DNA of 64,000 nucleotides from Candidatus Gastranaerophilales bacterium. GTDB taxonomy: Bacteria > Cyanobacteriota > Vampirovibrionia > Gastranaerophilales > Gastranaerophilaceae. Under the pieces are notes generated by a model that saw only the letters and a list, made by a program, of their open reading frames with translations, made no database searches and had not been told where the DNA came from. Positions 1 to 64,000 of this stretch are shown piece after piece. The DNA lies in NCBI GenBank assembly GCA_947589425.1, contig CANQAV010000001.1, positions 186,001 through 250,000 on the forward strand, in the 5' to 3' direction. The translations under genes were made by a program, and so were the position numbers. Every line of letters starts with the position of its first letter. The first letter of the stretch is position 1.

Positions 1-609
1 ATATTTTTTTAAAAATGCGTTTGTATTCCTGCCTATTCCCCAAACCTCGGAAATTAAAGTAGATTTCAGTTCTTCCTGAATTTGTCTGTAGCCAATTTTA
101 TAAGTATATTTTTCGACTTTTGCTTTTTGAAGATTTTTCGCCTTGTCAGATGCAAGTTTTGCAAGGGTTTTTGAATATGATAAGCCGATTGAAACATCAA
201 TTCCTATCTCATCTTTGATATCTTTTACGATTTTTTCAACTATTTCTTCATAAGAACAATTAAAAGTTTTTCTCAAACCCGTTAAATCCAAAAAAGCTTC
301 GTCAATCGAATATACTTCAACATCAGGGGTAAAATCATACAATTTATCCATTACCCTTTTTGAAATTTCACAATAATAGGGAATGTTTCCGGACAGAAAA
401 ATAACTTTTTTGAAATGATTTTTAGCTATAAAATAAGGTGCGCCCATTTCAACCCCGAGACGCTTTGCTTCATTTGAACGGGAAACCACGCATCCGTCAT
501 TATTTGATAAAACACAGACGGGTTTTCCTATAAGTTCCGGTTTTAAAAGCCTCTCACAGGATACAAAAAAATTATTACAATCAACAAGCGCTATTACTCT
601 TTTTGTCAC
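1..609 (-). CDS. umuC: UmuC-like translesion DNA polymerase (Y family), C-terminus off the window
   Basis: Read on the minus strand from a GTG at 609, the frame is open to the window edge (203 codons). It opens with RVIALVDCNNFFVSCER, which carries the first metal-binding Asp of Y-family polymerases. YSIDEAFLDLTG follows about 100 residues later and carries the catalytic Asp-Glu pair. SEVWGIGRN near the edge is the start of the HhH/thumb region. The GTG overlaps the stop of the upstream lexA/umuD-like gene by a few bases, so the two are translationally coupled as in umuDC operons. It would copy damaged DNA under SOS induction. The little-finger domain and the C-terminus lie outside the window. 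Confidence 0.93.
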   Translation of the reverse strand, partial: MTKRVIALVDCNNFFVSCERLLKPELIGKPVCVLSNNDGCVVSRSNEAKRLGVEMGAPYFIAKNHFKKVIFLSGNIPYYCEISKRVMDKLYDFTPDVEVYSIDEAFLDLTGLRKTFNCSYEEIVEKIVKDIKDEIGIDVSIGLSYSKTLAKLASDKAKNLQKAKVEKYTYKIGYRQIQEELKSTLISEVWGIGRNTNAFLKKY

Positions 610-1190
610 TTTATTTTCCTCACTATGCCGAGAGCAACGCCGAAAATCAAAAGAGAATTTTTTGGTCTTATTATGGGAAAGTCTTTGTTTTCGGGCTGTA
701 AATATGCGCCCTGTTTATCTTTTTTATAAGTTTTTAAAGTAAATTCATTATCCACAATTGCAAGCACAATATCCCCCGTTTTTGCTTCGGGCTGTTTTTT
801 AATAACAACATAATCTCCGTCAAAAATTCCCGCCTCGCACATTGAATTTCCCGAAACGGAAAACACAAAAGTTGAAGGCGAGTTAATATTCAACATTTCA
901 TCCATTGAAATTCTTTTTTCGATTTTGTCATCCATAACAGAAGCAAACCCCGCTCTGACATAGCTTGACATTAACGGAGCCTTAAAAACTTCCTGATTGA
1001 TATAGAGCTTTCCTTTGTTTGATAAAATCAAATTTTTTGATTTTAAAATTTCAATATATTGTTTTATTGAATTTTTTGATTTATACCCTAAATCATTTTT
1101 AATTTTCTCATAACTTTCAAGGGCAAAAGAGCCGTAGTTTTCTTTTAATTTTTCAAAAAATTCGTTTTGTTTTAAAGTAAGCGTTTCCAT
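606..1190 (-). CDS. LexA/UmuD-like S24 autopeptidase with N-terminal helix-turn-helix
   Basis: 194 aa if the start is the ATG at 1190. An upstream start at 1232 would run through the palindromic operator and is unlikely. Residues 1-65 look like a LexA-type winged helix. Residues 75-190 are an S24 peptidase: a cleavage site A80-G81 in YVRAGFAS, catalytic Ser116 in SGNSM and Lys153 in FTLKTYK. The Ser-Lys spacing of 37 equals that of LexA and UmuD. With the DNA-binding domain it is LexA-like, but its position immediately before umuC is UmuD-like. It probably represses its own operon and is cleaved after DNA damage. Whether it also acts as the polymerase partner cannot be told. Confidence 0.9.
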   Translation of the reverse strand: METLTLKQNEFFEKLKENYGSFALESYEKIKNDLGYKSKNSIKQYIEILKSKNLILSNKGKLYINQEVFKAPLMSSYVRAGFASVMDDKIEKRISMDEMLNINSPSTFVFSVSGNSMCEAGIFDGDYVVIKKQPEAKTGDIVLAIVDNEFTLKTYKKDKQGAYLQPENKDFPIIRPKNSLLIFGVALGIVRKIK

Positions 1191-1200
1191 AATTAATATT

Positions 1201-1216
1201 ATGTACAATTGTACAT
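1201..1216. promoter_or_regulatory. Palindromic operator, probable SOS/LexA box
   Basis: ATGTACAATTGTACAT is a perfect 16-bp palindrome ending 10 bp upstream of the lexA/umuD-like start codon. Its position in front of an autocleaving HTH repressor and umuC makes it the likely autoregulatory operator. I saw no second perfect copy in the window. The assignment rests on symmetry and context. Confidence 0.7.
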
Positions 1217-1265
1217 ATAATGTCAACAACACTAAAAGTTTATTTATCTCCTTTAAAATTTGAAT

Positions 1266-1300
1266 AAAAAAAACGGCTAATTTGTGAACAAATTAAGCCG
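1266..1300 (-). terminator. Rho-independent terminator downstream of rlmN
   Basis: The stem CGGCT/AGCCG continues as AATTTG/CAAATT with a one-base bulge and a TGAA loop. On the minus strand it is followed by eight T. It lies about 130 bp past the rlmN stop. Confidence 0.8.
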
Positions 1301-1343
1301 TGATGGATAGAATTAGTATTACGGAGTTTATAGAGGAGTTTAC

Positions 1344-1418
1344 ATGCCTATTAAACATGCTGAAAAATTCATTTTGCTAATTTTATATAATAATGTCAAA
1401 TTATTTTACAAAAATTAA
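1344..1418 (+). CDS. Possible 24-aa small ORF
   Basis: An ATG preceded by GAGGAG at 5-6 nt spacing opens a 24-codon frame (starting MPIKHAEKF, ending FYKN) antisense to the rlmN 3' untranslated region. The good ribosome-binding site is the only support. No promoter, family or conservation can be shown, so it may be chance. Confidence 0.2.
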   Translation: MPIKHAEKFILLILYNNVKLFYKN

Positions 1419-1430
1419 CAATAAAGATAT

Positions 1431-2459
1431 CTAGTCCGCTTTACCCGCAAGCTGACCGCATGCGGCATCAATGTCTGCGCCTCTTTCAAGGCGAATTGTA
1501 ACTTTTTTACCGGATGCTTCAAGAATATATTTAAATTTCATCATATCGTATTTGGAAGGCTTTTTGAAATTATTCTCATCAGACACGGGATTATAGGGTA
1601 TTAAATTTATATTACATTTAATATCTTTCAAAAATTCGCACAACTCTTGTGCGCATTCTTTTGTATCGTTAAGCCCTGATATTAAAATATATTCTATTGT
1701 AACCCTGTCTTTTGTTGCAAGGCAAAAATCGCACAGAGCTTTTTTAAGGGATAAAATATCATATTTTTTCTCAATCGGCATAATAAGCTCTCTGATTTTA
1801 TGGTTTGGTGCATGGAGCGATATCGCAAGAGTAGGAACAAGTTCTTGTTTTGATAAATCATATATTTTATCAACAATTCCCGAAGTAGAAAGAGTAATTC
1901 TCCTGATTGAAATTTGAAGATTTTTATTTATTAATTCAAGCGCTTGAATAACATTTTCATAATTATCCAAAGGCTCTCCCTGTCCCATAAAAACAACATT
2001 TGTTATTTTTAAACCCGTATCAATTTGAGCCAAAAGTATTTGAGATACAATTTCATAAGCCAAAAGATTTCTTTTAAAACCGTTTTTACCCGTTGCACAG
2101 AACTTACAGCCCATTTTACAGCCTACTTGAGTTGAAACGCACATTGATAAATTTGAACGATTATCAAAGCGCATTAAAACACACTCTGCGCATAATCCGT
2201 CCGAAAATTGAACAAGATATTTTACGGTCGAGTCTTTTGAAATTTGCCGTTTTTTAATTTTTACGTCAATAATTTCACAGTTTTCCTTCAGGAATTCTCT
2301 GAATTCTTTTTTGATATCCGTCATATCATCAAAAGACTTTGCATTTTTTGCCCAAATCCATGAAAAAATTTGGTCGGCACGAAACTTCTGCTCATTATTT
2401 TGCGCAATAAAATCTCTTAATTGTTCTTTTGAAAATTTTGCAAGAACTGTCTTTCCCAT
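1431..2459 (-). CDS. rlmN: Dual-specificity 23S rRNA/tRNA adenine-C2 methyltransferase RlmN
   Basis: 342 aa, the usual length. A radical SAM protein with the cluster motif C114-x3-C118-x2-C121 (CKMGCKFC), an N-terminal recognition domain, FMGQGEPLDN (the SAM-binding GEP segment), and ADIDAACGQL near the end, which holds the methyl-carrying Cys. RlmN methylates A2503 of 23S rRNA and A37 of some tRNAs. It stands alone on the minus strand with a terminator downstream. Confidence 0.97.
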   Translation of the reverse strand: MGKTVLAKFSKEQLRDFIAQNNEQKFRADQIFSWIWAKNAKSFDDMTDIKKEFREFLKENCEIIDVKIKKRQISKDSTVKYLVQFSDGLCAECVLMRFDNRSNLSMCVSTQVGCKMGCKFCATGKNGFKRNLLAYEIVSQILLAQIDTGLKITNVVFMGQGEPLDNYENVIQALELINKNLQISIRRITLSTSGIVDKIYDLSKQELVPTLAISLHAPNHKIRELIMPIEKKYDILSLKKALCDFCLATKDRVTIEYILISGLNDTKECAQELCEFLKDIKCNINLIPYNPVSDENNFKKPSKYDMMKFKYILEASGKKVTIRLERGADIDAACGQLAGKAD

Positions 2460-2489
2460 AGCAAAATATTAACATAAAACAAAATTAAA

Positions 2490-3317
2490 TCAGTAATTTT
2501 CGCTGATATTTTTTCTGTCTATATCTTTGGGTCTTACTTTAATTGTTCTTCCGTTTTCAAAGAAATCGGAATAGTAAAATTCGCCTTTCGGTTTATCGGG
2601 ATCATCCGAAGGATGCCAAGTGGAATCTACTTTATTATATGTCCTTATAGCACCGTCTTTTATATCAAATAAATCCTTAAAATCTTCACAATAGATAGCA
2701 TCTATCTGTCTGCCTTCGCTGTCAACACCAAGATTGATTTTAAAATATACAAATTGTCCGTCCGTATAAACTCTTGCAACATTTTGCTGAGCATTTTGTT
2801 TATCTTCATATTGATGAATTTTATTTATTGCATCTTCTCTTTCTTCATCCGAAAGATTTTTTGTATACAATTTATCCCAAAGTTCATCTTTTTCTTCTTC
2901 AAGATAATCAAATTTTTGAGGAATTAAGATTTTCTTCATATCGGCCAAATCGTCAGAATCTTTAATTCCGTTATAATCTTTTATTAAATCTAAATCAAAA
3001 TCATATTCATCCGCAACCTGACTGAGGAAATATTCGCTGTCATCCCCGTAATATCGAACGGGAACTTCAATTACATCTTTATCGGTCATAATTTTAACGG
3101 GTAACAGCACAGATCCCGCTACGGCAAGTGCTATCATGGTATTTCTTATTGCGGGTCTCAAGTGTCTTCTTTTTTTTGGTGTCGATTTTTTGGATGAACA
3201 AAATTCATCATGAGAAACATTATTGCGCTGTTTGCAATAATTATTGAAATATAAGATATCGCCTTCCTTTTTAGTGCACTTTTTATTGCCGCAAAATGAA
3301 ACAGGGGAAATTTTCAT
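2490..3317 (-). CDS. Membrane-anchored protein with LysM-like segment, unknown function
   Basis: 275 aa from ATG 3317, which has AAGGA upstream; a longer version would need a TTG at 3356. The N-terminus MKISPVSFCGNKK resembles the SF-containing starts of other unknown proteins here. A basic KKRRH stretch and one hydrophobic segment (NTMIALAVAGSVLLPV, near residue 85) indicate a single membrane pass. Residues about 100-145 (FLSQVADEYDFDLDLIKDYN ... ILIP) resemble a LysM fold, which binds peptidoglycan. The acidic C-terminal half is unassigned. It is probably attached to the envelope; this is inference. Confidence 0.75.
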   Translation of the reverse strand: MKISPVSFCGNKKCTKKEGDILYFNNYCKQRNNVSHDEFCSSKKSTPKKRRHLRPAIRNTMIALAVAGSVLLPVKIMTDKDVIEVPVRYYGDDSEYFLSQVADEYDFDLDLIKDYNGIKDSDDLADMKKILIPQKFDYLEEEKDELWDKLYTKNLSDEEREDAINKIHQYEDKQNAQQNVARVYTDGQFVYFKINLGVDSEGRQIDAIYCEDFKDLFDIKDGAIRTYNKVDSTWHPSDDPDKPKGEFYYSDFFENGRTIKVRPKDIDRKNISENY

Positions 3318-3416
3318 ATAACCGTTATTCCTTATATTAATTGACACAGACAACAAAAAAGGTGAACATCCAAAATTGATATTTCCCGTATTAAATTTTA
3401 CATATTTTAATAAATA

Positions 3417-3444
3417 GCCGGAATTAAATTAGTTTAATTCCGGC
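3417..3444 (-). terminator. Hairpin terminator at the end of the glycan operon
   Basis: A perfect 12-bp stem, GCCGGAATTAAA paired with TTTAATTCCGGC around a TTAG loop, lies 18 bp past the ugd stop. On the minus strand the following TATTTATT is only moderately U-rich. Confidence 0.7.
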
Positions 3445-3461
3445 GGATAATTTTAATATAC

Positions 3462-4787
3462 TTATTTTAAAACTTCTTCTTTTTTCGTTCGTTTGCCTAC
3501 GCAAATATATTCAAATCCCCTTTGAGAAAGTCTTTTTGGGTCATAAAGATTTCTTCCGTCAAATATGACAGGATTTTTCATCAAAGATTTGATTTTATCA
3601 AAATCCGGACGTCTGAATTCGTTCCACTCGGTGAGCAAAAGCAAACAATCCGCTCCTTCAAGCGCTTCATAAGATGAATTTAAATATGTTATCTTATCCC
3701 CAAAATAAAATTTTGCACTGTCAAATGCTTTAGGGTCGTATGCATTAATTTTAGCATTACGTTCAAGAAGCGCATTTATGATTGTAATTGCGGGAGCTTC
3801 TCTCATATCGTTTGTTTTCGGCTTAAATGCCAAACCCCAAACGGCAAATGTTTTTCCCGTTAAGTCCGTGCCAAACCTTGATAATATTTTATCAATAAAT
3901 ATTTGGCGCTGTCTTTTGTTAACTTCATCAGCCGATTTTAAAAGCTGATATTCACAGTTGTTATCCTTTGCCGTTTTTAAAAGCGCTTTAACGTCTTTCG
4001 GGAAACAGCTTCCGCCATAGCCCAATCCGGGGAATAAAAATTGTGTTCCGATACGTTTATCCGAACACATGCCAATACGCACCATTTCAGCATCCGCACC
4101 GACTTTTTCGCAAATATTTGCAATTTCGTTTGCGTAAGAAATTTTTACCGCCAAAAATGAATTTGCGGCATATTTTGTCATCTCGGCAGACTTAACATCC
4201 ATTATAATAACAGGGTTTCCCGTTCTTAAAAAGGGAGCGTAAAGTTCCTGCATAATCTCTGTTGCTCTGGGAGAATTTGAGCCTATAACGACTCTGTCAG
4301 GTTTTAAGAAGTCATCAACCGCAGCACCTTGTTTTAAAAATTCGGGATTTGAAACAACATCAAATTCTTCCGCTGTTTCGGCTTTGATTATCTTTGTAAC
4401 TTCATCCGCAGTTCCGACGGGTACTGTGGATTTATCAACAATTACTTTATATCCGTTTAAAGATTGACCTATACTTTTTGCAACTTCATATACATATTTT
4501 AAATCAGCAGAGCCGTCTTCCCCTTGAGGAGTACCAACTGCAATAAAACATACAAGCGATTTTTCTACTGCTGTTTTTATATCTGATGTAAAAGTAAGCC
4601 TTTTTTCTCTGACATTTACTTTAATTAAATCTTCAAGCCCGGGTTCATATATGGGAATTATTCCCTGATGCAGGCGGTTTAATTTTTCAATATCATTATC
4701 AACACAAATTACATCATTACCCATTTCGGCAAGGCATGTTCCCACAACAAGCCCAACATAGCCTGTTCCTACAACGCATACTTTCAT
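3462..4787 (-). CDS. ugd: UDP-glucose 6-dehydrogenase
   Basis: 441 aa, full length. The N-terminal Rossmann motif is VVGTGYVGLV. The catalytic Cys is in GLGYGGSCFPKD (residues about 258-269). The C-terminal UDP-binding domain carries VWGLAFKPKTNDMREAP. It oxidises UDP-glucose to UDP-glucuronate. Its ATG directly follows the stop of the UDP-xylose synthase gene, whose substrate it makes, so the pair form one pathway step. It is the last gene of the glycan operon. Confidence 0.97.
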   Translation of the reverse strand: MKVCVVGTGYVGLVVGTCLAEMGNDVICVDNDIEKLNRLHQGIIPIYEPGLEDLIKVNVREKRLTFTSDIKTAVEKSLVCFIAVGTPQGEDGSADLKYVYEVAKSIGQSLNGYKVIVDKSTVPVGTADEVTKIIKAETAEEFDVVSNPEFLKQGAAVDDFLKPDRVVIGSNSPRATEIMQELYAPFLRTGNPVIIMDVKSAEMTKYAANSFLAVKISYANEIANICEKVGADAEMVRIGMCSDKRIGTQFLFPGLGYGGSCFPKDVKALLKTAKDNNCEYQLLKSADEVNKRQRQIFIDKILSRFGTDLTGKTFAVWGLAFKPKTNDMREAPAITIINALLERNAKINAYDPKAFDSAKFYFGDKITYLNSSYEALEGADCLLLLTEWNEFRRPDFDKIKSLMKNPVIFDGRNLYDPKRLSQRGFEYICVGKRTKKEEVLK

Positions 4788-5735
4788 CTATTTATTCTCC
4801 TTAATTTTTTTATCAAAATATTCGATTGTTTTTGTAATACCTTCTTTAATATCAACCTTTGGCTCCCAGTTGAGTTCTTTTTTTGCCAAAGTTATATCGG
4901 GTTTTCTTTGTGTCGGGTCATCTTTTGGAAGAGGTTTATATATAATTTTTGAATTTGAATTTGTTAATTCGATTATCAATTTTGCAAAATCCAAAATCGT
5001 TCTTTCCTGAGGATTTCCCAAATTAACGGGCCCGATAAACTTTTGGGGATTGTTCATCATTTTAATTATGCCGTCAACCAAATCGGAAACATAGCAAAAT
5101 GAACGTGTTTGAGAGCCGTCCCCGTATATTGTAATATCTTCATTGCGAAGAGCCTGACATATAAAGTTTGATACAACCCTTCCGTCGTTAGGATCCATGT
5201 TGGGTCCGTATGTATTAAATATTCGAATAATTCTTGTATCAACATTATTTTGTCTGTGATAATCCGTCATAAGGGTTTCCGCACAGCGCTTGCCTTCATC
5301 ATAACAGCTTCTTATTCCGACAGGATTAACATTCCCCCAGTAGCTTTCTTTTTGAGGATGCACATGAGGGTCGCCGTATACTTCGGAAGTTGAAGCCTGA
5401 AGAATTGTTGCCTTGCATCTTTTTGCAAGCCCGAGCATGTTAATTACTCCCATAACGGAAGTTTTAATTGTTTTAATTGCATTATATTGATAATGCGGGG
5501 GAGAAGCAGGGCAAGCCATATTATAAATCTGGTCGACTTCCGCAAAATATTCTTTGGTGATGTCATGGCGCACAAGCTCAAAATGGTCATTTTTAAGCAA
5601 ATGACGGATATTATCCTTTGAGCCCGTAAAAAAATTGTCAAGACATATAACGTCATTTCCTTCATTTAACAATCTTTCACAGAGGTGGCTTCCGATAAAA
5701 CCCGCACCGCCCGTAATAAGTATTCGTTTACTCAT
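4788..5735 (-). CDS. UDP-glucuronate decarboxylase (UDP-xylose synthase)
   Basis: 315 aa extended [17 protein letters not shown] binds NAD near the N-terminus. [12 protein letters not shown] and the Ser-Tyr-Lys set in [11 protein letters not shown] and RSCYDEGKR are the pattern of UDP-glucuronate decarboxylases; RSCYDEGKR in particular is characteristic. It converts UDP-glucuronate to UDP-xylose. Its start overlaps, as ATGA, the stop of the displaced C-terminal part of the upstream glycosyltransferase, which indicates that the ancestral gene order was tightly coupled. Confidence 0.92.
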
Positions 5736-5971
5736 TTGCTTTTAATCCTCTCTTCGTATTTTTTCAAAATTTCCAACCCCTCTTTTTTCATATCCTCATC
5801 ATAATTCCAAAGAATTTCCGTTCCTTTGTACTTATCTTTAATAAGTTTCATATCGGGATTATAGGGATGAAAGCCCCATTTTTTATGCCAATATTTTATA
5901 TTATGCAGCATTATATCTTTTCTCCAGGTATTCTTTTTTATGAAAAAATTCAGCCAAAAACCATATCCCAT
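5732..5971 (-). pseudogene. Out-of-frame C-terminal part of the upstream GT2 gene
   Basis: 79 codons in a different frame from the body of the GT2 gene. They encode FWLNFFIKKNTWRKDIM and then KWGFHPYNPD and KYKGTEILWNY, which look like the conserved C-terminal part of a GT2 enzyme. The ATG that opens it lies at the edge of the (AT)10 run and has no ribosome-binding site. Its stop overlaps the uxs start as ATGA, as expected for the true end of the ancestral gene. One more AT unit, or two fewer, would rejoin it. Confidence 0.8.
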
Positions 5972-6869
5972 ATATATATATATATATATAATACTTTGTG
6001 ATTCCTTTTTTTGTTTTTATTTTAAATACGGGATATTTGTCGAAAAGATAATATATTTGGTCGCTTTGGTCTATTTTAATTGTAAAAGGTCCGAATTTTT
6101 TACCCTTTTTAAAATCCGAATTGTTTCTCGTGCCTCGAAGAGTAAATCTGTGGTGAACTGCAACATCAGGAATGTAAAATACCTTTTTGTTATGCAATCT
6201 GTGTGACAAATAAAAATCGATATCTTCAAACCAAAGAGGATAATTTATATCAAACCCGCCTATTTTTAAAGCTGTTTTTTTATCAGAAAAAACAAAACAC
6301 CCGGGACACGAATCAACTTCCGCAGGATGAGAAGCTATCTCTTGCGCATCATCACGCATTTTGTATTTCGTCGACCATTTTCTTTTTCCGACCGGCTCTG
6401 CAATTTCTTGTGTTTTATCATGCGCACCCTCGGGACAGATTTGGCAAGAACCCGCAAGAATATCATCATAATCCGTAGTTATCTTAGCTGTTATAGCGCC
6501 TATTTTATCAGGAGCAACACTATATAATTCCAAAAACTTTTCAACGGGGCTTTTTGTTTCAATTGTTGCATCACCGTCACATCGAATAATAAAATCTCCT
6601 TTTGAGGCTTCCAAACATTTATTAAGAGCATTAACAATACCTTTATGGGGCTCTTTAATAACTGTCATGTTCTTAATTTTACCGCTTTGTGCCCATTTAT
6701 CAAGTTTTGATACACCCTCGTCCAAAGAGCCGTCATCACACACTATAAACTCATAATTTTCATAAGTATTGTTTTCTATAAATTTCTCAAAAAATAAATC
6801 AATAATATGCTCATTATTATAATTTGGTAATATAAAAGATATCATTGGATTTTTTGGAACATTGTTCAT
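5901..6869 (-). CDS. GT2-family glycosyltransferase, C-terminus altered by an AT-repeat frameshift
   Basis: About 322 aa from ATG 6869, preceded by AAGGAGAT; the ATG overlaps the FkbM stop as ATGA. MISFILPNYNNEHII and FIVCDDGSLDEG are the nucleotide-binding start of a GT-A fold. RCDGDATIE supplies the DxD, and LWFEDIDFYLSHRL the acceptor-side ED motif. After KGITKYYIYIYIY, encoded by the AT run, the frame continues for only about 28 residues that look non-native. The conserved end lies in another frame (5732-5971). The present product is therefore probably inactive or altered, and the gene is a strong candidate for on/off switching. Acceptor and sugar are unknown. Confidence 0.85.
   Translation of the reverse strand: MNNVPKNPMISFILPNYNNEHIIDLFFEKFIENNTYENYEFIVCDDGSLDEGVSKLDKWAQSGKIKNMTVIKEPHKGIVNALNKCLEASKGDFIIRCDGDATIETKSPVEKFLELYSVAPDKIGAITAKITTDYDDILAGSCQICPEGAHDKTQEIAEPVGKRKWSTKYKMRDDAQEIASHPAEVDSCPGCFVFSDKKTALKIGGFDINYPLWFEDIDFYLSHRLHNKKVFYIPDVAVHHRFTLRGTRNNSDFKKGKKFGPFTIKIDQSDQIYYLFDKYPVFKIKTKKGITKYYIYIYIYGIWFLAEFFHKKEYLEKRYNAA
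5970..5990. repeat. (AT)10 dinucleotide run inside the GT2 gene
   Basis: 21 bases of perfect alternating AT encode the YIYIYIY stretch. The tract length is 0 modulo 3. A length of 2 modulo 3 (gain of one unit or loss of two) would restore the downstream frame. A loss of one unit would give a stop a few codons later. Confidence 0.95.
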
Positions 6870-7909
6870 GTTATCTCCTTTGGCTCGCAAATTAACAGAG
6901 TCTCCAACAGTATCTGTCCGTCACGAGGTTTCACTATTCTAAAATTATAACCCAAACATAAAGATTCAATCAAAGGTTTAATATCAAAGAAATCAGAACA
7001 TGTGTGATAAATGCTTATAAGCATTGAAGGTCTTTGGGTTTTAATTGTATTAATTGCACCTTTGAGAAAATTTTGTTCAAAGCCCTCTAAATCTGTTTTA
7101 ATAAGACCTACATTTAATTTATTTTCCTCAACAAATTTATCAAGAGTTGTAATTTTACATTTCTGTTTTTGCCTGTTTGGCTTATCAGTCATAAATCCGC
7201 TTGAAGAATCGTCAACATAAAGTTCAATATCTTCTTCTTTGTCGCCCAAACCAAAGTTAAGCGGGATGATATTTTGTTTTTTGTTAAGTCCGATAGTTTT
7301 GAGTAATTTTTCATAATTCAATTTAACAGGCTCAAACGAATATACCTTCTTTTGAGTATAATCAGACAGTATTACCGCACTGTCTCCGATAAATGCTCCG
7401 GCATCAATAATGTCTTTGTTTTTGAAATAATCTGTGTTCAGGGTGTCAATAGAGTGTTTATCCTGAAAAACACACAATTCAAAATGATTTTCGCACAGAA
7501 GATATTTATTGTACGCCCAGCATTCATCATCAATTTTACAAATATTTTTTACCATATTTTTTCTGTTTGAATAAATAAGCTTAACCTCATTCTCGTCAAA
7601 TATTTCAACATAATCTTTTTTTGCGCCGTCGACTTTTTGCATTGCACCGATAATTGCATTAACGGTTTTAATGGAATCTTCATCCAAATTTTTGATTAAC
7701 TTTGTATATTTTTCTCTTAAATCAATTTTGTTGAGTTCGTCCAAAAATTTTTTTATAAAGAGCTTATATTCCCCCCCCCCTCGGAAATAGAGATAATCCG
7801 ACATGATATCTTTTTTATATCTGAAATTTATTGTTATAAACAATATTTTAATTGTTATATATTTATTATCGTTTTTTACGGAAAATATATTTTCAAAAAA
7901 ATTTTTCAT
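6866..7909 (-). CDS. FkbM-family methyltransferase with poly-G tract near its start
   Basis: 347 aa. Residues 1-35 (with KYITIKILFITINFRYKK) resemble the short tail found on glycosyltransferases of the same operon rather than a methyltransferase. Then comes YFRGGGEYKL, in which GGG is encoded by ten G. The FkbM domain follows: DIIDAGAFIGDSAVIL is the SAM-binding loop, VYSFEPVKLNYEKL and IKTDLEGFEQ are later motifs. Such enzymes usually O-methylate sugars. With ten G the frame is open; nine or eleven give a stop within ten codons. It lies between the GT8 and GT2 genes. The target is unknown. Confidence 0.88.
   Translation of the reverse strand: MKNFFENIFSVKNDNKYITIKILFITINFRYKKDIMSDYLYFRGGGEYKLFIKKFLDELNKIDLREKYTKLIKNLDEDSIKTVNAIIGAMQKVDGAKKDYVEIFDENEVKLIYSNRKNMVKNICKIDDECWAYNKYLLCENHFELCVFQDKHSIDTLNTDYFKNKDIIDAGAFIGDSAVILSDYTQKKVYSFEPVKLNYEKLLKTIGLNKKQNIIPLNFGLGDKEEDIELYVDDSSSGFMTDKPNRQKQKCKITTLDKFVEENKLNVGLIKTDLEGFEQNFLKGAINTIKTQRPSMLISIYHTCSDFFDIKPLIESLCLGYNFRIVKPRDGQILLETLLICEPKEIT
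7771..7787 (-). repeat. Phase-variation element, G10 copy in FkbM
   Basis: On the minus strand: TTTCCGA followed by ten G, then AATATAAGC. It is read as F-R-G-G-G. One of four copies of the same TTCCGA-G(n) element in this window. Confidence 0.85.
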
Positions 7910-7998
7910 TGTTCTATACCCTTCCTAAAACCCCGGCTTTAAAATAAAGGGCAGCAAGGTATCGTATATTCTGAAAAACCTGAGATAAACTTATAGAA

Positions 7999-9228
7999 CT
8001 ACCCCCCCCCCTCGGAATTTATTTTAAATCTCATTCTTATTCCAAAAACAGTCAAAACATTATAGTGCTTATTTCCAACCTTTAATTTTTTAATTGAGAA
8101 TATTTTTTCTTTGGTATTGTCATAAAAATCATCCTGCCAAACATAATGAGGACGCATTTTTTTCATTAAAAAATCAAGCTTTATTTCTTCAAAAAATGAA
8201 GTTAAGCTTGCATAAAACCAAAAATCTTCAAAATTTACCATATAAGGCATGGGGTATAAAATATACGAGGCAAACCGCCAAGGCTTTTCCGAACCTGCAA
8301 AGTGTCTGAATATAATTCCTTTTTCCAATGAAATATCATTTTCAAAATTGTTTTTAACAAGATTGTCTTCAAACTCTTTCAAAAGTTTTGTATCTTTTTT
8401 TGATAAGCTGTATCTGTTATTTTGAAGCCAATTAAAACTGTGGCGAAGATTGCAATTAAATCTTGCTTCAAGTCTTTTATAACCGCCGTTTAAATAAGCA
8501 AATCTGTTAAGCATTACCTCATCGGGGGCGCACTGAATCTTGATTTCATTAAGAATATTAAGCAAATTATTTATAACATCATCATTTGTACCGATTTTTT
8601 CTCTCCATTTTTCATAGTCTATGAGCATCACGCCCGAATTAAAATATTGATAATCATTAGAAGCTTTAATTACTTTATTGGCATCTTTATAATCTCTTGC
8701 AAAATACAACGGACAGGCGCCTATAATATTTCCTTCAAGGTCAATATCCCATAATTCTTTAACATCGCCAATAGCAATTAAATCAACATCCAAATAAATC
8801 GCTCTTTTAACTTCCGGTGCAAGCAAAGGGAATAAAAGGCGGTTGCATGTACTTAAAGACACATAATAATACGGGGACAATTTTATTTTCGAAAAATATT
8901 CCTTTGCGCAGCAATCAATGAATTTAACGCTGTAATGATTTGTAACGGACGAAAATGTATCTTTAATCAGTTTTTTGTTATTATCCGTAATTCCGTCACA
9001 CAATATATAAAATTCAACAAAAGAATGTGTGTTATATAAAACACTTACTCCCGTTGTTGCAATAAATTTTGCATATCCGTTATCACCCGATAAAATAACG
9101 GGGATTTTATCGCCGCAATCAAGCTTTTCATCTCTTTTTTGAGGAGTTTTAAGAGAATTAATCACGCCCCAAAAACAGGTCAACTCTTTTAAGTTTTGAA
9201 AATCTTCATCTTTAACAAGTTTCAACAT
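7999..9228 (-). CDS. GT8-family glycosyltransferase, second paralogue
   Basis: 409 aa from ATG 9228; this start matches the paralogue's N-terminus and has AGGAG upstream, while an upstream start at 9276 would add unrelated residues. KIPVILSGDNGYAKF opens the GT-A domain. AIYLDVDLIAIGDVKELW holds the DxD metal motif. FRHFAGSEKPW near the C-terminus is the conserved HxxGxxKPW. It ends in the tail KLKVGNKHYNVLTVFGIRMR, then SEGGG and a stop encoded by the G10 tract. The donor is likely a UDP-sugar; the specificity is unknown. Confidence 0.92.
   Translation of the reverse strand: MLKLVKDEDFQNLKELTCFWGVINSLKTPQKRDEKLDCGDKIPVILSGDNGYAKFIATTGVSVLYNTHSFVEFYILCDGITDNNKKLIKDTFSSVTNHYSVKFIDCCAKEYFSKIKLSPYYYVSLSTCNRLLFPLLAPEVKRAIYLDVDLIAIGDVKELWDIDLEGNIIGACPLYFARDYKDANKVIKASNDYQYFNSGVMLIDYEKWREKIGTNDDVINNLLNILNEIKIQCAPDEVMLNRFAYLNGGYKRLEARFNCNLRHSFNWLQNNRYSLSKKDTKLLKEFEDNLVKNNFENDISLEKGIIFRHFAGSEKPWRFASYILYPMPYMVNFEDFWFYASLTSFFEEIKLDFLMKKMRPHYVWQDDFYDNTKEKIFSIKKLKVGNKHYNVLTVFGIRMRFKINSEGGG
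8002..8017 (-). repeat. Phase-variation element, G10 copy at the GT8 3' end
   Basis: Minus strand TTCCGA plus ten G, then TAG. It is read S-E-G-G-G-stop. Nine G would open a frame ending at a TAG four bases before the FkbM ATG. Eight G would stop after a few codons. Confidence 0.85.
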
Positions 9229-10553
9229 TATATAATAACTCCTTTTAAATCGGCTAAAACAAAAATCATCCTGCAAGTACTACAGATGTTCTGCGCATAA
9301 TTGAATATAAATCTGATAAGCTTAACCCCCCCCTCGGAATTTGTTTTAAATCTCATTCTTATTCCAAAGATAGTCAGAACGCTATAGTGCTTATTTCCAA
9401 CCTTTAATTTTTTAATTGAGAATATTTTTTCTTTGGTACTGTCATAAAAATCATCCTGCCATTCGTAATACGGATGCATCTTTGCGTTAACAAAATTGTC
9501 TTTTATTTCTTCATAAAAAGAAGTCAAGCTTGCATAAAACCAGAAATCACTAAAATTTGATATGTAAGGAAATTCATAATAACTTTTGAGCGCCGTAGTG
9601 TTCCAAGGCTTTTCCGTACCGGCGTAATGTCTGAATATAATTCCTTTATCAATATTTATTTTCTTTTCAAAGTTATTTGCTTTTATATTCGTCTCAACGC
9701 TTTTGAACATTTTTGCTTCTTTTTTGTTTAATTTTAATTTATTGTTTTTAAACCAGCTGTAGCAATCATAAACACAGGTATTAAACCTCATCTCAAGTTT
9801 TCTGTAACCGCCCGTTAAAAATGCAAAACGATTAAGGACAACTTCATCCGGTGTATGAGTAATTTTTAAATCATTGATGATATCAAGCAAATTATCAATT
9901 ATTTGTCGATTTGTACCGATTTTTTCTCTCCATTTTTCATAGTCTATGAGCATCACGCCCGAATTAAAATATTGATAATCATTAGGAGCCTTGATTATTT
10001 TATTGGCATCATTTGCTTTCAATGTAATATAAGAAGGGCTCACTGCAAATATATTTCCTTCAAGGTCAATATCCCATAATTCTTTAACATCGCCAATCGC
10101 AATTAAATCAACATCCAAATAAATCGCTCTTTTAACTTCCGGTGCAAGCAAAGGAAATAAAAGGCGGTTGCATGTGCTTAGTCTTACATGATAAAAAGGG
10201 CTTAATTTAATTTTTGAAAAATATTCTTTAGAATTACATTCTATAAACTTAATTGAATAGTGAGAAGTTATATTCGAAAAAGTTTCTTCAATCATTGTTT
10301 TGTGAGCTTGCGAAATTTCCTCGCTTAATATATAAAATTCAATAAAAGAATGTGTGTTATATAAAACACTTGCTCCGGTCACTGCAATAAATTTTGCATA
10401 GTTATCATCAGCAGATAAAATAACGGGGATTTTATCTTCGCAATCAAGCTTTTCATCTCTTTTTTGAGGAGTTTTAAGAGAATTAATCACGCCCCAAAAA
10501 CAGGTCAACTCTTTTAAATTTTGAAAATCTTCAAATTTTATCTTATTTTTCAT
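9228..10553 (-). CDS. GT8-family glycosyltransferase, first paralogue, read-through tail
   Basis: 441 aa with CAGGAGTG upstream of the ATG. It has the same domain plan as its neighbour: KIPVILSADDNYAKF, DVD at about 147-149 in AIYLDVDLIAIG, and FRHYAGTEKPW. Much of the pair is almost identical at DNA level (for example FQNLKELTCFWGVINSLKTP), so they arose by tandem duplication. After SEGG, encoded by the G8 tract, the frame continues 31 residues as a hydrophobic tail (with CRMIFVLADLKGVII) and its TAA overlaps the next ATG. A nine-G version would stop at once. Confidence 0.92.
   Translation of the reverse strand: MKNKIKFEDFQNLKELTCFWGVINSLKTPQKRDEKLDCEDKIPVILSADDNYAKFIAVTGASVLYNTHSFIEFYILSEEISQAHKTMIEETFSNITSHYSIKFIECNSKEYFSKIKLSPFYHVRLSTCNRLLFPLLAPEVKRAIYLDVDLIAIGDVKELWDIDLEGNIFAVSPSYITLKANDANKIIKAPNDYQYFNSGVMLIDYEKWREKIGTNRQIIDNLLDIINDLKITHTPDEVVLNRFAFLTGGYRKLEMRFNTCVYDCYSWFKNNKLKLNKKEAKMFKSVETNIKANNFEKKINIDKGIIFRHYAGTEKPWNTTALKSYYEFPYISNFSDFWFYASLTSFYEEIKDNFVNAKMHPYYEWQDDFYDSTKEKIFSIKKLKVGNKHYSVLTIFGIRMRFKTNSEGGVKLIRFIFNYAQNICSTCRMIFVLADLKGVII
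9326..9339 (-). repeat. Phase-variation element, G8 copy at the GT8 3' end
   Basis: Minus strand TTCCGA plus eight G, then TTAAGC. It is read S-E-G-G-V. Nine G would create a TAA directly after the tract; ten G would end about 24 codons later in another frame. Confidence 0.85.
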
Positions 10554-10566
10554 ATTTCACTCCTGT

Positions 10567-11649
10567 TTATACTTCGCCTAACTGCAAAGTTTTACCGAAC
10601 AATACGAGTCTCACGCCGTTTTTTTTGATGTTAAGAGAAAACATATTCCTTCTTTTAATTCTTTTTTCTTTTTGTTTTCTCTTTTTTAAGAATTCATCAA
10701 AAAATTTTTCTTTATTGTTTAACAAAAGCTCAAATTCATCTTTTTTAATTTCATCAAAAAACAAATCCGAAAGTTTATTTTGTTTATAAAAAAGAGAGAA
10801 AGTTTCTTGGGTTTTATTTAAAAATTCATTTCTGAATTCGGGCGCAATCCGCCACAAATTCCACATATAACCCTTATATTGATTAATCAGTTTGCGCACA
10901 TAAACAGGATTTTTTATATCAAAATGTTTTGTTAAATATTTTTCAAGTTCGTCATATTCTTCGCATATTACAAAAACCTTCCCTTTTGATTTAACCGAAG
11001 ATGAAAAATTATCCTGTCTGTAGCAAATAAAAGGTTTATCAACAAAAACAAGCCTTTGCGCCATGGCAAGCGTTTTAAATTGGAAAGAGATATCCTGATA
11101 GCTTGCACCTTTTGTTTCTAAAAATCTTATATTATATTTATCAAGAAAAGATTTTTTATATATAGCAGACCAGATACTTGAAACCAGAGACAAAATTTTA
11201 TCGTTTCTTTGAACGTCAAACACTTTATTGCATTCAAATTTACTTACTTCGCCCATTTTTTGAATTTTTTCAGGATTTTGCCAGTAAAGATAATAATCCG
11301 ATTTTACAAGGTCGCAATCGTTTTGTTTAGCAGTATTATATAAAGTTTCAAAAAAATCATTCTCTTTTATAAAATCATCCGATTCAATAATGCTTATATA
11401 TTCGCCTTTTGCTTCATTTATTCCCAAATTACAAGCCTTGCCATATCCTTCGTTTATTTTATGAATAACTCTTACAAAAGAATATTTTTGAGCAAATTCA
11501 TCGCATATCAAAGGGGAACTATCCGTTGAGCCGTCATCGACAATAATAACTTCTAATTCTTTTAAAGTTTGAGCTGCAATGCTTTCCAAACACTGCCTTA
11601 AATATTTTTCAACGTTATAAACGGGAACCATAACCGAAACTTTATACAT
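10567..11649 (-). CDS. GT2-family glycosyltransferase
   Basis: 360 aa. KVSVMVPVYNVEKYLRQCLE and EVIIVDDGSTDSS are the canonical GT2 start; YISIIESDDF holds the metal-binding acidic motif. The GT-A domain covers about residues 1-220. The C-terminal half is lysine-rich and ends with KNGVRLVLFGKTLQLGEV, another copy of the tail type seen on the GT8 proteins. Its ATG overlaps the galE stop region by 8 bp. It transfers an unidentified sugar to the surface glycan. Confidence 0.92.
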   Translation of the reverse strand: MYKVSVMVPVYNVEKYLRQCLESIAAQTLKELEVIIVDDGSTDSSPLICDEFAQKYSFVRVIHKINEGYGKACNLGINEAKGEYISIIESDDFIKENDFFETLYNTAKQNDCDLVKSDYYLYWQNPEKIQKMGEVSKFECNKVFDVQRNDKILSLVSSIWSAIYKKSFLDKYNIRFLETKGASYQDISFQFKTLAMAQRLVFVDKPFICYRQDNFSSSVKSKGKVFVICEEYDELEKYLTKHFDIKNPVYVRKLINQYKGYMWNLWRIAPEFRNEFLNKTQETFSLFYKQNKLSDLFFDEIKKDEFELLLNNKEKFFDEFLKKRKQKEKRIKRRNMFSLNIKKNGVRLVLFGKTLQLGEV

Positions 11650-12643
11650 TTAACACATCCTTGTTTAATTTCTTTTCCCATTCGTATGCTGTTTTAATGG
11701 AGTCCTCCAGCGTTCTTTTCGGGCTCCAGCCGAGAATTTCTTTTGCTTTTTTGGAATTTGCATAAAGCTCTTTGGGGTCGCCTTCCCGCCTTTCAACGAC
11801 TTCAACGTCTATTTTTGCGCCTAAAACTCTCTCGCATGTATCAAAGACATTTTTAACGCTGTCGCCCTGCTGTGTTCCAAGGTTAAATACATCCGATTTA
11901 TTTTCTTTTTCAAGATATAAAAGGGCAAGTCTGTGGGCATCCGCCAAATCTTCAATATTAACATAGTCTCGAATGCATGTGCCGTCGGGAGTATCATAAT
12001 CGTTTCCGAAAATTTTAAATTTTTTATTTTTATCAAAAGTCGATTTTAAAATGTTTGGAATTAAATGAGTTTCAATATCGTGCCATTCGCCTATTCTTGC
12101 TTTATTATCCGCTCCGGCAACATTAAAATATCTTAATTTTATTGATTTTAAGCCATAGGCTCTGTCATAATCCGCCATAATTTTTTCAACCCCTAATTTT
12201 GACATTCCATAGGGATTAATCGGATTTTGGGGATGATTTTCGTCAATTGGCGTATATTTTGGCTCGCCATAAGTTGCACAGGTTGAAGAAAATACGATTT
12301 TTTTAACGTCATGTTCAATCATACAATCAAGCAGATTTAAAGTGCCAAAAGTGTTGTTTCTGTAATATTTTGCAGGATTTGTAACGGATTCGCCCACAAG
12401 AGCATTTGCGGCGAAGTGAATAACTGCATCTATTTTATACTTTTCAAAAACGCTCCTTATTTCATCAATATTTCTTAAATCACCTTTTACAAATTCAACT
12501 CTGCCAATGGTTTTTAAGGTTTCAACCGTTTCAATGTGACCTGTTTCAAGATTATCGAAGATTACAACTTCACGATTATCTTCCAAAAATTTAATTGCGC
12601 TGTGGCTTCCGATATAGCCTGCTCCGCCCGTAATTAATATCAT
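11642..12643 (-). CDS. galE: UDP-glucose 4-epimerase
   Basis: 333 aa extended [18 protein letters not shown] binds NAD. The catalytic Ser-Tyr-Lys appear as FSSTCATYG and NPYGMSKLGVEK. IRDYVNIEDLADAH and the C-terminal GWSPKRTLEDSI are typical of GalE. It interconverts UDP-glucose and UDP-galactose and so supplies the substrate of the adjacent mutase, with which it overlaps by 4 bp. Confidence 0.95.
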   Translation of the reverse strand: MILITGGAGYIGSHSAIKFLEDNREVVIFDNLETGHIETVETLKTIGRVEFVKGDLRNIDEIRSVFEKYKIDAVIHFAANALVGESVTNPAKYYRNNTFGTLNLLDCMIEHDVKKIVFSSTCATYGEPKYTPIDENHPQNPINPYGMSKLGVEKIMADYDRAYGLKSIKLRYFNVAGADNKARIGEWHDIETHLIPNILKSTFDKNKKFKIFGNDYDTPDGTCIRDYVNIEDLADAHRLALLYLEKENKSDVFNLGTQQGDSVKNVFDTCERVLGAKIDVEVVERREGDPKELYANSKKAKEILGWSPKRTLEDSIKTAYEWEKKLNKDVLNV

Positions 12644-13743
12644 TTTAACTCCTTGTCGAAAAATTCAAATACTCTCTCAACCGCCAAATCCATGTTGTAA
12701 TATTTATAATCCCCCAGCCTTCCGAGGAAATAAAGTCCGTCGATTTTTTGCGACTCATCTTTATATTTTTTATAAAGAGCAAGGTTTTCATCGTTTGCAA
12801 TCGGATAATAGCGTTCATTTTTGCCCAATTCAAAACTTTGGGGATATTCAACCGAAATAACTGTTTTTGAAGATTTTTCATTCAGGAAATATTTATGTTC
12901 GCAAATCCTTGTAAAATCATAGTTGTTAGGATAGTTTACAACCACGGTTTTTTGATAGTATTCCTGATTTATTGTTTGAATATCAAAATTAAGGCTTCTG
13001 TAGGGAAGCTGTCCGAATTTATAATCAAAATATTCGTCAATTGCACCGCAATATATAACCCTGTCAAATTTTTGAGTAATTTCTTTAAAATCAGTATTTA
13101 ATTTAACTTTAATATTTTTGTGTTTTAAGATATTTTCAACCATTTTAGTATAGCCAAAGAGGGGAATGCCTTGATATTTGTCTTGAAAATATCTGTTATC
13201 AAAACTTATATATATAGGAACTCTTGCCGTAACGGAAGGGTCAATTTTATCGGGCTCTAAGCCCCATTGTTTTGAAGTATAATTTTTGAATACATTTTCA
13301 TAAATATATTGAGCGATAAATTCGAGCTCGGGATTTTCCCTCAGCTTTAATATGGGAACTTTTGCTCCGTATCCGTATGTTGAAATCAATTTTTCTTCCA
13401 AATCGGAAGCCATTTTGTTTGAGAAAACTTCATATAAAGTTGTTAAATTGAAAGGCAGAGTAACGCAGTTTCCTTCAATTATTACATTCGGCTTTAAAAA
13501 GAAAAAATTCCATTTTGTGTATTTTGATAAATAATCCCAAACTTTTTTGTTGTTTGTGTGGAAAATATGAGGGCCGTATTTATGTATTGTGATGTTAGTT
13601 TCTTTATCTTTATAATCGTAGATATTTCCTGCAATATGCTCTTTTCTGTCTATTACAAGAACTTCTTCGTTCAATTTGTCCGCAATTAAAGAAGCAAGAA
13701 CTGCTCCCGATAAACCCGCACCAACAATTAAATTTGATTTCAT
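12640..13743 (-). CDS. glf: UDP-galactopyranose mutase
   Basis: 367 aa flavoprotein. NLIVGAGLSGAVLA is the FAD-binding start; KYGPHIFHTNNKKVWDYL is the conserved Glf block. KNYTSKQWG and FFDNRYFQDKYQGIP-like segments (here ISFDNRYFQDKYQGIPLFGY) confirm the family. LGRLGDYKYYNMD is the C-terminal active-site region. It makes UDP-galactofuranose from UDP-galactose. It is the first gene of the operon and has GAGGAAG upstream of its ATG. With galE it indicates galactofuranose in the glycan. Confidence 0.97.
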   Translation of the reverse strand: MKSNLIVGAGLSGAVLASLIADKLNEEVLVIDRKEHIAGNIYDYKDKETNITIHKYGPHIFHTNNKKVWDYLSKYTKWNFFFLKPNVIIEGNCVTLPFNLTTLYEVFSNKMASDLEEKLISTYGYGAKVPILKLRENPELEFIAQYIYENVFKNYTSKQWGLEPDKIDPSVTARVPIYISFDNRYFQDKYQGIPLFGYTKMVENILKHKNIKVKLNTDFKEITQKFDRVIYCGAIDEYFDYKFGQLPYRSLNFDIQTINQEYYQKTVVVNYPNNYDFTRICEHKYFLNEKSSKTVISVEYPQSFELGKNERYYPIANDENLALYKKYKDESQKIDGLYFLGRLGDYKYYNMDLAVERVFEFFDKELK

Positions 13744-13893
13744 TAACTTCCTCTTTTAATGGTTTCAATAGAATAAGCATAACATAAACATCAAATAAAT
13801 TGTTTAATTTTAAAATTATGTAAATGTTTCGGTTTGTTATCGGGTTTATATTACAGTTTAGCTGCAACATAGAATTTGTATGCCGATTAGGAT

Positions 13894-14373
13894 TTAAATA
13901 AATTCACCTGCCCAATTTTTAAGCACTTCAACACTCGGGTAATTGTTGAATAATCTTCCTTCTATTATTTCAGCCGAGCTTGAAACGCTGTTTTTAAGGT
14001 TGTCTGTTGTTTTTCCAAACCTGCTTCCGCCGGATGTGGCAAAAAGAACTATTTTTTTGTTTGAAAAATCGTGACGTTCCAAAAACGTGTTTATTATAGT
14101 GGGAGCAATGTACCACCATATCGGGAAACCTAAGAAAATTGTATCATATTGGGCAATCGAAAAATTATCATCAATCATCTCGGGACGTGAACTATAATCT
14201 TTCATTTCAAGTGTAGTTCTTGAAGTTTTATCCATCCAATTAAGGTCATCGTTTGTGTAGGGAACTTTTGGCTTTATTTCATATATATCACAATTAATAG
14301 CCTCGCTAAGATGCTGTGCCACTTGACGGGTTACGCCGCTTGCCGAAAAATACGCCACCAAATTTTTTGTCAT
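13894..14373 (-). CDS. Flavodoxin
   Basis: 159 aa with AAGGAG before the ATG. LVAYFSASGVTRQVAQHL is the FMN phosphate-binding start; IFLGFPIWWYIAPTII and FATSGGSRFG are the flavin-contacting loops. This is the short flavodoxin/NADPH-dehydrogenase-like type common in gut anaerobes. It carries electrons or acts as a quinone reductase; the partner is unknown. It is separated from glf by about 150 bp and is probably transcribed alone. Confidence 0.93.
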   Translation of the reverse strand: MTKNLVAYFSASGVTRQVAQHLSEAINCDIYEIKPKVPYTNDDLNWMDKTSRTTLEMKDYSSRPEMIDDNFSIAQYDTIFLGFPIWWYIAPTIINTFLERHDFSNKKIVLFATSGGSRFGKTTDNLKNSVSSSAEIIEGRLFNNYPSVEVLKNWAGEFI

Positions 14374-15017
14374 GATGAACTCCTTTGAATTAATACATAT
14401 TTCAAAAATTGTGATTTTTCATCCGTAAATGATTTATATAATGATTATATATGTATTTTGGGTTTAGGTAAATATTAAAATATATCACGTTCAGTTGGTG
14501 GGAGATATGCTGTAGGGGTTGTTGGAGTTTAATGAGGCTTGGTAGGATGCTGAAATGCTTCATACGGACAGAAAATTACGCTCTACCCTGTCACTCTGAA
14601 GTATGCATTAATCACATCACCTCTTACCCTGTCACCCTGAATTTTACAAAGTGAACAGGCGAGGTACGAGCCTTGTGAGCCTGTATCCCCGGGCGAAGCC
14701 GAGGTATTTCAGGGTCTTAGGTGTAGAGGATATTAAAAATAAGTTATGTTATAACTGTACCCTTCGCACACTTTTGCCCTCATTTTGCTCGCTAAGTGCT
14801 CTCGCACTAAAGCTCGCTTCATTCGTGGTTGCTCCTGTGGGTGTTTCGCTAAATTTCGCAAGGCTTTGCTCTCGCTCAAACGCTCAACATCCTACGTCGC
14901 AATAGAAATGTCTGTGCCCTATCCGCCGGACCTCAACGGTCTGTCGTCAGGGCTTCGCACTCTTTTGTTCAAACCTCATACTTTAGCATAACCCCATTTT
15001 ATCTTTCATATAGTTAA
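14374..15017. other. Gene-free stretch with palindromic repeat fragments
   Basis: There is no convincing gene. About 14590-14725 holds one copy of the mosaic repeat: CACCCTGAA, a 75-base insert with GAACAGGCGAGGTACGAGCC, then TCAGGGTCTTAG. About 14750-14990 is markedly less AT-rich and rich in short CTCGC/TCGCAC motifs with a small hairpin AGTGC-TCTC-GCACT. The short ORFs over this stretch follow the repeats and are not supported as genes. Confidence 0.7.
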
Positions 15018-15032
15018 CCCCCCCCCTCGGAA
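15018..15032. repeat. Phase-variation element, C9/G9 copy upstream of flagellin
   Basis: Plus strand nine C, then TCGGAAATT; on the minus strand AATTTCCGA plus nine G, then TTAAC. It has the same core as the three copies in glycan genes, but here it is non-coding. It ends 15 bp before the candidate sigma-28 -35 element. Confidence 0.8.
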
Positions 15033-15041
15033 ATTGTATGA

Positions 15042-15068
15042 TAACTTTGGTAAATTAAAAGGCGATAT
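15042..15068 (+). promoter_or_regulatory. Candidate sigma-28 promoter for flagellin
   Basis: TAACTTTG, 11 bases, then GGCGATAT. The spacing equals the flagellar sigma-28 consensus TAAAGTTT-N11-GCCGATAA, with 5 of 8 and 6 of 8 matches. A FliA/WhiG-type sigma factor is encoded at 50476-51300. Transcription would begin near 15075, giving an untranslated leader of about 180 bases with GAA-rich low-complexity sequence. Confidence 0.5.
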
Positions 15069-15255
15069 TTCGGCTTTAATTAAGTTAATAAGAAAAAGAG
15101 CGTGGAAATATTAAATTAAATAAGAAAAAGAAGTTAAAAGAAGAAGAAGAAGAAGTTAAAAAAACAATCCCCAAAAGCATAAATAAATAATAAAAGACAG
15201 ATAATTTACCATATACATAAGGATATGTAAGAAAGAATAAAGGAGTATTTTAAGT

Positions 15256-16182
15256 ATGGCTGTTATCATTAACACTAATGTGGACTCGATTAAAATCAGG
15301 CATGATTTAAACGATGCTACGAACAAGTTGTCTACATCAATGCAGAGGATGTCGACAGGTTTAAAAGTATTAACTGCAAAAGATGATGCTGCAGGTACCG
15401 TAATTGCGGCAAGAATGAATGTGCAATTGAATGGTAATAAGATTGCGCAAAAAAACATACAAAACGGAAGTGCACTGTTAACCACTTCTGAAGGTTATCT
15501 TGATGTAATTGAAGATAACTTATCAAGAATTCGTGATTTAACCCTTCAAGCAAAAAACGGAACATATTCCGAGGAAGAAATTTCAGCGATGCAGGATGAA
15601 GTTAAAGAAAGAATAGCTGAAATTGACAGGGTTTCTGATGCTGCAAAATATTCTCAACTGCAGTTGTTTGGGGAAGGCGGAGATACTACAAAAGGACTTG
15701 CTAAAAACGGAATTACATTTCAGGTTGGTACAAATGCGGATAATTATAATATTATACAAGTATCAGAAGACCTTTTTGCCTCGGTTAAGTTTAAAGATTT
15801 AGCGAAAACAAACGATAAAAGCATCACCAAAAATGATGAATATGACTTAACCAAAATGTATAAAAAAGCGAATGGCGAAACTGTTGAAGATACAGCGGGC
15901 AAGCTAACATACGATGATGCTGTTACAATGTTAGATGCTGCTATTGATAACGTTACGGGAAGAAAGTCTCTGGTAGGTTCTGCAAGCAATCGTTTGGAAT
16001 CTGCACTTGAAACATTAACAATTCAGGAAGAAAATTTAAACAGTGCAAAATCAATAATAACGGATGCTGATATTGCGGAAGAAGCATCATCATTTACACA
16101 ACAGCAAATTCTTCAACAGGTTTCAACGGCATTATTGGCACAGGCAAATCAGGCTCCCGCAATTGCATTGAGTTTGATATAG
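15256..16182 (+). CDS. Flagellin (short form)
   Basis: 308 aa with AAAGGAG upstream. The N-terminal D0/D1 region runs from INTNVDSIKIRHDLNDAT through RMSTGLKVLTAKDDAAGTV, with ITFQVGTNADN before the variable part. The C-terminal D1/D0 region has GSASNRLESAL, SIITDADIAEEAS and QANQAPAIALSLI. The variable centre is short (about residues 165-225), so this is a small flagellin. The product is secreted by the flagellar export system and polymerises into the filament. No other flagellar structural gene is nearby. It is the only gene between the glycan operon and argS read on the plus strand, with its own terminator. Confidence 0.95.
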   Translation: MAVIINTNVDSIKIRHDLNDATNKLSTSMQRMSTGLKVLTAKDDAAGTVIAARMNVQLNGNKIAQKNIQNGSALLTTSEGYLDVIEDNLSRIRDLTLQAKNGTYSEEEISAMQDEVKERIAEIDRVSDAAKYSQLQLFGEGGDTTKGLAKNGITFQVGTNADNYNIIQVSEDLFASVKFKDLAKTNDKSITKNDEYDLTKMYKKANGETVEDTAGKLTYDDAVTMLDAAIDNVTGRKSLVGSASNRLESALETLTIQEENLNSAKSIITDADIAEEASSFTQQQILQQVSTALLAQANQAPAIALSLI

Positions 16183-16250
16183 TAAAGAAAAAGGGAAATT
16201 ATTAAACAATAGGCTCTAAGGGATAAAATAATGATAAATTAATATATATA

Positions 16251-16279
16251 AACGGCAAAAGAATTTTGCCGTTTTTTTT
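16251..16279 (+). terminator. Rho-independent terminator of flagellin
   Basis: AACGGCAAAA, GAA loop, TTTTGCCGTT, followed by a T run. It lies about 70 bp past the flagellin stop. Confidence 0.92.
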
Positions 16280-16299
16280 GTGGGGATGTTTTCAGGTGT

Positions 16300-17110
16300 G
16301 CTTAGTGAAAAGGTTGCTTCACTCTGTCACCCTGAAGTATGCATTAACAATATTACAGCCTACATTGTCACCACGAAGCGCGCATTAATCACATCACCCT
16401 TTGCCCTGTCACCCTGAACTCGTTTCAGGGTCTGACTACTGCAAGTACAAAACATGTGTTTCTATACTCCTCAGATGCTGAAATGAATTCAGCATGACAT
16501 GGGGTAGTGAAGTATGGGAATTTACACATTTAACTTGACGCTGTCACCCTGAATTTTACAAAGCGAACAGGCGAGGTACGAGCCTTGTGGGACCGAAGTA
16601 TGCATTAATCACATCACACCTTGCCCTGTCACCCTGAACTCGTTTCAGGGTCTTACTACTGCAAGTACAAAACATGTGTTTCTATACTCCTCAGATGCTG
16701 AAATAAATTCAGCATGACATGTGTAATTGAATGTGGGAATTTGCACATATAACTTAACGCTGTCACCCTGAACTCTACAAAGCGAACAGGCGAGGTACGA
16801 GCCTTGTGAGCCTGTATCTCCAGGCGAAGCCGAGGTGTTCAGGGTCTGAGGGGTAGAGCATCTTGCATTTACTGTCGTTTACTTAAATGTCTGTTACTTT
16901 ACTTGGTAAGATGCTGAAACAAGTTCAGCATGACATGGGGTAGTGAAGTATGGGAATTTGCACATTTAACTTGACGCTGTCACCCTGAACTCGTTTCAGG
17001 GTCTTACTACTGCAAGTACAAAACATGTGTTTCTATACTCCTCAGATTCCGAAACGCTCACAGAGGACAGAAAATTACGATACACGCTATTTTCCAGTCA
17101 ATTCAGCATG
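16300..17110. repeat. Mosaic palindromic repeat cluster (REP-like)
   Basis: A unit of about 96 bp occurs at 16407-16502 and 16627-16722, with a broken copy from 16979. It starts with the hairpin CCCTGAACTCGTTTCAGGG, has a conserved centre (TACTGCAAGTACAAAACATG) and ends with the hairpin GCTGAAA-AATTCAGC and ATGACA. In other copies (16542, 16760) the first hairpin's loop is replaced by a 50-75-base insert containing GAACAGGCGAGGTACGAGCC. No gene is seen. Such repeats are usually dispersed non-autonomous elements. Confidence 0.85.
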
Positions 17111-17143
17111 ACAATACAAGGCGACGCAGGATAATCGAGCAAT

Positions 17144-17528
17144 GCGACCTTGTGCGGTAACGCACTAACCCTCACCCTTATCAAGGGGGAATATAATCAA
17201 GAATAAAAAAAGACTTTCATCAAGAAAGTCTTTTTTGGTGGGCCATCTTGGACTCGAACCCCAAGGGAGCCTTGGCGACCTTGTGCGGTAACGCACTAAC
17301 CCTCACCCTTATCAAGGGGGGGGAATATAAACAAGAATAAAAAAAGACTTTCATCAAGAAAGTCTTTTTTGGTGGGCCATCTTGGACTCGAACCCCAAGG
17401 GAGCCTTGGCGACCTTGTGCGGTAACGCACTAACCCTCACCCTTATCAAGGGGGGGGAATATAAACAAGAATAAAAAAAGACTTTCATCAAGAAAGTCTT
17501 TTTTGGTGGGCCATCTTGGACTCGAACC
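17144..17528. repeat. Tandem array of tRNA 3' half plus terminator, 131-134 bp units
   Basis: Nearly three copies begin at 17144, 17275 and 17409. Each holds GCGACCTTGTGCGG, CTCACCCTTATCAAGG with a G run, AATATAA, the terminator hairpin GACTTTC-ATCAA-GAAAGTC, and the last 24 bases of tRNA-Ile including CCA. Only the third copy joins a complete tRNA. The G run is 5, 8 and 8 long in successive copies. Confidence 0.92.
17473..17503 (-). terminator. Rho-independent terminator of tRNA-Ile
   Basis: Stem GACTTTC/GAAAGTC extended by A/T pairs, loop ATCAA, and a T run on the minus strand, directly after the encoded CCA. Two further copies lie downstream in the tandem array. Confidence 0.88.
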
Positions 17529-17580
17529 AAGGACCTCACCCTTATCAGGGGTGCGCTCTAGCCGCCTGAGCTAATAGCCC
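17504..17580 (-). tRNA. tRNA-Ile (anticodon GAT)
   Basis: 77 nt including an encoded CCA. The acceptor stem GGGCTAT/ATGGCCC has one G-U pair, with discriminator A. The D arm is GCTCAGGCGGCTAGAGC. The anticodon stem CACCC/GGGTG encloses CTGATAA with anticodon GAT. The T arm is CTTGG-TTCGAGT-CCAAG. It is not within an rRNA operon. Partial copies of its 3' half lie downstream and of its 5' part upstream. Confidence 0.96.
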
Positions 17581-17764
17581 GCAACAAACCTATTTAATTT
17601 TCAATCAATATTTGCTGACCTTAGCCCGTTCATCTGTAACCCCACCCGGAGCCGCCTGAGCTAATAGCCCGCAACAAACCTATTTAATTTTCAATCAATA
17701 TTTGCTGACCTTAGCCCGTTCATCTGTAACCCCACCCGGAGCCGCCTGAGCTAATAACCTGCAA
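17561..17764. repeat. Tandem copies of the tRNA-Ile 5' end plus leader, 90-bp units
   Basis: GCCGCCTGAGCTAATAGCCC (the tRNA 5' end in antisense) recurs at 17561, 17651 and, slightly altered, 17741. Two identical 70-bp leaders (ACAAACCTATTTAATTTTCA through CCACCCGGA) lie between. The copies at 17651 and 17741 are truncated tRNA 5' ends and cannot be functional tRNAs. Confidence 0.9.
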
Positions 17765-17833
17765 ATGCTCATTGACAGCCTCAACTGTTCAACTCGCAAA
17801 TTCAAAAGTATCATGAACAAAAAATAAAATCAA

Positions 17834-19525
17834 CTACATTTTACAAGGCGCACTCACACCAATCAAGTCAAGCATTTTTGCCATAATAATTCTAAAAGCA
17901 TCAACAATTGCAAGCTTCATCAAACAATCGTCTTTGTTTTCGGACAAAACCCTTGTATAATTATAAAAATGATGAAAAGCATTTGCCAATTCCGTTAAAT
18001 ATTTGCATACCATATAAGGTGCTCTATATTTAACCGCATTGTACAAAAGCGCTCTTCCTTCTTCCATTTTCATAATTAAAGCCTTAATAGCTTCAAAAGA
18101 CTCTGACGAAATATCTTTAAACATTCCTTCAATACAGGGTTTTTTATAAAACTCTTCAATTTCATCTTTTGTCAAAATAGCTTCAAGCTCGGTCTTATTA
18201 TCAACATCCACTCTTTTTTCAAGTGCTTTTCTTAAAATCGAGCAGGCTCTTGCATGAGCATATTGAACATAATATACAGGGTTTTTATCGCTTTGAGATT
18301 TTGCCAAATCAATATCAAAGTCAATTGTTGTATCGGATGAGCGCATAAGCATCCAAAATCTTGTTGCATCAACCCCGACTTCATCCACCAAATCGTCAAG
18401 AGTAACCATGTTTTTTCTCTTGCCCATTCTTTGAGCTTCGCCGTCTTGAATTAAATTAACAAGCTGTCCGAGAATTATTTCAAGTTTTGAACTGTCATAT
18501 CCCAATGCTTCAAGCGCCGCTTTCATCCTTGCAATATAGCCGTGATGATCGGCTCCCCAAATATTAATTAACCTGTCGAAGCCTCTTTCGAACTTGTTTT
18601 TATGATATGCGATATCTGCCGTTAAATAAGTATTTTTTCCGTCGCTTTTAACAAGAACTCTATCCTGATCATCCCCGAAATCAGAGCTTTTAAACCACAC
18701 CGCATCATCTTTTTCATATATTTTACCCGATTTTTTAAGGGTTTCCATACACTTTTCAACTTCATTATTTTTATATAAAGTCAATTCCGAAAAGAATAAA
18801 TCAAAGTGCGTGCCGAATTTTTCAAGAAGTTTCTTCTGGCAATTAAGCATATCTTCTTTTGCAAAATCGCCGTAATCAAGTCCCTTGTTATCTTTTAAAT
18901 ATCTTTTTGCGCAATCTATCAAATATTCCCCCGGGTAAAGACCTTCTTCCATTTCGATTTTTTCGCCTTTAAGCTGTCTTACTCTTATTTCAAGGGATTT
19001 TGCAAGTTTATTTATCTGATTGCCCGCATCGTTGATATAAAATTCCTGAAAAACTTTATATCCGCAATAGTTCATTATGTTAGATAAAGCAGAGCCCAAG
19101 GCTGCCCATCTGCCATGCCCGATATGAAAAGGTCCTGTCGGATTAGCGCTGACATATTCAATATTAACTTTTTCGCCTCTGCCGATATCGGTTTTAAGAT
19201 AATCTTCCTTTTTGGATAAAATTTCAACAATAATATTATTCAAAAAGTTTTCATCAAGCTTAAAATTAATGAAACCCGAAACAACATTAACCTTAAAATT
19301 TTCTTCTTTTATATATTTTGAAACAGCTTGAGCAATTTGCACTGGCGCAATTTTGGCATATCTTGAAAGAGCCGAAACATTAATTGCAAAATCGCCGAAT
19401 TCTTTATTTTTCGGAGGGTCGCAGATAAGCTCGCTTTCAAGCTTTTCCATATTTCCTAATTCTTTGTTTTCAATCGCTTTTAAAAGCGCATTTTTCGTAA
19501 TTTCAATAAAATAATCTTTTAACAT
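17834..19525 (-). CDS. argS: Arginyl-tRNA synthetase
   Basis: 563 aa, usual length. The N-terminal tRNA-binding domain is residues about 1-90. The class I HIGH motif is in SANPTGPFHIGHGRW, and the KMSKS counterpart is QRMGKRKNMVTL. ILGQLVNLIQDGE precedes it as in other ArgS. The C-terminal DALR anticodon-binding domain begins around VQYAHARACSILRKAL. It charges tRNA-Arg. No Shine-Dalgarno is visible before the ATG. Confidence 0.97.
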   Translation of the reverse strand: MLKDYFIEITKNALLKAIENKELGNMEKLESELICDPPKNKEFGDFAINVSALSRYAKIAPVQIAQAVSKYIKEENFKVNVVSGFINFKLDENFLNNIIVEILSKKEDYLKTDIGRGEKVNIEYVSANPTGPFHIGHGRWAALGSALSNIMNYCGYKVFQEFYINDAGNQINKLAKSLEIRVRQLKGEKIEMEEGLYPGEYLIDCAKRYLKDNKGLDYGDFAKEDMLNCQKKLLEKFGTHFDLFFSELTLYKNNEVEKCMETLKKSGKIYEKDDAVWFKSSDFGDDQDRVLVKSDGKNTYLTADIAYHKNKFERGFDRLINIWGADHHGYIARMKAALEALGYDSSKLEIILGQLVNLIQDGEAQRMGKRKNMVTLDDLVDEVGVDATRFWMLMRSSDTTIDFDIDLAKSQSDKNPVYYVQYAHARACSILRKALEKRVDVDNKTELEAILTKDEIEEFYKKPCIEGMFKDISSESFEAIKALIMKMEEGRALLYNAVKYRAPYMVCKYLTELANAFHHFYNYTRVLSENKDDCLMKLAIVDAFRIIMAKMLDLIGVSAPCKM

Positions 19526-19605
19526 AGTAATTTTATTTTAATATAAACAAAAAAAACTAAAGAATTGTAAACTTTTATTTACAAGCCCTTAAACAGATGT
19601 AAATA

Positions 19606-19633
19606 TTGACATATCAATTTGTTTTATTATAAT
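19606..19633 (+). promoter_or_regulatory. Consensus sigma-70 promoter
   Basis: TTGACA and TATAAT, both perfect, separated by 16 bp. It lies 23 bp before the ATG of the 69-aa gene. Confidence 0.8.
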
Positions 19634-19656
19634 TAAGGTGTTATAGAAAGAATAAT

Positions 19657-19866
19657 ATGGCTCGAATTAACCGAATCAGCTATGGCATAACAGGTAAAAA
19701 TAATTATCTGTACACGAAACGTACGTGTTCAGATAATTCTGAATTGTATATTATGTCAAAACTGAACTATCTGTATGAACAGGCATCATCAAACAGAAAT
19801 TTCTATGCAAGCAAAAGAAATCTGAAAAGCTACACCGAAGGTAATCATTTAGACGAAACAATTTAG
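19657..19866 (+). CDS. Small hypothetical protein (69 aa)
   Basis: Basic, tyrosine- and asparagine-rich protein (start MARINRISYGITGK, end GNHLDETI) with no recognised domain, signal peptide or membrane segment. Support comes from the perfect promoter 23 bp upstream and the complete frame; the ribosome-binding site GAAAG is weak. It converges with the next gene with a 4-bp overlap. Two tyrosine-rich stretches (NNYLYTK, LNYLYEQ) are the only notable internal feature. An expressed regulatory RNA at this place is an alternative. Confidence 0.55.
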   Translation: MARINRISYGITGKNNYLYTKRTCSDNSELYIMSKLNYLYEQASSNRNFYASKRNLKSYTEGNHLDETI

Positions 19867-20354
19867 CCGAGTTTTTCATTTAAATTTTGTTGTATTTCAT
19901 TTGCCGTGCTTATATATTTAATTAACTCGTTATACCTTATTTCATTCTCACCGTAAGGAATTGTTTTTTCACGCAGATTATCGGCGTTAATATTAAGAGC
20001 ATTCAATTTTTTCATAGCTTCTTTTGCAAGCTTTGCTTTGTAAAATCTCGGGAAAAGCTTAAATAAAACTTTATTAATATTAATATCTCCAAAACGCAAT
20101 TTGGTTGTTTTATTTTCAGTGTTTTTATTTTGTTTATCATCGGTTAAATTTGCATCATACATATTTATGCGTTTTTTATGTACGGGATTTTTGCTTTGCA
20201 AATCAGGTTTTTGGGCAAATGGGGAATTTTCTATATTTTCATCTGCTTTTATATCATAAAAATTTGCAATTTCATCATCATAGCTCAAATTCTGCGACAA
20301 AATTCCGTCTTGAATTAACTGCTGTGCCAACGATTTAAATTTATTATTTTCCAT
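19863..20354 (-). CDS. Hypothetical protein (163 aa)
   Basis: Soluble, charged protein without signal peptide or membrane segment. The N-terminal third (FKSLAQQLIQDGILS) is helical, the middle (residues 50-85) is rich in Asn, Lys and Asp and probably disordered, and the C-terminal part (NKVLFKLFPRFYKAKLAKEA) is basic and helical. AAAGG precedes the ATG weakly. I do not recognise the family. It is divergent from nifU and may share its regulatory region. Confidence 0.7.
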   Translation of the reverse strand: MENNKFKSLAQQLIQDGILSQNLSYDDEIANFYDIKADENIENSPFAQKPDLQSKNPVHKKRINMYDANLTDDKQNKNTENKTTKLRFGDININKVLFKLFPRFYKAKLAKEAMKKLNALNINADNLREKTIPYGENEIRYNELIKYISTANEIQQNLNEKLG

Positions 20355-20412
20355 AAAAATATTATGCCTTTAAATATAATTTTTTTCGACATATACAAGT
20401 AGGATTTTTAGG

Positions 20413-20421
20413 TGGTATAAT
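20413..20421 (+). promoter_or_regulatory. Extended -10 promoter element for nifU-nifS
   Basis: TGGTATAAT is a perfect extended -10 (TGnTATAAT) about 24 bp before the nifU ATG. No good -35 is present at normal spacing, which is usual for extended -10 promoters. Confidence 0.55.
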
Positions 20422-20444
20422 TACGACAAGAGAAAGGAAAACCA

Positions 20445-21263
20445 ATGTGGGAATATTCTGATAAAGTAAAAGACCATTTTAAAAACCCCAGAAACGTTGG
20501 CTCTATTGAAAATGCCGATGCAATCGGCGAAGCGGGAGCACTCTCTTGCGGGGATAAATTAAAATTATATTTAAAAATTGAAAACAATATTATAAAAGAT
20601 GCAAAATTTCAGACTTTCGGATGCGGCTCCGCCGTTGCCGCTTCAAGCATTTTAACCGAAATGATAATCGGAAAAACAATAGATGAAGCAAAAAAAATAA
20701 CAAATAAACAAATAGCGCAAGAGCTTGACGGCTTACCGCCCGAAAAAATGCACTGTTCGGTAATGGGAAGAGAAGCGCTTGAGGATGCTCTTAAAAACTA
20801 TACGCACGAAGAAACACAAAAAGAAGAAGAAAACTCCTCTCAAACAGTCTGCCACTGCTATGACGTCACAAAAGATGAAATTATAAAAGCAATCAAAGAA
20901 AACGGCGCAAAAACCTTTGATGACATCTCAAAAATAACATCAGCAGGACTTGCCTGCGGAAGATGCAAAGGGGCGATTGAAAATATTATTTCGCAGTATG
21001 TAAAAAAAGAAGAAAAAAAGACACCGCTCAACCCTATTCAAAAAATTATCAAAATTAATGATGTAATTCAAAATATAATATCGCCCGAACTTCAAAAAGA
21101 TTTTGGAGATATTGAGCTTATTAATGTTGACGGGAACAATGTCTGGGTTAAGCTTAAAGGACATTGTTCGACATGCGGAAACGCAAAACTGACTCTTAAA
21201 AATTTTGTTGAAACAAAATTAAAAGAGCTTGTAGATGATGAAATAGTTGTATTTGAAGAATAG
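20445..21263 (+). CDS. nifU: NifU-type iron-sulphur cluster scaffold (IscU + BFD-like + NifU C-terminal domain)
   Basis: 272 aa with AAAGGAAAA upstream. Residues 1-125 are IscU-like with the three ligand cysteines in ALSCGD, TFGCGSA and MHCSVMG. Residues about 133-190 form the central [2Fe-2S] domain with VCHCYDVT and GLACGRCKG. Residues about 195-272 are the C-terminal scaffold with GHCSTCGNAK. This full three-domain form is the NifU type. It assembles Fe-S clusters with the cysteine desulfurase encoded next. No nitrogenase genes are near, so a housekeeping role is likely. Confidence 0.96.
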   Translation: MWEYSDKVKDHFKNPRNVGSIENADAIGEAGALSCGDKLKLYLKIENNIIKDAKFQTFGCGSAVAASSILTEMIIGKTIDEAKKITNKQIAQELDGLPPEKMHCSVMGREALEDALKNYTHEETQKEEENSSQTVCHCYDVTKDEIIKAIKENGAKTFDDISKITSAGLACGRCKGAIENIISQYVKKEEKKTPLNPIQKIIKINDVIQNIISPELQKDFGDIELINVDGNNVWVKLKGHCSTCGNAKLTLKNFVETKLKELVDDEIVVFEE

Positions 21264-21267
21264 AAAA

Positions 21268-22464
21268 ATGAAAAAAATATATCTTGATAATAACGCAACA
21301 ACAAAAGTTGACGAAAAAGTGCTTGATGAGATGATGCCTTATTTTAAAGAAGGATATGCAAACCCTTCAAGCATGTATGACCCTGCAAGAGAAAGCGCAA
21401 AAGCAATAGAAACTGCAAGAGAAAAAGTTGCGGATTTTTTGGGCGCAAAAAGCCCGGGTGAAATCATTTTTACTTCCTGCGGAACAGAATCCGCCAACAC
21501 CGCAATAAAAGGGGTCATAGAAAAACACGCAACAAGCGAAAATAATCATATAATAACAACTCAAATCGAGCATCCGTGCGTTTTAGCGCCTTATGAATTT
21601 TTGGCTAAAAAAGGATATGAAGCAACATATATCGGAGTCAACGAAAACGGCGAATTAAACATTGAAACGCTTTTATCAAAAATCAGCCAAAAAACAGTTC
21701 TTGTTTCAATTATGCACGCCAACAACGAAACAGGTGCAGTATATCCCGTTGAAGAATTATCAAAAGAAATTAAAAAAAGAAATAAAAATACAAAAGTTTT
21801 TGTTGACGGAGTTCAAGCTGCGGGCAAAATCCCCATAAATTTAAAAGATACGGAAATAGATTTTTATTCTATATCGGGACATAAATTTCACGCTCCAAAA
21901 GGAGTGGGTGCTTTATATGTTAAAAAAGGCAATTTGTTTGAGCCCCTTTTGCACGGAGGACATCAGGAAAATCTTCTTCGTGCGGGAACTCAAAACACTC
22001 CTTATATCGTAGGGCTGGGAAAAGCATCAGAACTTGCAAAAAATTATCTTGAATATGAAAACACGGAAGTTAAACGATTGATGAAAAAACTCGAAAACGG
22101 GATTTTAAGCACTGTTAAAAATGCAAAATTAAATTCAAAAAGCCAAAAAAGAGTTCCCAACACAACAAACATCGGTTTTGAATATATTGAAGGAGAACTT
22201 ATACTTCTATATTTAAACGACCTTGGCATATATGCTTCATCAGGAAGCGCGTGCACTTCGGGAAGCCTTGACCCTTCACATGTTTTAAGAGCCCAAAAAA
22301 CACCTTTCACATCTTTACACGGGTCAATACGCTTTTCTCTTTCAAGATATACAACGGAAGATGAAATTGATTATGCGCTGGAAAATATTCCTAAAGTAAT
22401 TGAAAAACTGGCAAAAATTTCGCCTTTTCAAAAAGAACTTACCGCACTTTTTCCGAATAATTAA
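21268..22464 (+). CDS. nifS: Cysteine desulfurase, NifS/IscS type
   Basis: 398 aa from ATG 21268; an earlier in-frame start at 21247 overlaps nifU and adds atypical residues. IYLDNNATTKVDEKV is the family start. SISGHKFHAPKGVGALY holds the PLP-binding Lys. SSGSACTSGSLDPSHVL carries the persulfide Cys in a short mobile loop. It transfers sulphur from cysteine to NifU. Four bases separate it from the nifU stop. The 3' end converges with the next gene, with a 4-bp overlap. Confidence 0.96.
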   Translation: MKKIYLDNNATTKVDEKVLDEMMPYFKEGYANPSSMYDPARESAKAIETAREKVADFLGAKSPGEIIFTSCGTESANTAIKGVIEKHATSENNHIITTQIEHPCVLAPYEFLAKKGYEATYIGVNENGELNIETLLSKISQKTVLVSIMHANNETGAVYPVEELSKEIKKRNKNTKVFVDGVQAAGKIPINLKDTEIDFYSISGHKFHAPKGVGALYVKKGNLFEPLLHGGHQENLLRAGTQNTPYIVGLGKASELAKNYLEYENTEVKRLMKKLENGILSTVKNAKLNSKSQKRVPNTTNIGFEYIEGELILLYLNDLGIYASSGSACTSGSLDPSHVLRAQKTPFTSLHGSIRFSLSRYTTEDEIDYALENIPKVIEKLAKISPFQKELTALFPNN

Positions 22465-23822
22465 GGCCAATAGTCGTTAAGATATTCTTGGAATATGCCT
22501 TCTTCACGTTTTTTAGCCTCATAAGGTCCGTCAGTAAACGTAAAATCTCTTAAGTACCAAAGCTTTGGCCTTGTTTCTTCAATTATCTTTTCTACCTTAA
22601 TTTCAGGGTCATGCAAGTTTTCTCTTATAAAATCAAGCGCCTTTAAATATGCTTCATGGCTTGATAATACGCCTAAGATTTGGGAAGGTTTTGCATGCGC
22701 CAAAACCAATAAATCATTTATGGCTGCAAGAGGATACTCGCTTGTGTAATTAGGGCGATTTAAAATACGTTCCCGTGCTTCATACTCCAATGAAGGCGCA
22801 CCGGATTTAATGGAACTTGTATCTATTATTTTTACTCTGTGTGATTCAATAGCAATCGGATCAAGTTCTTCAGGATGAGGAGCGGAAAATATCAAAGTTG
22901 AATGATAATCCGAAGCGGCAGCGGACATCAAATCTTTTACGCTGTCAATAATAGACGGATCGGTTAGTTTAGGATTAAGAACTTTATCAAAATCTCTTAT
23001 ATATATTATGTTCCAGTCTTTTGTTTCATTATAGCTTTCTTCACAAGACTCTAAAACCTCATCAAGAGGGTCGGATGCATCCATTGAAAGAAATCTTGCA
23101 TTTGCATTTTTTGAAACCCACTCAATTAATTCCAAATTAACCTGTTCATCAGGATTAGCAAGCATTATACTGTTTGGCATATCAACTTTTGCGCCTTCTT
23201 TTTGATTTTGTATTAAATCCAAAAATTTGGGATAAAGTTCTCTTACCTTTACTTTTTCTTTTGCCGCTTCCGCCAAAATTTTTACTTGAGTGTCATCTTG
23301 ATGTTTAATCTGTCTTACGATTTTTTCATGAGCATCAATTTTCTTAAGCTCACGCATTATATATTGCATAAGGCTTACATATTTATTAACGTCTTTGTTG
23401 ACTTCGGCTTTTTTTAACGCCAATGCAAGCTCACTGAGCCCGAGGCTTAAAAATGCTGCGGGAACTCTTTCCATAGGGTCTTTTGCATTATAATATGCGG
23501 GCTCTTTGGTATCTTCGTAATATGCACCCGGAAGCTGCTGGGGCTCATTCCATATTCTTGCATCTTGCAAGTTTCTTTTAAAAGTTTTTTTAACATTGCT
23601 TATCCAAAGATCTTCGGGCATATTAAAACATGTTTTTACATATCTTATATAATCAAGACAACCGACAATGTCTATATTTGCAGGCGCAGACGTAAAAGAA
23701 ATTGAAGCGCTTTTAACAAAAGCATCGCTTTTTAAATTCGGACTTTTATTTACGAATTGCGATTTTTTATTTGTATTATATCTTGGTACAATAATTCTAT
23801 TTGGCGTTATCGGGCTTAGCAT
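22461..23822 (-). CDS. AAA-ATPase-like protein lacking Walker A
   Basis: 453 aa. An N-terminal SISFTSAP segment matches the SFKA-type tails of its neighbour. Residues about 215-330 align by eye with the AAA core of the gene at 24685. PNSIMLANPDEQVNLEL stands where the neighbour has PNSILFFGPKGNGKTT, so the P-loop Gly-Lys-Thr is missing. NIIYIRDFDKVL replaces the Walker B VIFVDEF, and SDYHSTLIFSAP matches its sensor-1 region. It therefore probably does not hydrolyse ATP and may form a complex with the active subunit. Function unknown. Confidence 0.85.
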   Translation of the reverse strand: MLSPITPNRIIVPRYNTNKKSQFVNKSPNLKSDAFVKSASISFTSAPANIDIVGCLDYIRYVKTCFNMPEDLWISNVKKTFKRNLQDARIWNEPQQLPGAYYEDTKEPAYYNAKDPMERVPAAFLSLGLSELALALKKAEVNKDVNKYVSLMQYIMRELKKIDAHEKIVRQIKHQDDTQVKILAEAAKEKVKVRELYPKFLDLIQNQKEGAKVDMPNSIMLANPDEQVNLELIEWVSKNANARFLSMDASDPLDEVLESCEESYNETKDWNIIYIRDFDKVLNPKLTDPSIIDSVKDLMSAAASDYHSTLIFSAPHPEELDPIAIESHRVKIIDTSSIKSGAPSLEYEARERILNRPNYTSEYPLAAINDLLVLAHAKPSQILGVLSSHEAYLKALDFIRENLHDPEIKVEKIIEETRPKLWYLRDFTFTDGPYEAKKREEGIFQEYLNDYWP

Positions 23823-24681
23823 TTTTTTGTTCTACCTTATTTTCCTGTTTTTTTGCATTTTTGTTTGCAAGATACTTTTTTACAATTACCATGCCCAAGC
23901 CGATTGCCATAGCAGCAAGAGCCCAAGAAACTCTGTGTTTTTTGTCTGATAAATCATCGTTTCTTTTGGCAAGAACATGTATCCATATATCTCTTTTCTC
24001 ATTTGCGTAAAATTGTTTTTCAATACTTCCGTCCAAAACAAAAAGTTCGTTTTTACCCATATTTAATCCGGTTACAAAATCTTTTATACCGTCGTCCGAA
24101 TCAAAAACCAAAGTGGTATGATATTTTTTTGAACTGTTTTTAATTAAATCCCCGACCTCAGAGATTTTTTCTTTGTCATTTTGATTATTTTTGATATATT
24201 CTTTTAATCCGTCAGCTTGAATTACCGTATGAACATCCGAATTTTCATATTCGCTCAAAACATCTTCCAAAATTGGCTTCAGTCCCTCTTGAGGCACTTT
24301 TACTCTTTTATAAGCAAACCGATTATCTACTTGAAACCATTTACAGATATAATAAGAAAAACCCTTTTGTCCGACAGTGCCGTTATTATTTAAAACAGCA
24401 TTAATTTTCGTTGTCTTTTTTCCGTTTTCTTGCGCACCGATTGTCTGTCTTATTTCCGACCTGATTTGATGAACATCATCGCCTTTTTGCTCATTTCTCA
24501 GTTTATTGATTAGCTCGGTGTTTGAATCCGCCTTAGATTTATAATAAATATCCGAAGCCAAAGCAAAAATCGGAGCCGGAATAACGGTCATTAAAACATC
24601 GGCTTTATTGAAAATCTTTTTTTTGTTTTGATTTTCTCTGAAACAAATGCCGTTATTTTTGTTTAACTCATTAACCTTCAT
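23797..24681 (-). CDS. Two-pass membrane protein with an AAA-like remnant
   Basis: 294 aa. Hydrophobic segments lie at about 30-46 (VLMTVIPAPIFALASDIYY) and about 256-275 (WALAAMAIGLGMVIV), with a soluble centre between. In that centre VHTVIQADGLKEYI and KKYHTTLVFDSDD resemble the Walker B and sensor-1 parts of the AAA proteins on either side, but there is no P-loop. The lysine-rich tail follows the last segment. It starts 3 bp after the AAA gene and overlaps the next gene by 26 bp, so it is probably a membrane anchor of the same complex. I do not recognise the family. Confidence 0.8.
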   Translation of the reverse strand: MKVNELNKNNGICFRENQNKKKIFNKADVLMTVIPAPIFALASDIYYKSKADSNTELINKLRNEQKGDDVHQIRSEIRQTIGAQENGKKTTKINAVLNNNGTVGQKGFSYYICKWFQVDNRFAYKRVKVPQEGLKPILEDVLSEYENSDVHTVIQADGLKEYIKNNQNDKEKISEVGDLIKNSSKKYHTTLVFDSDDGIKDFVTGLNMGKNELFVLDGSIEKQFYANEKRDIWIHVLAKRNDDLSDKKHRVSWALAAMAIGLGMVIVKKYLANKNAKKQENKVEQKNAKPDNAK

Positions 24682-24684
24682 ACA

Positions 24685-25977
24685 CTATCCTATCCGGCTA
24701 TCCATATATCTTTCAACTTGCTGTTTATATAACTCAACCTCTGAAGGAGTAATGTTAGGGTCGAGTGAAGCAATGTTTTGTGCAATCAAATCCTCGCTAA
24801 ATTCTTTTATATCAGAGGTCTTAGATGAGCAAATACTATCTTTAATACTGTTTATACTGTATCTTGCGCCTGTCTGTTTTTCTTTGTCTTCAAGCATTCT
24901 TGCAAGTTTTTCATAATCAACCTTTTTATCCCCCATAAGAGGTTTTAAATAATGTTTTAAAACTTTTATTTTATTTCCTATGTCCGGAGGGTCAAGAGCA
25001 ACCCTGTAAGGAAAAACTTCATCATCATCCATATCAAGCGCAATTCTTTCCGGGAAGTTAGTGGTTGCAAAAAGTATGGTGTGATATTTTTGGGCGCAGT
25101 CTTTCATGAAGTCTCTTATTTGGGGCAATATCAAAGATTCATTATCGGCAATTTTTGTGAATTCGTCAACAAATATAACCGTCCAAATGCCTGTTTTTTT
25201 ATATTCTTCTTCTGCCTCTTGAGCCGCATGGATTAATTTATCCATGAATTTTTCGTATAGTTGAGATTTTTTTAAAGCAAAAGCCCTGACGGGGGAATAC
25301 TTACATCCCGCCTGAACGACAAAAGCTTGCGCAAAGGTGGTTTTCCCGTTTCCTTTTGGCCCGAAAAACAAAATCGAGTTCGGAATGCTGTAATTTTCCT
25401 CTCCCGCTCTTTCTTTATCAAGTTCTTCAATAAAATATTTATCCAATACCTGTTTTTCTTGCTCATATCCTGCAATAGATTCAAAACCTTTTATATTGGC
25501 AAGTTCTCCTTTTGCTTGGTTAACCGCAGCAGCTTTTCTTCTTCTTACCAAATTTTCATCTATATCCGCACGCTTAATGTCTTCCACTAATTTAGCATAT
25601 AGTTCATTCAGCTGCGAAGTGATGCTTTCCATTTTTTTCCTGCCCGAAGACATAAGATCCAATTCTTGTTGTTTTTTCTTAATCATGTAATTTTTTGCAC
25701 CGGTTTCTTGGCTTATCCAAAGCCCGTTTCTGCTTCGTTCAATCTGGCGGGAGAGTTTTTCACATTCTTTTTCAATCTGTTTTATTTCTGAATAAATTTT
25801 CGGATCTTGTATTTTTTTTGCTTCTTCAAGAGCAGTTCTTATAAGCTCTGCGGATTTTCTTTCGGCATCTATATCATCCGCAGGGCGAATACTAACCGCT
25901 TTAAACGAGGGAAAAGACATCTTGTTGACATATCCGTTTGCACCCATGTATGAATTGTGTATAAAATTAATTTTCAT
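24685..25977 (-). CDS. AAA-type ATPase with coiled-coil N-terminus
   Basis: 430 aa from ATG 25977 (AGAGGGA upstream); the longer start at 26007 is less likely. Residues about 15-30 hold MSFPSFKA. Residues 40-150 are a charged helical coiled coil. The AAA domain has Walker A GPKGNGKTT (about 206-214), Walker B WTVIFVDEF (about 265-273) and the sensor-1 region YHTILFATTNFPER. It is the active member of a three-gene cluster whose other members have degenerate versions of the same core. Substrate and role are unknown; energy-dependent remodelling of an envelope component is a guess. Confidence 0.88.
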   Translation of the reverse strand: MKINFIHNSYMGANGYVNKMSFPSFKAVSIRPADDIDAERKSAELIRTALEEAKKIQDPKIYSEIKQIEKECEKLSRQIERSRNGLWISQETGAKNYMIKKKQQELDLMSSGRKKMESITSQLNELYAKLVEDIKRADIDENLVRRRKAAAVNQAKGELANIKGFESIAGYEQEKQVLDKYFIEELDKERAGEENYSIPNSILFFGPKGNGKTTFAQAFVVQAGCKYSPVRAFALKKSQLYEKFMDKLIHAAQEAEEEYKKTGIWTVIFVDEFTKIADNESLILPQIRDFMKDCAQKYHTILFATTNFPERIALDMDDDEVFPYRVALDPPDIGNKIKVLKHYLKPLMGDKKVDYEKLARMLEDKEKQTGARYSINSIKDSICSSKTSDIKEFSEDLIAQNIASLDPNITPSEVELYKQQVERYMDSRIG

Positions 25978-26063
25978 ATATTCCCTCTTACCGATATTAC
26001 AATACACGAAAAAGTTATTTTTTGCTAAGCGGACATGATTTTGTATATAACATTTTACAAAAT

Positions 26064-29000
26064 TTAATCTAATTTTTCGTTGAGTGTTTTAGTCTTTTCT
26101 TCGATTGCATTCTTCAGTCCGGTTTTAATTTTATCTTTTTTTTCTTGAACTTTTATTTCTAACTGCTGTTTTGCCAGTTCTTTTGCATCAGCTGTCATCT
26201 TTTTTGCAAGTTCTGTTTTTTTATCATTTTCCGCTTTTGTTTTTAAAACTTCTTCAACAAGCATTTCTTTGATTTCCGGAGCCGTCGTGTTCATTTGAAG
26301 TATTTTTTCAACTCCTACTTTCAACCTGTTGTTTGATTCGTATTCTTTTTGAATCTTGTCAAACAATGCCTGCTTTGCTAAGTGTTCCTGTTGTTTTACA
26401 AATTCCGCACTGAATTCATTTGCTTTATCCATATCTTCTTGAAGTGCAAGCCATTTAAATGATTTTACCAATCTTAAGGGTTTTGCAACATCGCCCGATA
26501 GGACAATCTGGAATTTTGTTGCATTTTTATCAGTATGATTTTTGCTAAAATCCGGTATTTGTTTATAGTCGCTTTCAGCTACAACAACAGTAAACACCGA
26601 GAACAATTTTGCCGTTACTATATTTAAACCGGGGGTATTTTTAACAAGATTTACGGGGTTTGCCATTGCAATCGGGCCCAATAAATCAGATACCGCAGAA
26701 GCAAGGCGAACTCTTACGTAGGTATCAAGTTCGTTTTTAACCAAATCCATTTTGCCGTTAATTAATATACAAAGAATGTTTCCTTTTGAAGTAATCGGTT
26801 TCAGATATACAATTCCGTCTTTAAATTTTAAAGTTCCTTTTAATTCTTCATAATGGGAGCTGTCTATCGTTGTTATGGGAGACAAAACAGCACCGATTGT
26901 ATTTTTAAATACGGGGTTTTCTCTTATGTTTTCGGCAAGGAAAAAGTTTTCAAGCTTTGAAAACGGACCGTATTGACCGTTTTTAGCTTGAAAATCTATT
27001 GTACCTTTAAGTGATTTAACCTGTTCTATATATGTTGCGCCACTTAAACTTATATCGGTTTTAAAATCCATGGTTCCGCTTAGAGTATCTTTCATATTTG
27101 CGGCATCCGTGAGCATCTTGTTTGCATCAATATTTTTACCTGATACTTTAACTTTTAATAATGATGTCAATAAGTTCATGCCTATATCACCCGAGATGTT
27201 GCCATGGAACGCTTTTGTTGACATATTATTTAAAAATAAAGTGTTATTTTGAACAAGGATATCTCCTCTTGTGTCGCTTAATTCAATTGCCCCGGTTTTA
27301 ATTTTTTTAATATCATATTTTCCTTTGGCATATAAAGGAATGTCTTGATTTGTTTTGCTGTTTGATGCGGAAGCAGAGGGTTTTGGCATATAATTAGCCA
27401 ATTTTTCAACTACTTTAAGAGCATTATCAACATCAATCATATCGGATAAAACATTGATGTTATCAACTCTGAATATTTTTTTGGGATTTAAATCCGCACT
27501 TAAAGAAGCATTTATTTTGGATTTATTTATATCTATATCCTTTAAATATAAATCAACACCTCTTGGGACAAAATTTAAATCAATATTTTTAATACTAAAT
27601 AAAATTTCGGGTATATTTAAGTCAACAACTCTATAATCGCCGCCATATACCAAATTGTCGGGTTTCCCGTGAAGTGAGATTTTACCTGAAGTTTTAAAAG
27701 ACGATTTTTTAAATATACCAACTGAGCCCGTGAGTTCTTTTTGGGTTTGGAGCCTGAAAAGGTTAATGTGTTCTCCTTCAATAACGGAAGTTAAATCAAT
27801 AATCCTTTTTGCACCCTGCATATTAAGGCTTAAATCATCCCCAAAAGAATTTGCCGTTTTTTTATACAAACCCGAATTTTTGATTTTTATTTTATTGCCG
27901 TTAATTTTAACATCTGCTTGTATTATTGAAGGAGAGTTCAAAAGCTCGTTAAAATTAATTGGGGTTATGAAATTGTTTTTATCCGCATAAATTTGAGATA
28001 AAATTTCCTGTTTTTTAGAATTGCCCTTGATTGAAACCCTAAGGGGAATTTGACCTGATGAGGGAATAAAATATGATATATCTTTTCCTAATGTTTGTTT
28101 TATATCGGAAGTTAAAAGAGCACCTGACACAAAAGCATTCACATCCGGATTTTTAAAATAGTTTGCAATATCGCCTTTTATATTAATTTTTGAAGAATTA
28201 TTGTATATTAAATCAAAAGGATTTATCGTAATATCAGCTTCGTTTATATCAACAAGAAGTTTATCTATTTTTGCATTTGTCATAAGCGAAGGAATAGAGG
28301 TCAAAAATCCTTGATTTTGAAGTTTTCCTAAAATTTTACCGTTCAGAGCTTCAAGAGTAAATTTTAGGTTTTTATTTTTCAAAAACATCGTATTTTTAGC
28401 ATCCGAAATATCTAAATCATCAAGGGTTGTTTCAACGTTTATTTTCGGCTTTTCAAGTTTTCCGTTAACGTTTACGTTTAGATTTAACAGAGCATTATTT
28501 AAACTTATGTCTTTTTTAATTTCTCTTGGAGCAAAAGCACGATACAAAGGAGCAAGCGCCAAACTATCAACATAGGCTTTAATTGCAACATTTGATTTTC
28601 TGTCAATTGAGCCTTCAAGAGTTAATTTTGAATTGTTTACGGATGCTTTTGCATCTTTTATATTTAAAGTGTTATTATCAAAAAGGAAATCGCCCGATAC
28701 GTCTTTTATACCGATATCATAGCTCGGATTGACAAAAGAGCCTTCTTTTACGACAATTAAACCTTCTGATTTTAATTTTTTAAAATTGGTTTTAATCTTT
28801 GCATTTGCCTTCAGATAGCCCGTAGTTTTAATTAAAGCAATATCATTTTTGATATTTAAACTGTCAAGCAGCCCTTTAAGCAATTTTGCAACATTTTCAA
28901 AATGTATTTCATCCGATATTATGTTTGTTTTTAATTTTGGCTTTTTGCCGAATTTAATTCCGCCCGCAAGCGCAATTTTTTCATTTTCCAAAGTGTAAAT

Positions 29001-29945
29001 ATTTGTGTCATATTTAATGTTTTGTCCGTTAAATTTCGCATGGAAATAGCTGTTTGGTAATCTTATTTCCGATAGTTTTAAATTCAGGTCATCAACGTTT
29101 AAATAACCGTATAATCTGTAGCCGTTTTCTTTTTTATCTCTTATTTTAAGCCTTGCCTTAGTGTTTAATTTAAGGTCATAGGTTTGATAAACTTTAACTA
29201 TATTAACAAAAGGAATTTTAATTCTTTCTTCAGGATCAACTTCTTCTTTGTCCGCCTGAGCTTCGGGAAGAGAAGAAGAAAGCGCAATATCAGCCGTTAT
29301 ATTTTCTTTTTCATCTGACATCAGTTTTGCAATTGTTTTAAATTTTGCAATATTTTTTTTGCTGTCGTAACCCAAAACCAATTTTTCGCCCGACAAAGTT
29401 AAATTATGGTTTGATTTTAAATCATTTATTTTTGCAAGGTAATTATTTATTTTTATTGAAGGTATTTTAATTTTAATTTTTTCAACATCAACAGGCAGAG
29501 GCTCTTGAGGCGCTGTTTTTGGTTTTGCATTGTTTTCATTTATTATATCTTCAACGATTTTAATTATTTTATACTGCTCGTCATCAACAATTTCTAAATT
29601 TATATACGGGTCATCCACATAGCATTTTGATGTTTTAACCGTTAAAGCAAGAAGGTTTGGAAGAGCTATACCGCCTTTTATTTTTGAAGCTTTAAATAAT
29701 TCGGAATTATCGGGTAATTTAATTGAAACATCTTCAATCTTAACCCCTAGAGATAAAAAAGGAGTTGTAAAAATTTTAATTTTTGAATAGTCAAGATTTA
29801 ATTTTGTATTGTCCAACACAAGCTTTTGAATATCGGTTTTATATTTATCTAATTTTATAAACGGCGGAACAATCAAAAACGCTGCATATAAAGCAAGAAT
29901 AAGCCCCAACAACACAAAAGCGCTTACAATAAAAAACTTTTTCAT
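26064..29945 (-). CDS. Very large AsmA-like / TamB-like protein
   Basis: About 1293 aa from ATG 29945 (GGAGAG upstream). The N-terminal membrane anchor (FFIVSAFVLLGLILALYAAF) is followed by PFIKLDKYKTDIQKLVLDNT, the AsmA-type start. The body is a long run of beta-strand repeats with alternating hydrophobic residues. Residues around 1010-1110 (AKNGQYGPFSKLENFFLAEN) resemble the conserved C-terminal AsmA region. The end is a charged helical stretch. Such proteins form hydrophobic grooves that move phospholipids between membranes. This supports a diderm envelope. It precedes the AAA cluster on the same strand. Confidence 0.85.
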   Translation of the reverse strand: MKKFFIVSAFVLLGLILALYAAFLIVPPFIKLDKYKTDIQKLVLDNTKLNLDYSKIKIFTTPFLSLGVKIEDVSIKLPDNSELFKASKIKGGIALPNLLALTVKTSKCYVDDPYINLEIVDDEQYKIIKIVEDIINENNAKPKTAPQEPLPVDVEKIKIKIPSIKINNYLAKINDLKSNHNLTLSGEKLVLGYDSKKNIAKFKTIAKLMSDEKENITADIALSSSLPEAQADKEEVDPEERIKIPFVNIVKVYQTYDLKLNTKARLKIRDKKENGYRLYGYLNVDDLNLKLSEIRLPNSYFHAKFNGQNIKYDTNIYTLENEKIALAGGIKFGKKPKLKTNIISDEIHFENVAKLLKGLLDSLNIKNDIALIKTTGYLKANAKIKTNFKKLKSEGLIVVKEGSFVNPSYDIGIKDVSGDFLFDNNTLNIKDAKASVNNSKLTLEGSIDRKSNVAIKAYVDSLALAPLYRAFAPREIKKDISLNNALLNLNVNVNGKLEKPKINVETTLDDLDISDAKNTMFLKNKNLKFTLEALNGKILGKLQNQGFLTSIPSLMTNAKIDKLLVDINEADITINPFDLIYNNSSKINIKGDIANYFKNPDVNAFVSGALLTSDIKQTLGKDISYFIPSSGQIPLRVSIKGNSKKQEILSQIYADKNNFITPINFNELLNSPSIIQADVKINGNKIKIKNSGLYKKTANSFGDDLSLNMQGAKRIIDLTSVIEGEHINLFRLQTQKELTGSVGIFKKSSFKTSGKISLHGKPDNLVYGGDYRVVDLNIPEILFSIKNIDLNFVPRGVDLYLKDIDINKSKINASLSADLNPKKIFRVDNINVLSDMIDVDNALKVVEKLANYMPKPSASASNSKTNQDIPLYAKGKYDIKKIKTGAIELSDTRGDILVQNNTLFLNNMSTKAFHGNISGDIGMNLLTSLLKVKVSGKNIDANKMLTDAANMKDTLSGTMDFKTDISLSGATYIEQVKSLKGTIDFQAKNGQYGPFSKLENFFLAENIRENPVFKNTIGAVLSPITTIDSSHYEELKGTLKFKDGIVYLKPITSKGNILCILINGKMDLVKNELDTYVRVRLASAVSDLLGPIAMANPVNLVKNTPGLNIVTAKLFSVFTVVVAESDYKQIPDFSKNHTDKNATKFQIVLSGDVAKPLRLVKSFKWLALQEDMDKANEFSAEFVKQQEHLAKQALFDKIQKEYESNNRLKVGVEKILQMNTTAPEIKEMLVEEVLKTKAENDKKTELAKKMTADAKELAKQQLEIKVQEKKDKIKTGLKNAIEEKTKTLNEKLD

Positions 29946-30029
29946 AATACTCTCCAAATTTTATAAATATTATTATAGCGCTTTAAAAAATATATTCTTC
30001 TTTTCTTTACAATACTTATAATTTTAATT

Positions 30030-30057
30030 TTGTTAATTTTTTTGTTTAGGCTAATAT
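30030..30057 (+). promoter_or_regulatory. Probable sigma-70 promoter of pheS
   Basis: TTGTTA, 16 bp, TAATAT. The transcript would begin just before the Shine-Dalgarno AAGGAG of pheS. Confidence 0.5.
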
Positions 30058-30078
30058 AAAACAAGGAGAATAAATTAA

Positions 30079-31113
30079 ATGGAAAATAAAATAGAACAAA
30101 TAAAAAAAGAAGCAATTGAATGCATTAATAACGCACAAAATTCAAAAATGCTTGAAGAAGTAAAAAACAAATATCTTTCAAGAAATTCTGAAATTAATAA
30201 TTTAAAAAAAGGATTAAAAGACCTTCCGAATGAACAAAAGCCCGTAATCGGCGCTCTTTTAAACAGTGTTTCAAATGAACTTAATAATCTGTTTGAAGAA
30301 AAAAATAATTATTTTTATAAAAAAGAGCTTGATGAAAGACTTTTAAAAGAAAAAATCGACGTAACACTTGACGGCGAATATATTCCGCAGGGTCACGTTC
30401 ATCCTCTTACTCAAACGGTGAATGAAATTGTTGAAATATTCAATCATCTCGGTTTTTCATTGATTAATCCCCAATATTCTCCTGAAGTTGAAGTTGAAAA
30501 ATATAATTTTGATATGTTAAATTTCCCGAAAGAACATCCCGCAAAAGATATGCAGGACACTTTCTACTGCGAAGGGGCTGAAAATGTTATCTTAAGAAGC
30601 CAAACTTCAAATTCGCAGGTAAGACAAATGTTAAATTCAAGACCTCCGATTAAGGTAATTTCCCCCGGAAGGGTTTACAGAAACGAATCCGTAAGCGCAA
30701 GAAAAAACAATTTGTTTCATCAAATCGAGGGTTTATATGTTGATAAAAACGTTACAATGGCTCAATTAAAAGGCGTTTTAAATGAATTTATAAGATTATA
30801 CTTCGGCTCCTCTCGCCCCACAAGATACAGAAGCAGTTTCTTCCCTTTTACGGAGCCTTCTGTTGAAATTGATGTTCAATGCATTATGTGTCAAGGAAAA
30901 GGCTGTTCGGTTTGCTCTAAAACGGGCTGGCTTGAAATATTGGGCGCCGGAATGGTTGACCCCAATGTATTAAAAGGCGTTGATATTGACCCTGATGTAT
31001 ATTCCGGTTTTGCTTTCGGAATGGGTGTCGAAAGACTTACAATGTTGAAATATGCGGTTGATGATATCAGACTATTCTTCAATAATGATGAAAGATTTTT
31101 AAAACAATTCTAA
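30079..31113 (+). CDS. pheS: Phenylalanyl-tRNA synthetase alpha subunit
   Basis: 344 aa with AAGGAG upstream. The N-terminal coiled coil is residues about 1-90. The class II core has the motif-2 region ISPGRVYRNESVS and motif 3 FAFGMGVERLTMLKY. The zinc-like cysteines in CIMCQGKGCSVC and the following GWLEILGAGMV are typical of bacterial PheS. It needs a PheT partner, which is not adjacent here: the next gene is on the other strand. The 3' end overlaps the ankyrin gene by 4 bp. Confidence 0.97.
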   Translation: MENKIEQIKKEAIECINNAQNSKMLEEVKNKYLSRNSEINNLKKGLKDLPNEQKPVIGALLNSVSNELNNLFEEKNNYFYKKELDERLLKEKIDVTLDGEYIPQGHVHPLTQTVNEIVEIFNHLGFSLINPQYSPEVEVEKYNFDMLNFPKEHPAKDMQDTFYCEGAENVILRSQTSNSQVRQMLNSRPPIKVISPGRVYRNESVSARKNNLFHQIEGLYVDKNVTMAQLKGVLNEFIRLYFGSSRPTRYRSSFFPFTEPSVEIDVQCIMCQGKGCSVCSKTGWLEILGAGMVDPNVLKGVDIDPDVYSGFAFGMGVERLTMLKYAVDDIRLFFNNDERFLKQF

Positions 31114-31733
31114 TTCAGAGTATTTTGAATTAAATTAAGCATCTTCTTATTCTTCTTTAGAAGTTTAAGAGATTTCATATCCGGTTTTGCGCCTTTTTTT
31201 ACGAGGCTTTGTACAATATCCTGCATATTGTTTTTAATTGCATAATATAAAATTGTATTGTTTGTAACAGGGTCAAGATAATTAACCTTTGCATTGTTTT
31301 CAATAAGATATTGAGCCATTTGTTCATTTTTGTTTTTAAGGGCTTCATAAAGTTCGCTGTTAAAACCACGGTCAAGTTTTGCCCCGTTTTCAAGAAGTAA
31401 TTTTAAAGCTTCAAAGTTATTTTCATGCGCAGCAACATATATAGGATAAGTACCCATATATGGTGTATTCGGATCAAGTTTTGCATCAAGCAAAATCCCG
31501 ATATTGTCCAGGTTTCCTTTTTTAATTTGTTCAATCAGGCAGCGTGCATTCAAATAAAGCTTTTTTTCTTCAAGCAAATCTTTTTGTTCTTGTTTTATAT
31601 TATTTTGTTCCGTGAACAAATTTTTCATCAAGACGGAGCGTGAAGAAAAATCCCCGTCTATATCAAACGCATATACGGCAGTATAAGAAGATAAGAAAAA
31701 TAAAGACAAAAATAAAAAATGTTTTATTTTCAT
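31110..31733 (-). CDS. Secreted ankyrin-repeat protein
   Basis: 207 aa. Residues 1-22 (KHFLFLSLFFLSSYTAVYA) form a signal peptide with a likely cleavage after AVYA. A helical linker follows. Residues about 65-200 hold three to four ankyrin repeats, seen in YPIYVAAHENNFEALKLLLENGA, LYEALKNKNEQMAQYLIENNA and ILYYAIKNNMQDIVQSLVKKGA-type segments (each given here in part). It should be exported and bind a protein partner. Function unknown. It stands upstream of fabG on the same strand only by position. Confidence 0.85.
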   Translation of the reverse strand: MKIKHFLFLSLFFLSSYTAVYAFDIDGDFSSRSVLMKNLFTEQNNIKQEQKDLLEEKKLYLNARCLIEQIKKGNLDNIGILLDAKLDPNTPYMGTYPIYVAAHENNFEALKLLLENGAKLDRGFNSELYEALKNKNEQMAQYLIENNAKVNYLDPVTNNTILYYAIKNNMQDIVQSLVKKGAKPDMKSLKLLKKNKKMLNLIQNTLN

Positions 31734-31740
31734 AATTACA

Positions 31741-32472
31741 TTATATTACCAATCCGCCGTCAACTTCCAGTACCTGACCCGTGATATATGTTGAATCAAC
31801 CGCTAAAAATTTAACGGCTTGTGCAATATCTTCAGGTGTTCCCATGCGTTTTAAGGGAATTAATTTTAAATATTCCTCTGTATTTTTAAGGTCTTTTGTC
31901 ATATCGGTTGCAATAAAACCCGGAGCAACCGCATTTACTCTTATATTTCTTGCGCCCAATTCTTTTGCAAGAGATTTTGTAAAACCGATTAATCCTGCTT
32001 TTGCAGTGCAATAATTAGCTTGTCCCGGGTTTCCGTAAACTCCTACAATACTTGCCATATTAACAATTGCGCCAAACCTTTGCTTCATCATCAATTTTAC
32101 TACGGGTTTTGTTACATAAAAAGCGGAATTTAAGTTTGTGTTAATAACACTGTTCCACTTATCTTCATCCATTCTGATAAATAAATCATCTCTTGTAATA
32201 CCCGCATTGTTAACCAAAACATCTATTCTTGAATGTTTTTCTATAATTTGAGCTATATTTTTTTCAACTTCTTCTTTATTTGAAACATCAAATTTATATG
32301 CATGAGCCGATACACCGAGCGCTTTTATATCTTCAACGGTTTTATTTGCGGCATCCGTATTTCCCGCATAATTAATCACAATATTATATCCTGCTTTTGC
32401 AAGCTCCAATGCACATGCTCTGCCAATTCCCCGAGAGCCGCCCGTTATAAATGCAATTTTTTCGCTTTCCAT
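31741..32472 (-). CDS. fabG: 3-oxoacyl-ACP reductase
   Basis: 243 aa classical SDR. FITGGSRGIGRACALEL binds NADPH; NNAGITRDDLFIRM follows; the catalytic residues lie in NMASIVGVYGN and ANYCTAKAGL (Ser, Tyr, Lys). YITGQVLEVDGGLVI is the typical end. It reduces 3-oxoacyl-ACP in fatty-acid synthesis. It is the last gene of rpmF-plsX-fabD-fabG, one base after fabD. Confidence 0.96.
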   Translation of the reverse strand: MESEKIAFITGGSRGIGRACALELAKAGYNIVINYAGNTDAANKTVEDIKALGVSAHAYKFDVSNKEEVEKNIAQIIEKHSRIDVLVNNAGITRDDLFIRMDEDKWNSVINTNLNSAFYVTKPVVKLMMKQRFGAIVNMASIVGVYGNPGQANYCTAKAGLIGFTKSLAKELGARNIRVNAVAPGFIATDMTKDLKNTEEYLKLIPLKRMGTPEDIAQAVKFLAVDSTYITGQVLEVDGGLVI

Positions 32473-32473
32473 A

Positions 32474-33421
32474 TTAAACTCCTACCGATAATTCCTCAAC
32501 TACAGCATTCAAGCTTTGTGTATCATATATATTATATGTTTTTAGTTCAGGACAAATTTTGCGATTTAACCCTGCCAAAACTTTTCCGTTTCCAAATTCG
32601 ACAAATGCGCTTACACCTTGCCCGATAGCCTTCTGAACTGATTGATTCCACATCACCGAAGAATTTATTTGAATAGGCATTTTTTTGACAAATTCATGTG
32701 ATGACATTGTAATTTCAGCATCAACATTTGCAAAAACAGGAATTTGAGCATCTTTTATATCAAGAGTTTTTACAAAATCCGCAAATTCAACTTGAGCATC
32801 ATCCATTAATTTTGAATGAAATCCTCCCGAAACCGCAAGTGGAATTACTTTTCTTGCGCCAATCTCTTTGATTATTTCGCAAGCTTTGTTAACGGCATCA
32901 ACTTCGCCCGTAATAACGATTTGAGTAGGGTCGTTATAATTTGCAATCTGAACAATGCCAAGGTCTTTTGTTTCTTCAATTGCTTTGTTGATTGTTTCCG
33001 AAGAAGAGCCCAATATTGCAGCCATTGTGCCTTTTGTTTTTTTTGTTGCTTCATCCATTAATTCGGAGCGTTTTTGAATAGCTCTCAGAGTTGTTTCAAA
33101 ATCCATAACATTCGAACAATACATAGCGCAATATTCACCCAATGAATGACCCATTGTATAAAGAGGGGTTATTTCGGGACATTTTTCCATAAATACGCTC
33201 AATGCCGCAATTGAAGTTGTAACAATTGCGCTTTGAGCATTTATTGTTTTTTTAAGCACATCTTCAGGTCCTTCAAAACAAATTTTTGAAATTGACTTTG
33301 ATAAAATTTTATCGGCTTCATTATAAATATTTTTTGCCGTTTCAAAATTGTTATATAAATCAAGCCCCATTCCGACGCTTTGAGAGCCTTGACCCGGAAA
33401 AATAAAAGCAAATTTTTTCAT
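32474..33421 (-). CDS. fabD: Malonyl-CoA:ACP transacylase
   Basis: 315 aa from ATG 33421, the family-typical start (KKFAFIFPGQGSQSVGMG); an alternative ATG at 33442 lies 5 bases past the plsX stop. GHSLGEYCA contains the nucleophile Ser, and GGFHSKLM the catalytic His. It loads malonate on acyl carrier protein. Confidence 0.96.
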   Translation of the reverse strand: MKKFAFIFPGQGSQSVGMGLDLYNNFETAKNIYNEADKILSKSISKICFEGPEDVLKKTINAQSAIVTTSIAALSVFMEKCPEITPLYTMGHSLGEYCAMYCSNVMDFETTLRAIQKRSELMDEATKKTKGTMAAILGSSSETINKAIEETKDLGIVQIANYNDPTQIVITGEVDAVNKACEIIKEIGARKVIPLAVSGGFHSKLMDDAQVEFADFVKTLDIKDAQIPVFANVDAEITMSSHEFVKKMPIQINSSVMWNQSVQKAIGQGVSAFVEFGNGKVLAGLNRKICPELKTYNIYDTQSLNAVVEELSVGV

Positions 33422-33444
33422 GTTAACCCCGTTTTCTGACATTC

Positions 33445-34494
33445 TTATTTAATCAATTCCGCAATTTTTTTATTAACACCGGATTCAACCGCTTCTTTTG
33501 CAACCCTTACTGCATTTTTGATGGCATAAGAAGAGCTTCTTCCGTGCGAAATTACCGTTATACCTTTAACACCCAATAAAAGCGCACCGCCGAATTCTTC
33601 ATAGTTTATTCTTTTATAAATTCTTTTCATAAAAGGTTTAGCCAAAAGCCCTACGATTTTTGATATTAAATCGCTTCTGAATTCCTGCTGTATTAATTTA
33701 AAGAGCATCATGGAAGAGCCTTCAATCGTTTTTAGGGCAACATTGCCAACAAAGCCTTCACATACAACAACATCAACATCGCCTTGAAAGAGTTCTTTTC
33801 CTTCAATATTCCCGATAAACTTAAGCCCCATGGTATTTTCTTTAAGGTGTTTATATGTATCTTTTACAAGCTGGTTGCCTTTTTCTTCTTCTTCACCGAT
33901 ATTTAAAACGCCGATTCTGGGGTTTTCTCTGTTGTATACGCTTTTTACGAAGGTTGAGCCCATGGTTGCAAACTGCATAAGCATCTCGGGAGTGCAAGAA
34001 CTGTTTGCGCCCGCATCAATCAAAATAACAGGCTCTTTCATAGTAGGAAGAGTAGCCGCAATCGCAGGACGTTCAATTCCTCTTAATCTTCCCAAACCGA
34101 ATAAAGATGCAGCCATGGCAGCGCCCGTTGAGCCTGCGGCAACAACCGCATCAGAGCTTCCTTTTGCAACCGCATTAACTGCTAACACTATTGAAGCATT
34201 TTTCTTTTTTCTGATAGCAACTCCGGGAGCTTCACCCATTTCAATGATTTCGTCAGCTTGAGTAATTTTAATATCAAGTTTTGAGAGATCTACTTTTATT
34301 TTTTTTACAAAATATCCGCCACGGTTTGACCTGATACCTTTTTTTGCAATTTCGTCAAGTATTTTTTGTATTTTATCAACCTGACCCACAAGTTCAATTG
34401 GTACATTATAGTCATGTGCCGCCCAAACTGCGCCTTTTACAATCTCTCCCGGAGCATAATCTCCGCCCATTGCATCTACTGCAATTCTTGTCAT
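33445..34494 (-). CDS. plsX: Phosphate acyltransferase PlsX
   Basis: 349 aa. IAVDAMGGDYAPGEIVKGA is the family signature start; VVAAGSTGAAMAASLFGLGR and VCEGFVGNVALKTIEGSS are conserved inner blocks. It makes acyl-phosphate from acyl-ACP for phospholipid synthesis. The order rpmF-plsX-fabD-fabG is conserved in many bacteria. The region 34495-34530 before it contains nothing notable. Confidence 0.97.
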   Translation of the reverse strand: MTRIAVDAMGGDYAPGEIVKGAVWAAHDYNVPIELVGQVDKIQKILDEIAKKGIRSNRGGYFVKKIKVDLSKLDIKITQADEIIEMGEAPGVAIRKKKNASIVLAVNAVAKGSSDAVVAAGSTGAAMAASLFGLGRLRGIERPAIAATLPTMKEPVILIDAGANSSCTPEMLMQFATMGSTFVKSVYNRENPRIGVLNIGEEEEKGNQLVKDTYKHLKENTMGLKFIGNIEGKELFQGDVDVVVCEGFVGNVALKTIEGSSMMLFKLIQQEFRSDLISKIVGLLAKPFMKRIYKRINYEEFGGALLLGVKGITVISHGRSSSYAIKNAVRVAKEAVESGVNKKIAELIK

Positions 34495-34530
34495 ACTATA
34501 TTCCCCAAATAACTGACATCAATTTGATAA

Positions 34531-34887
34531 TTATTCTTCTGTTTCGGCAGGAGTTTCAACTTCTTTAGTTTTTGTTTCTTCTGCTTCAGCTTTTTTAGCT
34601 TTTGATTTTCTTGTTTTTTTAACTTCCTGAGTTTCTTCTGTTGCGGCTTCGGTTTTTGTTTTAGCTTTCACAGTCTTTTTTGCTTCCTGAGCTTTTTGTT
34701 CTTCTTCGGCTTTCTTTGCATTAAATGCAAAACCATCTTTATAATATCCGCACGAAGGGCATACGGTATGAGTTAAAACAACTGCTTTACAATTAGGACA
34801 AATTGTTGTTGCAGGAATTGTACCTTTCCAATTAGCTCTTCTTGAGGCTTGACTTGCTTTACCGGTTCTTTTCTTTGGTGTAGCCAT
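34531..34887 (-). CDS. rpmF: Ribosomal protein bL32 with a long charged C-terminal extension
   Basis: 118 aa from ATG 34887 (AAGGAAC upstream); the longer reading from 34980 runs through a terminator. Residues 1-57 are L32: ATPKKRTGKASQASRRANWK, then two zinc-ligand pairs in CPNCKAVV and CPSCGYYK. Residues about 58-118 are a Lys/Glu/Ala/Thr-rich tail that is absent from ordinary L32 of about 57-60 aa. The tail is probably unstructured and exposed on the ribosome. It is the first gene of the fatty-acid cluster. Confidence 0.95.
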   Translation of the reverse strand: MATPKKRTGKASQASRRANWKGTIPATTICPNCKAVVLTHTVCPSCGYYKDGFAFNAKKAEEEQKAQEAKKTVKAKTKTEAATEETQEVKKTRKSKAKKAEAEETKTKEVETPAETEE

Positions 34888-34936
34888 TTTTAGTTCCTTT
34901 TCTAGTATTTTTAAAATAGTTTTAATTCTATTCTCT

Positions 34937-34977
34937 AAAAAAAAGATGTCCTTGTCAATAATTTGCAAGGACATCTT
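34937..34977 (-). terminator. Rho-independent terminator between the winged-helix gene and rpmF
   Basis: A 12-bp stem, AAGATGTCCTTG paired with CAAGGACATCTT around an 11-base loop, with eight T on the minus strand. It ends the transcript of the gene at 34999-35196. Confidence 0.9.
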
Positions 34978-34998
34978 CATAATTTTAATTTTTTTAAA

Positions 34999-35196
34999 TT
35001 ATCTTAAGCTAACTTTGGTGTATGAGCCTCTTTTTGAGAAATTAACTTTGTCTTCACGAGCTAACCAGCCTAAACCTAAACTTGTGAAATTTTCATTTAA
35101 ACCAAGGTCTTTATTCATTTTTTTAGTTGTAACTTCGCCGTTTTCGTTAAGGTATTCCCAAATTTTTCCAGCTGTTTCAATGATTGTTTCTTGCAT
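34999..35196 (-). CDS. Small winged-helix protein (DUF2582-like)
   Basis: 65 aa. TAGKIWEYLNENGEVTTKKM and LGLGWLAREDKVNF match the pattern of the small winged helix-turn-helix family known as DUF2582, in which GWLAREDK is characteristic. It could bind DNA, but no target is known. It has its own terminator and AAGGAGTAAGAC upstream of the ATG, so it is a single-gene unit. Confidence 0.85.
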   Translation of the reverse strand: MQETIIETAGKIWEYLNENGEVTTKKMNKDLGLNENFTSLGLGWLAREDKVNFSKRGSYTKVSLR

Positions 35197-35308
35197 TGTC
35201 TTACTCCTTTACTTCTAATATATGCGCATATTTAGTCTTTGAAGTGATTTCAAATTCCTATTTGCATATTTATCTTAATTTATAATATAGTGATTGTATA
35301 TAGTTTAA

Positions 35309-35806
35309 ATGGATGAAATGAACATGAATAAAAACTGGATATACGGTGATAACGTAGATACAGACGTAATTATACCGGCACGCTATCTGAATACAAAAAA
35401 AGAAAGTGAGCTTGCGCTTCACTGCATGGAAGATATCGATAAAAATTTTGCAAAAGAAGTCAAAAAAGGTGATTTTATAGTTGCGGGAAATAACTTCGGA
35501 TGCGGCTCAAGCAGAGAACATGCGCCTTTGGCTATAAAAGCATGCGGAATAAAAGCCGTTATTGCAAAAACTTTTGCTCGTATATTTTTCAGAAACGCAA
35601 TAAATATAGGTCTTGTAATCATTGAAAACAGCGAAATTCAAAACGAAGTTCAAAAAGACGATATAATAGAAATTGATATCGAAAAAGGCGAAATAATCAA
35701 CAAAACAAAAAATAAGACATATAAATTTTCTCCATATCCCAAAGAAATTCAAAAGCTCGTTTCTGTCGGCGGATTGGTTGAATATACAAAACAAAAAATT
35801 AACTAG
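35309..35806 (+). CDS. leuD: 3-isopropylmalate dehydratase small subunit
   Basis: 165 aa, the short archaeal/anaerobe-type LeuD. WIYGDNVDTDVIIPARYLN opens the domain, and NNFGCGSSREHAPLAIKACG is the swivelling-domain signature. Several in-frame ATGs exist (35309, 35318, 35324); the last gives the most typical N-terminus. No strong Shine-Dalgarno is seen; TATAAT at 35281 would start transcription near 35293. With LeuC, which is not in the window, it isomerises isopropylmalate in leucine synthesis. Confidence 0.94.
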   Translation: MDEMNMNKNWIYGDNVDTDVIIPARYLNTKKESELALHCMEDIDKNFAKEVKKGDFIVAGNNFGCGSSREHAPLAIKACGIKAVIAKTFARIFFRNAINIGLVIIENSEIQNEVQKDDIIEIDIEKGEIINKTKNKTYKFSPYPKEIQKLVSVGGLVEYTKQKIN

Positions 35807-35840
35807 GCAATTTTTATTTAATTCTTATTTTTTATAATAT

Positions 35841-37079
35841 ATGAATATTAATAAAATCACTGCTTCAGCTGTAAATATCTTATCAAACGGTACAAAAAAA
35901 CTTTCAAAAAAGCTTCCCTGTATGACGGGCGCAGAAAGTACTTGTGCCTATGGTCTTGTTAATTTTGATTCTTCGATTGCAAAAAGAAGAATTTTAGGTC
36001 TTTTTGATATTAATGGTACTTTACCTGTAAAAAACAGAAAAATAAACAGTTTTGAACAAATTACACCGGATAACTTATTGATGGTGCATCTGACCGATTA
36101 TCTGCCAAAAGGCGGTACAATTCATACATTGTTTGATAATTCAAAAAATGCAAGAAATACATTGCATTTTACTCTAAATCATGCAGTTGTAAATCCGTTT
36201 GGCGGGGGCGGAACTGAGGGCTGGACGGATAAACAATATGCAATTTTTACTCCTTTTAAAAAAGCATTGAAATCAGGTCAAATGGTGGGCGGAAAATATA
36301 ACGATGTATTTTTGGAGGGCTCATACAAGCTTCCTTGGGACAGTTTTATATATCGAAAAAACAATTGTGTGCCTGAAGGAAAAATATTATTTTCAGATGC
36401 ATCCGATATTTTGGGTGCGCAAGGCATTACTCTTGTTGAAGGCAAATATGATGCTTATGAAATGGCGGATGTGCTATGCGAAAAATTGGGCTATTCAAAT
36501 TTGAAAGCACTTCACGCCGAAGGCATGGGCACGGATATTCAAACGGTAAATTTAATAAATCATCCTGAAAAAATGATTGAAATGTCAAATTCATTTTTTG
36601 ATAATTGCAAAGATGTTGATATAGATTTGGATGAGATTGAAAGACGTCTGGCATTTGATGAAAATTGGAAGAAAATCTGGAATAAATTTATAACTTCGTA
36701 TGGTCTTGAAGATAAACAACATTGCGAAACTTCTTACAGTACAGGAGAAAATTTATTGTTTTTCATTGAAGCATTAAAAAGAAAAAATAATCTTTGGACT
36801 GAAAACAATCAAGATTACAGAGAAAAAATTCTTGAAGTTATATCTAAAGCTAAAAAACAAAAAACGCAACCAAAATTTTTCAGTTTTGAAAAAATAAGTG
36901 AAATAATACAAAATTCCGATACTCCAAAAATTGCATGTGAAAAAATAAACCAAGAATTCGGTATAGATAATTCATCTTTGTTTGCCGATTTGTCAAAAAA
37001 CGATATTGAAAGCCAGTTTGATATATTGTATGAATATCTTTTTTCAGGTGCGAAAGAGTTTTGTGAATGGAATTATTAA
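35841..37079 (+). CDS. Unknown 412-aa protein between leuD and leuB
   Basis: No signal peptide or membrane segment. The N-terminus MNINKITASAVNILSNG is followed by a Lys-rich helix. Residues about 80-165 hold MVHLTDYLPKGGTIHT, ARNTLHFTLNHAVVNPFGGG and NDVFLEGSYKLPWDSF, which look like an enzymatic core with several His, Asp and Glu residues. The C-terminal 150 residues are helical and charged. I do not recognise the family. It interrupts leuD and leuB on the same strand, and no ribosome-binding site is visible before the ATG. Confidence 0.8.
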   Translation: MNINKITASAVNILSNGTKKLSKKLPCMTGAESTCAYGLVNFDSSIAKRRILGLFDINGTLPVKNRKINSFEQITPDNLLMVHLTDYLPKGGTIHTLFDNSKNARNTLHFTLNHAVVNPFGGGGTEGWTDKQYAIFTPFKKALKSGQMVGGKYNDVFLEGSYKLPWDSFIYRKNNCVPEGKILFSDASDILGAQGITLVEGKYDAYEMADVLCEKLGYSNLKALHAEGMGTDIQTVNLINHPEKMIEMSNSFFDNCKDVDIDLDEIERRLAFDENWKKIWNKFITSYGLEDKQHCETSYSTGENLLFFIEALKRKNNLWTENNQDYREKILEVISKAKKQKTQPKFFSFEKISEIIQNSDTPKIACEKINQEFGIDNSSLFADLSKNDIESQFDILYEYLFSGAKEFCEWNY

Positions 37080-37136
37080 TTTATTTTGATATACAATTTT
37101 AATGATAAAATAAATTAAAATGAAAGGTATATCAAA

Positions 37137-38225
37137 ATGAAGAATATTGCAATACTGTTGGGCGATGGTGTTTCAACGGAAATATTGAGCTCTGCCGTCA
37201 GTGTTTTGGATAAAGTTAATGAAGTATACAAATTAAATCTGAATTACACATATGCTCCCATAGGAGGACGTGCTTACGAAGAAACAGGCACACCCTTGCC
37301 CGATAAAACAGTTGATATATGCCTTAAGTCGGACGCCGTTCTTTTGGGCTCGGTAGGGGATTGGAAATATGACAAACTTCCTCCCGAATTAAGACCCGAA
37401 AAAGCACTTTTGGGAATAAGAAAAAAATTAAACTTATTTGCAAATTTAAGACCTGTCAAGGTCTTTGAAGAGCTTGCTTTTGCATCTCCTCTAAAACCCG
37501 AAATTTTAAAAAATACAGATATTATGATAATAAGAGAATTAACGGGTGATGTATATTTCGGAGAGCCCAAAGGAATTACCACAAAAAAAACTTACGATAA
37601 CAGAACGATAAGAGTAGGCTATAACAATATGATTTACGATGAAGATGAAATCGGAAGAATAGCCCTCAGTGCCTTTGAATGTGCGCAAAAAAGAAACAAA
37701 AAAGTCTGCTGTGTTGATAAAGCAAATGTTCTTGATGTTTCAAGATTATTCAGAGAAGTCACAAAAGAAGTATCAAAAGATTTTAAAGATGTCGAGCTTA
37801 GTTTTATGTATGTTGATAACTGTGCAATGCAATTAGTTTTAAATCCCCGTCAATTTGATGTTATCTTGACGGGAAATATCTTCGGCGACATTCTCTCGGA
37901 TGAAGCTTCGGCTATCTGCGGGTCTTTGGGAATGCTTCCATCCGCATCTTTATCGGACGGAAAAACTCCCTATATGTATGAGCCCATTCACGGCTCTGCT
38001 CCCGATATTGCGGGTAAAAATACCGTAAATCCCATTGCAACGATATTATCGGCTGCCATGATGCTTAAATATTCATTTGGCGAATTTGGTGCACACGATA
38101 GTATATATAATGCCGTAAAAAGCGTTCTTAAAGAAGGTTACAGAACAACGGATATCTGTCGGGAAAACGACCGCCTTGTATCGACCGATAAAATTACCGA
38201 TTTAATAGTGAATAAAATAAATTAA
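37137..38225 (+). CDS. leuB: 3-isopropylmalate dehydrogenase
   Basis: 362 aa, full length, with GAAAGG upstream. [13 protein letters not shown] is the NAD-side start; [18 protein letters not shown] and [12 protein letters not shown] carry substrate-binding residues; [14 protein letters not shown] is the conserved NAD-binding loop. It oxidises isopropylmalate in leucine synthesis and works after LeuCD. Confidence 0.97.
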
Positions 38226-38270
38226 TTTGTGATACAATTTCAATAAAAGAATTTAAAACTCGAGGAAAAA

Positions 38271-40052
38271 ATGGAAAAAGAAACAGATTTAAAATTACAT
38301 ACCCTGAGACACTCCTGCTCTCACATTATGGCTATGGCAGTGCAAAAATTATATCCGCAGGCAAAGCTTGCAATAGGTCCGGCAATTGAAAACGGCTATT
38401 ATTACGATTTTGATATTGAAGGAGTCACGCTGAGCGACGAAAATCTTAAAGAAATCGAAAAGGTAATGAAAAAACTGATAAGTCAAAATCTGACTTTTGA
38501 AAAATATGTTATTCCGGACCCGGAAGCTCAAATCAACGAATTTAAAGCTCAGGGCGAAATATACAAGGCTGAACTTTTGGAAGAACACAAAAACGATAAT
38601 CCCACTCTTTATTTAACAAAAGATAAAGACGGAAATGTTTTATTTAACGACCTTTGCTCCGGTCCTCATATAGACTCTACAAAAGAAATTAAAGCCTTTA
38701 AATTAATGTCTGTTGCGGGAGCATACTGGAGAGGAAACGAGAAAAATAAAATGCTCCAGAGAATTTACGGAACAGCCTTTTTAACTCAAGAAGAGCTTGA
38801 TTCTTATATTAAACAAATTGAAGAAGCAAAAAGACGCGACCACAGAAAGCTTGCTTCACAGCTTGATTTGTTCTCAATAAGAGATGAAATAGGAGGAGGG
38901 CTTGTTTTATGGCATCCTAACTTATATACCGTAAGAGAACAAATTGAAAACTATTGGAGAGAAGAACACAGAAAAAGAGGCTACGTAATCGTACAAACTC
39001 CTCAGCTTGCAAAATCAAAGCTTTGGGAATTATCAGGACATATTGACCACTACAGAGAAAATATGTTCTTTATTCAAAAAGACGAAGACAGTGATGAACA
39101 ATTTATCGTAAAACCAATGAATTGTCCTTTTCATATTCTGATTTATCAATCCCAAAGACACTCATATCGTGACCTTCCTTTAAGAATGGCGGAACTCGGC
39201 ACGGTATACAGACGTGAAAAATCGGGAGCATTGTCGGGACTTACCAGAGTTCAAGGTTTTACACAGGATGATGCGCATATTTTCTGTACACCCGAACAAC
39301 TGGTTGATGAAATTAACGAAATTATTAATTTTGTAGCTGATACAATGAAAATCTTTAACATGAGTTTTGAAGTAGAGCTCTCAACCCGCCCCGAAAGCTA
39401 TGTCGGCGACCTTAAAAACTGGGAGCTGGCGGAAAAAGGCTTAAAGGAAGCAATGGATAAAAGGGGAATGAAATATGAAATAAATGAAGGCGACGGCGCT
39501 TTCTACGGCCCTAAAATTGATTTTAAAGTAAAAGACGCAATAGGAAGAATGTGGCAGTGCGCTACAATTCAACTGGATTTCAATTTACCCGAAAGATTTG
39601 ATATAAAATATCAGGATAAAGACGGTATCTTAAAAACTCCCGTTATGCTTCACCGTGTAATATTCGGCTCAATGGAGCGCTTCCACGGAATTTTAATCGA
39701 ACACTACGCAGGCGCTTTCCCTGCTTGGCTTGCACCTCATCAAGCGGCACTTGTTCCGATTGCCGACAGACACAATGAATACATGGAAAAAATATACAAA
39801 AAACTCCGTGAAAACAACATCAGGGTAATTTTTGAAGAAAAATCAGAATCAATGAACTATAAAATAAGAGATTATCTTCAAAATCAAAAAGTTCCCTATG
39901 TTATAATAGCGGGCGATAAAGAAGTTGAAGAAAACAAAATTTCAATAAGAAAAAGGGGTGTGGGTCAAATCGGCACTATTACTCTTGATGAATTTATTGA
40001 AAAATTGTTAAAAGAAATAAATACAAAAGGAAGCTTTGAAATAGGAAAATAA
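38271..40052 (+). CDS. thrS: Threonyl-tRNA synthetase without the TGS domain
   Basis: 593 aa, against about 640 for most bacterial ThrS. It begins directly with the N2 editing domain (LRHSCSHIMAMAVQKLYPQA; HxxxH for editing), then the class II core with MNCPFHILIYQSQ and ARFTQDDAHIFC-like GFTQDDAHIFC, and motif 3 HRVIFGSMERFHGILIEHY. The C-terminal anticodon-binding domain follows. The N-terminal TGS domain is absent. GAGGAAAAA precedes the ATG. Confidence 0.97.
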   Translation: MEKETDLKLHTLRHSCSHIMAMAVQKLYPQAKLAIGPAIENGYYYDFDIEGVTLSDENLKEIEKVMKKLISQNLTFEKYVIPDPEAQINEFKAQGEIYKAELLEEHKNDNPTLYLTKDKDGNVLFNDLCSGPHIDSTKEIKAFKLMSVAGAYWRGNEKNKMLQRIYGTAFLTQEELDSYIKQIEEAKRRDHRKLASQLDLFSIRDEIGGGLVLWHPNLYTVREQIENYWREEHRKRGYVIVQTPQLAKSKLWELSGHIDHYRENMFFIQKDEDSDEQFIVKPMNCPFHILIYQSQRHSYRDLPLRMAELGTVYRREKSGALSGLTRVQGFTQDDAHIFCTPEQLVDEINEIINFVADTMKIFNMSFEVELSTRPESYVGDLKNWELAEKGLKEAMDKRGMKYEINEGDGAFYGPKIDFKVKDAIGRMWQCATIQLDFNLPERFDIKYQDKDGILKTPVMLHRVIFGSMERFHGILIEHYAGAFPAWLAPHQAALVPIADRHNEYMEKIYKKLRENNIRVIFEEKSESMNYKIRDYLQNQKVPYVIIAGDKEVEENKISIRKRGVGQIGTITLDEFIEKLLKEINTKGSFEIGK

Positions 40053-40061
40053 TAATTTCAA

Positions 40062-41453
40062 ATGGCTAAAGCAAAATCAAAATGGGTATGCCAGAACTGC
40101 GGATATGAAACGGTGTCTTATCTTGGAAGATGCCCTGAATGTTCGCAGTTTGGCACATTTGTGGAAGAGATAACTCAAGATATAAAGCAAACAAGCCTTT
40201 CAAAACCCTCTAATATAATTTCGCAGGATACAAAAATTTCAAAAATAAAAGAAATTGAACTTGATGAAAAAATAAGGTTTAAAACGAATATTGATGAACT
40301 GGACAGGGTTTTGGGCGGAGGCTTTGTTCAGGGCTCTCTTGTTTTGCTTGCGGGCGATCCCGGGATAGGCAAATCTACTCTTGTTTTGCAGACCACAAAA
40401 AATATCTGCAGTACAAACTATAACGGCGAAAATCTTAAAATCCTTTATATTTGTGCCGAAGAAAGCCCCATGCAGGTTAAATTAAGGGCAAAAAGACTTG
40501 ATGTTGAGCCCGAAAGTCTGTATCTTACAAATCAAACCTGTATTGATGAAATTATTAACCAAATTGATGCAATAAAACCTGATTTTTTAATTGTTGACAG
40601 TATTCAAAGCGTCTTTTGCGCAAATATTGCAAGTTCATCCGGAAGCGTTTCGCAAATAAGAGAATGTACAAATGTGCTTATGCGAATTGCAAAACAAAAA
40701 AACATTACGACAATTATAATAGGACATGTAACCAAAGAAGGCAATATCGCAGGTCCAAAGGTATTAGAGCACATGGTAGACTGCGTTATTAACTTTGAAG
40801 GGGATAAATATAAACAGTTTAGAATTTTGAGATGCATAAAAAACCGCTTTGGAACAATATCGGAAGTCGGTGTTTTCAGAATGGAAGACGAGGGTCTGGT
40901 TGAAGTCAACAGCCCTTCTCAAATGTTAATCGAACAGACTCAAGGGGTTTCGGGCTCCTGTGTTACCGCAACGCTTGAAGGCACAAGAGTGCTTTTACAT
41001 GAAATACAAGCTCTTGCAGGCTCAACCAATTACGCAAATCCCAGAAGGGTTGCGGTCGGACTTGAATATAACAGGCTTTTACAGGCTATTGCCGTTTTAG
41101 AGAAGAAAGTCGGCTTGAATTTATCCAAACAAGACGTTTATGTAAGCGTCACGGGCGGAATAGACATCATAGAGCCGGGGTATGATTTGGCTCTTTGCCT
41201 TGCAATAATAAGCTCCGTGCGTGATATCCCGATAAAAAGCAATACCGTTGTTATTGGAGAAGTAGGGCTTTTAGGCGAGATAAGATATGTTGACAATATT
41301 GAACGCAGACTGAAAGAAGCTTATAAATTAGGTTTTAAAAGAGCAATCATACCCCCTGTTAACGATAAAATCCATTCCAAAATTAAAGAAACCGGACTTG
41401 AAATCAAACAGGTATCAAAATTAACCGATGCCATAATCCAAGCTTTTAAATAA
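40062..41453 (+). CDS. radA: DNA repair protein RadA
   Basis: 463 aa. The N-terminal zinc finger is WVCQNCGYETVSYLGRCPEC. Walker A is AGDPGIGKSTL and the RadA-specific KNRFG motif is present as CIKNRFGTISE. The C-terminal Lon-like domain contains VTGGIDIIEPGYDLALCLA. It drives branch migration in recombinational repair. It starts 10 bases after thrS and is likely cotranscribed. Confidence 0.97.
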   Translation: MAKAKSKWVCQNCGYETVSYLGRCPECSQFGTFVEEITQDIKQTSLSKPSNIISQDTKISKIKEIELDEKIRFKTNIDELDRVLGGGFVQGSLVLLAGDPGIGKSTLVLQTTKNICSTNYNGENLKILYICAEESPMQVKLRAKRLDVEPESLYLTNQTCIDEIINQIDAIKPDFLIVDSIQSVFCANIASSSGSVSQIRECTNVLMRIAKQKNITTIIIGHVTKEGNIAGPKVLEHMVDCVINFEGDKYKQFRILRCIKNRFGTISEVGVFRMEDEGLVEVNSPSQMLIEQTQGVSGSCVTATLEGTRVLLHEIQALAGSTNYANPRRVAVGLEYNRLLQAIAVLEKKVGLNLSKQDVYVSVTGGIDIIEPGYDLALCLAIISSVRDIPIKSNTVVIGEVGLLGEIRYVDNIERRLKEAYKLGFKRAIIPPVNDKIHSKIKETGLEIKQVSKLTDAIIQAFK

Positions 41454-41454
41454 A

Positions 41455-41763
41455 CTAAAGAGTAAGACAGGTCTTAAGATATCCTATTGTCCTGATTTTT
41501 GTTTCATACAGATATCTTAAAAAGTTAAGATACTCATTTCTTCTTGACGATAATGTCACATTGATTTCAAAACCGTCAGAGCAAAAAGGCTCATAGTCAT
41601 ATATTACATAGTTATTGTATTTACTTTTCCACTCTTTTTTTTCAATTTTACATCGACATTCCCATGCCAAATTTTCCAGCCACGGCAATAATTCTTTTGC
41701 GACATTGCGAAATTCGGCACAGTAGCATTGATTTTCCTGATTATATTTTTTATCAATAAGCAT
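41455..41763 (-). CDS. Hypothetical protein (102 aa)
   Basis: Start taken at ATG 41763, which has GAGGTC upstream. Soluble, rich in aromatic residues and cysteine (NQENQCYCAEF, NLAWECRCKIEKK, PFCSDGFEINVTL). The sequence suggests a small alpha/beta fold that binds a partner; no family is recognised. Its stop is 2 bp from the convergent radA stop. Confidence 0.7.
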   Translation of the reverse strand: MLIDKKYNQENQCYCAEFRNVAKELLPWLENLAWECRCKIEKKEWKSKYNNYVIYDYEPFCSDGFEINVTLSSRRNEYLNFLRYLYETKIRTIGYLKTCLTL

Positions 41764-41887
41764 ATTAAGACCTCGCAATTTATCTTTTTTTACTCTAAAT
41801 TATTCGCAAGAGTTTTTAAATATGCTTTAGTATTAATAAAGATTATCTTTTTAGGCAGTATAAAACAATTTTCAAATTTGAATTAAA

Positions 41888-42517
41888 TTAATATTTTAAA
41901 TCGTCTTTTGTTGTAATTTTTATATTATCTTTTGAGCCTTCAACAATATAAACATCAATCCCGTATTGCTCCGCCATTGAAGAATCGTCCGTAAAATCAT
42001 CCCTGTCTTTATAAAATTCGTGGATTTCTTTGATAAGTTTATAGTCAAATGCCTGAGGGGTTTGAGCTTGAAAAATTTTATTTCTGTCAAGAGTTCTTAT
42101 AACCCTTCCGCCTTCAATTTCTTTAATTGTATCGAGCGCCATAATGCCCGCTAAAACCGCTTTTTTTTCTTTAACCGCATCAATTGTCTTTAAGATTGTA
42201 TCCCTTTTAACAAAAGGTCTTGCACCGTCATGGATTAAAACAACATCGGGGTTATCACAAACCAAAAGTCCGTTATATACGCTTTTTTGACGTGTTAAAC
42301 CGAATGGAGCAAATTTTATTTTGTTATTCATCAGCTGGGATTTTTTTAAAAATTCAACTATATCTCCTTTTGAAGGAATTACAATTTCATCCGCAATATC
42401 GATAAATTTTGATATTGTTGTTTCAATCACCGTCATATTGCCAATGTTTGCCAAAAGCTTGTTTGAGCCGAAACGCACCGAAGAGCCGCCCGAAGTTATA
42501 ATTACGCTAATTTTCAA
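41888..42517 (-). CDS. ispD: 2-C-methyl-D-erythritol 4-phosphate cytidylyltransferase
   Basis: About 210 aa from a probable TTG start at 42517, with AGGGGA 10 bases upstream; no ATG fits the family start. [20 protein letters not shown] is the CTP-binding start, HDGARPFVKRD and QTPQAFDYKL are the conserved active-site blocks. It belongs to the MEP isoprenoid pathway. It overlaps thiL by 11 bp. Confidence 0.93.
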   Translation of the reverse strand: MKISVIITSGGSSVRFGSNKLLANIGNMTVIETTISKFIDIADEIVIPSKGDIVEFLKKSQLMNNKIKFAPFGLTRQKSVYNGLLVCDNPDVVLIHDGARPFVKRDTILKTIDAVKEKKAVLAGIMALDTIKEIEGGRVIRTLDRNKIFQAQTPQAFDYKLIKEIHEFYKDRDDFTDDSSMAEQYGIDVYIVEGSKDNIKITTKDDLKY

Positions 42518-43382
42518 AATGTTCAAATCCCCTGTGTTCCATTTTTTTATTATCCATATAAACGCCCTTGCCAAAAGAGCAAATTCCTATCTGGTTAAGC
42601 CCTTTTATCTTTTTAAAATCTTTTTGAGATAAACACACTACAAGCGAGTAGTCCTCTCCTCCGTATAAGACATAGTCTTTGTTTTTAGTTGTTTTTTTAA
42701 TTTTATCATATTGAAAGTCAATTCTTAAAGAGCTTTTATCTGAAATCTGACAAAGAGCATCAATGAGCCCATCCGAGCTATCCATCATGGCATAAGGATA
42801 TTTTGTTTTTTCGGATATTTGAAGAGCAATATTTTTATATAACTTTGGCTCTTTATGAAGTTTTACGAATTTATTATTTTTTATGCCTTTTCTTAAATCT
42901 TCCAATCCTTGTGCGCTTGAGCCGAATTCACCCGCAGTTGCGACTATATAGCCTTCTTTCGCATTTGCTCTTGAAGATGGGCGTCTTTTTTTGCAATTTC
43001 CCAAAATCGCAACAGATATGTTAATTTTTTCGGATTTTACCAAATCTCCGCCCGTTATTTTTATTTTAAATTTTTTTGCAATTTCATCAATTCCGCAATA
43101 AAAGTCCTCAACAAATTCGCAGGTTAATTTTCCCCCGAGCGAAATACTTGCATATTCGGGAACTGCGCCCGAGGCGAGAATATCCGATATATTAACCAAA
43201 AGCGCTTTTTTTGCAATTTCATAAGGGGACATATAAGAAAGCGAAAAATGAACATCTTCAATCAAACTATCCTGCGACAGAGCAAGTTTATATTTTTTAA
43301 GATAAGCGCAATCATCCCCAATTAAAGTACTGTCGGAGAGCGAATTTTTAATTATATCCAAAAGTTTAAATTCCAAGTTCAT
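42507..43382 (-). CDS. thiL: Thiamine-monophosphate kinase
   Basis: 291 aa. [20 protein letters not shown] and EDVHFSL hold the Mg-binding acidic residues; [19 protein letters not shown] and [13 protein letters not shown] are family blocks; [11 protein letters not shown] is the substrate-side motif. It makes thiamine diphosphate. It overlaps aroQ by 4 bp as part of a tightly packed metabolic operon. Confidence 0.93.
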
Positions 43383-43813
43383 TTGAGCCTTCTAAACAGC
43401 CCCAAAAGCGCAAGTTTATAACTGTCTTTGCCAAACCCCGAAATTTGAGCAATACAGGAAGGGGCAATGAATGATTTTTTCCTGAAATCTTCTCTTGAAT
43501 GAATGTTTGATAAATGTACCTCAACAGCAGTCAAATTAACGCTTTTTATCGCATCCGAAATGGCTATGCTTGTGTGGGTATATGCGGCAGGATTAATTAT
43601 CAAAGCATCGTATGACCCCGCTGTTTGAATTTTATCAACAATATCACCTTCATGGTTTGATTGGAAAAAATCAAGCTCAATGTTATCCGATAAAGTTTTA
43701 GAGTATTCAACAAGCTCTGAATTTATATCATCCAGCGATTTAGTGCCGTATATATCAGGCTCTCTTGACCCGAGCATATTTAAATTCGGTCCGTTTATTA
43801 CAAGAATTTTCAT
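43379..43813 (-). CDS. aroQ: 3-dehydroquinate dehydratase, type II
   Basis: 144 aa, usual length. [21 protein letters not shown] holds the active-site Arg and Tyr; [13 protein letters not shown] and [12 protein letters not shown] are conserved, and [18 protein letters not shown] carries the catalytic His region. It performs the third shikimate-pathway step. It overlaps ribD and thiL by 4 bp each. Confidence 0.97.
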
Positions 43814-44874
43814 ATTTTATCCTCTTTTTTAATTTTACCATTAATCAAAAAATTGTCGCCGTATCGTTTAATTTTTATATTTTCAAGTTCATAGGCTTCA
43901 TTTATCTGATTTAGCTCAATATCATGCGCAAAATCAATTCCTTTTCCGAATATTTTCGGAGCAATAAACTGGTTTATTTCATCAACTTCATTGTTTTTCA
44001 AAAGCAAAGAATTAAGCCCCGCACCGCCTTCAACCATGATTGAATATATCTTCATATCATAAAGAGTTCTGAAAAGTTCATCAAAAGAAGAAAAAGGAAT
44101 TTGCTCAATATTTTTTTTGAGTTTTATTCTTTTATTGTTTACAAGAATTATTCTCACTCCGTCATCCGAAAAAACATTGTAATTTGAAGGAATTTTATTA
44201 TTCGGGTCAAAAATAATTCTAATCGGCGATTTTTTGTTTTTAATCCTTACGTTTAAATGGGGGTTATCGGTTAAAATTGTACCTGATGCAGACATAAGCG
44301 CCTGATAAGAGCTTCTTAATTTTTGAACTTCATTTCTTGAAAGCTCGTTTGTAATCCATTTTGATTTTTTATTTAAAAGAGCGATTTTGCCGTCCAGAGT
44401 TGTCGCCGTTTTGAGCATTACATAGGGCTTTTTGTATAAAATATTTTTTATAAATACTTTGTTTAGTTCTTTTGCTTCTTCTTCCAATACCCCTAAAACT
44501 ACTTCAATACCCGCATCTTTTAATTTTTTAATACCGTTATTTCTAACTTTCGGATTCGGGTCAACCATTGCACAAACAACCTTTTTAAAACCGGATTTAA
44601 TAATTAAATCGGCACAAGGGGGAGTTTTGCCGAAATGAGAACAGGGCTCAAGATTAACGATTAAAGTCTTGTTTTTTGTATCAGAAGCATTTTTAATCGC
44701 ATTAACCTCTGCGTGGTTTTCGCCGTATTTTTGATGATAGCCCGATGATATTATTTCATGTTTTTCCTCATCATAAACAATCGCCCCAACATAGGGATTG
44801 GGCTCAACCTGCCCTTTCCCTTTTTTTGCAAGGGCAAAACATTTTCTCATAAGGTTTTTATACGTTTTTATCAT
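43810..44874 (-). CDS. ribD: Bifunctional riboflavin deaminase/reductase
   Basis: 354 aa. The N-terminal deaminase domain has [10 protein letters not shown] and [12 protein letters not shown] (zinc ligands). The C-terminal reductase domain starts at [14 protein letters not shown] and has [13 protein letters not shown]. It converts the GTP-cyclohydrolase product towards riboflavin. The ATG at 44874 overlaps the CpaF-like gene by 17 bp; a second Met eight codons later is also possible. Confidence 0.95.
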
Positions 44875-46270
44875 CCTCTAAATTTATATTTTCTTCAGGC
44901 TGAATTTCATTATTATTTTCTTCGTTTACTTCTAAATCGGATATCTCATTATTATTTTGTTCAATTGGAGAGTCATCTTTTTCCGAATGCCCTGTTTGAA
45001 TATCATCTTGTTTTTCATTTTGTTCTTCAATATTACTATCTTCAGTCGGAAGTTCTTTTTTAAATTTCTTTAAAATTTCAGCATTAGCGCTTTTTTTTGA
45101 AAAGTGCGAAAGCACATCATCGCTGTAATTTTTATAGTATGTGTGCTTATATTCAATATCAAAAATATTAACGCTGACAGGCAGAGAATATTCCTTAAAA
45201 TCTTCATAAAATTTAGGAATGATACCGCTTGAAGAGTGTTCGTTGAGATGTGTAAAGGTAAAAATATCGCTCAAACTGTATTCTTCTTCATCTATTTCGG
45301 AAACTGAGTCAACCTTCCTTTTTCCGTTTGAATCAAGACGTGTTGTTATAATTACATCAAAAGCATCATATATTGCGCTTAAGGCTTCATCAAAACCAAT
45401 ATTGGGATTATCGGACATATATGCCAAGGCAAGTTTACGAAGAGCATTTTTATTGTTTTTGGCATCAAGCGTCAAAATAAAACCTTTATTATCTGTCCTT
45501 GAAGCTTCGACTATTTTTGCAATCGTATTTTTATCCGGGTCGTTGATAAAAACTTTATCCTGTCCGGAATTGAAAATTGTATCTGATATTGCATTTCTCA
45601 AATTCAAATCGTCAATTTGAGAAAAATCATAATTCGTAAAATTTGAAGCGTGTATTTGGACTTCTTGAGAAAAATCTATCAATACCCCTTTTAAATTAAG
45701 AGGAAGTTTTTTTGCAAGCGCCGACAAAAGAGTTGTTTTTTGAGCAGATTTTGCTCCGATTATTATTATATTCTTTTTTATTGAAACAAGTCCTTCCAAA
45801 ACAAGCGCCATTTCTTTTGAAATACTCTGCACTTCTTGCAGGCGCTGCAAGGATGCGTGTTTATCACAGTAACATTTTATATAAATTGAAGCCGGTACGC
45901 TCAAAGGCGGCAACATTGCCGAAACATTGATTCCAAGTTTTTGATTATATTTAAAAACAGGCACTTTTTCATTTAAAGTTATTCCCAAATTTTGAGCAAC
46001 TCTATTCAACATATTTTCAAGCTGGACGCTGTCTCTGAATACGGAAGTACTTTTTACGGTTTTGCCTTTTCTTTGCACATACACATTTTTAGCCCCGCTT
46101 ACGTATATTGAATTTAAATCATCATCGCCGAGAATTGTTTCCAAAATTCCAAGGGAATCAACTTCTAACACATCATCAAATGTTTTGTGTTTTTGCACTT
46201 CGTCTTGCTTATCCGGCTTGTGCGGAATTTTGCCTTGAGTATTTAATCTATCTTTGAGTGACAATTTCAA
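44858..46270 (-). CDS. CpaF/TadA-like secretion ATPase with degenerate motifs
   Basis: 470 aa. Residues about 40-330 follow the CpaF plan: ILETILGDDDLNSIYVSGAKN and NVSAMLPPLSVPASIYIK are the N-terminal domain, and the core has IIIIGAKSAQKTTLLSALAK at the Walker A position. Canonical GxxxxGKT is altered to GAKSAQKT, so the Gly before Lys is Gln, and the Walker B Glu region reads KVFINDPDKNT. Catalysis is doubtful. The last 110 residues are acidic, Asn/Glu-rich and disordered. It pairs with the CpaE-like gene (4-bp overlap). Confidence 0.82.
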   Translation of the reverse strand: MKLSLKDRLNTQGKIPHKPDKQDEVQKHKTFDDVLEVDSLGILETILGDDDLNSIYVSGAKNVYVQRKGKTVKSTSVFRDSVQLENMLNRVAQNLGITLNEKVPVFKYNQKLGINVSAMLPPLSVPASIYIKCYCDKHASLQRLQEVQSISKEMALVLEGLVSIKKNIIIIGAKSAQKTTLLSALAKKLPLNLKGVLIDFSQEVQIHASNFTNYDFSQIDDLNLRNAISDTIFNSGQDKVFINDPDKNTIAKIVEASRTDNKGFILTLDAKNNKNALRKLALAYMSDNPNIGFDEALSAIYDAFDVIITTRLDSNGKRKVDSVSEIDEEEYSLSDIFTFTHLNEHSSSGIIPKFYEDFKEYSLPVSVNIFDIEYKHTYYKNYSDDVLSHFSKKSANAEILKKFKKELPTEDSNIEEQNEKQDDIQTGHSEKDDSPIEQNNNEISDLEVNEENNNEIQPEENINLEDDKNV

Positions 46271-47454
46271 TCCCCCATCTTTCTCAACAAATTAAACATT
46301 CCGTGATTATGTGAAAGTTTGTTTTCACTGTTCAACATAATGAAATCCGTATTAATGATATCATAAGCAAGATTTTTATATGCTTTTGCAATATTTGAAT
46401 CCGGACTTAATTCTTCAACGGTTTTTCCTTTATTAATGGCATCAGTCAATACCGAATAGTTATTCGGAATTTTAGCAAATATCTTTACTCCGACCGCTTT
46501 TTCCAAATCTGCTGGAAAAACCTGTGAATTTTGAACAAATCTGTTTAAGACAAGTTTTATTTTGGAAGCGATACCCAAGTTATTAAAAAGTTCAAAACTT
46601 TTCTGACAATTTCTTACCGAATTAATTCCCAATTCCACGGGATAAATAATCAAATCTGAAGCATTTAAAATCGAAACGGTTATTTCATCAATAATATTCG
46701 AAGTATCAATTATAAGATACGGAAAAAGCGCTTTTAGCGAATTGATTATTTTTAAAACTATTTTAGGATTAAATTTTGAGTGTAAATTAATTTCATCCTG
46801 AATGGAAAATATGTAAAGATTACTGTTTTTATATTTATTCATAAGGGAAAGAAGGAGATTTTCGTCCGAAGTTTCCAATTTGTTTAATATATTACCTGCG
46901 CTGAATTTGGGCTTAATATCCAAAAAAGTCGAAGTATCTTGACTGTTAAAACATAAATCCAAAAGACAAACCTTTTCTTTGGATAATTTACTTATCTCGT
47001 ATGCGCAATTAACGGCAATTGAGGTTTTACCCGCACCCCCTTTGTTGGAAAAAATTGAAATAGTTTTTGCTATTTTTGAAGGAATATTGTTAATTCTGTC
47101 TGCAATTTTTTTTACCGAAGCGGACAAAACATTCTGCAATACGGGTTTCAAAAGAAAATCACTTACCCCTTCTTTAAGAGTTTTTGATACCAGTTCAGAG
47201 TTGATTTCATACGATGTTGCAATAAAATTCAAATTTTCATATTTTTTAGACATCATTTTAATCTTATCCAAAATTAATGCCGAATTTTCTTCTTTTATAT
47301 CAAATATAATCAAATTGATATTTTTTAACTCAGTTTCATCAAATTCAAAATCTTCCGTTTCCAAAACAATTTCAACATCATCAATTGCTTTTAAATAAGC
47401 GGAAATGACATCTCTTGAGTTTTTATTAATATCTGATATAATCGTTTTTAACAT
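46267..47454 (-). CDS. CpaE-like protein: receiver-like domain plus MinD/ParA ATPase
   Basis: 395 aa. Residues 1-125 resemble a response-regulator receiver (LIIFDIKEEN at the Asp strand, FLLKPVLQNVLSA at the end), possibly not phosphorylated. Residues 135-370 are a deviant-Walker ATPase with IFSNKGGAGKTSIAVNCAY and VCLLDLCFNSQDTS. CpaE positions Tad pilus machinery at the pole in other bacteria. No pilin, outer-membrane or platform genes are near, so this pair is an orphan and its role is uncertain. Confidence 0.88.
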   Translation of the reverse strand: MLKTIISDINKNSRDVISAYLKAIDDVEIVLETEDFEFDETELKNINLIIFDIKEENSALILDKIKMMSKKYENLNFIATSYEINSELVSKTLKEGVSDFLLKPVLQNVLSASVKKIADRINNIPSKIAKTISIFSNKGGAGKTSIAVNCAYEISKLSKEKVCLLDLCFNSQDTSTFLDIKPKFSAGNILNKLETSDENLLLSLMNKYKNSNLYIFSIQDEINLHSKFNPKIVLKIINSLKALFPYLIIDTSNIIDEITVSILNASDLIIYPVELGINSVRNCQKSFELFNNLGIASKIKLVLNRFVQNSQVFPADLEKAVGVKIFAKIPNNYSVLTDAINKGKTVEELSPDSNIAKAYKNLAYDIINTDFIMLNSENKLSHNHGMFNLLRKMGD

Positions 47455-47509
47455 TTTAAATATTCAATCCTAATTTTTATTATATTTAAAATTTTTATGA
47501 TAGATATAC

Positions 47510-48004
47510 TTAATTAACAGTATTTTGAAGAAAGTTCAAAAGTTCTTTCAGTACTTGAAGTGTTATGTCCTTTTTTATTTTATACCTGTCGTTTGTTTGA
47601 GCTTTTTTTGAAATATATTTTATAACTTTGATTTTATCTTTATATCCGACAGAAATATAAACAAGCCCTATCGGTTTTTCCTTGCTTCCTCCCGTGGGAC
47701 CTAAAATTCCTGTTGTTGCAACGGCGCAATCAGCATATTTTAAAAGCCCCAAAGACATTTCACGTGCGGTTTGTTCGCTAACCGCTCCATATTTTTCAAG
47801 GGTTTCTTTTTTAACAGATAAAAATTTCTCTTTTGCAGAATTTGAATAAGTCACAAAATTTTGAAATATATATTCGCTTGCACCCGGAATATCAGTCAAA
47901 TACGAGCTTACAAGACCGCCCGTACAACTTTCCGCACTTGAGAGAGAAAGATGATTTTTAATCAAAATATTTTTTATTTCAGATAAAAGCAAATCTTTTT
48001 TCAT
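47510..48004 (-). CDS. pncC: Nicotinamide-nucleotide amidase (CinA C-terminal type)
   Basis: 164 aa. SSAESCTGGLVSSYLTDIPG is the active-site start with the catalytic Ser; GAVSEQTAREMSLG and ATTGILGPTGGSKEKPIGLV are the family blocks. It recycles nicotinamide mononucleotide. The stand-alone C-terminal form lacks the CinA molybdopterin-like domain. It starts 1 base after the stop of the exported protein. Confidence 0.94.
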   Translation of the reverse strand: MKKDLLLSEIKNILIKNHLSLSSAESCTGGLVSSYLTDIPGASEYIFQNFVTYSNSAKEKFLSVKKETLEKYGAVSEQTAREMSLGLLKYADCAVATTGILGPTGGSKEKPIGLVYISVGYKDKIKVIKYISKKAQTNDRYKIKKDITLQVLKELLNFLQNTVN

Positions 48005-48005
48005 A

Positions 48006-48695
48006 TTAAGAAGTTATTTCCAGTGTCGAAAGAAGTATTATACTAAAATGTTCGCCTTTTTTAATTATAACTTCATCACCGTGTCTGAAAAGGTCGGCAA
48101 ATGTATTGTATACCGCAGAGCCTGCACAAGCAATTACCCCGCCCAGTGCAGCTACGGGAACAAATACGATTTTAGCGCCTTTAAACAAATCATCTCCCGC
48201 ACTTTTGCCCCAATTAACCGTCCTTGGAACAATTGCACCCGCTTTTTTTGCATCACGGGCAACTGCCTTAAAATAGTTTCCGTTTGTCGTAAGCGCACCG
48301 TCATCTTTTAAAATATAGCCGAAATTTGATGCAATTCCGGATACTAAAGGAAGCTGAACTCCGTTTTTGGTAACAAGATGATCAAGAGTTATGTAAAGTA
48401 TTGCAGGTCGTGAAAGACTCCTTGCATATACAATATCCGAAATTCTTCCTCTGAATATAGTGCCTGAGGGCAATATTAATTTATTATTAACATATATATC
48501 ATGCACCAAATATGCTTGGAAAATATCTCCTTCAACCAATTTTTTAGTTGTTAAATCGCTTGACATATATAATTCAAGTTTTGTACCATACGGAATTTTT
48601 ATTCCGTCTTTATCTGCATATAACTGATGTGCAGCTTGCACATTAATTGCACACAGCATAAACAAAATCAGCAATAGAATTCTAAAGTATTTCAT
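48006..48695 (-). CDS. Exported protein of unknown function
   Basis: 229 aa with a signal peptide (FRILLLILFMLCAINVQA, cleavage after VQA). The mature part is beta-rich: YGTKLELYMSSDL, EGDIFQAYLVHDIYVN and LILPSGTIFRGRISDIV suggest a surface or periplasmic beta-barrel-like or sandwich domain. A glycine/alanine-rich hydrophobic stretch (VFVPVAALGGVIACAGSAVY) lies near residue 180. I do not recognise the family. Confidence 0.75.
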   Translation of the reverse strand: MKYFRILLLILFMLCAINVQAAHQLYADKDGIKIPYGTKLELYMSSDLTTKKLVEGDIFQAYLVHDIYVNNKLILPSGTIFRGRISDIVYARSLSRPAILYITLDHLVTKNGVQLPLVSGIASNFGYILKDDGALTTNGNYFKAVARDAKKAGAIVPRTVNWGKSAGDDLFKGAKIVFVPVAALGGVIACAGSAVYNTFADLFRHGDEVIIKKGEHFSIILLSTLEITS

Positions 48696-48706
48696 TTTTC
48701 TATCCT

Positions 48707-49543
48707 CTATAAATCTTTAGTGTCATTTACGCTTGTAGCCCCGAATTTAGCAGATAAGTCATCAATATGATGAATTATATAATAAAAAGGCTCAAGGTCT
48801 TTTTCACCTAAATCAATCATTGCGCCCCAATCAGACCTTCCGTGATGAGAAGCTATCATTTTTGCAACATTTAAAAAGCCGTTATTCATACACAGAGTAT
48901 AACCGTATTGAGAATGACTTATCCAATCTTTTCTGAATTGTTCATTGTATTCAATAACACCTGATTCAATATTGATATCGTATTCAAAAATTTTACCGAT
49001 ATCATGCAAAATTGATGCCGCAAGCACTTCTTCTTTGTTTATATATTTTTTTGTCTTTTCCAATACCGCAAGGGCAAATTCAATACATTCGCAAGTATGA
49101 ACAACAAGCCCGCCTATGTAATTATGATGCATCTGTTTGGCGGCCGGAGCCGTAAGAAATCTTTGCTTATTATCAAGCAGGGTTTTGGAAACAAAGTTCT
49201 TTAATTTTTCATTTTTAAAACCTTGAGCACACTCTAATATTTTATTAAAATATTTTTCTCTGACATCAGCATCAATTCCGAGCCTTGCCTGTTCAAGCAC
49301 TTCAAAATTATTCAAAAGGCAATTGTTAAATTTCTCGTTATAACTTCCGGTTATAATTTTGATTATATTTCCGACTCTTGTAGAGATATCGGGAATTCTG
49401 TTAAGGGTTTCTTCCCATAAAACACAATTTAAAATTGCAGAATTTTCAACATTTTTAATCTGCATTTTCCCCATTTTAGTTCCGGCTTTGGTGTCGCCTA
49501 CGGAAAATGAAAGAATTTCATATTTTGCACTTAAATCTAACAT
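48707..49543 (-). CDS. YhaM-like 3'-5' exoribonuclease (OB fold + HD domain)
   Basis: 278 aa. Residues 1-100 look like an OB-fold nucleic-acid-binding domain. Residues about 125-265 are an HD phosphohydrolase with HHNYIGGLVVHT, SILHDIGKIFEY and MIASHHGRSDWG giving the H...HD...H metal site. This is the architecture of YhaM of Firmicutes. It would degrade RNA from the 3' end. Confidence 0.88.
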   Translation of the reverse strand: MLDLSAKYEILSFSVGDTKAGTKMGKMQIKNVENSAILNCVLWEETLNRIPDISTRVGNIIKIITGSYNEKFNNCLLNNFEVLEQARLGIDADVREKYFNKILECAQGFKNEKLKNFVSKTLLDNKQRFLTAPAAKQMHHNYIGGLVVHTCECIEFALAVLEKTKKYINKEEVLAASILHDIGKIFEYDINIESGVIEYNEQFRKDWISHSQYGYTLCMNNGFLNVAKMIASHHGRSDWGAMIDLGEKDLEPFYYIIHHIDDLSAKFGATSVNDTKDL

Positions 49544-49583
49544 AAGACAATTTTACTACAAAATTTGAACATGTGCTACAAGT

Positions 49584-49616
49584 AAAATAAAAGCGGTAAA
49601 TATTTTTACCGCTTTT
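49584..49616 (-). terminator. Rho-independent terminator after tpiA
   Basis: AAAAGCGGTAAA, TATT loop, TTTACCGCTTTT, with an A/T-rich tail on the minus strand (TTTTATTTTAC). It lies 10 bp past the tpiA stop. Confidence 0.85.
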
Positions 49617-49625
49617 AAAAACTTT

Positions 49626-50417
49626 TTAAACAACTGCGTGTTCGTCTGTCATTGCGCCTTTAATTAAATCAATAAAACTTTCGGCAATCAAAGAAGCGCC
49701 TCCTATAAGCCCGCCGTCTATTTCAGGCTGTGCCATTTGTTCAACTATTGTAGAAGGTTTAACCGAGCCGCCGTATAAAATTCTTATGTTGTCGGCTGTT
49801 TCTTGATTATATAAATCAGCGATAACTTTTCTTATTTGTCCTATTGTTCTGTTTGCTTCTTTAGCATCACATGATTTACCCGTTCCGATTGCCCAAATAG
49901 GCTCATACGCAATAACGGATTTTTTCGCATCCGAAGCCGAAATATTGTTAAATGCTTTTGTAATTTGATTTTTTAAGTGCTCATCCGTAACACCCGCTTC
50001 TCTCTGCTCTAAAGTTTCTCCACAGCATATAATGGGAATAAGTCCTTCAGATAAAATAGCAAGAGCTTTTTGGTTAATAAATTCATCTGATTCGGCAAAC
50101 ATTTGTCTTCTTTCAGAGTGACCTATGATAACATATTTAACTTTAAAATCATTTAACATATCAAGAGAAACTTCGCCCGTATAAGCACCCTTGGGATTAG
50201 GATTAACATTTTGAGCCGCAAGCTTAACTTTGGGCTCATTTTTAATTAAATCATACACCTGCCACAGAGCAGTATAAGTGGGTGCTACTACAACTTCAGG
50301 CATTTTGGAAGCATCAAGCTGAGATATGCCGTATAAAATACCGTCCATTAATTCTTTCGCCTGGGCTTTATTATTATTCATTTTCCAGTTGCCCGCAATA
50401 ATCGGTTTTCTTGCCAT
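49626..50417 (-). CDS. tpiA: Triosephosphate isomerase
   Basis: 263 aa. GNWKMNNNKAQ holds the substrate Lys, YVIIGHSERRQMF the electrophile His, and AYEPIWAIGTGKSC the catalytic Glu and loop 6. YGGSVKPST and GLIGGASL bind phosphate. It interconverts the triose phosphates of glycolysis. It is followed by a terminator and has AAGGAG upstream. Confidence 0.98.
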   Translation of the reverse strand: MARKPIIAGNWKMNNNKAQAKELMDGILYGISQLDASKMPEVVVAPTYTALWQVYDLIKNEPKVKLAAQNVNPNPKGAYTGEVSLDMLNDFKVKYVIIGHSERRQMFAESDEFINQKALAILSEGLIPIICCGETLEQREAGVTDEHLKNQITKAFNNISASDAKKSVIAYEPIWAIGTGKSCDAKEANRTIGQIRKVIADLYNQETADNIRILYGGSVKPSTIVEQMAQPEIDGGLIGGASLIAESFIDLIKGAMTDEHAVV

Positions 50418-50475
50418 AAATAACTCCTTTAAAATAAATTTTTACAGAGATTATTCTAGCACAAAAACAAAAAAG

Positions 50476-51300
50476 TTAAACAATCGCCCTGTTAAGGCGT
50501 TCACTTCTGCTTAGCGAAAGTATATTTCTTAATTTCATAATAGCCTGCGCATGGAGCTGGCAAACACGTGATTCTGAAACGTTAATAGCTTCACCGATTT
50601 CTTTTAAAGTCATATTTTCGTGATAATAAAAAATCAAAAGCGTTCTTTCCCGTTCGGGAAGTTTCTTTAAAGCCATTTCCAATTCCTTCTTGGCATCCGT
50701 TTTTTCAATTTCTTCTTCGGGACGGGCGGATGTTTCATCTTCAATTGTATCAATAATTTCAACACTATCATCTCCTGAGCCCTTTTTATCATATATAGAA
50801 TTTATACTTACATCAGAGGACATTATCTCAAGTATTTTTTCTTCCGACATATTTAAAGCCGCTGATAATTCTTTTGTTGTCGGTATTCTGCCGTTTTTTT
50901 GCTTAAATCTTTCGGTTGCAATTTTGATTTCTTTTATTTTTCTTCTCATTGTGCGGGGCAGCCAATCACAAGAGCGAATTTTATCAATTATTGTGCCCCT
51001 TATTCTCATCAGCGCATAGGATTCAAACTTAGCGCCTTTATTCGGGTGGTATTTTTCAATGGCATCAATCAAGCCTTCGATACCGAAAGAGACAACATCT
51101 TCAAAAGAAAACGTAGGAGGCAGATTAACCTTAATCCTGCTTACAACGTATCTTGTAAGATAAATATATTGCACAATAAGCTTGTCTCTTATCTCTTTTT
51201 TAGATTTATCTTTCAGATACTCTTCCCACAGTATCGCCAATTGTTCATCCGAAAGCTTATTTATTTTTTTATATGAATCATTGTCTGTTGGCTGACTCAT
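50476..51300 (-). CDS. Flagellar/sporulation-type sigma factor (FliA/WhiG family)
   Basis: 274 aa with regions 2, 3 and 4. Region 2 spans FSFEDVVSFGIEGLIDAIEK to RIRGTIIDKIRSCDWLPR; region 3 includes GRIPTTKELSAALNMS; region 4 has the helix-turn-helix MTLKEIGEAINVSESRVCQL. This is the three-region form of sigma-28, without region 1.1. It probably directs flagellin and related promoters such as the candidate at 15042. No anti-sigma FlgM is adjacent. Confidence 0.9.
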   Translation of the reverse strand: MSQPTDNDSYKKINKLSDEQLAILWEEYLKDKSKKEIRDKLIVQYIYLTRYVVSRIKVNLPPTFSFEDVVSFGIEGLIDAIEKYHPNKGAKFESYALMRIRGTIIDKIRSCDWLPRTMRRKIKEIKIATERFKQKNGRIPTTKELSAALNMSEEKILEIMSSDVSINSIYDKKGSGDDSVEIIDTIEDETSARPEEEIEKTDAKKELEMALKKLPERERTLLIFYYHENMTLKEIGEAINVSESRVCQLHAQAIMKLRNILSLSRSERLNRAIV

Positions 51301-51394
51301 TTTATTTTTTTGTATTCCCCAGTGTCTATATTAATTATTTTCCAAGAATAAAAGCCCCATGTCATCATCTATATACATGAAGATATGTTAATGA

Positions 51395-51790
51395 TTATTG
51401 AGGGTTTTGAATGCTTTTATTTATCATTTGCTTAGATTTATCAATATTTTTCATCTTTTTGTTTATTAAATTAATTTCCTTTTTAAGGCTTTTGCAATTT
51501 GCGATTACTCTTTCTTTTTCGTTCAATGCTTCGTTATACTGTGCCGTAACCTCAGCCAAATCTTGTCTTAATTCAACCTGAGCATCATCAAGATTAGTTA
51601 AAGCATTATTAAACTTTTCTTCTTTAATTGATTGAGTCTGTTGTGCTTGTGCTTGGGAAGCCGTTGATTTTATAGAGGGGGCAAGCTTAACTTCCTGAGC
51701 ATCATCCATTGAATCAAAAAAAGTATCCGCAGCAAATACCGTCTGAAACATAAACAAACTCATTAATGAATATATAAATATTTTTTTCAT
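51395..51790 (-). CDS. Exported coiled-coil protein
   Basis: 131 aa from ATG 51790, the second Met. A signal peptide (KKIFIYSLMSLFMFQTVFAA) ends near AFAA. Then a Gln/Ala-rich segment (SQAQAQQTQSIKEE) and a long coiled coil from about residue 60 (LDDAQVELRQDLAEVTAQY to KSIQNPQ). It is likely periplasmic. The function is unknown. It lies directly upstream of the sigma-factor gene. Confidence 0.75.
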   Translation of the reverse strand: MKKIFIYSLMSLFMFQTVFAADTFFDSMDDAQEVKLAPSIKSTASQAQAQQTQSIKEEKFNNALTNLDDAQVELRQDLAEVTAQYNEALNEKERVIANCKSLKKEINLINKKMKNIDKSKQMINKSIQNPQ

Positions 51791-51879
51791 TTTAGTCTCC
51801 ATAATACGCTATTACTAATTTTATTCTACATGAGGGTTTTTTTTCGGTCAAACAATATTCAAATAATTACTCTTTTTAT

Positions 51880-51906
51880 TTGATTTAATTTTTTCAATGA
51901 TATAAT
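51880..51906 (+). promoter_or_regulatory. Candidate promoter of zupT giving a leaderless transcript
   Basis: TTGATT, 15 bp, TATAAT. The -10 ends 6 bp before the ATG, so transcription would begin at or next to the start codon. There is no Shine-Dalgarno between. Confidence 0.45.
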
Positions 51907-51912
51907 TTATTT

Positions 51913-52758
51913 ATGAATAAAACTTACCTATTAGCGCTGACATTATCTGCACTTGCAGGACTTTCCACCGTATTGGGCGGTTTTGTCACTTTTTTTATAA
52001 AGAAAAATTCTCTTAAATTTTTATCTTTCGGATTGGGTTTATCCGCAGGGGTTATGCTTTTTATCTCTCTTGTGGACTTGTATCCCGAATCTTGTGAAAT
52101 GATAAAAGAGCAAATGGGTAATAATTATATATGGCTTTCCGTGCTTTTTTTAGGGCTCGGGTTATTAAGCGCCGTTTTAATTGACTATTTTATACCCGAC
52201 CACCTTCAGGCTCAAATGTTTACAAAGCAATTAGGCGCAAATGAAAAACACATTGATTCAACCGATTGTGTACAAAATGAACACGCAGTTATACAGCTCG
52301 GTAAAATCAAAAAAGCGGGAATTTTAACGGCTATTGTTGTTGCGGTGCACAACTTTCCCGAAGGGCTTGCAACATTCTTCTTAACCACCCAAAATACAAT
52401 GATTGGTTTAGGCATTGTTATAGCAATCGCAATCCACAACATTCCGGAAGGTATGGCTATTTCAATTCCCGTATATCAGGCAACACATTCAAAAAGAAAA
52501 GCATTTTATTATTCGTTTTTATCAGGTATGGCAGAGCCTGTTGGAGGTGTTTTAGGTTTTATTGTAATAAAAACTTTGTTCCCTAATATGTGTATAGGTA
52601 TTCTTTTTGCTTTTGTAGCCGGAATTATGACCTATATTTCAATAGATACTTTATTGCCCTTATCAAAAGATTATGACACGGGTCACTATTCAATAAGCGG
52701 AGTAGTTCTCGGACTCTTGATTATGGCAAGCGCTCTCATTTTTTTGGAAAACATCTGA
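51913..52758 (+). CDS. zupT: ZIP-family zinc/metal transporter
   Basis: 281 aa with eight hydrophobic segments. GLGLSAGVMLFISLVDL, VVAVHNFPEGLATF and AIAIHNIPEGMAISI carry the metal-binding His-Asn-Pro-Glu motifs of the ZIP core. A His/acidic loop around residue 115 is poorly developed. It takes up zinc and possibly iron or manganese. Its 3' end overlaps the antisense radical SAM gene by 69 bp. Confidence 0.94.
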   Translation: MNKTYLLALTLSALAGLSTVLGGFVTFFIKKNSLKFLSFGLGLSAGVMLFISLVDLYPESCEMIKEQMGNNYIWLSVLFLGLGLLSAVLIDYFIPDHLQAQMFTKQLGANEKHIDSTDCVQNEHAVIQLGKIKKAGILTAIVVAVHNFPEGLATFFLTTQNTMIGLGIVIAIAIHNIPEGMAISIPVYQATHSKRKAFYYSFLSGMAEPVGGVLGFIVIKTLFPNMCIGILFAFVAGIMTYISIDTLLPLSKDYDTGHYSISGVVLGLLIMASALIFLENI

Positions 52759-54162
52759 TTTATTTTCCAACAAATCAACAAAGGCTTTATAAAATATTTT
52801 CAATTTTGCCGTTGAATTTATCTGTTTTGCTATTTTTAAAATGTATCGTGCCCTGAGGCAGTAATTTCGATTAAATGCTTTAAAGTACTCGTATATTTCG
52901 TCCGTCGTAAGGGCGCAGCTATTAACACAAGGATATAAAAACGGTTTTTTATAATTTATTTTACCAAGACGATTTTTCTTAATGAAATCAAAAAATTTGG
53001 TGCCCAAAAACGGCACTGCGGTATAAAAACTTGCAAAATGCGTGTTCAACCGTTTTGCCGATTTAAATGTTTCTTTGATTGTTTTTCTTGTTTCCCAAGG
53101 CAGTCCCACAACATAAGATGCATGTACCATAATGCCCGCATTTTCAATTGTTTTAACGGCACTTTTAACTTGCTCAAACGAAAAACTTTTTTCGGGATTT
53201 TCGGATGTATTATCAAATGCACTTTCAAATCCGATTGAAATCATATAACATCCCGCTTTTTTCATAATCTTAAGTGTATCAATATCAATATTATCAATTC
53301 TTAAATTACAGCAGAAATTAATATCCAACCCTTCTTCAAGAATAAGTCCGCACAAATTTTGCAGCCAATCATTATCGCAATTTATTGCATCCGATAAAAA
53401 AACAAAATCTTTAATATTGTATTTAAAAATACACTCTTTAATTTCCGCAACAATCAGCTTTGGCAATCTTTGACAGACTTGATTGGTATTGGCTGAACTT
53501 TTGATGCAGGAAAAGCACTCTTTCAAACAGCCTTTAGATACCCTTATACAGGTAATTGGCCGTTTTGTATCAGGACGCCTGTATCTTAAATTGTCCGTTA
53601 AATCTCTGTCGAAAAAAGGAAGATGATTAAGGTCGTATCGGGCATCTCTATCAACTGTTGCGGTTATTTTATTATTAATCCTGTAAGTAATTCCTTTTAC
53701 ATCATTTAAACTTTTATATTGAATTATTTCATCAAAAGCATCCTCATTATCCGCCCTGAGCACTATATCAATTTCGGGAAAACTTTGCATAACCGAATAA
53801 GAATTGAAATTAAAAACATCTCCTTTTGCTATCACAACGGTATCATCCAAAAATTCTTTTGCCGCATGAAGAACGCAAAGCTCCCGTTTAAAATCGGGCG
53901 ACGAAACATTAACGACCAAAAAATCCGGTTTATATTTTCTTAAATCCCTCAAAAAATCGTGAACTGTTTCGTTTTCAAGCCCGTAATCCTTAAAGAATGT
54001 TTCATATCCTCTTTTTTTTGCAACCGAAGATAAAAGCATCATATCATACGGAGGCAAATGATAGGGCATAAAAGAGCCGATTTGCAGTTTTTGAACACAC
54101 TGTTCTCCGCTTATAAGACTATATGGGGGATAGATGAAAAAAATTTTTTGCTTTTGTTTCAT
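52690..54162 (-). CDS. Radical SAM protein with B12-binding-like N-terminal domain
   Basis: 490 aa. Residues 1-150 resemble a cobalamin-binding Rossmann domain (IFFIYPPYSLISGEQ, YDMMLLSSVAKKRGYE), but without a clear DxHxxG for cobalamin. The radical SAM core starts at CIRVSKGCLKECFSCIKSS (C-x3-C-x2-C) and continues to VHASYVVGLPWETRKT. The reaction is unknown; many such enzymes act on lipids, hopanoids or sugars. It ends about 23 codons inside zupT in antisense and its ATG overlaps the SDR stop as ATGA. Confidence 0.85.
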   Translation of the reverse strand: MKQKQKIFFIYPPYSLISGEQCVQKLQIGSFMPYHLPPYDMMLLSSVAKKRGYETFFKDYGLENETVHDFLRDLRKYKPDFLVVNVSSPDFKRELCVLHAAKEFLDDTVVIAKGDVFNFNSYSVMQSFPEIDIVLRADNEDAFDEIIQYKSLNDVKGITYRINNKITATVDRDARYDLNHLPFFDRDLTDNLRYRRPDTKRPITCIRVSKGCLKECFSCIKSSANTNQVCQRLPKLIVAEIKECIFKYNIKDFVFLSDAINCDNDWLQNLCGLILEEGLDINFCCNLRIDNIDIDTLKIMKKAGCYMISIGFESAFDNTSENPEKSFSFEQVKSAVKTIENAGIMVHASYVVGLPWETRKTIKETFKSAKRLNTHFASFYTAVPFLGTKFFDFIKKNRLGKINYKKPFLYPCVNSCALTTDEIYEYFKAFNRNYCLRARYILKIAKQINSTAKLKIFYKAFVDLLENKSDVFQKNESACHNQESENYSAY

Positions 54163-54962
54163 TTTGATTTTTTTATTTTTGTTTTAAAAACAAATCTTAC
54201 TATATTGTTAACTAATTTTTGAGGTAAAAAAGAAGCCATTTTTGCGGTTTTCGCATCTAAGCCAATATTATACACCGCTTTTGGATTATTTTTTTTAATA
54301 ATTTGTGCAATTTTTTTGGATACATATATCGGATTTTTTGCGTGAAGAGAATTTCTTTGAGCATTTTTTAAAAGAAAATCTTTTTCTTCTTTATATTTTT
54401 CTGTTTTTTCTTCAAAAATTTTCTTATTAAGTTCGATTGAATGTTCCCAAAACCTTGTTGCAGTAGAACCCGGGCGAATTGATACAACTTTTTTACCCGT
54501 TTCAATTGAAAAAATATTAAGTGCAATATCGCTTGAAGCTTTTGACATGCAGTAAGGACTTAAAAAGGGGAATATGCCGTATGATGCCATAGAACTTACA
54601 TTATATAATATTCCTTTTTCGGAAAGCAGAGGAGAAAAATATTTAATTATTCTGATAAGTCCTAAAACATTGACATCAAACTGTTTTTTTAATTCAATCT
54701 CATCAATTTCATCAACCGAAGAAACAACTGCTATTCCCGTAAAGTTAATTATTTTATTAAATTTAACATTGTTTAATTTATCACGCAGACGGATAAAATC
54801 CATCTCATTTAAAACATCAAGATGAAGTTCGTGCACTTTTTCGTCCATGATATTTGTAGATCTTGAAGTTGCATAAATTTTAAAATCATCCGATTTTAGT
54901 TCTTCAATTGTTCGAAACGCAAGTTCCGAATGTGCTCCGATTATTAAAATATTATTATCCAT
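54159..54962 (-). CDS. Short-chain dehydrogenase/reductase
   Basis: 267 aa. ILIIGAHSELAFRTIEEL replaces the usual TGxxxGIG by GAHSELA, so the glycine-rich loop is altered. NFTGIAVVSSV matches the NNAG region. The active site is intact: NVSSMASYGIFPF and SPYCMSKASSDIA (Ser, Tyr, Lys). It oxidises or reduces an unknown substrate. It is coupled to the radical SAM gene by ATGA, which suggests a shared pathway, perhaps lipid modification. Confidence 0.88.
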   Translation of the reverse strand: MDNNILIIGAHSELAFRTIEELKSDDFKIYATSRSTNIMDEKVHELHLDVLNEMDFIRLRDKLNNVKFNKIINFTGIAVVSSVDEIDEIELKKQFDVNVLGLIRIIKYFSPLLSEKGILYNVSSMASYGIFPFLSPYCMSKASSDIALNIFSIETGKKVVSIRPGSTATRFWEHSIELNKKIFEEKTEKYKEEKDFLLKNAQRNSLHAKNPIYVSKKIAQIIKKNNPKAVYNIGLDAKTAKMASFLPQKLVNNIVRFVFKTKIKKSK

Positions 54963-55053
54963 AATGCTATTTTAAATGATTTTATAAAATATATAAAGTC
55001 ATCTAATTTTATGAAATATTTTAAAAATTTTGTCTTTATGTTATAAATAGCGT

Positions 55054-56055
55054 ATGAAAAAGGTATTAATATCGGGCTACATAGGCTTTAATAACTTTGG
55101 AGACGAGGGGATATTTTACGCTCTTTTAGAACATCTTAAAGAAAAAAATATTGATATAAGGGCGCTTTGCGCAAACGGAAAAAAATATGATATTAAAACA
55201 TATAATTACAAAAACCCGATTTCAATTCTTTCTGCAATATCAAACTGCGATATTCTAATTTCGGGCGGGGGAAGCCTTCTGCAAAATAAAACCAGCTCTT
55301 TTAGCCTTTATTACTATCTTTTAATTATATTTTTTGCAAAATTGTTTTTTAAAAAAGTAATAATCTTCTCGCAGGGGATTGAGCCCATAAAAGGCATTTT
55401 TGACAGAAATTTAACTAAATTCATTTTAAAACTTACGGACTACATTATGGTCAGGGATAAAAAAAGCAAACTCTATCTTGAAGGGATGAAAATTAAATCA
55501 GATTTAAATAACGATGCGGTATATTCGATTTTGGAAAAAATCCCCCCGAAAGAAAACAAAAAAGGACTTCTTGTTCAATTAAGAAGTTTTCGGGGAATGG
55601 ACGAAAATCTGCTTATAAATCTTGCCGATTGTATTAAAAAACATTACAAAGAAGAAATTACCCTTCTTGCTCTTCAAAAAGAAGAAGATGAAAAAATATG
55701 CAAAAATTTTATCGAAAAATTAAAAAATTATGATATTGAAGCAAAATACTTTGAAAACAATGAAATTAAAGATACTTTCGATATAATAAATTCTGCAAAA
55801 TATATGATATCCGCAAGGCTCCACGGTTTAATCACATCAAAAGAATTAAATACAAAAACTTTTGCACTGTGTTATGATGATAAAATAAAAACATTCTGCG
55901 AAGAAACAAACACGGAAAACATAGATATCATGAATTATTCTAAAGATGAACTTGATAAAAAACTTGATAGTTTTTTCAATAATCAAATACACGAAGTCCA
56001 TTCCAAAAGAATTTTCAACTGGGAAAACTTTGATAGTGTAATAGAAAAATTTTAG
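55054..56055 (+). CDS. csaB: Polysaccharide pyruvyl transferase CsaB-like
   Basis: 333 aa. VLISGYIGFNNFGDEGIFYA is the family start; DILISGGGSLLQNKTS and FSQGIEPIKGIF are nucleotide-binding blocks; SARLHGLITSKELNTK near the end carries the active-site SARLH. It adds a ketal pyruvate to cell-wall polysaccharide, typically to anchor S-layer proteins with SLH domains. TATAAA ends 6 bp before the ATG and no Shine-Dalgarno is visible. Confidence 0.93.
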   Translation: MKKVLISGYIGFNNFGDEGIFYALLEHLKEKNIDIRALCANGKKYDIKTYNYKNPISILSAISNCDILISGGGSLLQNKTSSFSLYYYLLIIFFAKLFFKKVIIFSQGIEPIKGIFDRNLTKFILKLTDYIMVRDKKSKLYLEGMKIKSDLNNDAVYSILEKIPPKENKKGLLVQLRSFRGMDENLLINLADCIKKHYKEEITLLALQKEEDEKICKNFIEKLKNYDIEAKYFENNEIKDTFDIINSAKYMISARLHGLITSKELNTKTFALCYDDKIKTFCEETNTENIDIMNYSKDELDKKLDSFFNNQIHEVHSKRIFNWENFDSVIEKF

Positions 56056-56066
56056 GAGAAAAAATT

Positions 56067-57299
56067 ATGATAGTTGCAAGTATAGATTTAATGGATAACA
56101 AGGCAGTTCAATTACAACAGGGAAAAACAAAAGTAATTGAAAGAGAAGACGTATTAGAGCTTGCAAAATATTATGCAAGATTTGGCGAAATTGCGGTAAT
56201 TGACCTTGACTGTGCATTAAATACCGGAAAAAACAATGAAGAATTAATTCAAAAAATTTGTAAAATTGCGCCCGCAAGAGTAGGAGGCGGAATAAGAACA
56301 ATAGAAAAAGCCAAAAAAGTCCTTTCATGGGGTGCAAAAAAGATAATAATAGGAACGGCGGCATCTGAAGAATTTTTATCCGAACTCCCGAAATCAAAAG
56401 TTATTGTTGCAATCGATTCAAGGGACGGAAAAATAACCGTTAAAGGGTGGCGGGAAGTAAGCGAATTTTCAACTCTTGATTATGTTAAGCGCTTTGAAGA
56501 TTATTGCAGCGGATTTTTATTCACAATTGTTGAAAAAGAAGGAATGATGCAGGGTACGGATATTGATTTTATAAAACATATCGCATCTCAAACAAAAAGA
56601 CCCCTTACCGCAGCGGGCGGAATTTCAACAATAGATGAAATTGCGGAGCTTGAAAAAAATAATATCAGCTCGCAGTTGGGAATGTGTATATATACGGGTA
56701 AAATCAGCCTTGAAGATGCTTTTTGCGCTTGTCTTGATTTTGAAAAACAAAAAGGCTTAATTCCGACAATAGTACAGGACAGAAAAACAAAACAAGTTTT
56801 AATGCTTGCATATTCAAATAAAGAGTCTTTAACAAAATCATTCAAAGAAGGTCTTTGCACATACTATTCCCGCTCCAAAAAAGCACTTTGGACAAAAGGA
56901 GAAACAAGCGGAAATACGCAGGAATTGGTTAACGCAAAATTCGATTGCGACAAAGATACAATTTTATTTACCGTAAATCAAAAAGGAAATGCATGCCACC
57001 TCAATCGTTTCAGCTGTTTTTCGGATAAAGATTTTACTTTTGAAGAACTGTTTGACACAATTGAAGACAGAAAACTCAAAATGCCTCAAAAAAGCTATAC
57101 TACAAAGCTTTTTAATGACGAATTTTATCTGAAAAGAAAAATTATGGAAGAGGCTTTTGAAACGGTTAATTTTGAATTGGGAGACGGTTTAGCCTGGGAA
57201 GCGGCAGATCTTCTTTATCATTTAAGCGTGTTTATGTCGCTGCACAATATAACAATTGATGATATTAAAAACAATCTTTTATCAAGGACAAAACAATGA
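56067..57299 (+). CDS. Fused HisA-HisI-HisE histidine biosynthesis protein
   Basis: 410 aa, three enzymes in one. Residues 1-225 are HisA (isomerase): IDLMDNKAVQLQQGK with the first catalytic Asp, RVGGGIRT, IDSRDGKITVKGWRE with the second, and TAAGGIST. Residues 230-320 are HisI (PRA-CH): YYSRSKKALWTKGETSGNTQ, DCDKDTILFTVNQKG and ACHLNRFSCF with zinc cysteines. Residues 330-410 are HisE (PRA-PH): KIMEEAFETVNFELGDG and AADLLYHL. HisIE fusions are common; adding HisA is unusual. AGGAG stands before the ATG; hisD follows with an ATGA overlap. Confidence 0.94.
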   Translation: MIVASIDLMDNKAVQLQQGKTKVIEREDVLELAKYYARFGEIAVIDLDCALNTGKNNEELIQKICKIAPARVGGGIRTIEKAKKVLSWGAKKIIIGTAASEEFLSELPKSKVIVAIDSRDGKITVKGWREVSEFSTLDYVKRFEDYCSGFLFTIVEKEGMMQGTDIDFIKHIASQTKRPLTAAGGISTIDEIAELEKNNISSQLGMCIYTGKISLEDAFCACLDFEKQKGLIPTIVQDRKTKQVLMLAYSNKESLTKSFKEGLCTYYSRSKKALWTKGETSGNTQELVNAKFDCDKDTILFTVNQKGNACHLNRFSCFSDKDFTFEELFDTIEDRKLKMPQKSYTTKLFNDEFYLKRKIMEEAFETVNFELGDGLAWEAADLLYHLSVFMSLHNITIDDIKNNLLSRTKQ

Positions 57300-58546
57300 A
57301 GATAGTTGAATATAACAAAATCGACAATTCGTTTTTTCAAAAAATTGATTTTGAAGAGCTTGATTGCGTTAACGAAATTATAAAAAAAGTAAAAAACGAA
57401 GGGGACAGCGCCCTGATTGAGTTGTCCGAAAAATTTAAAGACGGTAAATTTAATTCAAGCAATGATTTTTTGGTGAACGAAAAGGAAATTGAAGAAGCAT
57501 ACAAAAAAATGCCCGATGAACTTTTAAAACACTTAAAAATCGCAATTAAAAACACCGAAGAATTTGCAAAAGCACAATTTAACTCAATTCAAGAATTGGA
57601 ATTTAAAAAAGAAAATTCCGTTTTGGGACACAAAATCATTCCTCTGAATTCCGTCCTGTGCTACTGCCCCGGAGGGAACTATCCGCTTTTGAGCACATGT
57701 TATATGACCCTTGTCCCCGCCTGCGTTGCGGGGGTTAAAGAAATATATTTAACAAGCCCCAAAATATCACCCGAAGTTATAGTATCCGCACATTTATCGG
57801 GTGCATCGAAAATATATAAATTAGGAGGAGCGCAAGCAATAAGTGCGTTTGCTTTCGGAACAGAAACAATCAAAGCGGTTGATAAAATAACGGGCCCCGG
57901 AAACAAATATGTTGCCGCAGCCAAAAAAGCCGTTTTCGGCATCTGTGACATTGATTTCATAGCAGGACCTTCGGAAGTTTTAATCATAGCGGATGATATT
58001 AAAGATTCAAAACTTATTGCATCGGATATGCTTGCTCAATCAGAACATGATAAGGATGCAAGAAGCTATCTGATTACAAATGATATAAAAATAGCCCAAG
58101 AAGTTGAAAAAGAAGCTCAAAATATTTTAAAAACACTCAAAACAAAAGATATAGCTTCAATTTCCTTTGAAAAATCAATTTGTATAATTATAAACAACAT
58201 TGAAGAAGCAATCGAACTTGCAAACAAAAGAGCTCCAGAACATCTTGAAATCTTTGTTAAAAATGCGGATGAAATTAAAGATGAATTTAAAAATTACGGC
58301 TCATTGTTTATAGGTAATAACTGTGCAGAGGTTTTCGGAGATTATTGTTCCGGCACAAACCATGTGCTTCCCACTAACCAATGCTCAAAATATACGGGCG
58401 GATTAAGTGTTTTTGATTATGTTAAAATACAAACATATCAAAAATTATCACCGCAATATTCGAAAAAATTATCAAAAACCGCATCCTGTCTTGCACAGGC
58501 GGAAGGATTATTCGCACACAAGCTATCGGCAGATTTAAGGAGTTAA
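57296..58546 (+). CDS. hisD: Histidinol dehydrogenase
   Basis: 416 aa, full length. [36 protein letters not shown] and [14 protein letters not shown] are family blocks; [15 protein letters not shown] and RAPEHLEIF contain the zinc His and catalytic His/Glu; [10 protein letters not shown] lies near the end. It catalyses the last two oxidations of histidine synthesis. It is joined to the fused HisA-HisI-HisE. Confidence 0.97.
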
Positions 58547-58547
58547 A

Positions 58548-59225
58548 TTGAAATCGGATTTGAGAGAAAAAATAGACAAATTTATTCACGAAACGGAATG
58601 CAGCCTTGTAATAATTTTGTTTCATATAATAAGAGCTTTTTATAACTGCAAATGCATTAACTATCCTGAAGAAAAATGTATCTTTGCACTCTGGCATGCG
58701 CACCAGTGCGGAGTATTTTCCTGTAATCAAAACAGAAAAACCGCAATTATGGTTTCAAACTCAAAAGACGGCGAAATTATATCCCGTGCCGCAAACGCTA
58801 TGGGTGTTGAAACGGTAAGAGGCTCTCAAAACAGGGGCGGAGCAAAAGCAAGCCTTGAATTAATCAAAAAAATACAAAACGAAAACGTTAACGGCGCACT
58901 GACAATCGACGGACCGAAAGGACCTAAAAGAATTGTTAAAAAAGGGATTATAGAAATTGCAAAAATGACGGATACCCCTATTGTTCCTGCTGTTTGGTGG
59001 AGCCCTCAAAAAACATTTTTAAAATTTAATTCCTGGGATGAATTTCGTTTCCCGCTAATCGGAACAAAGCTTGTAATGCTTTTTGGAGAGCCTATTTATA
59101 TACCAAAAGACCCGAGCGACGAAGAAGTTGAACAAATAAGAAAAAAAGTGGAAGACAGTTTAAACGAACTTTATATTGATATCAAGAAAAATTATAAAAC
59201 CTATTTAAAATCAGCAAAAAAATAA
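58548..59225 (+). CDS. DUF374-type lysophospholipid acyltransferase
   Basis: 225 aa from TTG 58548, which has AAGGAG upstream. IFALWHAHQCGVFS holds the acceptor His of LPLAT enzymes; VSNSKDGEIISRAANAMG, GSQNRGGAKASLELI and TIDGPKGPKRIVKKG are the DUF374 blocks, followed by PIVPAVWWS. This family adds an acyl chain in lipid A or related glycolipid synthesis, which supports an outer membrane. It begins one base after the hisD stop. Confidence 0.88.
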   Translation: MKSDLREKIDKFIHETECSLVIILFHIIRAFYNCKCINYPEEKCIFALWHAHQCGVFSCNQNRKTAIMVSNSKDGEIISRAANAMGVETVRGSQNRGGAKASLELIKKIQNENVNGALTIDGPKGPKRIVKKGIIEIAKMTDTPIVPAVWWSPQKTFLKFNSWDEFRFPLIGTKLVMLFGEPIYIPKDPSDEEVEQIRKKVEDSLNELYIDIKKNYKTYLKSAKK

Positions 59226-59246
59226 TTTTATCAGCGTTCTAAGGTT

Positions 59247-59459
59247 ATGGCGGGAATAAATTTTACATCTAAACTCATTGTTGATAAAAGTTTTGATAAA
59301 TATTTAAGAGCAGACAACAAAAAAGAAATAGTTGATTATGCTAATCTTATCGTGGGTTTGGATGTATTTGAAAGATTAAGCGGTCAAAAAGAAATAACAC
59401 TTTGCGCCAAAAAAAACAACAGGCAAAAAAAATATTATGAACATAAAATACGGGGATGA
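59247..59459 (+). CDS. Small protein, N-terminal part of a probable split gene
   Basis: 70 aa (MAGINFTSKLIVDKSFDKYL ... ERLSGQKEITLC). The stop follows a run of eight A at 59424-59432. The next frame continues as a plausible C-terminal part (59437-59640). Removing one base from the A runs near 59430-59450 would join them, giving about 131 aa. No known domain. It may be an active short gene, a recent frameshift, a switchable tract or a sequencing error. Confidence 0.6.
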   Translation: MAGINFTSKLIVDKSFDKYLRADNKKEIVDYANLIVGLDVFERLSGQKEITLCAKKNNRQKKYYEHKIRG

Positions 59460-59640
59460 AATAATAACGGTATATGCCGGAAAAATTCCCGACTGCGAAG
59501 CGGCGCTCCATATTATGATTATGACCTGTTTTTTAAATAATAAAAAAATGAAAAACGGGCTTTTTAAAAATGTTTTCAAAAGCTTTTGCGAACTTGTGAA
59601 AGAAGAAAGAGAAAAAAATCATTTTAATTCGGTCGGTTGA
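59437..59640 (+). CDS. Small protein, C-terminal part of a probable split gene
   Basis: 67 codons in frame +1 relative to the previous ORF, overlapping by 23 bp. IKYGDEIITVYAGKIPDC and ALHIMIMTCFLNNKKMKNGL continue a soluble alpha/beta pattern. The first ATG has no good ribosome-binding site, which argues against an independent gene. The 3' end overlaps the pilin-like gene on the other strand by 22 bp. Confidence 0.5.
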   Translation: MNIKYGDEIITVYAGKIPDCEAALHIMIMTCFLNNKKMKNGLFKNVFKSFCELVKEEREKNHFNSVG

Positions 59641-59990
59641 TTATTTTTTGCGCCCTTTTTTCTGTATTTAATTATCATGGTAACACTGTTTTCCTGATTA
59701 TCAAATAAATTATAATCGGGAAGATTTGTGATTGAATTTCCGATAACATTTCTCAGCTCGCTATACTCATCCGAACTTATGTCTTGACCGTCCAAAGGCA
59801 TCCAGCCGTCGGGATAATTTTCACCAAGCCAATATATTATGCTTCCTATCGGTACGGAATCCGAAGTTTTAACAACAACGGGAGACTTTTTTGTTCGTTT
59901 TGTTAAAACCGGCATAAAAGCAACCAAAAGCAAAGAAATCACAATGAGAGATATCATTAACTCTACAAGAGAAAATGCTTTAATCTTCAT
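59619..59990 (-). CDS. Type IV pilin-like protein with phage-tail-collar-like C-terminal domain
   Basis: 123 aa. KIKAFSLVELMISLIVISLL is a class III prepilin signal: cleavage before Phe, Glu at +5, then a hydrophobic helix. After a linker (TKRTKKSPVVVKTSD) the C-terminal part IIYWLGENYPDGWMPLDGQD, ELRNVIGNSITNLPDYNLFD follows the tail-collar pattern (PxGWLxxDGQ ... LPD). It would be a minor pilin or pseudopilin exposing a binding domain. Its ATG overlaps the serC stop (AATGA). No other pilus gene is adjacent. Confidence 0.82.
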   Translation of the reverse strand: MKIKAFSLVELMISLIVISLLLVAFMPVLTKRTKKSPVVVKTSDSVPIGSIIYWLGENYPDGWMPLDGQDISSDEYSELRNVIGNSITNLPDYNLFDNQENSVTMIIKYRKKGAKNNQPTELK

Positions 59991-61072
59991 TTTAAATTTT
60001 CCTTTTCAAATTTTTCCATAAAGTTAACAAGCTTAATAACACCTTCCTGAGGCATTGCATTATATATTGAAGCTCTCATTCCGCCGACTGTTCTGTGACC
60101 TTTTAATTGAATAAGGTCATATTCTTTTGCTTCTTCAATAAATTTCTTATCAAGTTCATCATTTCCCGTTATAAAAGGTACGTTCATAATTGAGCGGGAA
60201 GATTTTTCAACCGTTCCTTTAAACAATTTTGAAGAATCAAGAAAATCATAGAGAATTTTAGCTTTTTTCTCGTTTATTTCTTTCATTTTTTCCAAACCGC
60301 CCAGTTTTTTAAGCCACTTAAATACAAGGGAGCAAATATAAATTCCGTATGCGGGAGGGGTATTGTAAAGGCTGTTATTATCAGCGTGAATTTTATATTT
60401 TAACATCTCGGGACACCACAAAGGTAAATCCTCTCTTATTAAATCTTCTCTGATAATTACAATCTGCACTCCCGCAGGTCCTACATTTTTTTGAACACCG
60501 GCAAAAATTAAACCGTATTTTTTAACGTCAACAGGCTCTGATAAAAAGCATGAGGACATATCGGAAACCAAATCTTTTCCTTTTGTATTCGGAAGGGTAT
60601 GAAATTTTGTACCGTAAATTGTATTATTTTCGCAAATATAGACATAGTCCGCATCTGGCGAAATATCAAGATTAGAGCAATCAGGAATATATGAAAAGCA
60701 TTTATCCTCAGAGCTTGCAATTTTGTTAATTTTTCCGTATTTTTGAGCTTCAATATATGCTTTTTTAGCCCACTGCCCCGTTACGATATAGTCTGCCGTT
60801 CCGTTTTTTAAAAGATTAATGGGCACCATTGAAAACTGAAGATGCGCTCCGCCTTGCAAAAACAGAACTTTATAATTATCAGGAATATTAAGAAGTTCTC
60901 TCAGGTCTTTTTCTGCGGTTTTTATAATATTATCGAAAGTTTTTGAGCGGTGAGACATTTCCATAACGGACATACCCGTATTTTGATAATCAAGCATTTC
61001 ATCCGCCGCTTGTTTTAAAACTTCTTCGGGTAATATTGCGGGCCCTGCGGAAAAATTATAAACTCTTTTCAT
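59987..61072 (-). CDS. serC: Phosphoserine aminotransferase
   Basis: 361 aa. VYNFSAGPAILPEEVLKQA is the family start; LQGGAHLQFSMVPINLL and DMSSCFLSEPVDVKKYG follow; FAGVQKNVGPAGV carries the PLP Lys. RGHRTVGGMRASIYNAMP-type end (seen as LKGHRTVGGMRASIYNAM) is conserved. It makes phosphoserine. It overlaps miaB by 17 bp. Confidence 0.97.
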   Translation of the reverse strand: MKRVYNFSAGPAILPEEVLKQAADEMLDYQNTGMSVMEMSHRSKTFDNIIKTAEKDLRELLNIPDNYKVLFLQGGAHLQFSMVPINLLKNGTADYIVTGQWAKKAYIEAQKYGKINKIASSEDKCFSYIPDCSNLDISPDADYVYICENNTIYGTKFHTLPNTKGKDLVSDMSSCFLSEPVDVKKYGLIFAGVQKNVGPAGVQIVIIREDLIREDLPLWCPEMLKYKIHADNNSLYNTPPAYGIYICSLVFKWLKKLGGLEKMKEINEKKAKILYDFLDSSKLFKGTVEKSSRSIMNVPFITGNDELDKKFIEEAKEYDLIQLKGHRTVGGMRASIYNAMPQEGVIKLVNFMEKFEKENLK

Positions 61073-62396
61073 ATTTATCTACCTCATTATTTACTTTCAG
61101 GCTTTCGCCAAACATACACCATGTTGATACACGCTTAATTTTAACATTTATAAATTCACCGATAAAGTGTTTTTTACTATCGAGTATATGAACTACTTTG
61201 TTATTGCCAGCCCTGCCTTGAAATATTCCGTCTTTTACACCGTCAATTAAAACTTCAAGAGTTTTTCCTATATATTTTTCGTTCGACCTTAAAGTAGCTT
61301 GTTTTACTTTTTCGTTTAATATGTTTAATCTTCTCTTTTTTTCTTCTTCATCAATAAACAAATCAACCATTTTTCCGGCTTTTGTAAAAGGACGGGGAGA
61401 ATATGCAGCCGTGTTTGAATAATCAAGCTCAAGCTCATCAATTATATTTACCGTATCCAAAAATTCTTCATAAGTTTCAGAGGGGAAGCCCGCAATAAAA
61501 TCAGATGTTATTGCAACATTTTCAATTGAATTTCTTATTTTTTGAACTATATTTTTATATTCTTCTTTTGTATAGCGTCTGTTCATTTCTTTTAAAATCC
61601 TGTCGTTTCCCGACTGCATCGGAATATGAAAGCATTCGCATATTTTCTTGGAATTTTTGACTGTTTCAATTACTTCATCCGTAATATCCGTGGGATATGA
61701 AGAAGTAAAGCGTATTCTGAAATCTCCTTCAAGTTTATCAAGTTCTCTTAAAAGGGTTGCAAAATTAACTTTTTCTTCAAGTTTTTTCCCGTAACTGTCC
61801 ACATTTTGCCCCAAAAGAGTAATTTCCCTGAAGCCTTGATTAAGAATTTTTTTTGCTTCGCAAACAATTGCTTCAATAGTTCTGGAGCGCTCTCTCCCCC
61901 TTGTATAGGGAACAATACAATATGAACAGAAATTATCACATCCTTCCATAATGGGAAGCCATGCATTAATTGATTTTGCTCTTTCAATTTTATAATCGTT
62001 TTCAATTACAGGATTGTCATTTGTTGCACAAACACGCCCTGTTTCAATTTTTTTAATTAAATCTGGCAGTTGATATATGTTTCTTGTTCCGAAAACCAAA
62101 TCAACATATGGAAATTTTTTCAAAAGATTTTCTTTTTCCAGCTGCGCAACACATCCGCATATTGCAATTTTTACATTTTTATTTTTTTCTTTTTTAATTT
62201 TTCCCCATGCCCCAAGGCGGGAATATGCCTTATCTGCTGATAATTGCCTTATTGCACAGGTATTTACGATAAATAAATCCGCTTCTTGTTCATTATCCGT
62301 ATTTTCCCAGCCAAAATGAGATAACATGCCGATAATTCTTTCACTATCCGATTTATTCATTTGACAGCCGAGGGTATCTATAAAAAGCTTCTTCAT
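61056..62396 (-). CDS. miaB: tRNA-2-methylthio-N6-dimethylallyladenosine synthase
   Basis: 446 aa. The N-terminal UPF0004 domain has DTLGCQMNKSDSERIIGML and two more cysteines in VNTCAIRQLSADKA and ICGCVAQLEKE. The radical SAM domain has MEGCDNFCSYCIVPYTRG. ITLLGQNVDSYGK and FIAGFPSETYEEF are family blocks. It thiomethylates A37 of tRNAs. A C-terminal TRAM domain is present. Confidence 0.97.
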   Translation of the reverse strand: MKKLFIDTLGCQMNKSDSERIIGMLSHFGWENTDNEQEADLFIVNTCAIRQLSADKAYSRLGAWGKIKKEKNKNVKIAICGCVAQLEKENLLKKFPYVDLVFGTRNIYQLPDLIKKIETGRVCATNDNPVIENDYKIERAKSINAWLPIMEGCDNFCSYCIVPYTRGRERSRTIEAIVCEAKKILNQGFREITLLGQNVDSYGKKLEEKVNFATLLRELDKLEGDFRIRFTSSYPTDITDEVIETVKNSKKICECFHIPMQSGNDRILKEMNRRYTKEEYKNIVQKIRNSIENVAITSDFIAGFPSETYEEFLDTVNIIDELELDYSNTAAYSPRPFTKAGKMVDLFIDEEEKKRRLNILNEKVKQATLRSNEKYIGKTLEVLIDGVKDGIFQGRAGNNKVVHILDSKKHFIGEFINVKIKRVSTWCMFGESLKVNNEVDKYEKSL

Positions 62397-62405
62397 TATC
62401 CTTCC

Positions 62406-63710
62406 TTAAATTATTTTAGACCCCGCAACATGCTCTAAACGCTCCATTCTTTCTTTCAGAGCACCCGAAGGATTATAGAAAGGATCAACCGTCATAATTT
62501 TTGCCGCAATATCGGGATAAAAGTAAATAAATCTTAATTCGCTGTCCGTTAAAGGTTTTTGAGTATGTACGTTTGCATAACGTGCAAGTTCAAGTATATT
62601 CCTTGCTTCATCTTCATCATGGAATTCAAGCTCAAGATTATGATATACGTTTCTAAAACCTTTAATACCCGCATATTCACCCACGGTTATCATTCTGCCG
62701 GTTTCAATAATTTCAGGCTCGCCCCTTCCCAATTCTTCAAAATCATAGAGTTCATAATTTCTTCTGTCTTTTAAAGCACCGTCTGCGTGGATGCCTGATT
62801 CGTGGGCAAAAGCATTTGCTCCGACCGCAACCTGATTCATGGGTATCGGAACACCAAAAGCGTATGAAGTATATTTTGCCAATTTCCATGCTTTTGAAAC
62901 ATCAATTTGAGGGTCGATTTTGTATTTGTCCTTAAACCCGCTTGACTTTGTTATTGCAAGTATACAGGAAACCAAATCCGCATTTCCCGCACGTTCTCCC
63001 ATGCCGTTTATTGCCGTATTAATCCAAGCATCAACTCCCGCATCAATTGCGGCTTTTGCGCCCATAACCGAACACGCCGTTGCCATTCCCAAATCATTAT
63101 GAAAATGAAGTTCTATATCCATTTGCGTTTCTTTTGCAATGGTATAAATTCGATTATATGCGCTCAAAGGGTCATCATAGCCTAAGGTATCGCAGTATCT
63201 GAATCTTTGAGCACCATATTTTTTGCATTGCTTTGCATATTCAATTAAATATTCCAAATCGGACCTTGAAGCATCTTCTGCATTAACACCGATTATTTTT
63301 GCGTTATTGCTGATTGCTTCGTTTAAGGCTTCAAGAGTATCATTTAAAACATCTTGCGGGGTTTTTTTACCCATGTATTTGCCGTTAATCATCTGCTCGG
63401 ATGTAGATTGCGACATGTTAAGATATTGAAGCTTAGGCACATTTTTAAACGAGTCTTGAACATCTTTTTTTATCGCCCTCATCCAGCCCGAAAGCTTTGT
63501 TTTTGCAATAACACCTCTTTCAACAAGCTCCAGATTGCCGTTTAGATAATTCAATTCATGCTTTGTTGTCGGGAAACCGAATTCCGATTGATTGATACCC
63601 ATTTCATTAAGCATTAAATTAATTATTGTTTTTTGCAGTTTTGCAAGCCCCAAACGAGAAGTTTGGACACCGTCCCTGTTTGTAACATCGACAAATTTAA
63701 TGTAGTTCAT
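62406..63710 (-). CDS. Homocitrate / isopropylmalate synthase family enzyme
   Basis: 434 aa from ATG 63710 (AGGGGATT upstream); a longer start at 63758 is less likely. YIKFVDVTNRDGVQTSRL is the DRE-TIM active-site start (Asp, Arg); IELHFHNDLGMATACS and AFAHESGIHADGALK hold the metal His residues and the acceptor site. It condenses acetyl-CoA with a 2-oxoacid. Homocitrate (NifV-like), citramalate or isopropylmalate synthase are all possible. The usual C-terminal regulatory domain of LeuA is absent. LeuD and leuB are about 25 kb away. Confidence 0.88.
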   Translation of the reverse strand: MNYIKFVDVTNRDGVQTSRLGLAKLQKTIINLMLNEMGINQSEFGFPTTKHELNYLNGNLELVERGVIAKTKLSGWMRAIKKDVQDSFKNVPKLQYLNMSQSTSEQMINGKYMGKKTPQDVLNDTLEALNEAISNNAKIIGVNAEDASRSDLEYLIEYAKQCKKYGAQRFRYCDTLGYDDPLSAYNRIYTIAKETQMDIELHFHNDLGMATACSVMGAKAAIDAGVDAWINTAINGMGERAGNADLVSCILAITKSSGFKDKYKIDPQIDVSKAWKLAKYTSYAFGVPIPMNQVAVGANAFAHESGIHADGALKDRRNYELYDFEELGRGEPEIIETGRMITVGEYAGIKGFRNVYHNLELEFHDEDEARNILELARYANVHTQKPLTDSELRFIYFYPDIAAKIMTVDPFYNPSGALKERMERLEHVAGSKII

Positions 63711-63871
63711 AATCCCCTGATATTTAGTAGCAGTAATAATTATATCATAATTAAACAAAACTAATATTAATATATGTAAATTTATTTTTGGGGGGTTGAA
63801 TTATTTTTTAAATGATATAGAATAGTTTTATGGATAACATCAAAATGGATGTTTATCTTCCGAGAGGTCGA

Positions 63872-64000
63872 ATGAAAATTACCAACAATTTTAATAAATG
63901 CTGTAAACCAAGGCGACTTAACAATTTTGCAGGGAACGAGCGATCGAACTCGCATTCGGACTCTTGCGGGAAAAAAGTGCGATACAAGCATTTTGAACAA
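63872..64000 (+). CDS. Start of an unknown gene, cut by the window edge
   Basis: An ATG with GAGAGG at 4-5 bp spacing opens a plus-strand frame of 43 codons to the edge (MKITNNFNKCCKPRRL ... KVRYKHFEQ). An upstream in-frame ATG at 63830 has no Shine-Dalgarno. TTGAAT and TAGAAT 16 bp apart lie before it as a weak promoter. The N-terminus MKIT resembles that of other unknown proteins here. The antisense frame on the minus strand is also open, but lacks these signals. Confidence 0.4.
   Translation, partial: MKITNNFNKCCKPRRLNNFAGNERSNSHSDSCGKKVRYKHFEQ

Follow-up and report, generated by a model that had tools for sequence, protein, structure and literature searches.

Phase variation that alters the C-terminus of a protein has been described in Helicobacter canadensis, where it was found in 8 of 29 tract-bearing genes (Snyder 2010, PMC2823697); the poly-G tracts concerned lie at the 3' end of genes clustered with surface-glycan functions, leave the domain intact and vary in length in read data, and their frames differ by a few to about 20 residues, with one case merging with the next gene. 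A 3' tract likewise switches C-termini in Neisseria gonorrhoeae (Churchward 2016, PMC5320596) and in kdtA (NMB0014) of N. meningitidis (PMC5953494), and in some of the Neisseria cases one frame joins the downstream gene (PMC5320596, PMC5953494). Neisseria also supplies LgtC, a GT8 galactosyltransferase (PDB: 1g9r and 1ga8) that is active without its C-terminal 25 residues, which are predicted to lie on the membrane (PMC9952996), and whose gene carries a variable G tract listed as translational, that is on/off (PMC5320596). A different use of such a repeat is known from the tlpB-hp0102 pair of H. pylori: here the G-run stands in the 5' UTR, is read by the sRNA RepG and lies upstream of a co-transcribed glycosyltransferase gene, which was proved to be independent of upstream translation (PMC8295292).

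We analyzed a 64,000-nucleotide stretch of DNA (the window) from a genome of Candidatus Gastranaerophilales, uncultured gut relatives of cyanobacteria. On its minus strand an operon runs in the order glf, galE, a GT2 gene, two tandem GT8 genes (GT8-1 and GT8-2), an FkbM methyltransferase, a further GT2, a UDP-glucuronate-decarboxylase-like epimerase and UDP-glucose dehydrogenase; the GT8s, the first GT2 and FkbM were named by profile searches and the others by sequence appearance. The features at issue are the following:

9228..10553, minus strand: GT8-1, a glycosyltransferase family 8 gene of 441 aa in the assembled G8 register, with its stop TAA at 9228-9230
9334..9430, minus strand: basic C-terminal tail box of GT8-1, EKIFSIKKLKVGNKHYSVLTIFGIRMRFKTNSE, directly before the G8 tract
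9326..9333, minus strand (C8 on the plus strand): G8 tract after ...FKTNSE of GT8-1
9229..9325, minus strand: 97-nt spacer between GT8-1 and GT8-2, a 32-aa extension in G8/G11 and otherwise untranslated or read in part (19 aa, G10)
9226..9246, minus strand: Shine-Dalgarno AAAAGGAG and ATG of GT8-2, with the TAATG overlap
7999..9228, minus strand: GT8-2, the tandem paralogue of GT8-1, 409 aa
8002..8011, minus strand: G10 tract of GT8-2, at the same codon as the GT8-1 tract, with an immediate TAG in the assembled register
6866..7909, minus strand: FkbM methyltransferase gene, next in the operon after GT8-2
7771..7780, minus strand: G10 tract early in the FkbM gene (codon ~44), an ordinary on/off position, ON in the assembly

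An earlier note on this DNA had called both genes GT8, and the identification holds: PF01501 matches GT8-1 with an E-value of 3.7e-30 (105.8 bits) and GT8-2 with 1.8e-30 (106.8 bits), above the curated cut-off of 24.3 bits. The two proteins are 71% identical, and their GT8 domain resembles LgtC (1g9r; E-value 2.6e-17), the closest solved GT8, with which they share both family membership by sequence and a basic (amphipathic) C-terminal tail. In both, this tail takes the form of a box, EKIFSIKKLKVGNKHYxVLTxFGIRMRFKxNSEGG, which is strongly basic (net charge about +6 in GT8-1) and upon whose closing SEGG the G run falls, as G8 in GT8-1 and G10 in GT8-2. Unlike the tract of lgtC, which is classed as on/off, that of GT8-1 thus follows the tail.

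The G8 tract and its three registers are real, nearly as first described. Translated from the ATG at 10553 with the eight G of the assembly, GT8-1 is 441 aa long and the last A of its TAA is also the first base of the GT8-2 ATG at 9228; nine G give 410 aa, with a TAA directly after the tract, and ten G give 429 aa, with a TGA 60 nt past it, leaving 32, 1 and 20 residues after SEGG, respectively. The earlier note was therefore right on the stop/start overlap and on the immediate stop with nine G, whereas its extension of 31 residues with eight G is actually one of 32; with ten G another frame is indeed entered, which ends the stated 24 or so codons on only if one counts from the E of SEGG, and otherwise 19 codons plus the stop past the tract. 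The tract itself occupies codons 407-409 of 441, in the 3' part of the coding region. The PF01501 domain spans residues 44-320 and the registers diverge only past residue 409; both the domain and the basic tail box are intact in all three. GT8-2 as assembled, with G10, meets its stop immediately; with G9 or G12 it would gain 28 residues and end 4 nt short of the FkbM ATG. An in-frame fusion of the two GT8 genes arises in none of the registers, since a TAA directly follows the tract in the frame of the downstream ATG. In this the locus departs from the H. canadensis gene that merges with its neighbor (PMC2823697), in that the stop overlaps the next start without fusion, and from the Neisseria cases in which one frame joins the downstream gene (PMC5320596, PMC5953494), in that its open frame ends on the following ATG.

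These registers, the tract at the same codon of both paralogues, the strong ribosome-binding site downstream and the genome-wide set of tracts described below lead us to favor, with a probability of about 0.55, the interpretation that the G8 run is a C-terminal (3') phase-variation tract, such that catalytic domain and tail are always made and only the tip differs. Slippage in replication would change the frame in which everything past the tail box's last codon is read, and the tip would be a hydrophobic, basic extension of 32 residues with G8, a single glycine with G9 and a stretch of 20 residues with G10; the corresponding tract of GT8-2 would permit several combinations of the two enzymes' tips within the operon, with GT8-2 translation set mainly by its own strong ribosome-binding site. 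The run thus probably lets cells make GT8-1 with three different tail ends; tract length presumably varies in cells, and the tip may matter, for instance through membrane contact or stability. That the tract sets which C-terminus is made, as first proposed, follows directly from the sequence and fits known C-terminal phase variation, and on these grounds this part of the original interpretation is supported. As a type of switch it is already known, and the GT8-1 tract would be a further, new case. The closest likeness is to H. canadensis (PMC2823697), with which it shares the poly-G at the 3' end, the intact domain, the clustering with surface-glycan genes and tails of similar size per frame; however, length variation there was seen in reads, and the tract lengths given here come from a single assembly.

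The overlapping TAATG invites another explanation, namely that ribosomes reading the G8 or G11 register terminate on it and reinitiate on GT8-2, so that the tract would adjust the proportion of GT8-1 to GT8-2, and that with G9 or G10 they fall off 94 or 38 nt earlier and yield less GT8-2. Only in the G8/G11 register does the stop lie within about 10 nt of the downstream start, the paralogue junction has one register (G9) that stops 4 nt before the next ATG, and there are tight junctions elsewhere in the operon, such as the 13 nt between GT2 and GT8-1. Moreover, in a pool of comparable junctions that was defined after seeing the window pair and includes it, some frame stops at the next start in 6 of 22, against 1.5 expected (P 0.0008). 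Several of these six, however, are genuine protein ends, for example that of a DNA-methyltransferase-like gene in a same-genus genome (L140), and the excess is inflated; shuffled spacers also show, by chance, a frame open to the next ATG at a rate of 8-22% per junction. As regards GT8-2 itself, a dependence on coupling through a weak or masked ribosome-binding site is not what we find: its Shine-Dalgarno, 10 nt before the ATG, scores -8.2 kcal/mol and ranks about 8th of the 49 starts in the window, and the spacer region folds no better than shuffles, being less folded than most of them (z +1.4), and has no sequestering hairpin. With a strong site of its own and no fold, GT8-2 should not need read-through for its translation, and any effect of the tract on it would be secondary to that site. 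A published classification of coupling looks for conserved co-location of stop and start and allows for a weak downstream site (PMC3711429), in contrast to the strong one seen here, and the independence of the downstream gene in tlpB-hp0102 (PMC8295292) also speaks against coupling. We therefore consider it improbable that coupling is what the tract is for, and the claim that the tract sets whether ribosomes reach the next start is unsupported as its main effect. No tract-switched coupling was found in the literature searched, which consisted of open-licence papers only. The mild excess in the pooled junctions keeps coupling alive as a possible secondary effect, so that this part of the original interpretation is weakly supported and possible, though other than the best explanation. 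A combined version, in which poly-G length puts the GT8-1 stop on the paralogue's start and slippage sets the enzyme ratio and the first tail at once, strikes us as slightly more doubtful still.

The same H. pylori pair suggests that the G-run might act on the RNA, as a small-RNA target or leader element about 97 nt upstream of GT8-2, given that repeat length there grades the co-transcribed glycosyltransferase (PMC8295292) and that the distance of the tract from the ribosome-binding site would permit it. The H. pylori repeat, however, lies in a 5' UTR and the GT8-1 tract at the 3' end of a coding region, and no promoter-like or terminator-like site around the junction rises above shuffles, so that a promoter in the GT8-1/GT8-2 spacer was rejected. 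We regard an action at the RNA level as very improbable.

Comparison of the paralogues bears on whether the tips are under selection at all. A blastn alignment of GT8-1 with GT8-2 covers the final ~122 nt up to and including the tract, at 94% DNA identity, and ends there; this block could be explained by gene conversion that had one edge at the tract, or alternatively by selection on the tail. Beyond it the two spacers remain alignable (1 in 1000 shuffles scores as well), with frame-breaking indels and no common reading frame, and the open-frame extension peptides resemble each other no more than shuffled ones do (P 0.61 and 0.10 for the frames tested), on which ground a conserved protein-level extension was rejected. 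With these gaps and shuffle-like peptides, the spacer's evolution resembles that of a leader more than that of coding sequence, and the tips, being unconserved between the paralogues, may have no function. An alternative is that the tract is a near-neutral relic: gene conversion between the paralogues, or duplication, would have brought it in together with the tail segment, to a place where frameshifts do little harm, so that it is tolerated rather than selected. The high identity of the copies up to the tract and its collapse thereafter, the divergence of the spacers by frame-breaking indels and the rarity of the arrangement are all in keeping with such an origin: a search for the tail-then-tract pattern in 288 genomes of the family returned only the window pair and one match judged to be chance. 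Against it, pure runs of G8 and G10 in both copies, in a window of 34% GC, are unlikely to persist by drift, and other 3'-end tracts recur in two related species. We accordingly hold the relic to be unlikely, while giving it some weight.

Searches for relatives of the junction returned little: no orthologous GT8-1/GT8-2 junction was found in related genomes, the paralogue was the only convincing match to the DNA of tail, tract and spacer within the genus, and the same GT8 was not found in named genomes. By arginyl-tRNA synthetase the nearest named relatives are Candidatus Gastranaerophilales from ruminant and other sources (67-79% identical). A 50% identical GT8 from another genome (G027) ends ahead of the tail box. 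The tail motif strings found no match in a literature search, and structure prediction from the two GT8 paralogues failed (pLDDT 32).

Further glycosyltransferases have related boxes of the form IFSxK(x)n HKVxxxFGxRFxFK, some of them C-terminally and others N-terminally, and the neighboring FkbM protein has a related IFSVKN box at its N-terminus; the FkbM N-terminus ahead of the G10 tract at 7771-7780 resembles a transplanted tail box. A second GT8 pair in the source genome (G000:C6:41993-43006, L048) has tracts of G9 and G8 that lie 27-28 nt ahead of a basic IFSxK tail box, the G9 gene being assembled with the box in frame and the G8 gene with it out of frame; in the registers other than G9 a different sequence takes the place of the box. 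A gene of the same-genus genome G011 (C11, L132/L261), GT10 fucosyltransferase-like by sequence appearance, has a G9 tract 43 nt before a tail box that only G10 would add. In these three further genes the tract stands 27-43 nt before the box, and one register therefore adds or removes the tail; the order in the window pair, box and then tract, is the reverse. Among 146 genomes searched for the tract-then-tail pattern, a true tail box was found only in the C6 pair. The tail box may bind the membrane, and the position of a G-tract on one or the other side of a removable basic tail suggests that these bacteria vary the seating of glycosyltransferases on the membrane, beyond on/off switching.

The G8 tract of GT8-1 lies beyond chance expectation, as overlapping G7 matches in the window number 17, where dinucleotide shuffles give 1.5 +/- 1.7, and the 1.87 Mb genome holds 68 overlapping G8 matches, which make up 36 distinct G/C tracts of 8 or more. 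By position the 36 comprise 15 in-gene (on/off) tracts, 8 at the 3' end of a long ORF, 2 right at the start and 11 in other places. Many stand at surface-glycan genes; the genes that hold or adjoin tracts include GT8, GT90, GT2, DUF4422, polysialyltransferase-like, pyruvyltransferase, AlgX-like acetyltransferase, TPP enzyme, polysaccharide deacetylase and methyltransferase genes. Across 27 genomes of the genus (G000-G026), tracts of at least 9 G number ~20-30 each in the source genome, G011 and G016, a few in six others and none in 18. Loss of MutS as the cause of this richness was ruled out, since all 27 genomes searched possess a MutS1-like gene; an in-frame TAG in the mutS of the source genome proved to be the gene's own end. 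These observations would extend C-terminal phase variation and a large set of poly-G contingency loci to Gastranaerophilales; the literature searched contained no paper with both 'Gastranaerophilales' and 'phase variation'.

Some other tracts were noted in passing. At 17185-17586 of the window, three tandem 134-nt copies with tRNA 3' fragments and terminator-like hairpins lie beside a tRNA-Ile (17504-17580), and two of them carry a G8 tract, in the place of which a related upstream copy has G5. Two large proteins of the source genome (1142 and >850 aa; G000:C5:78852 and C5:82626, L047) share an identical N-terminus, and in each a G11 tract immediately precedes a signal-peptide-like start. In G011, three tandem FkbM-like genes (C7:52677-54956, L130) each have a G9 at the same codon, ~60 residues from the end. 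Lastly, the two DNA-methyltransferase-like gene pieces of L140 (G016 C1:30198-31989) carry G10 tracts and are both ON, and phase-variable modification is possible there.
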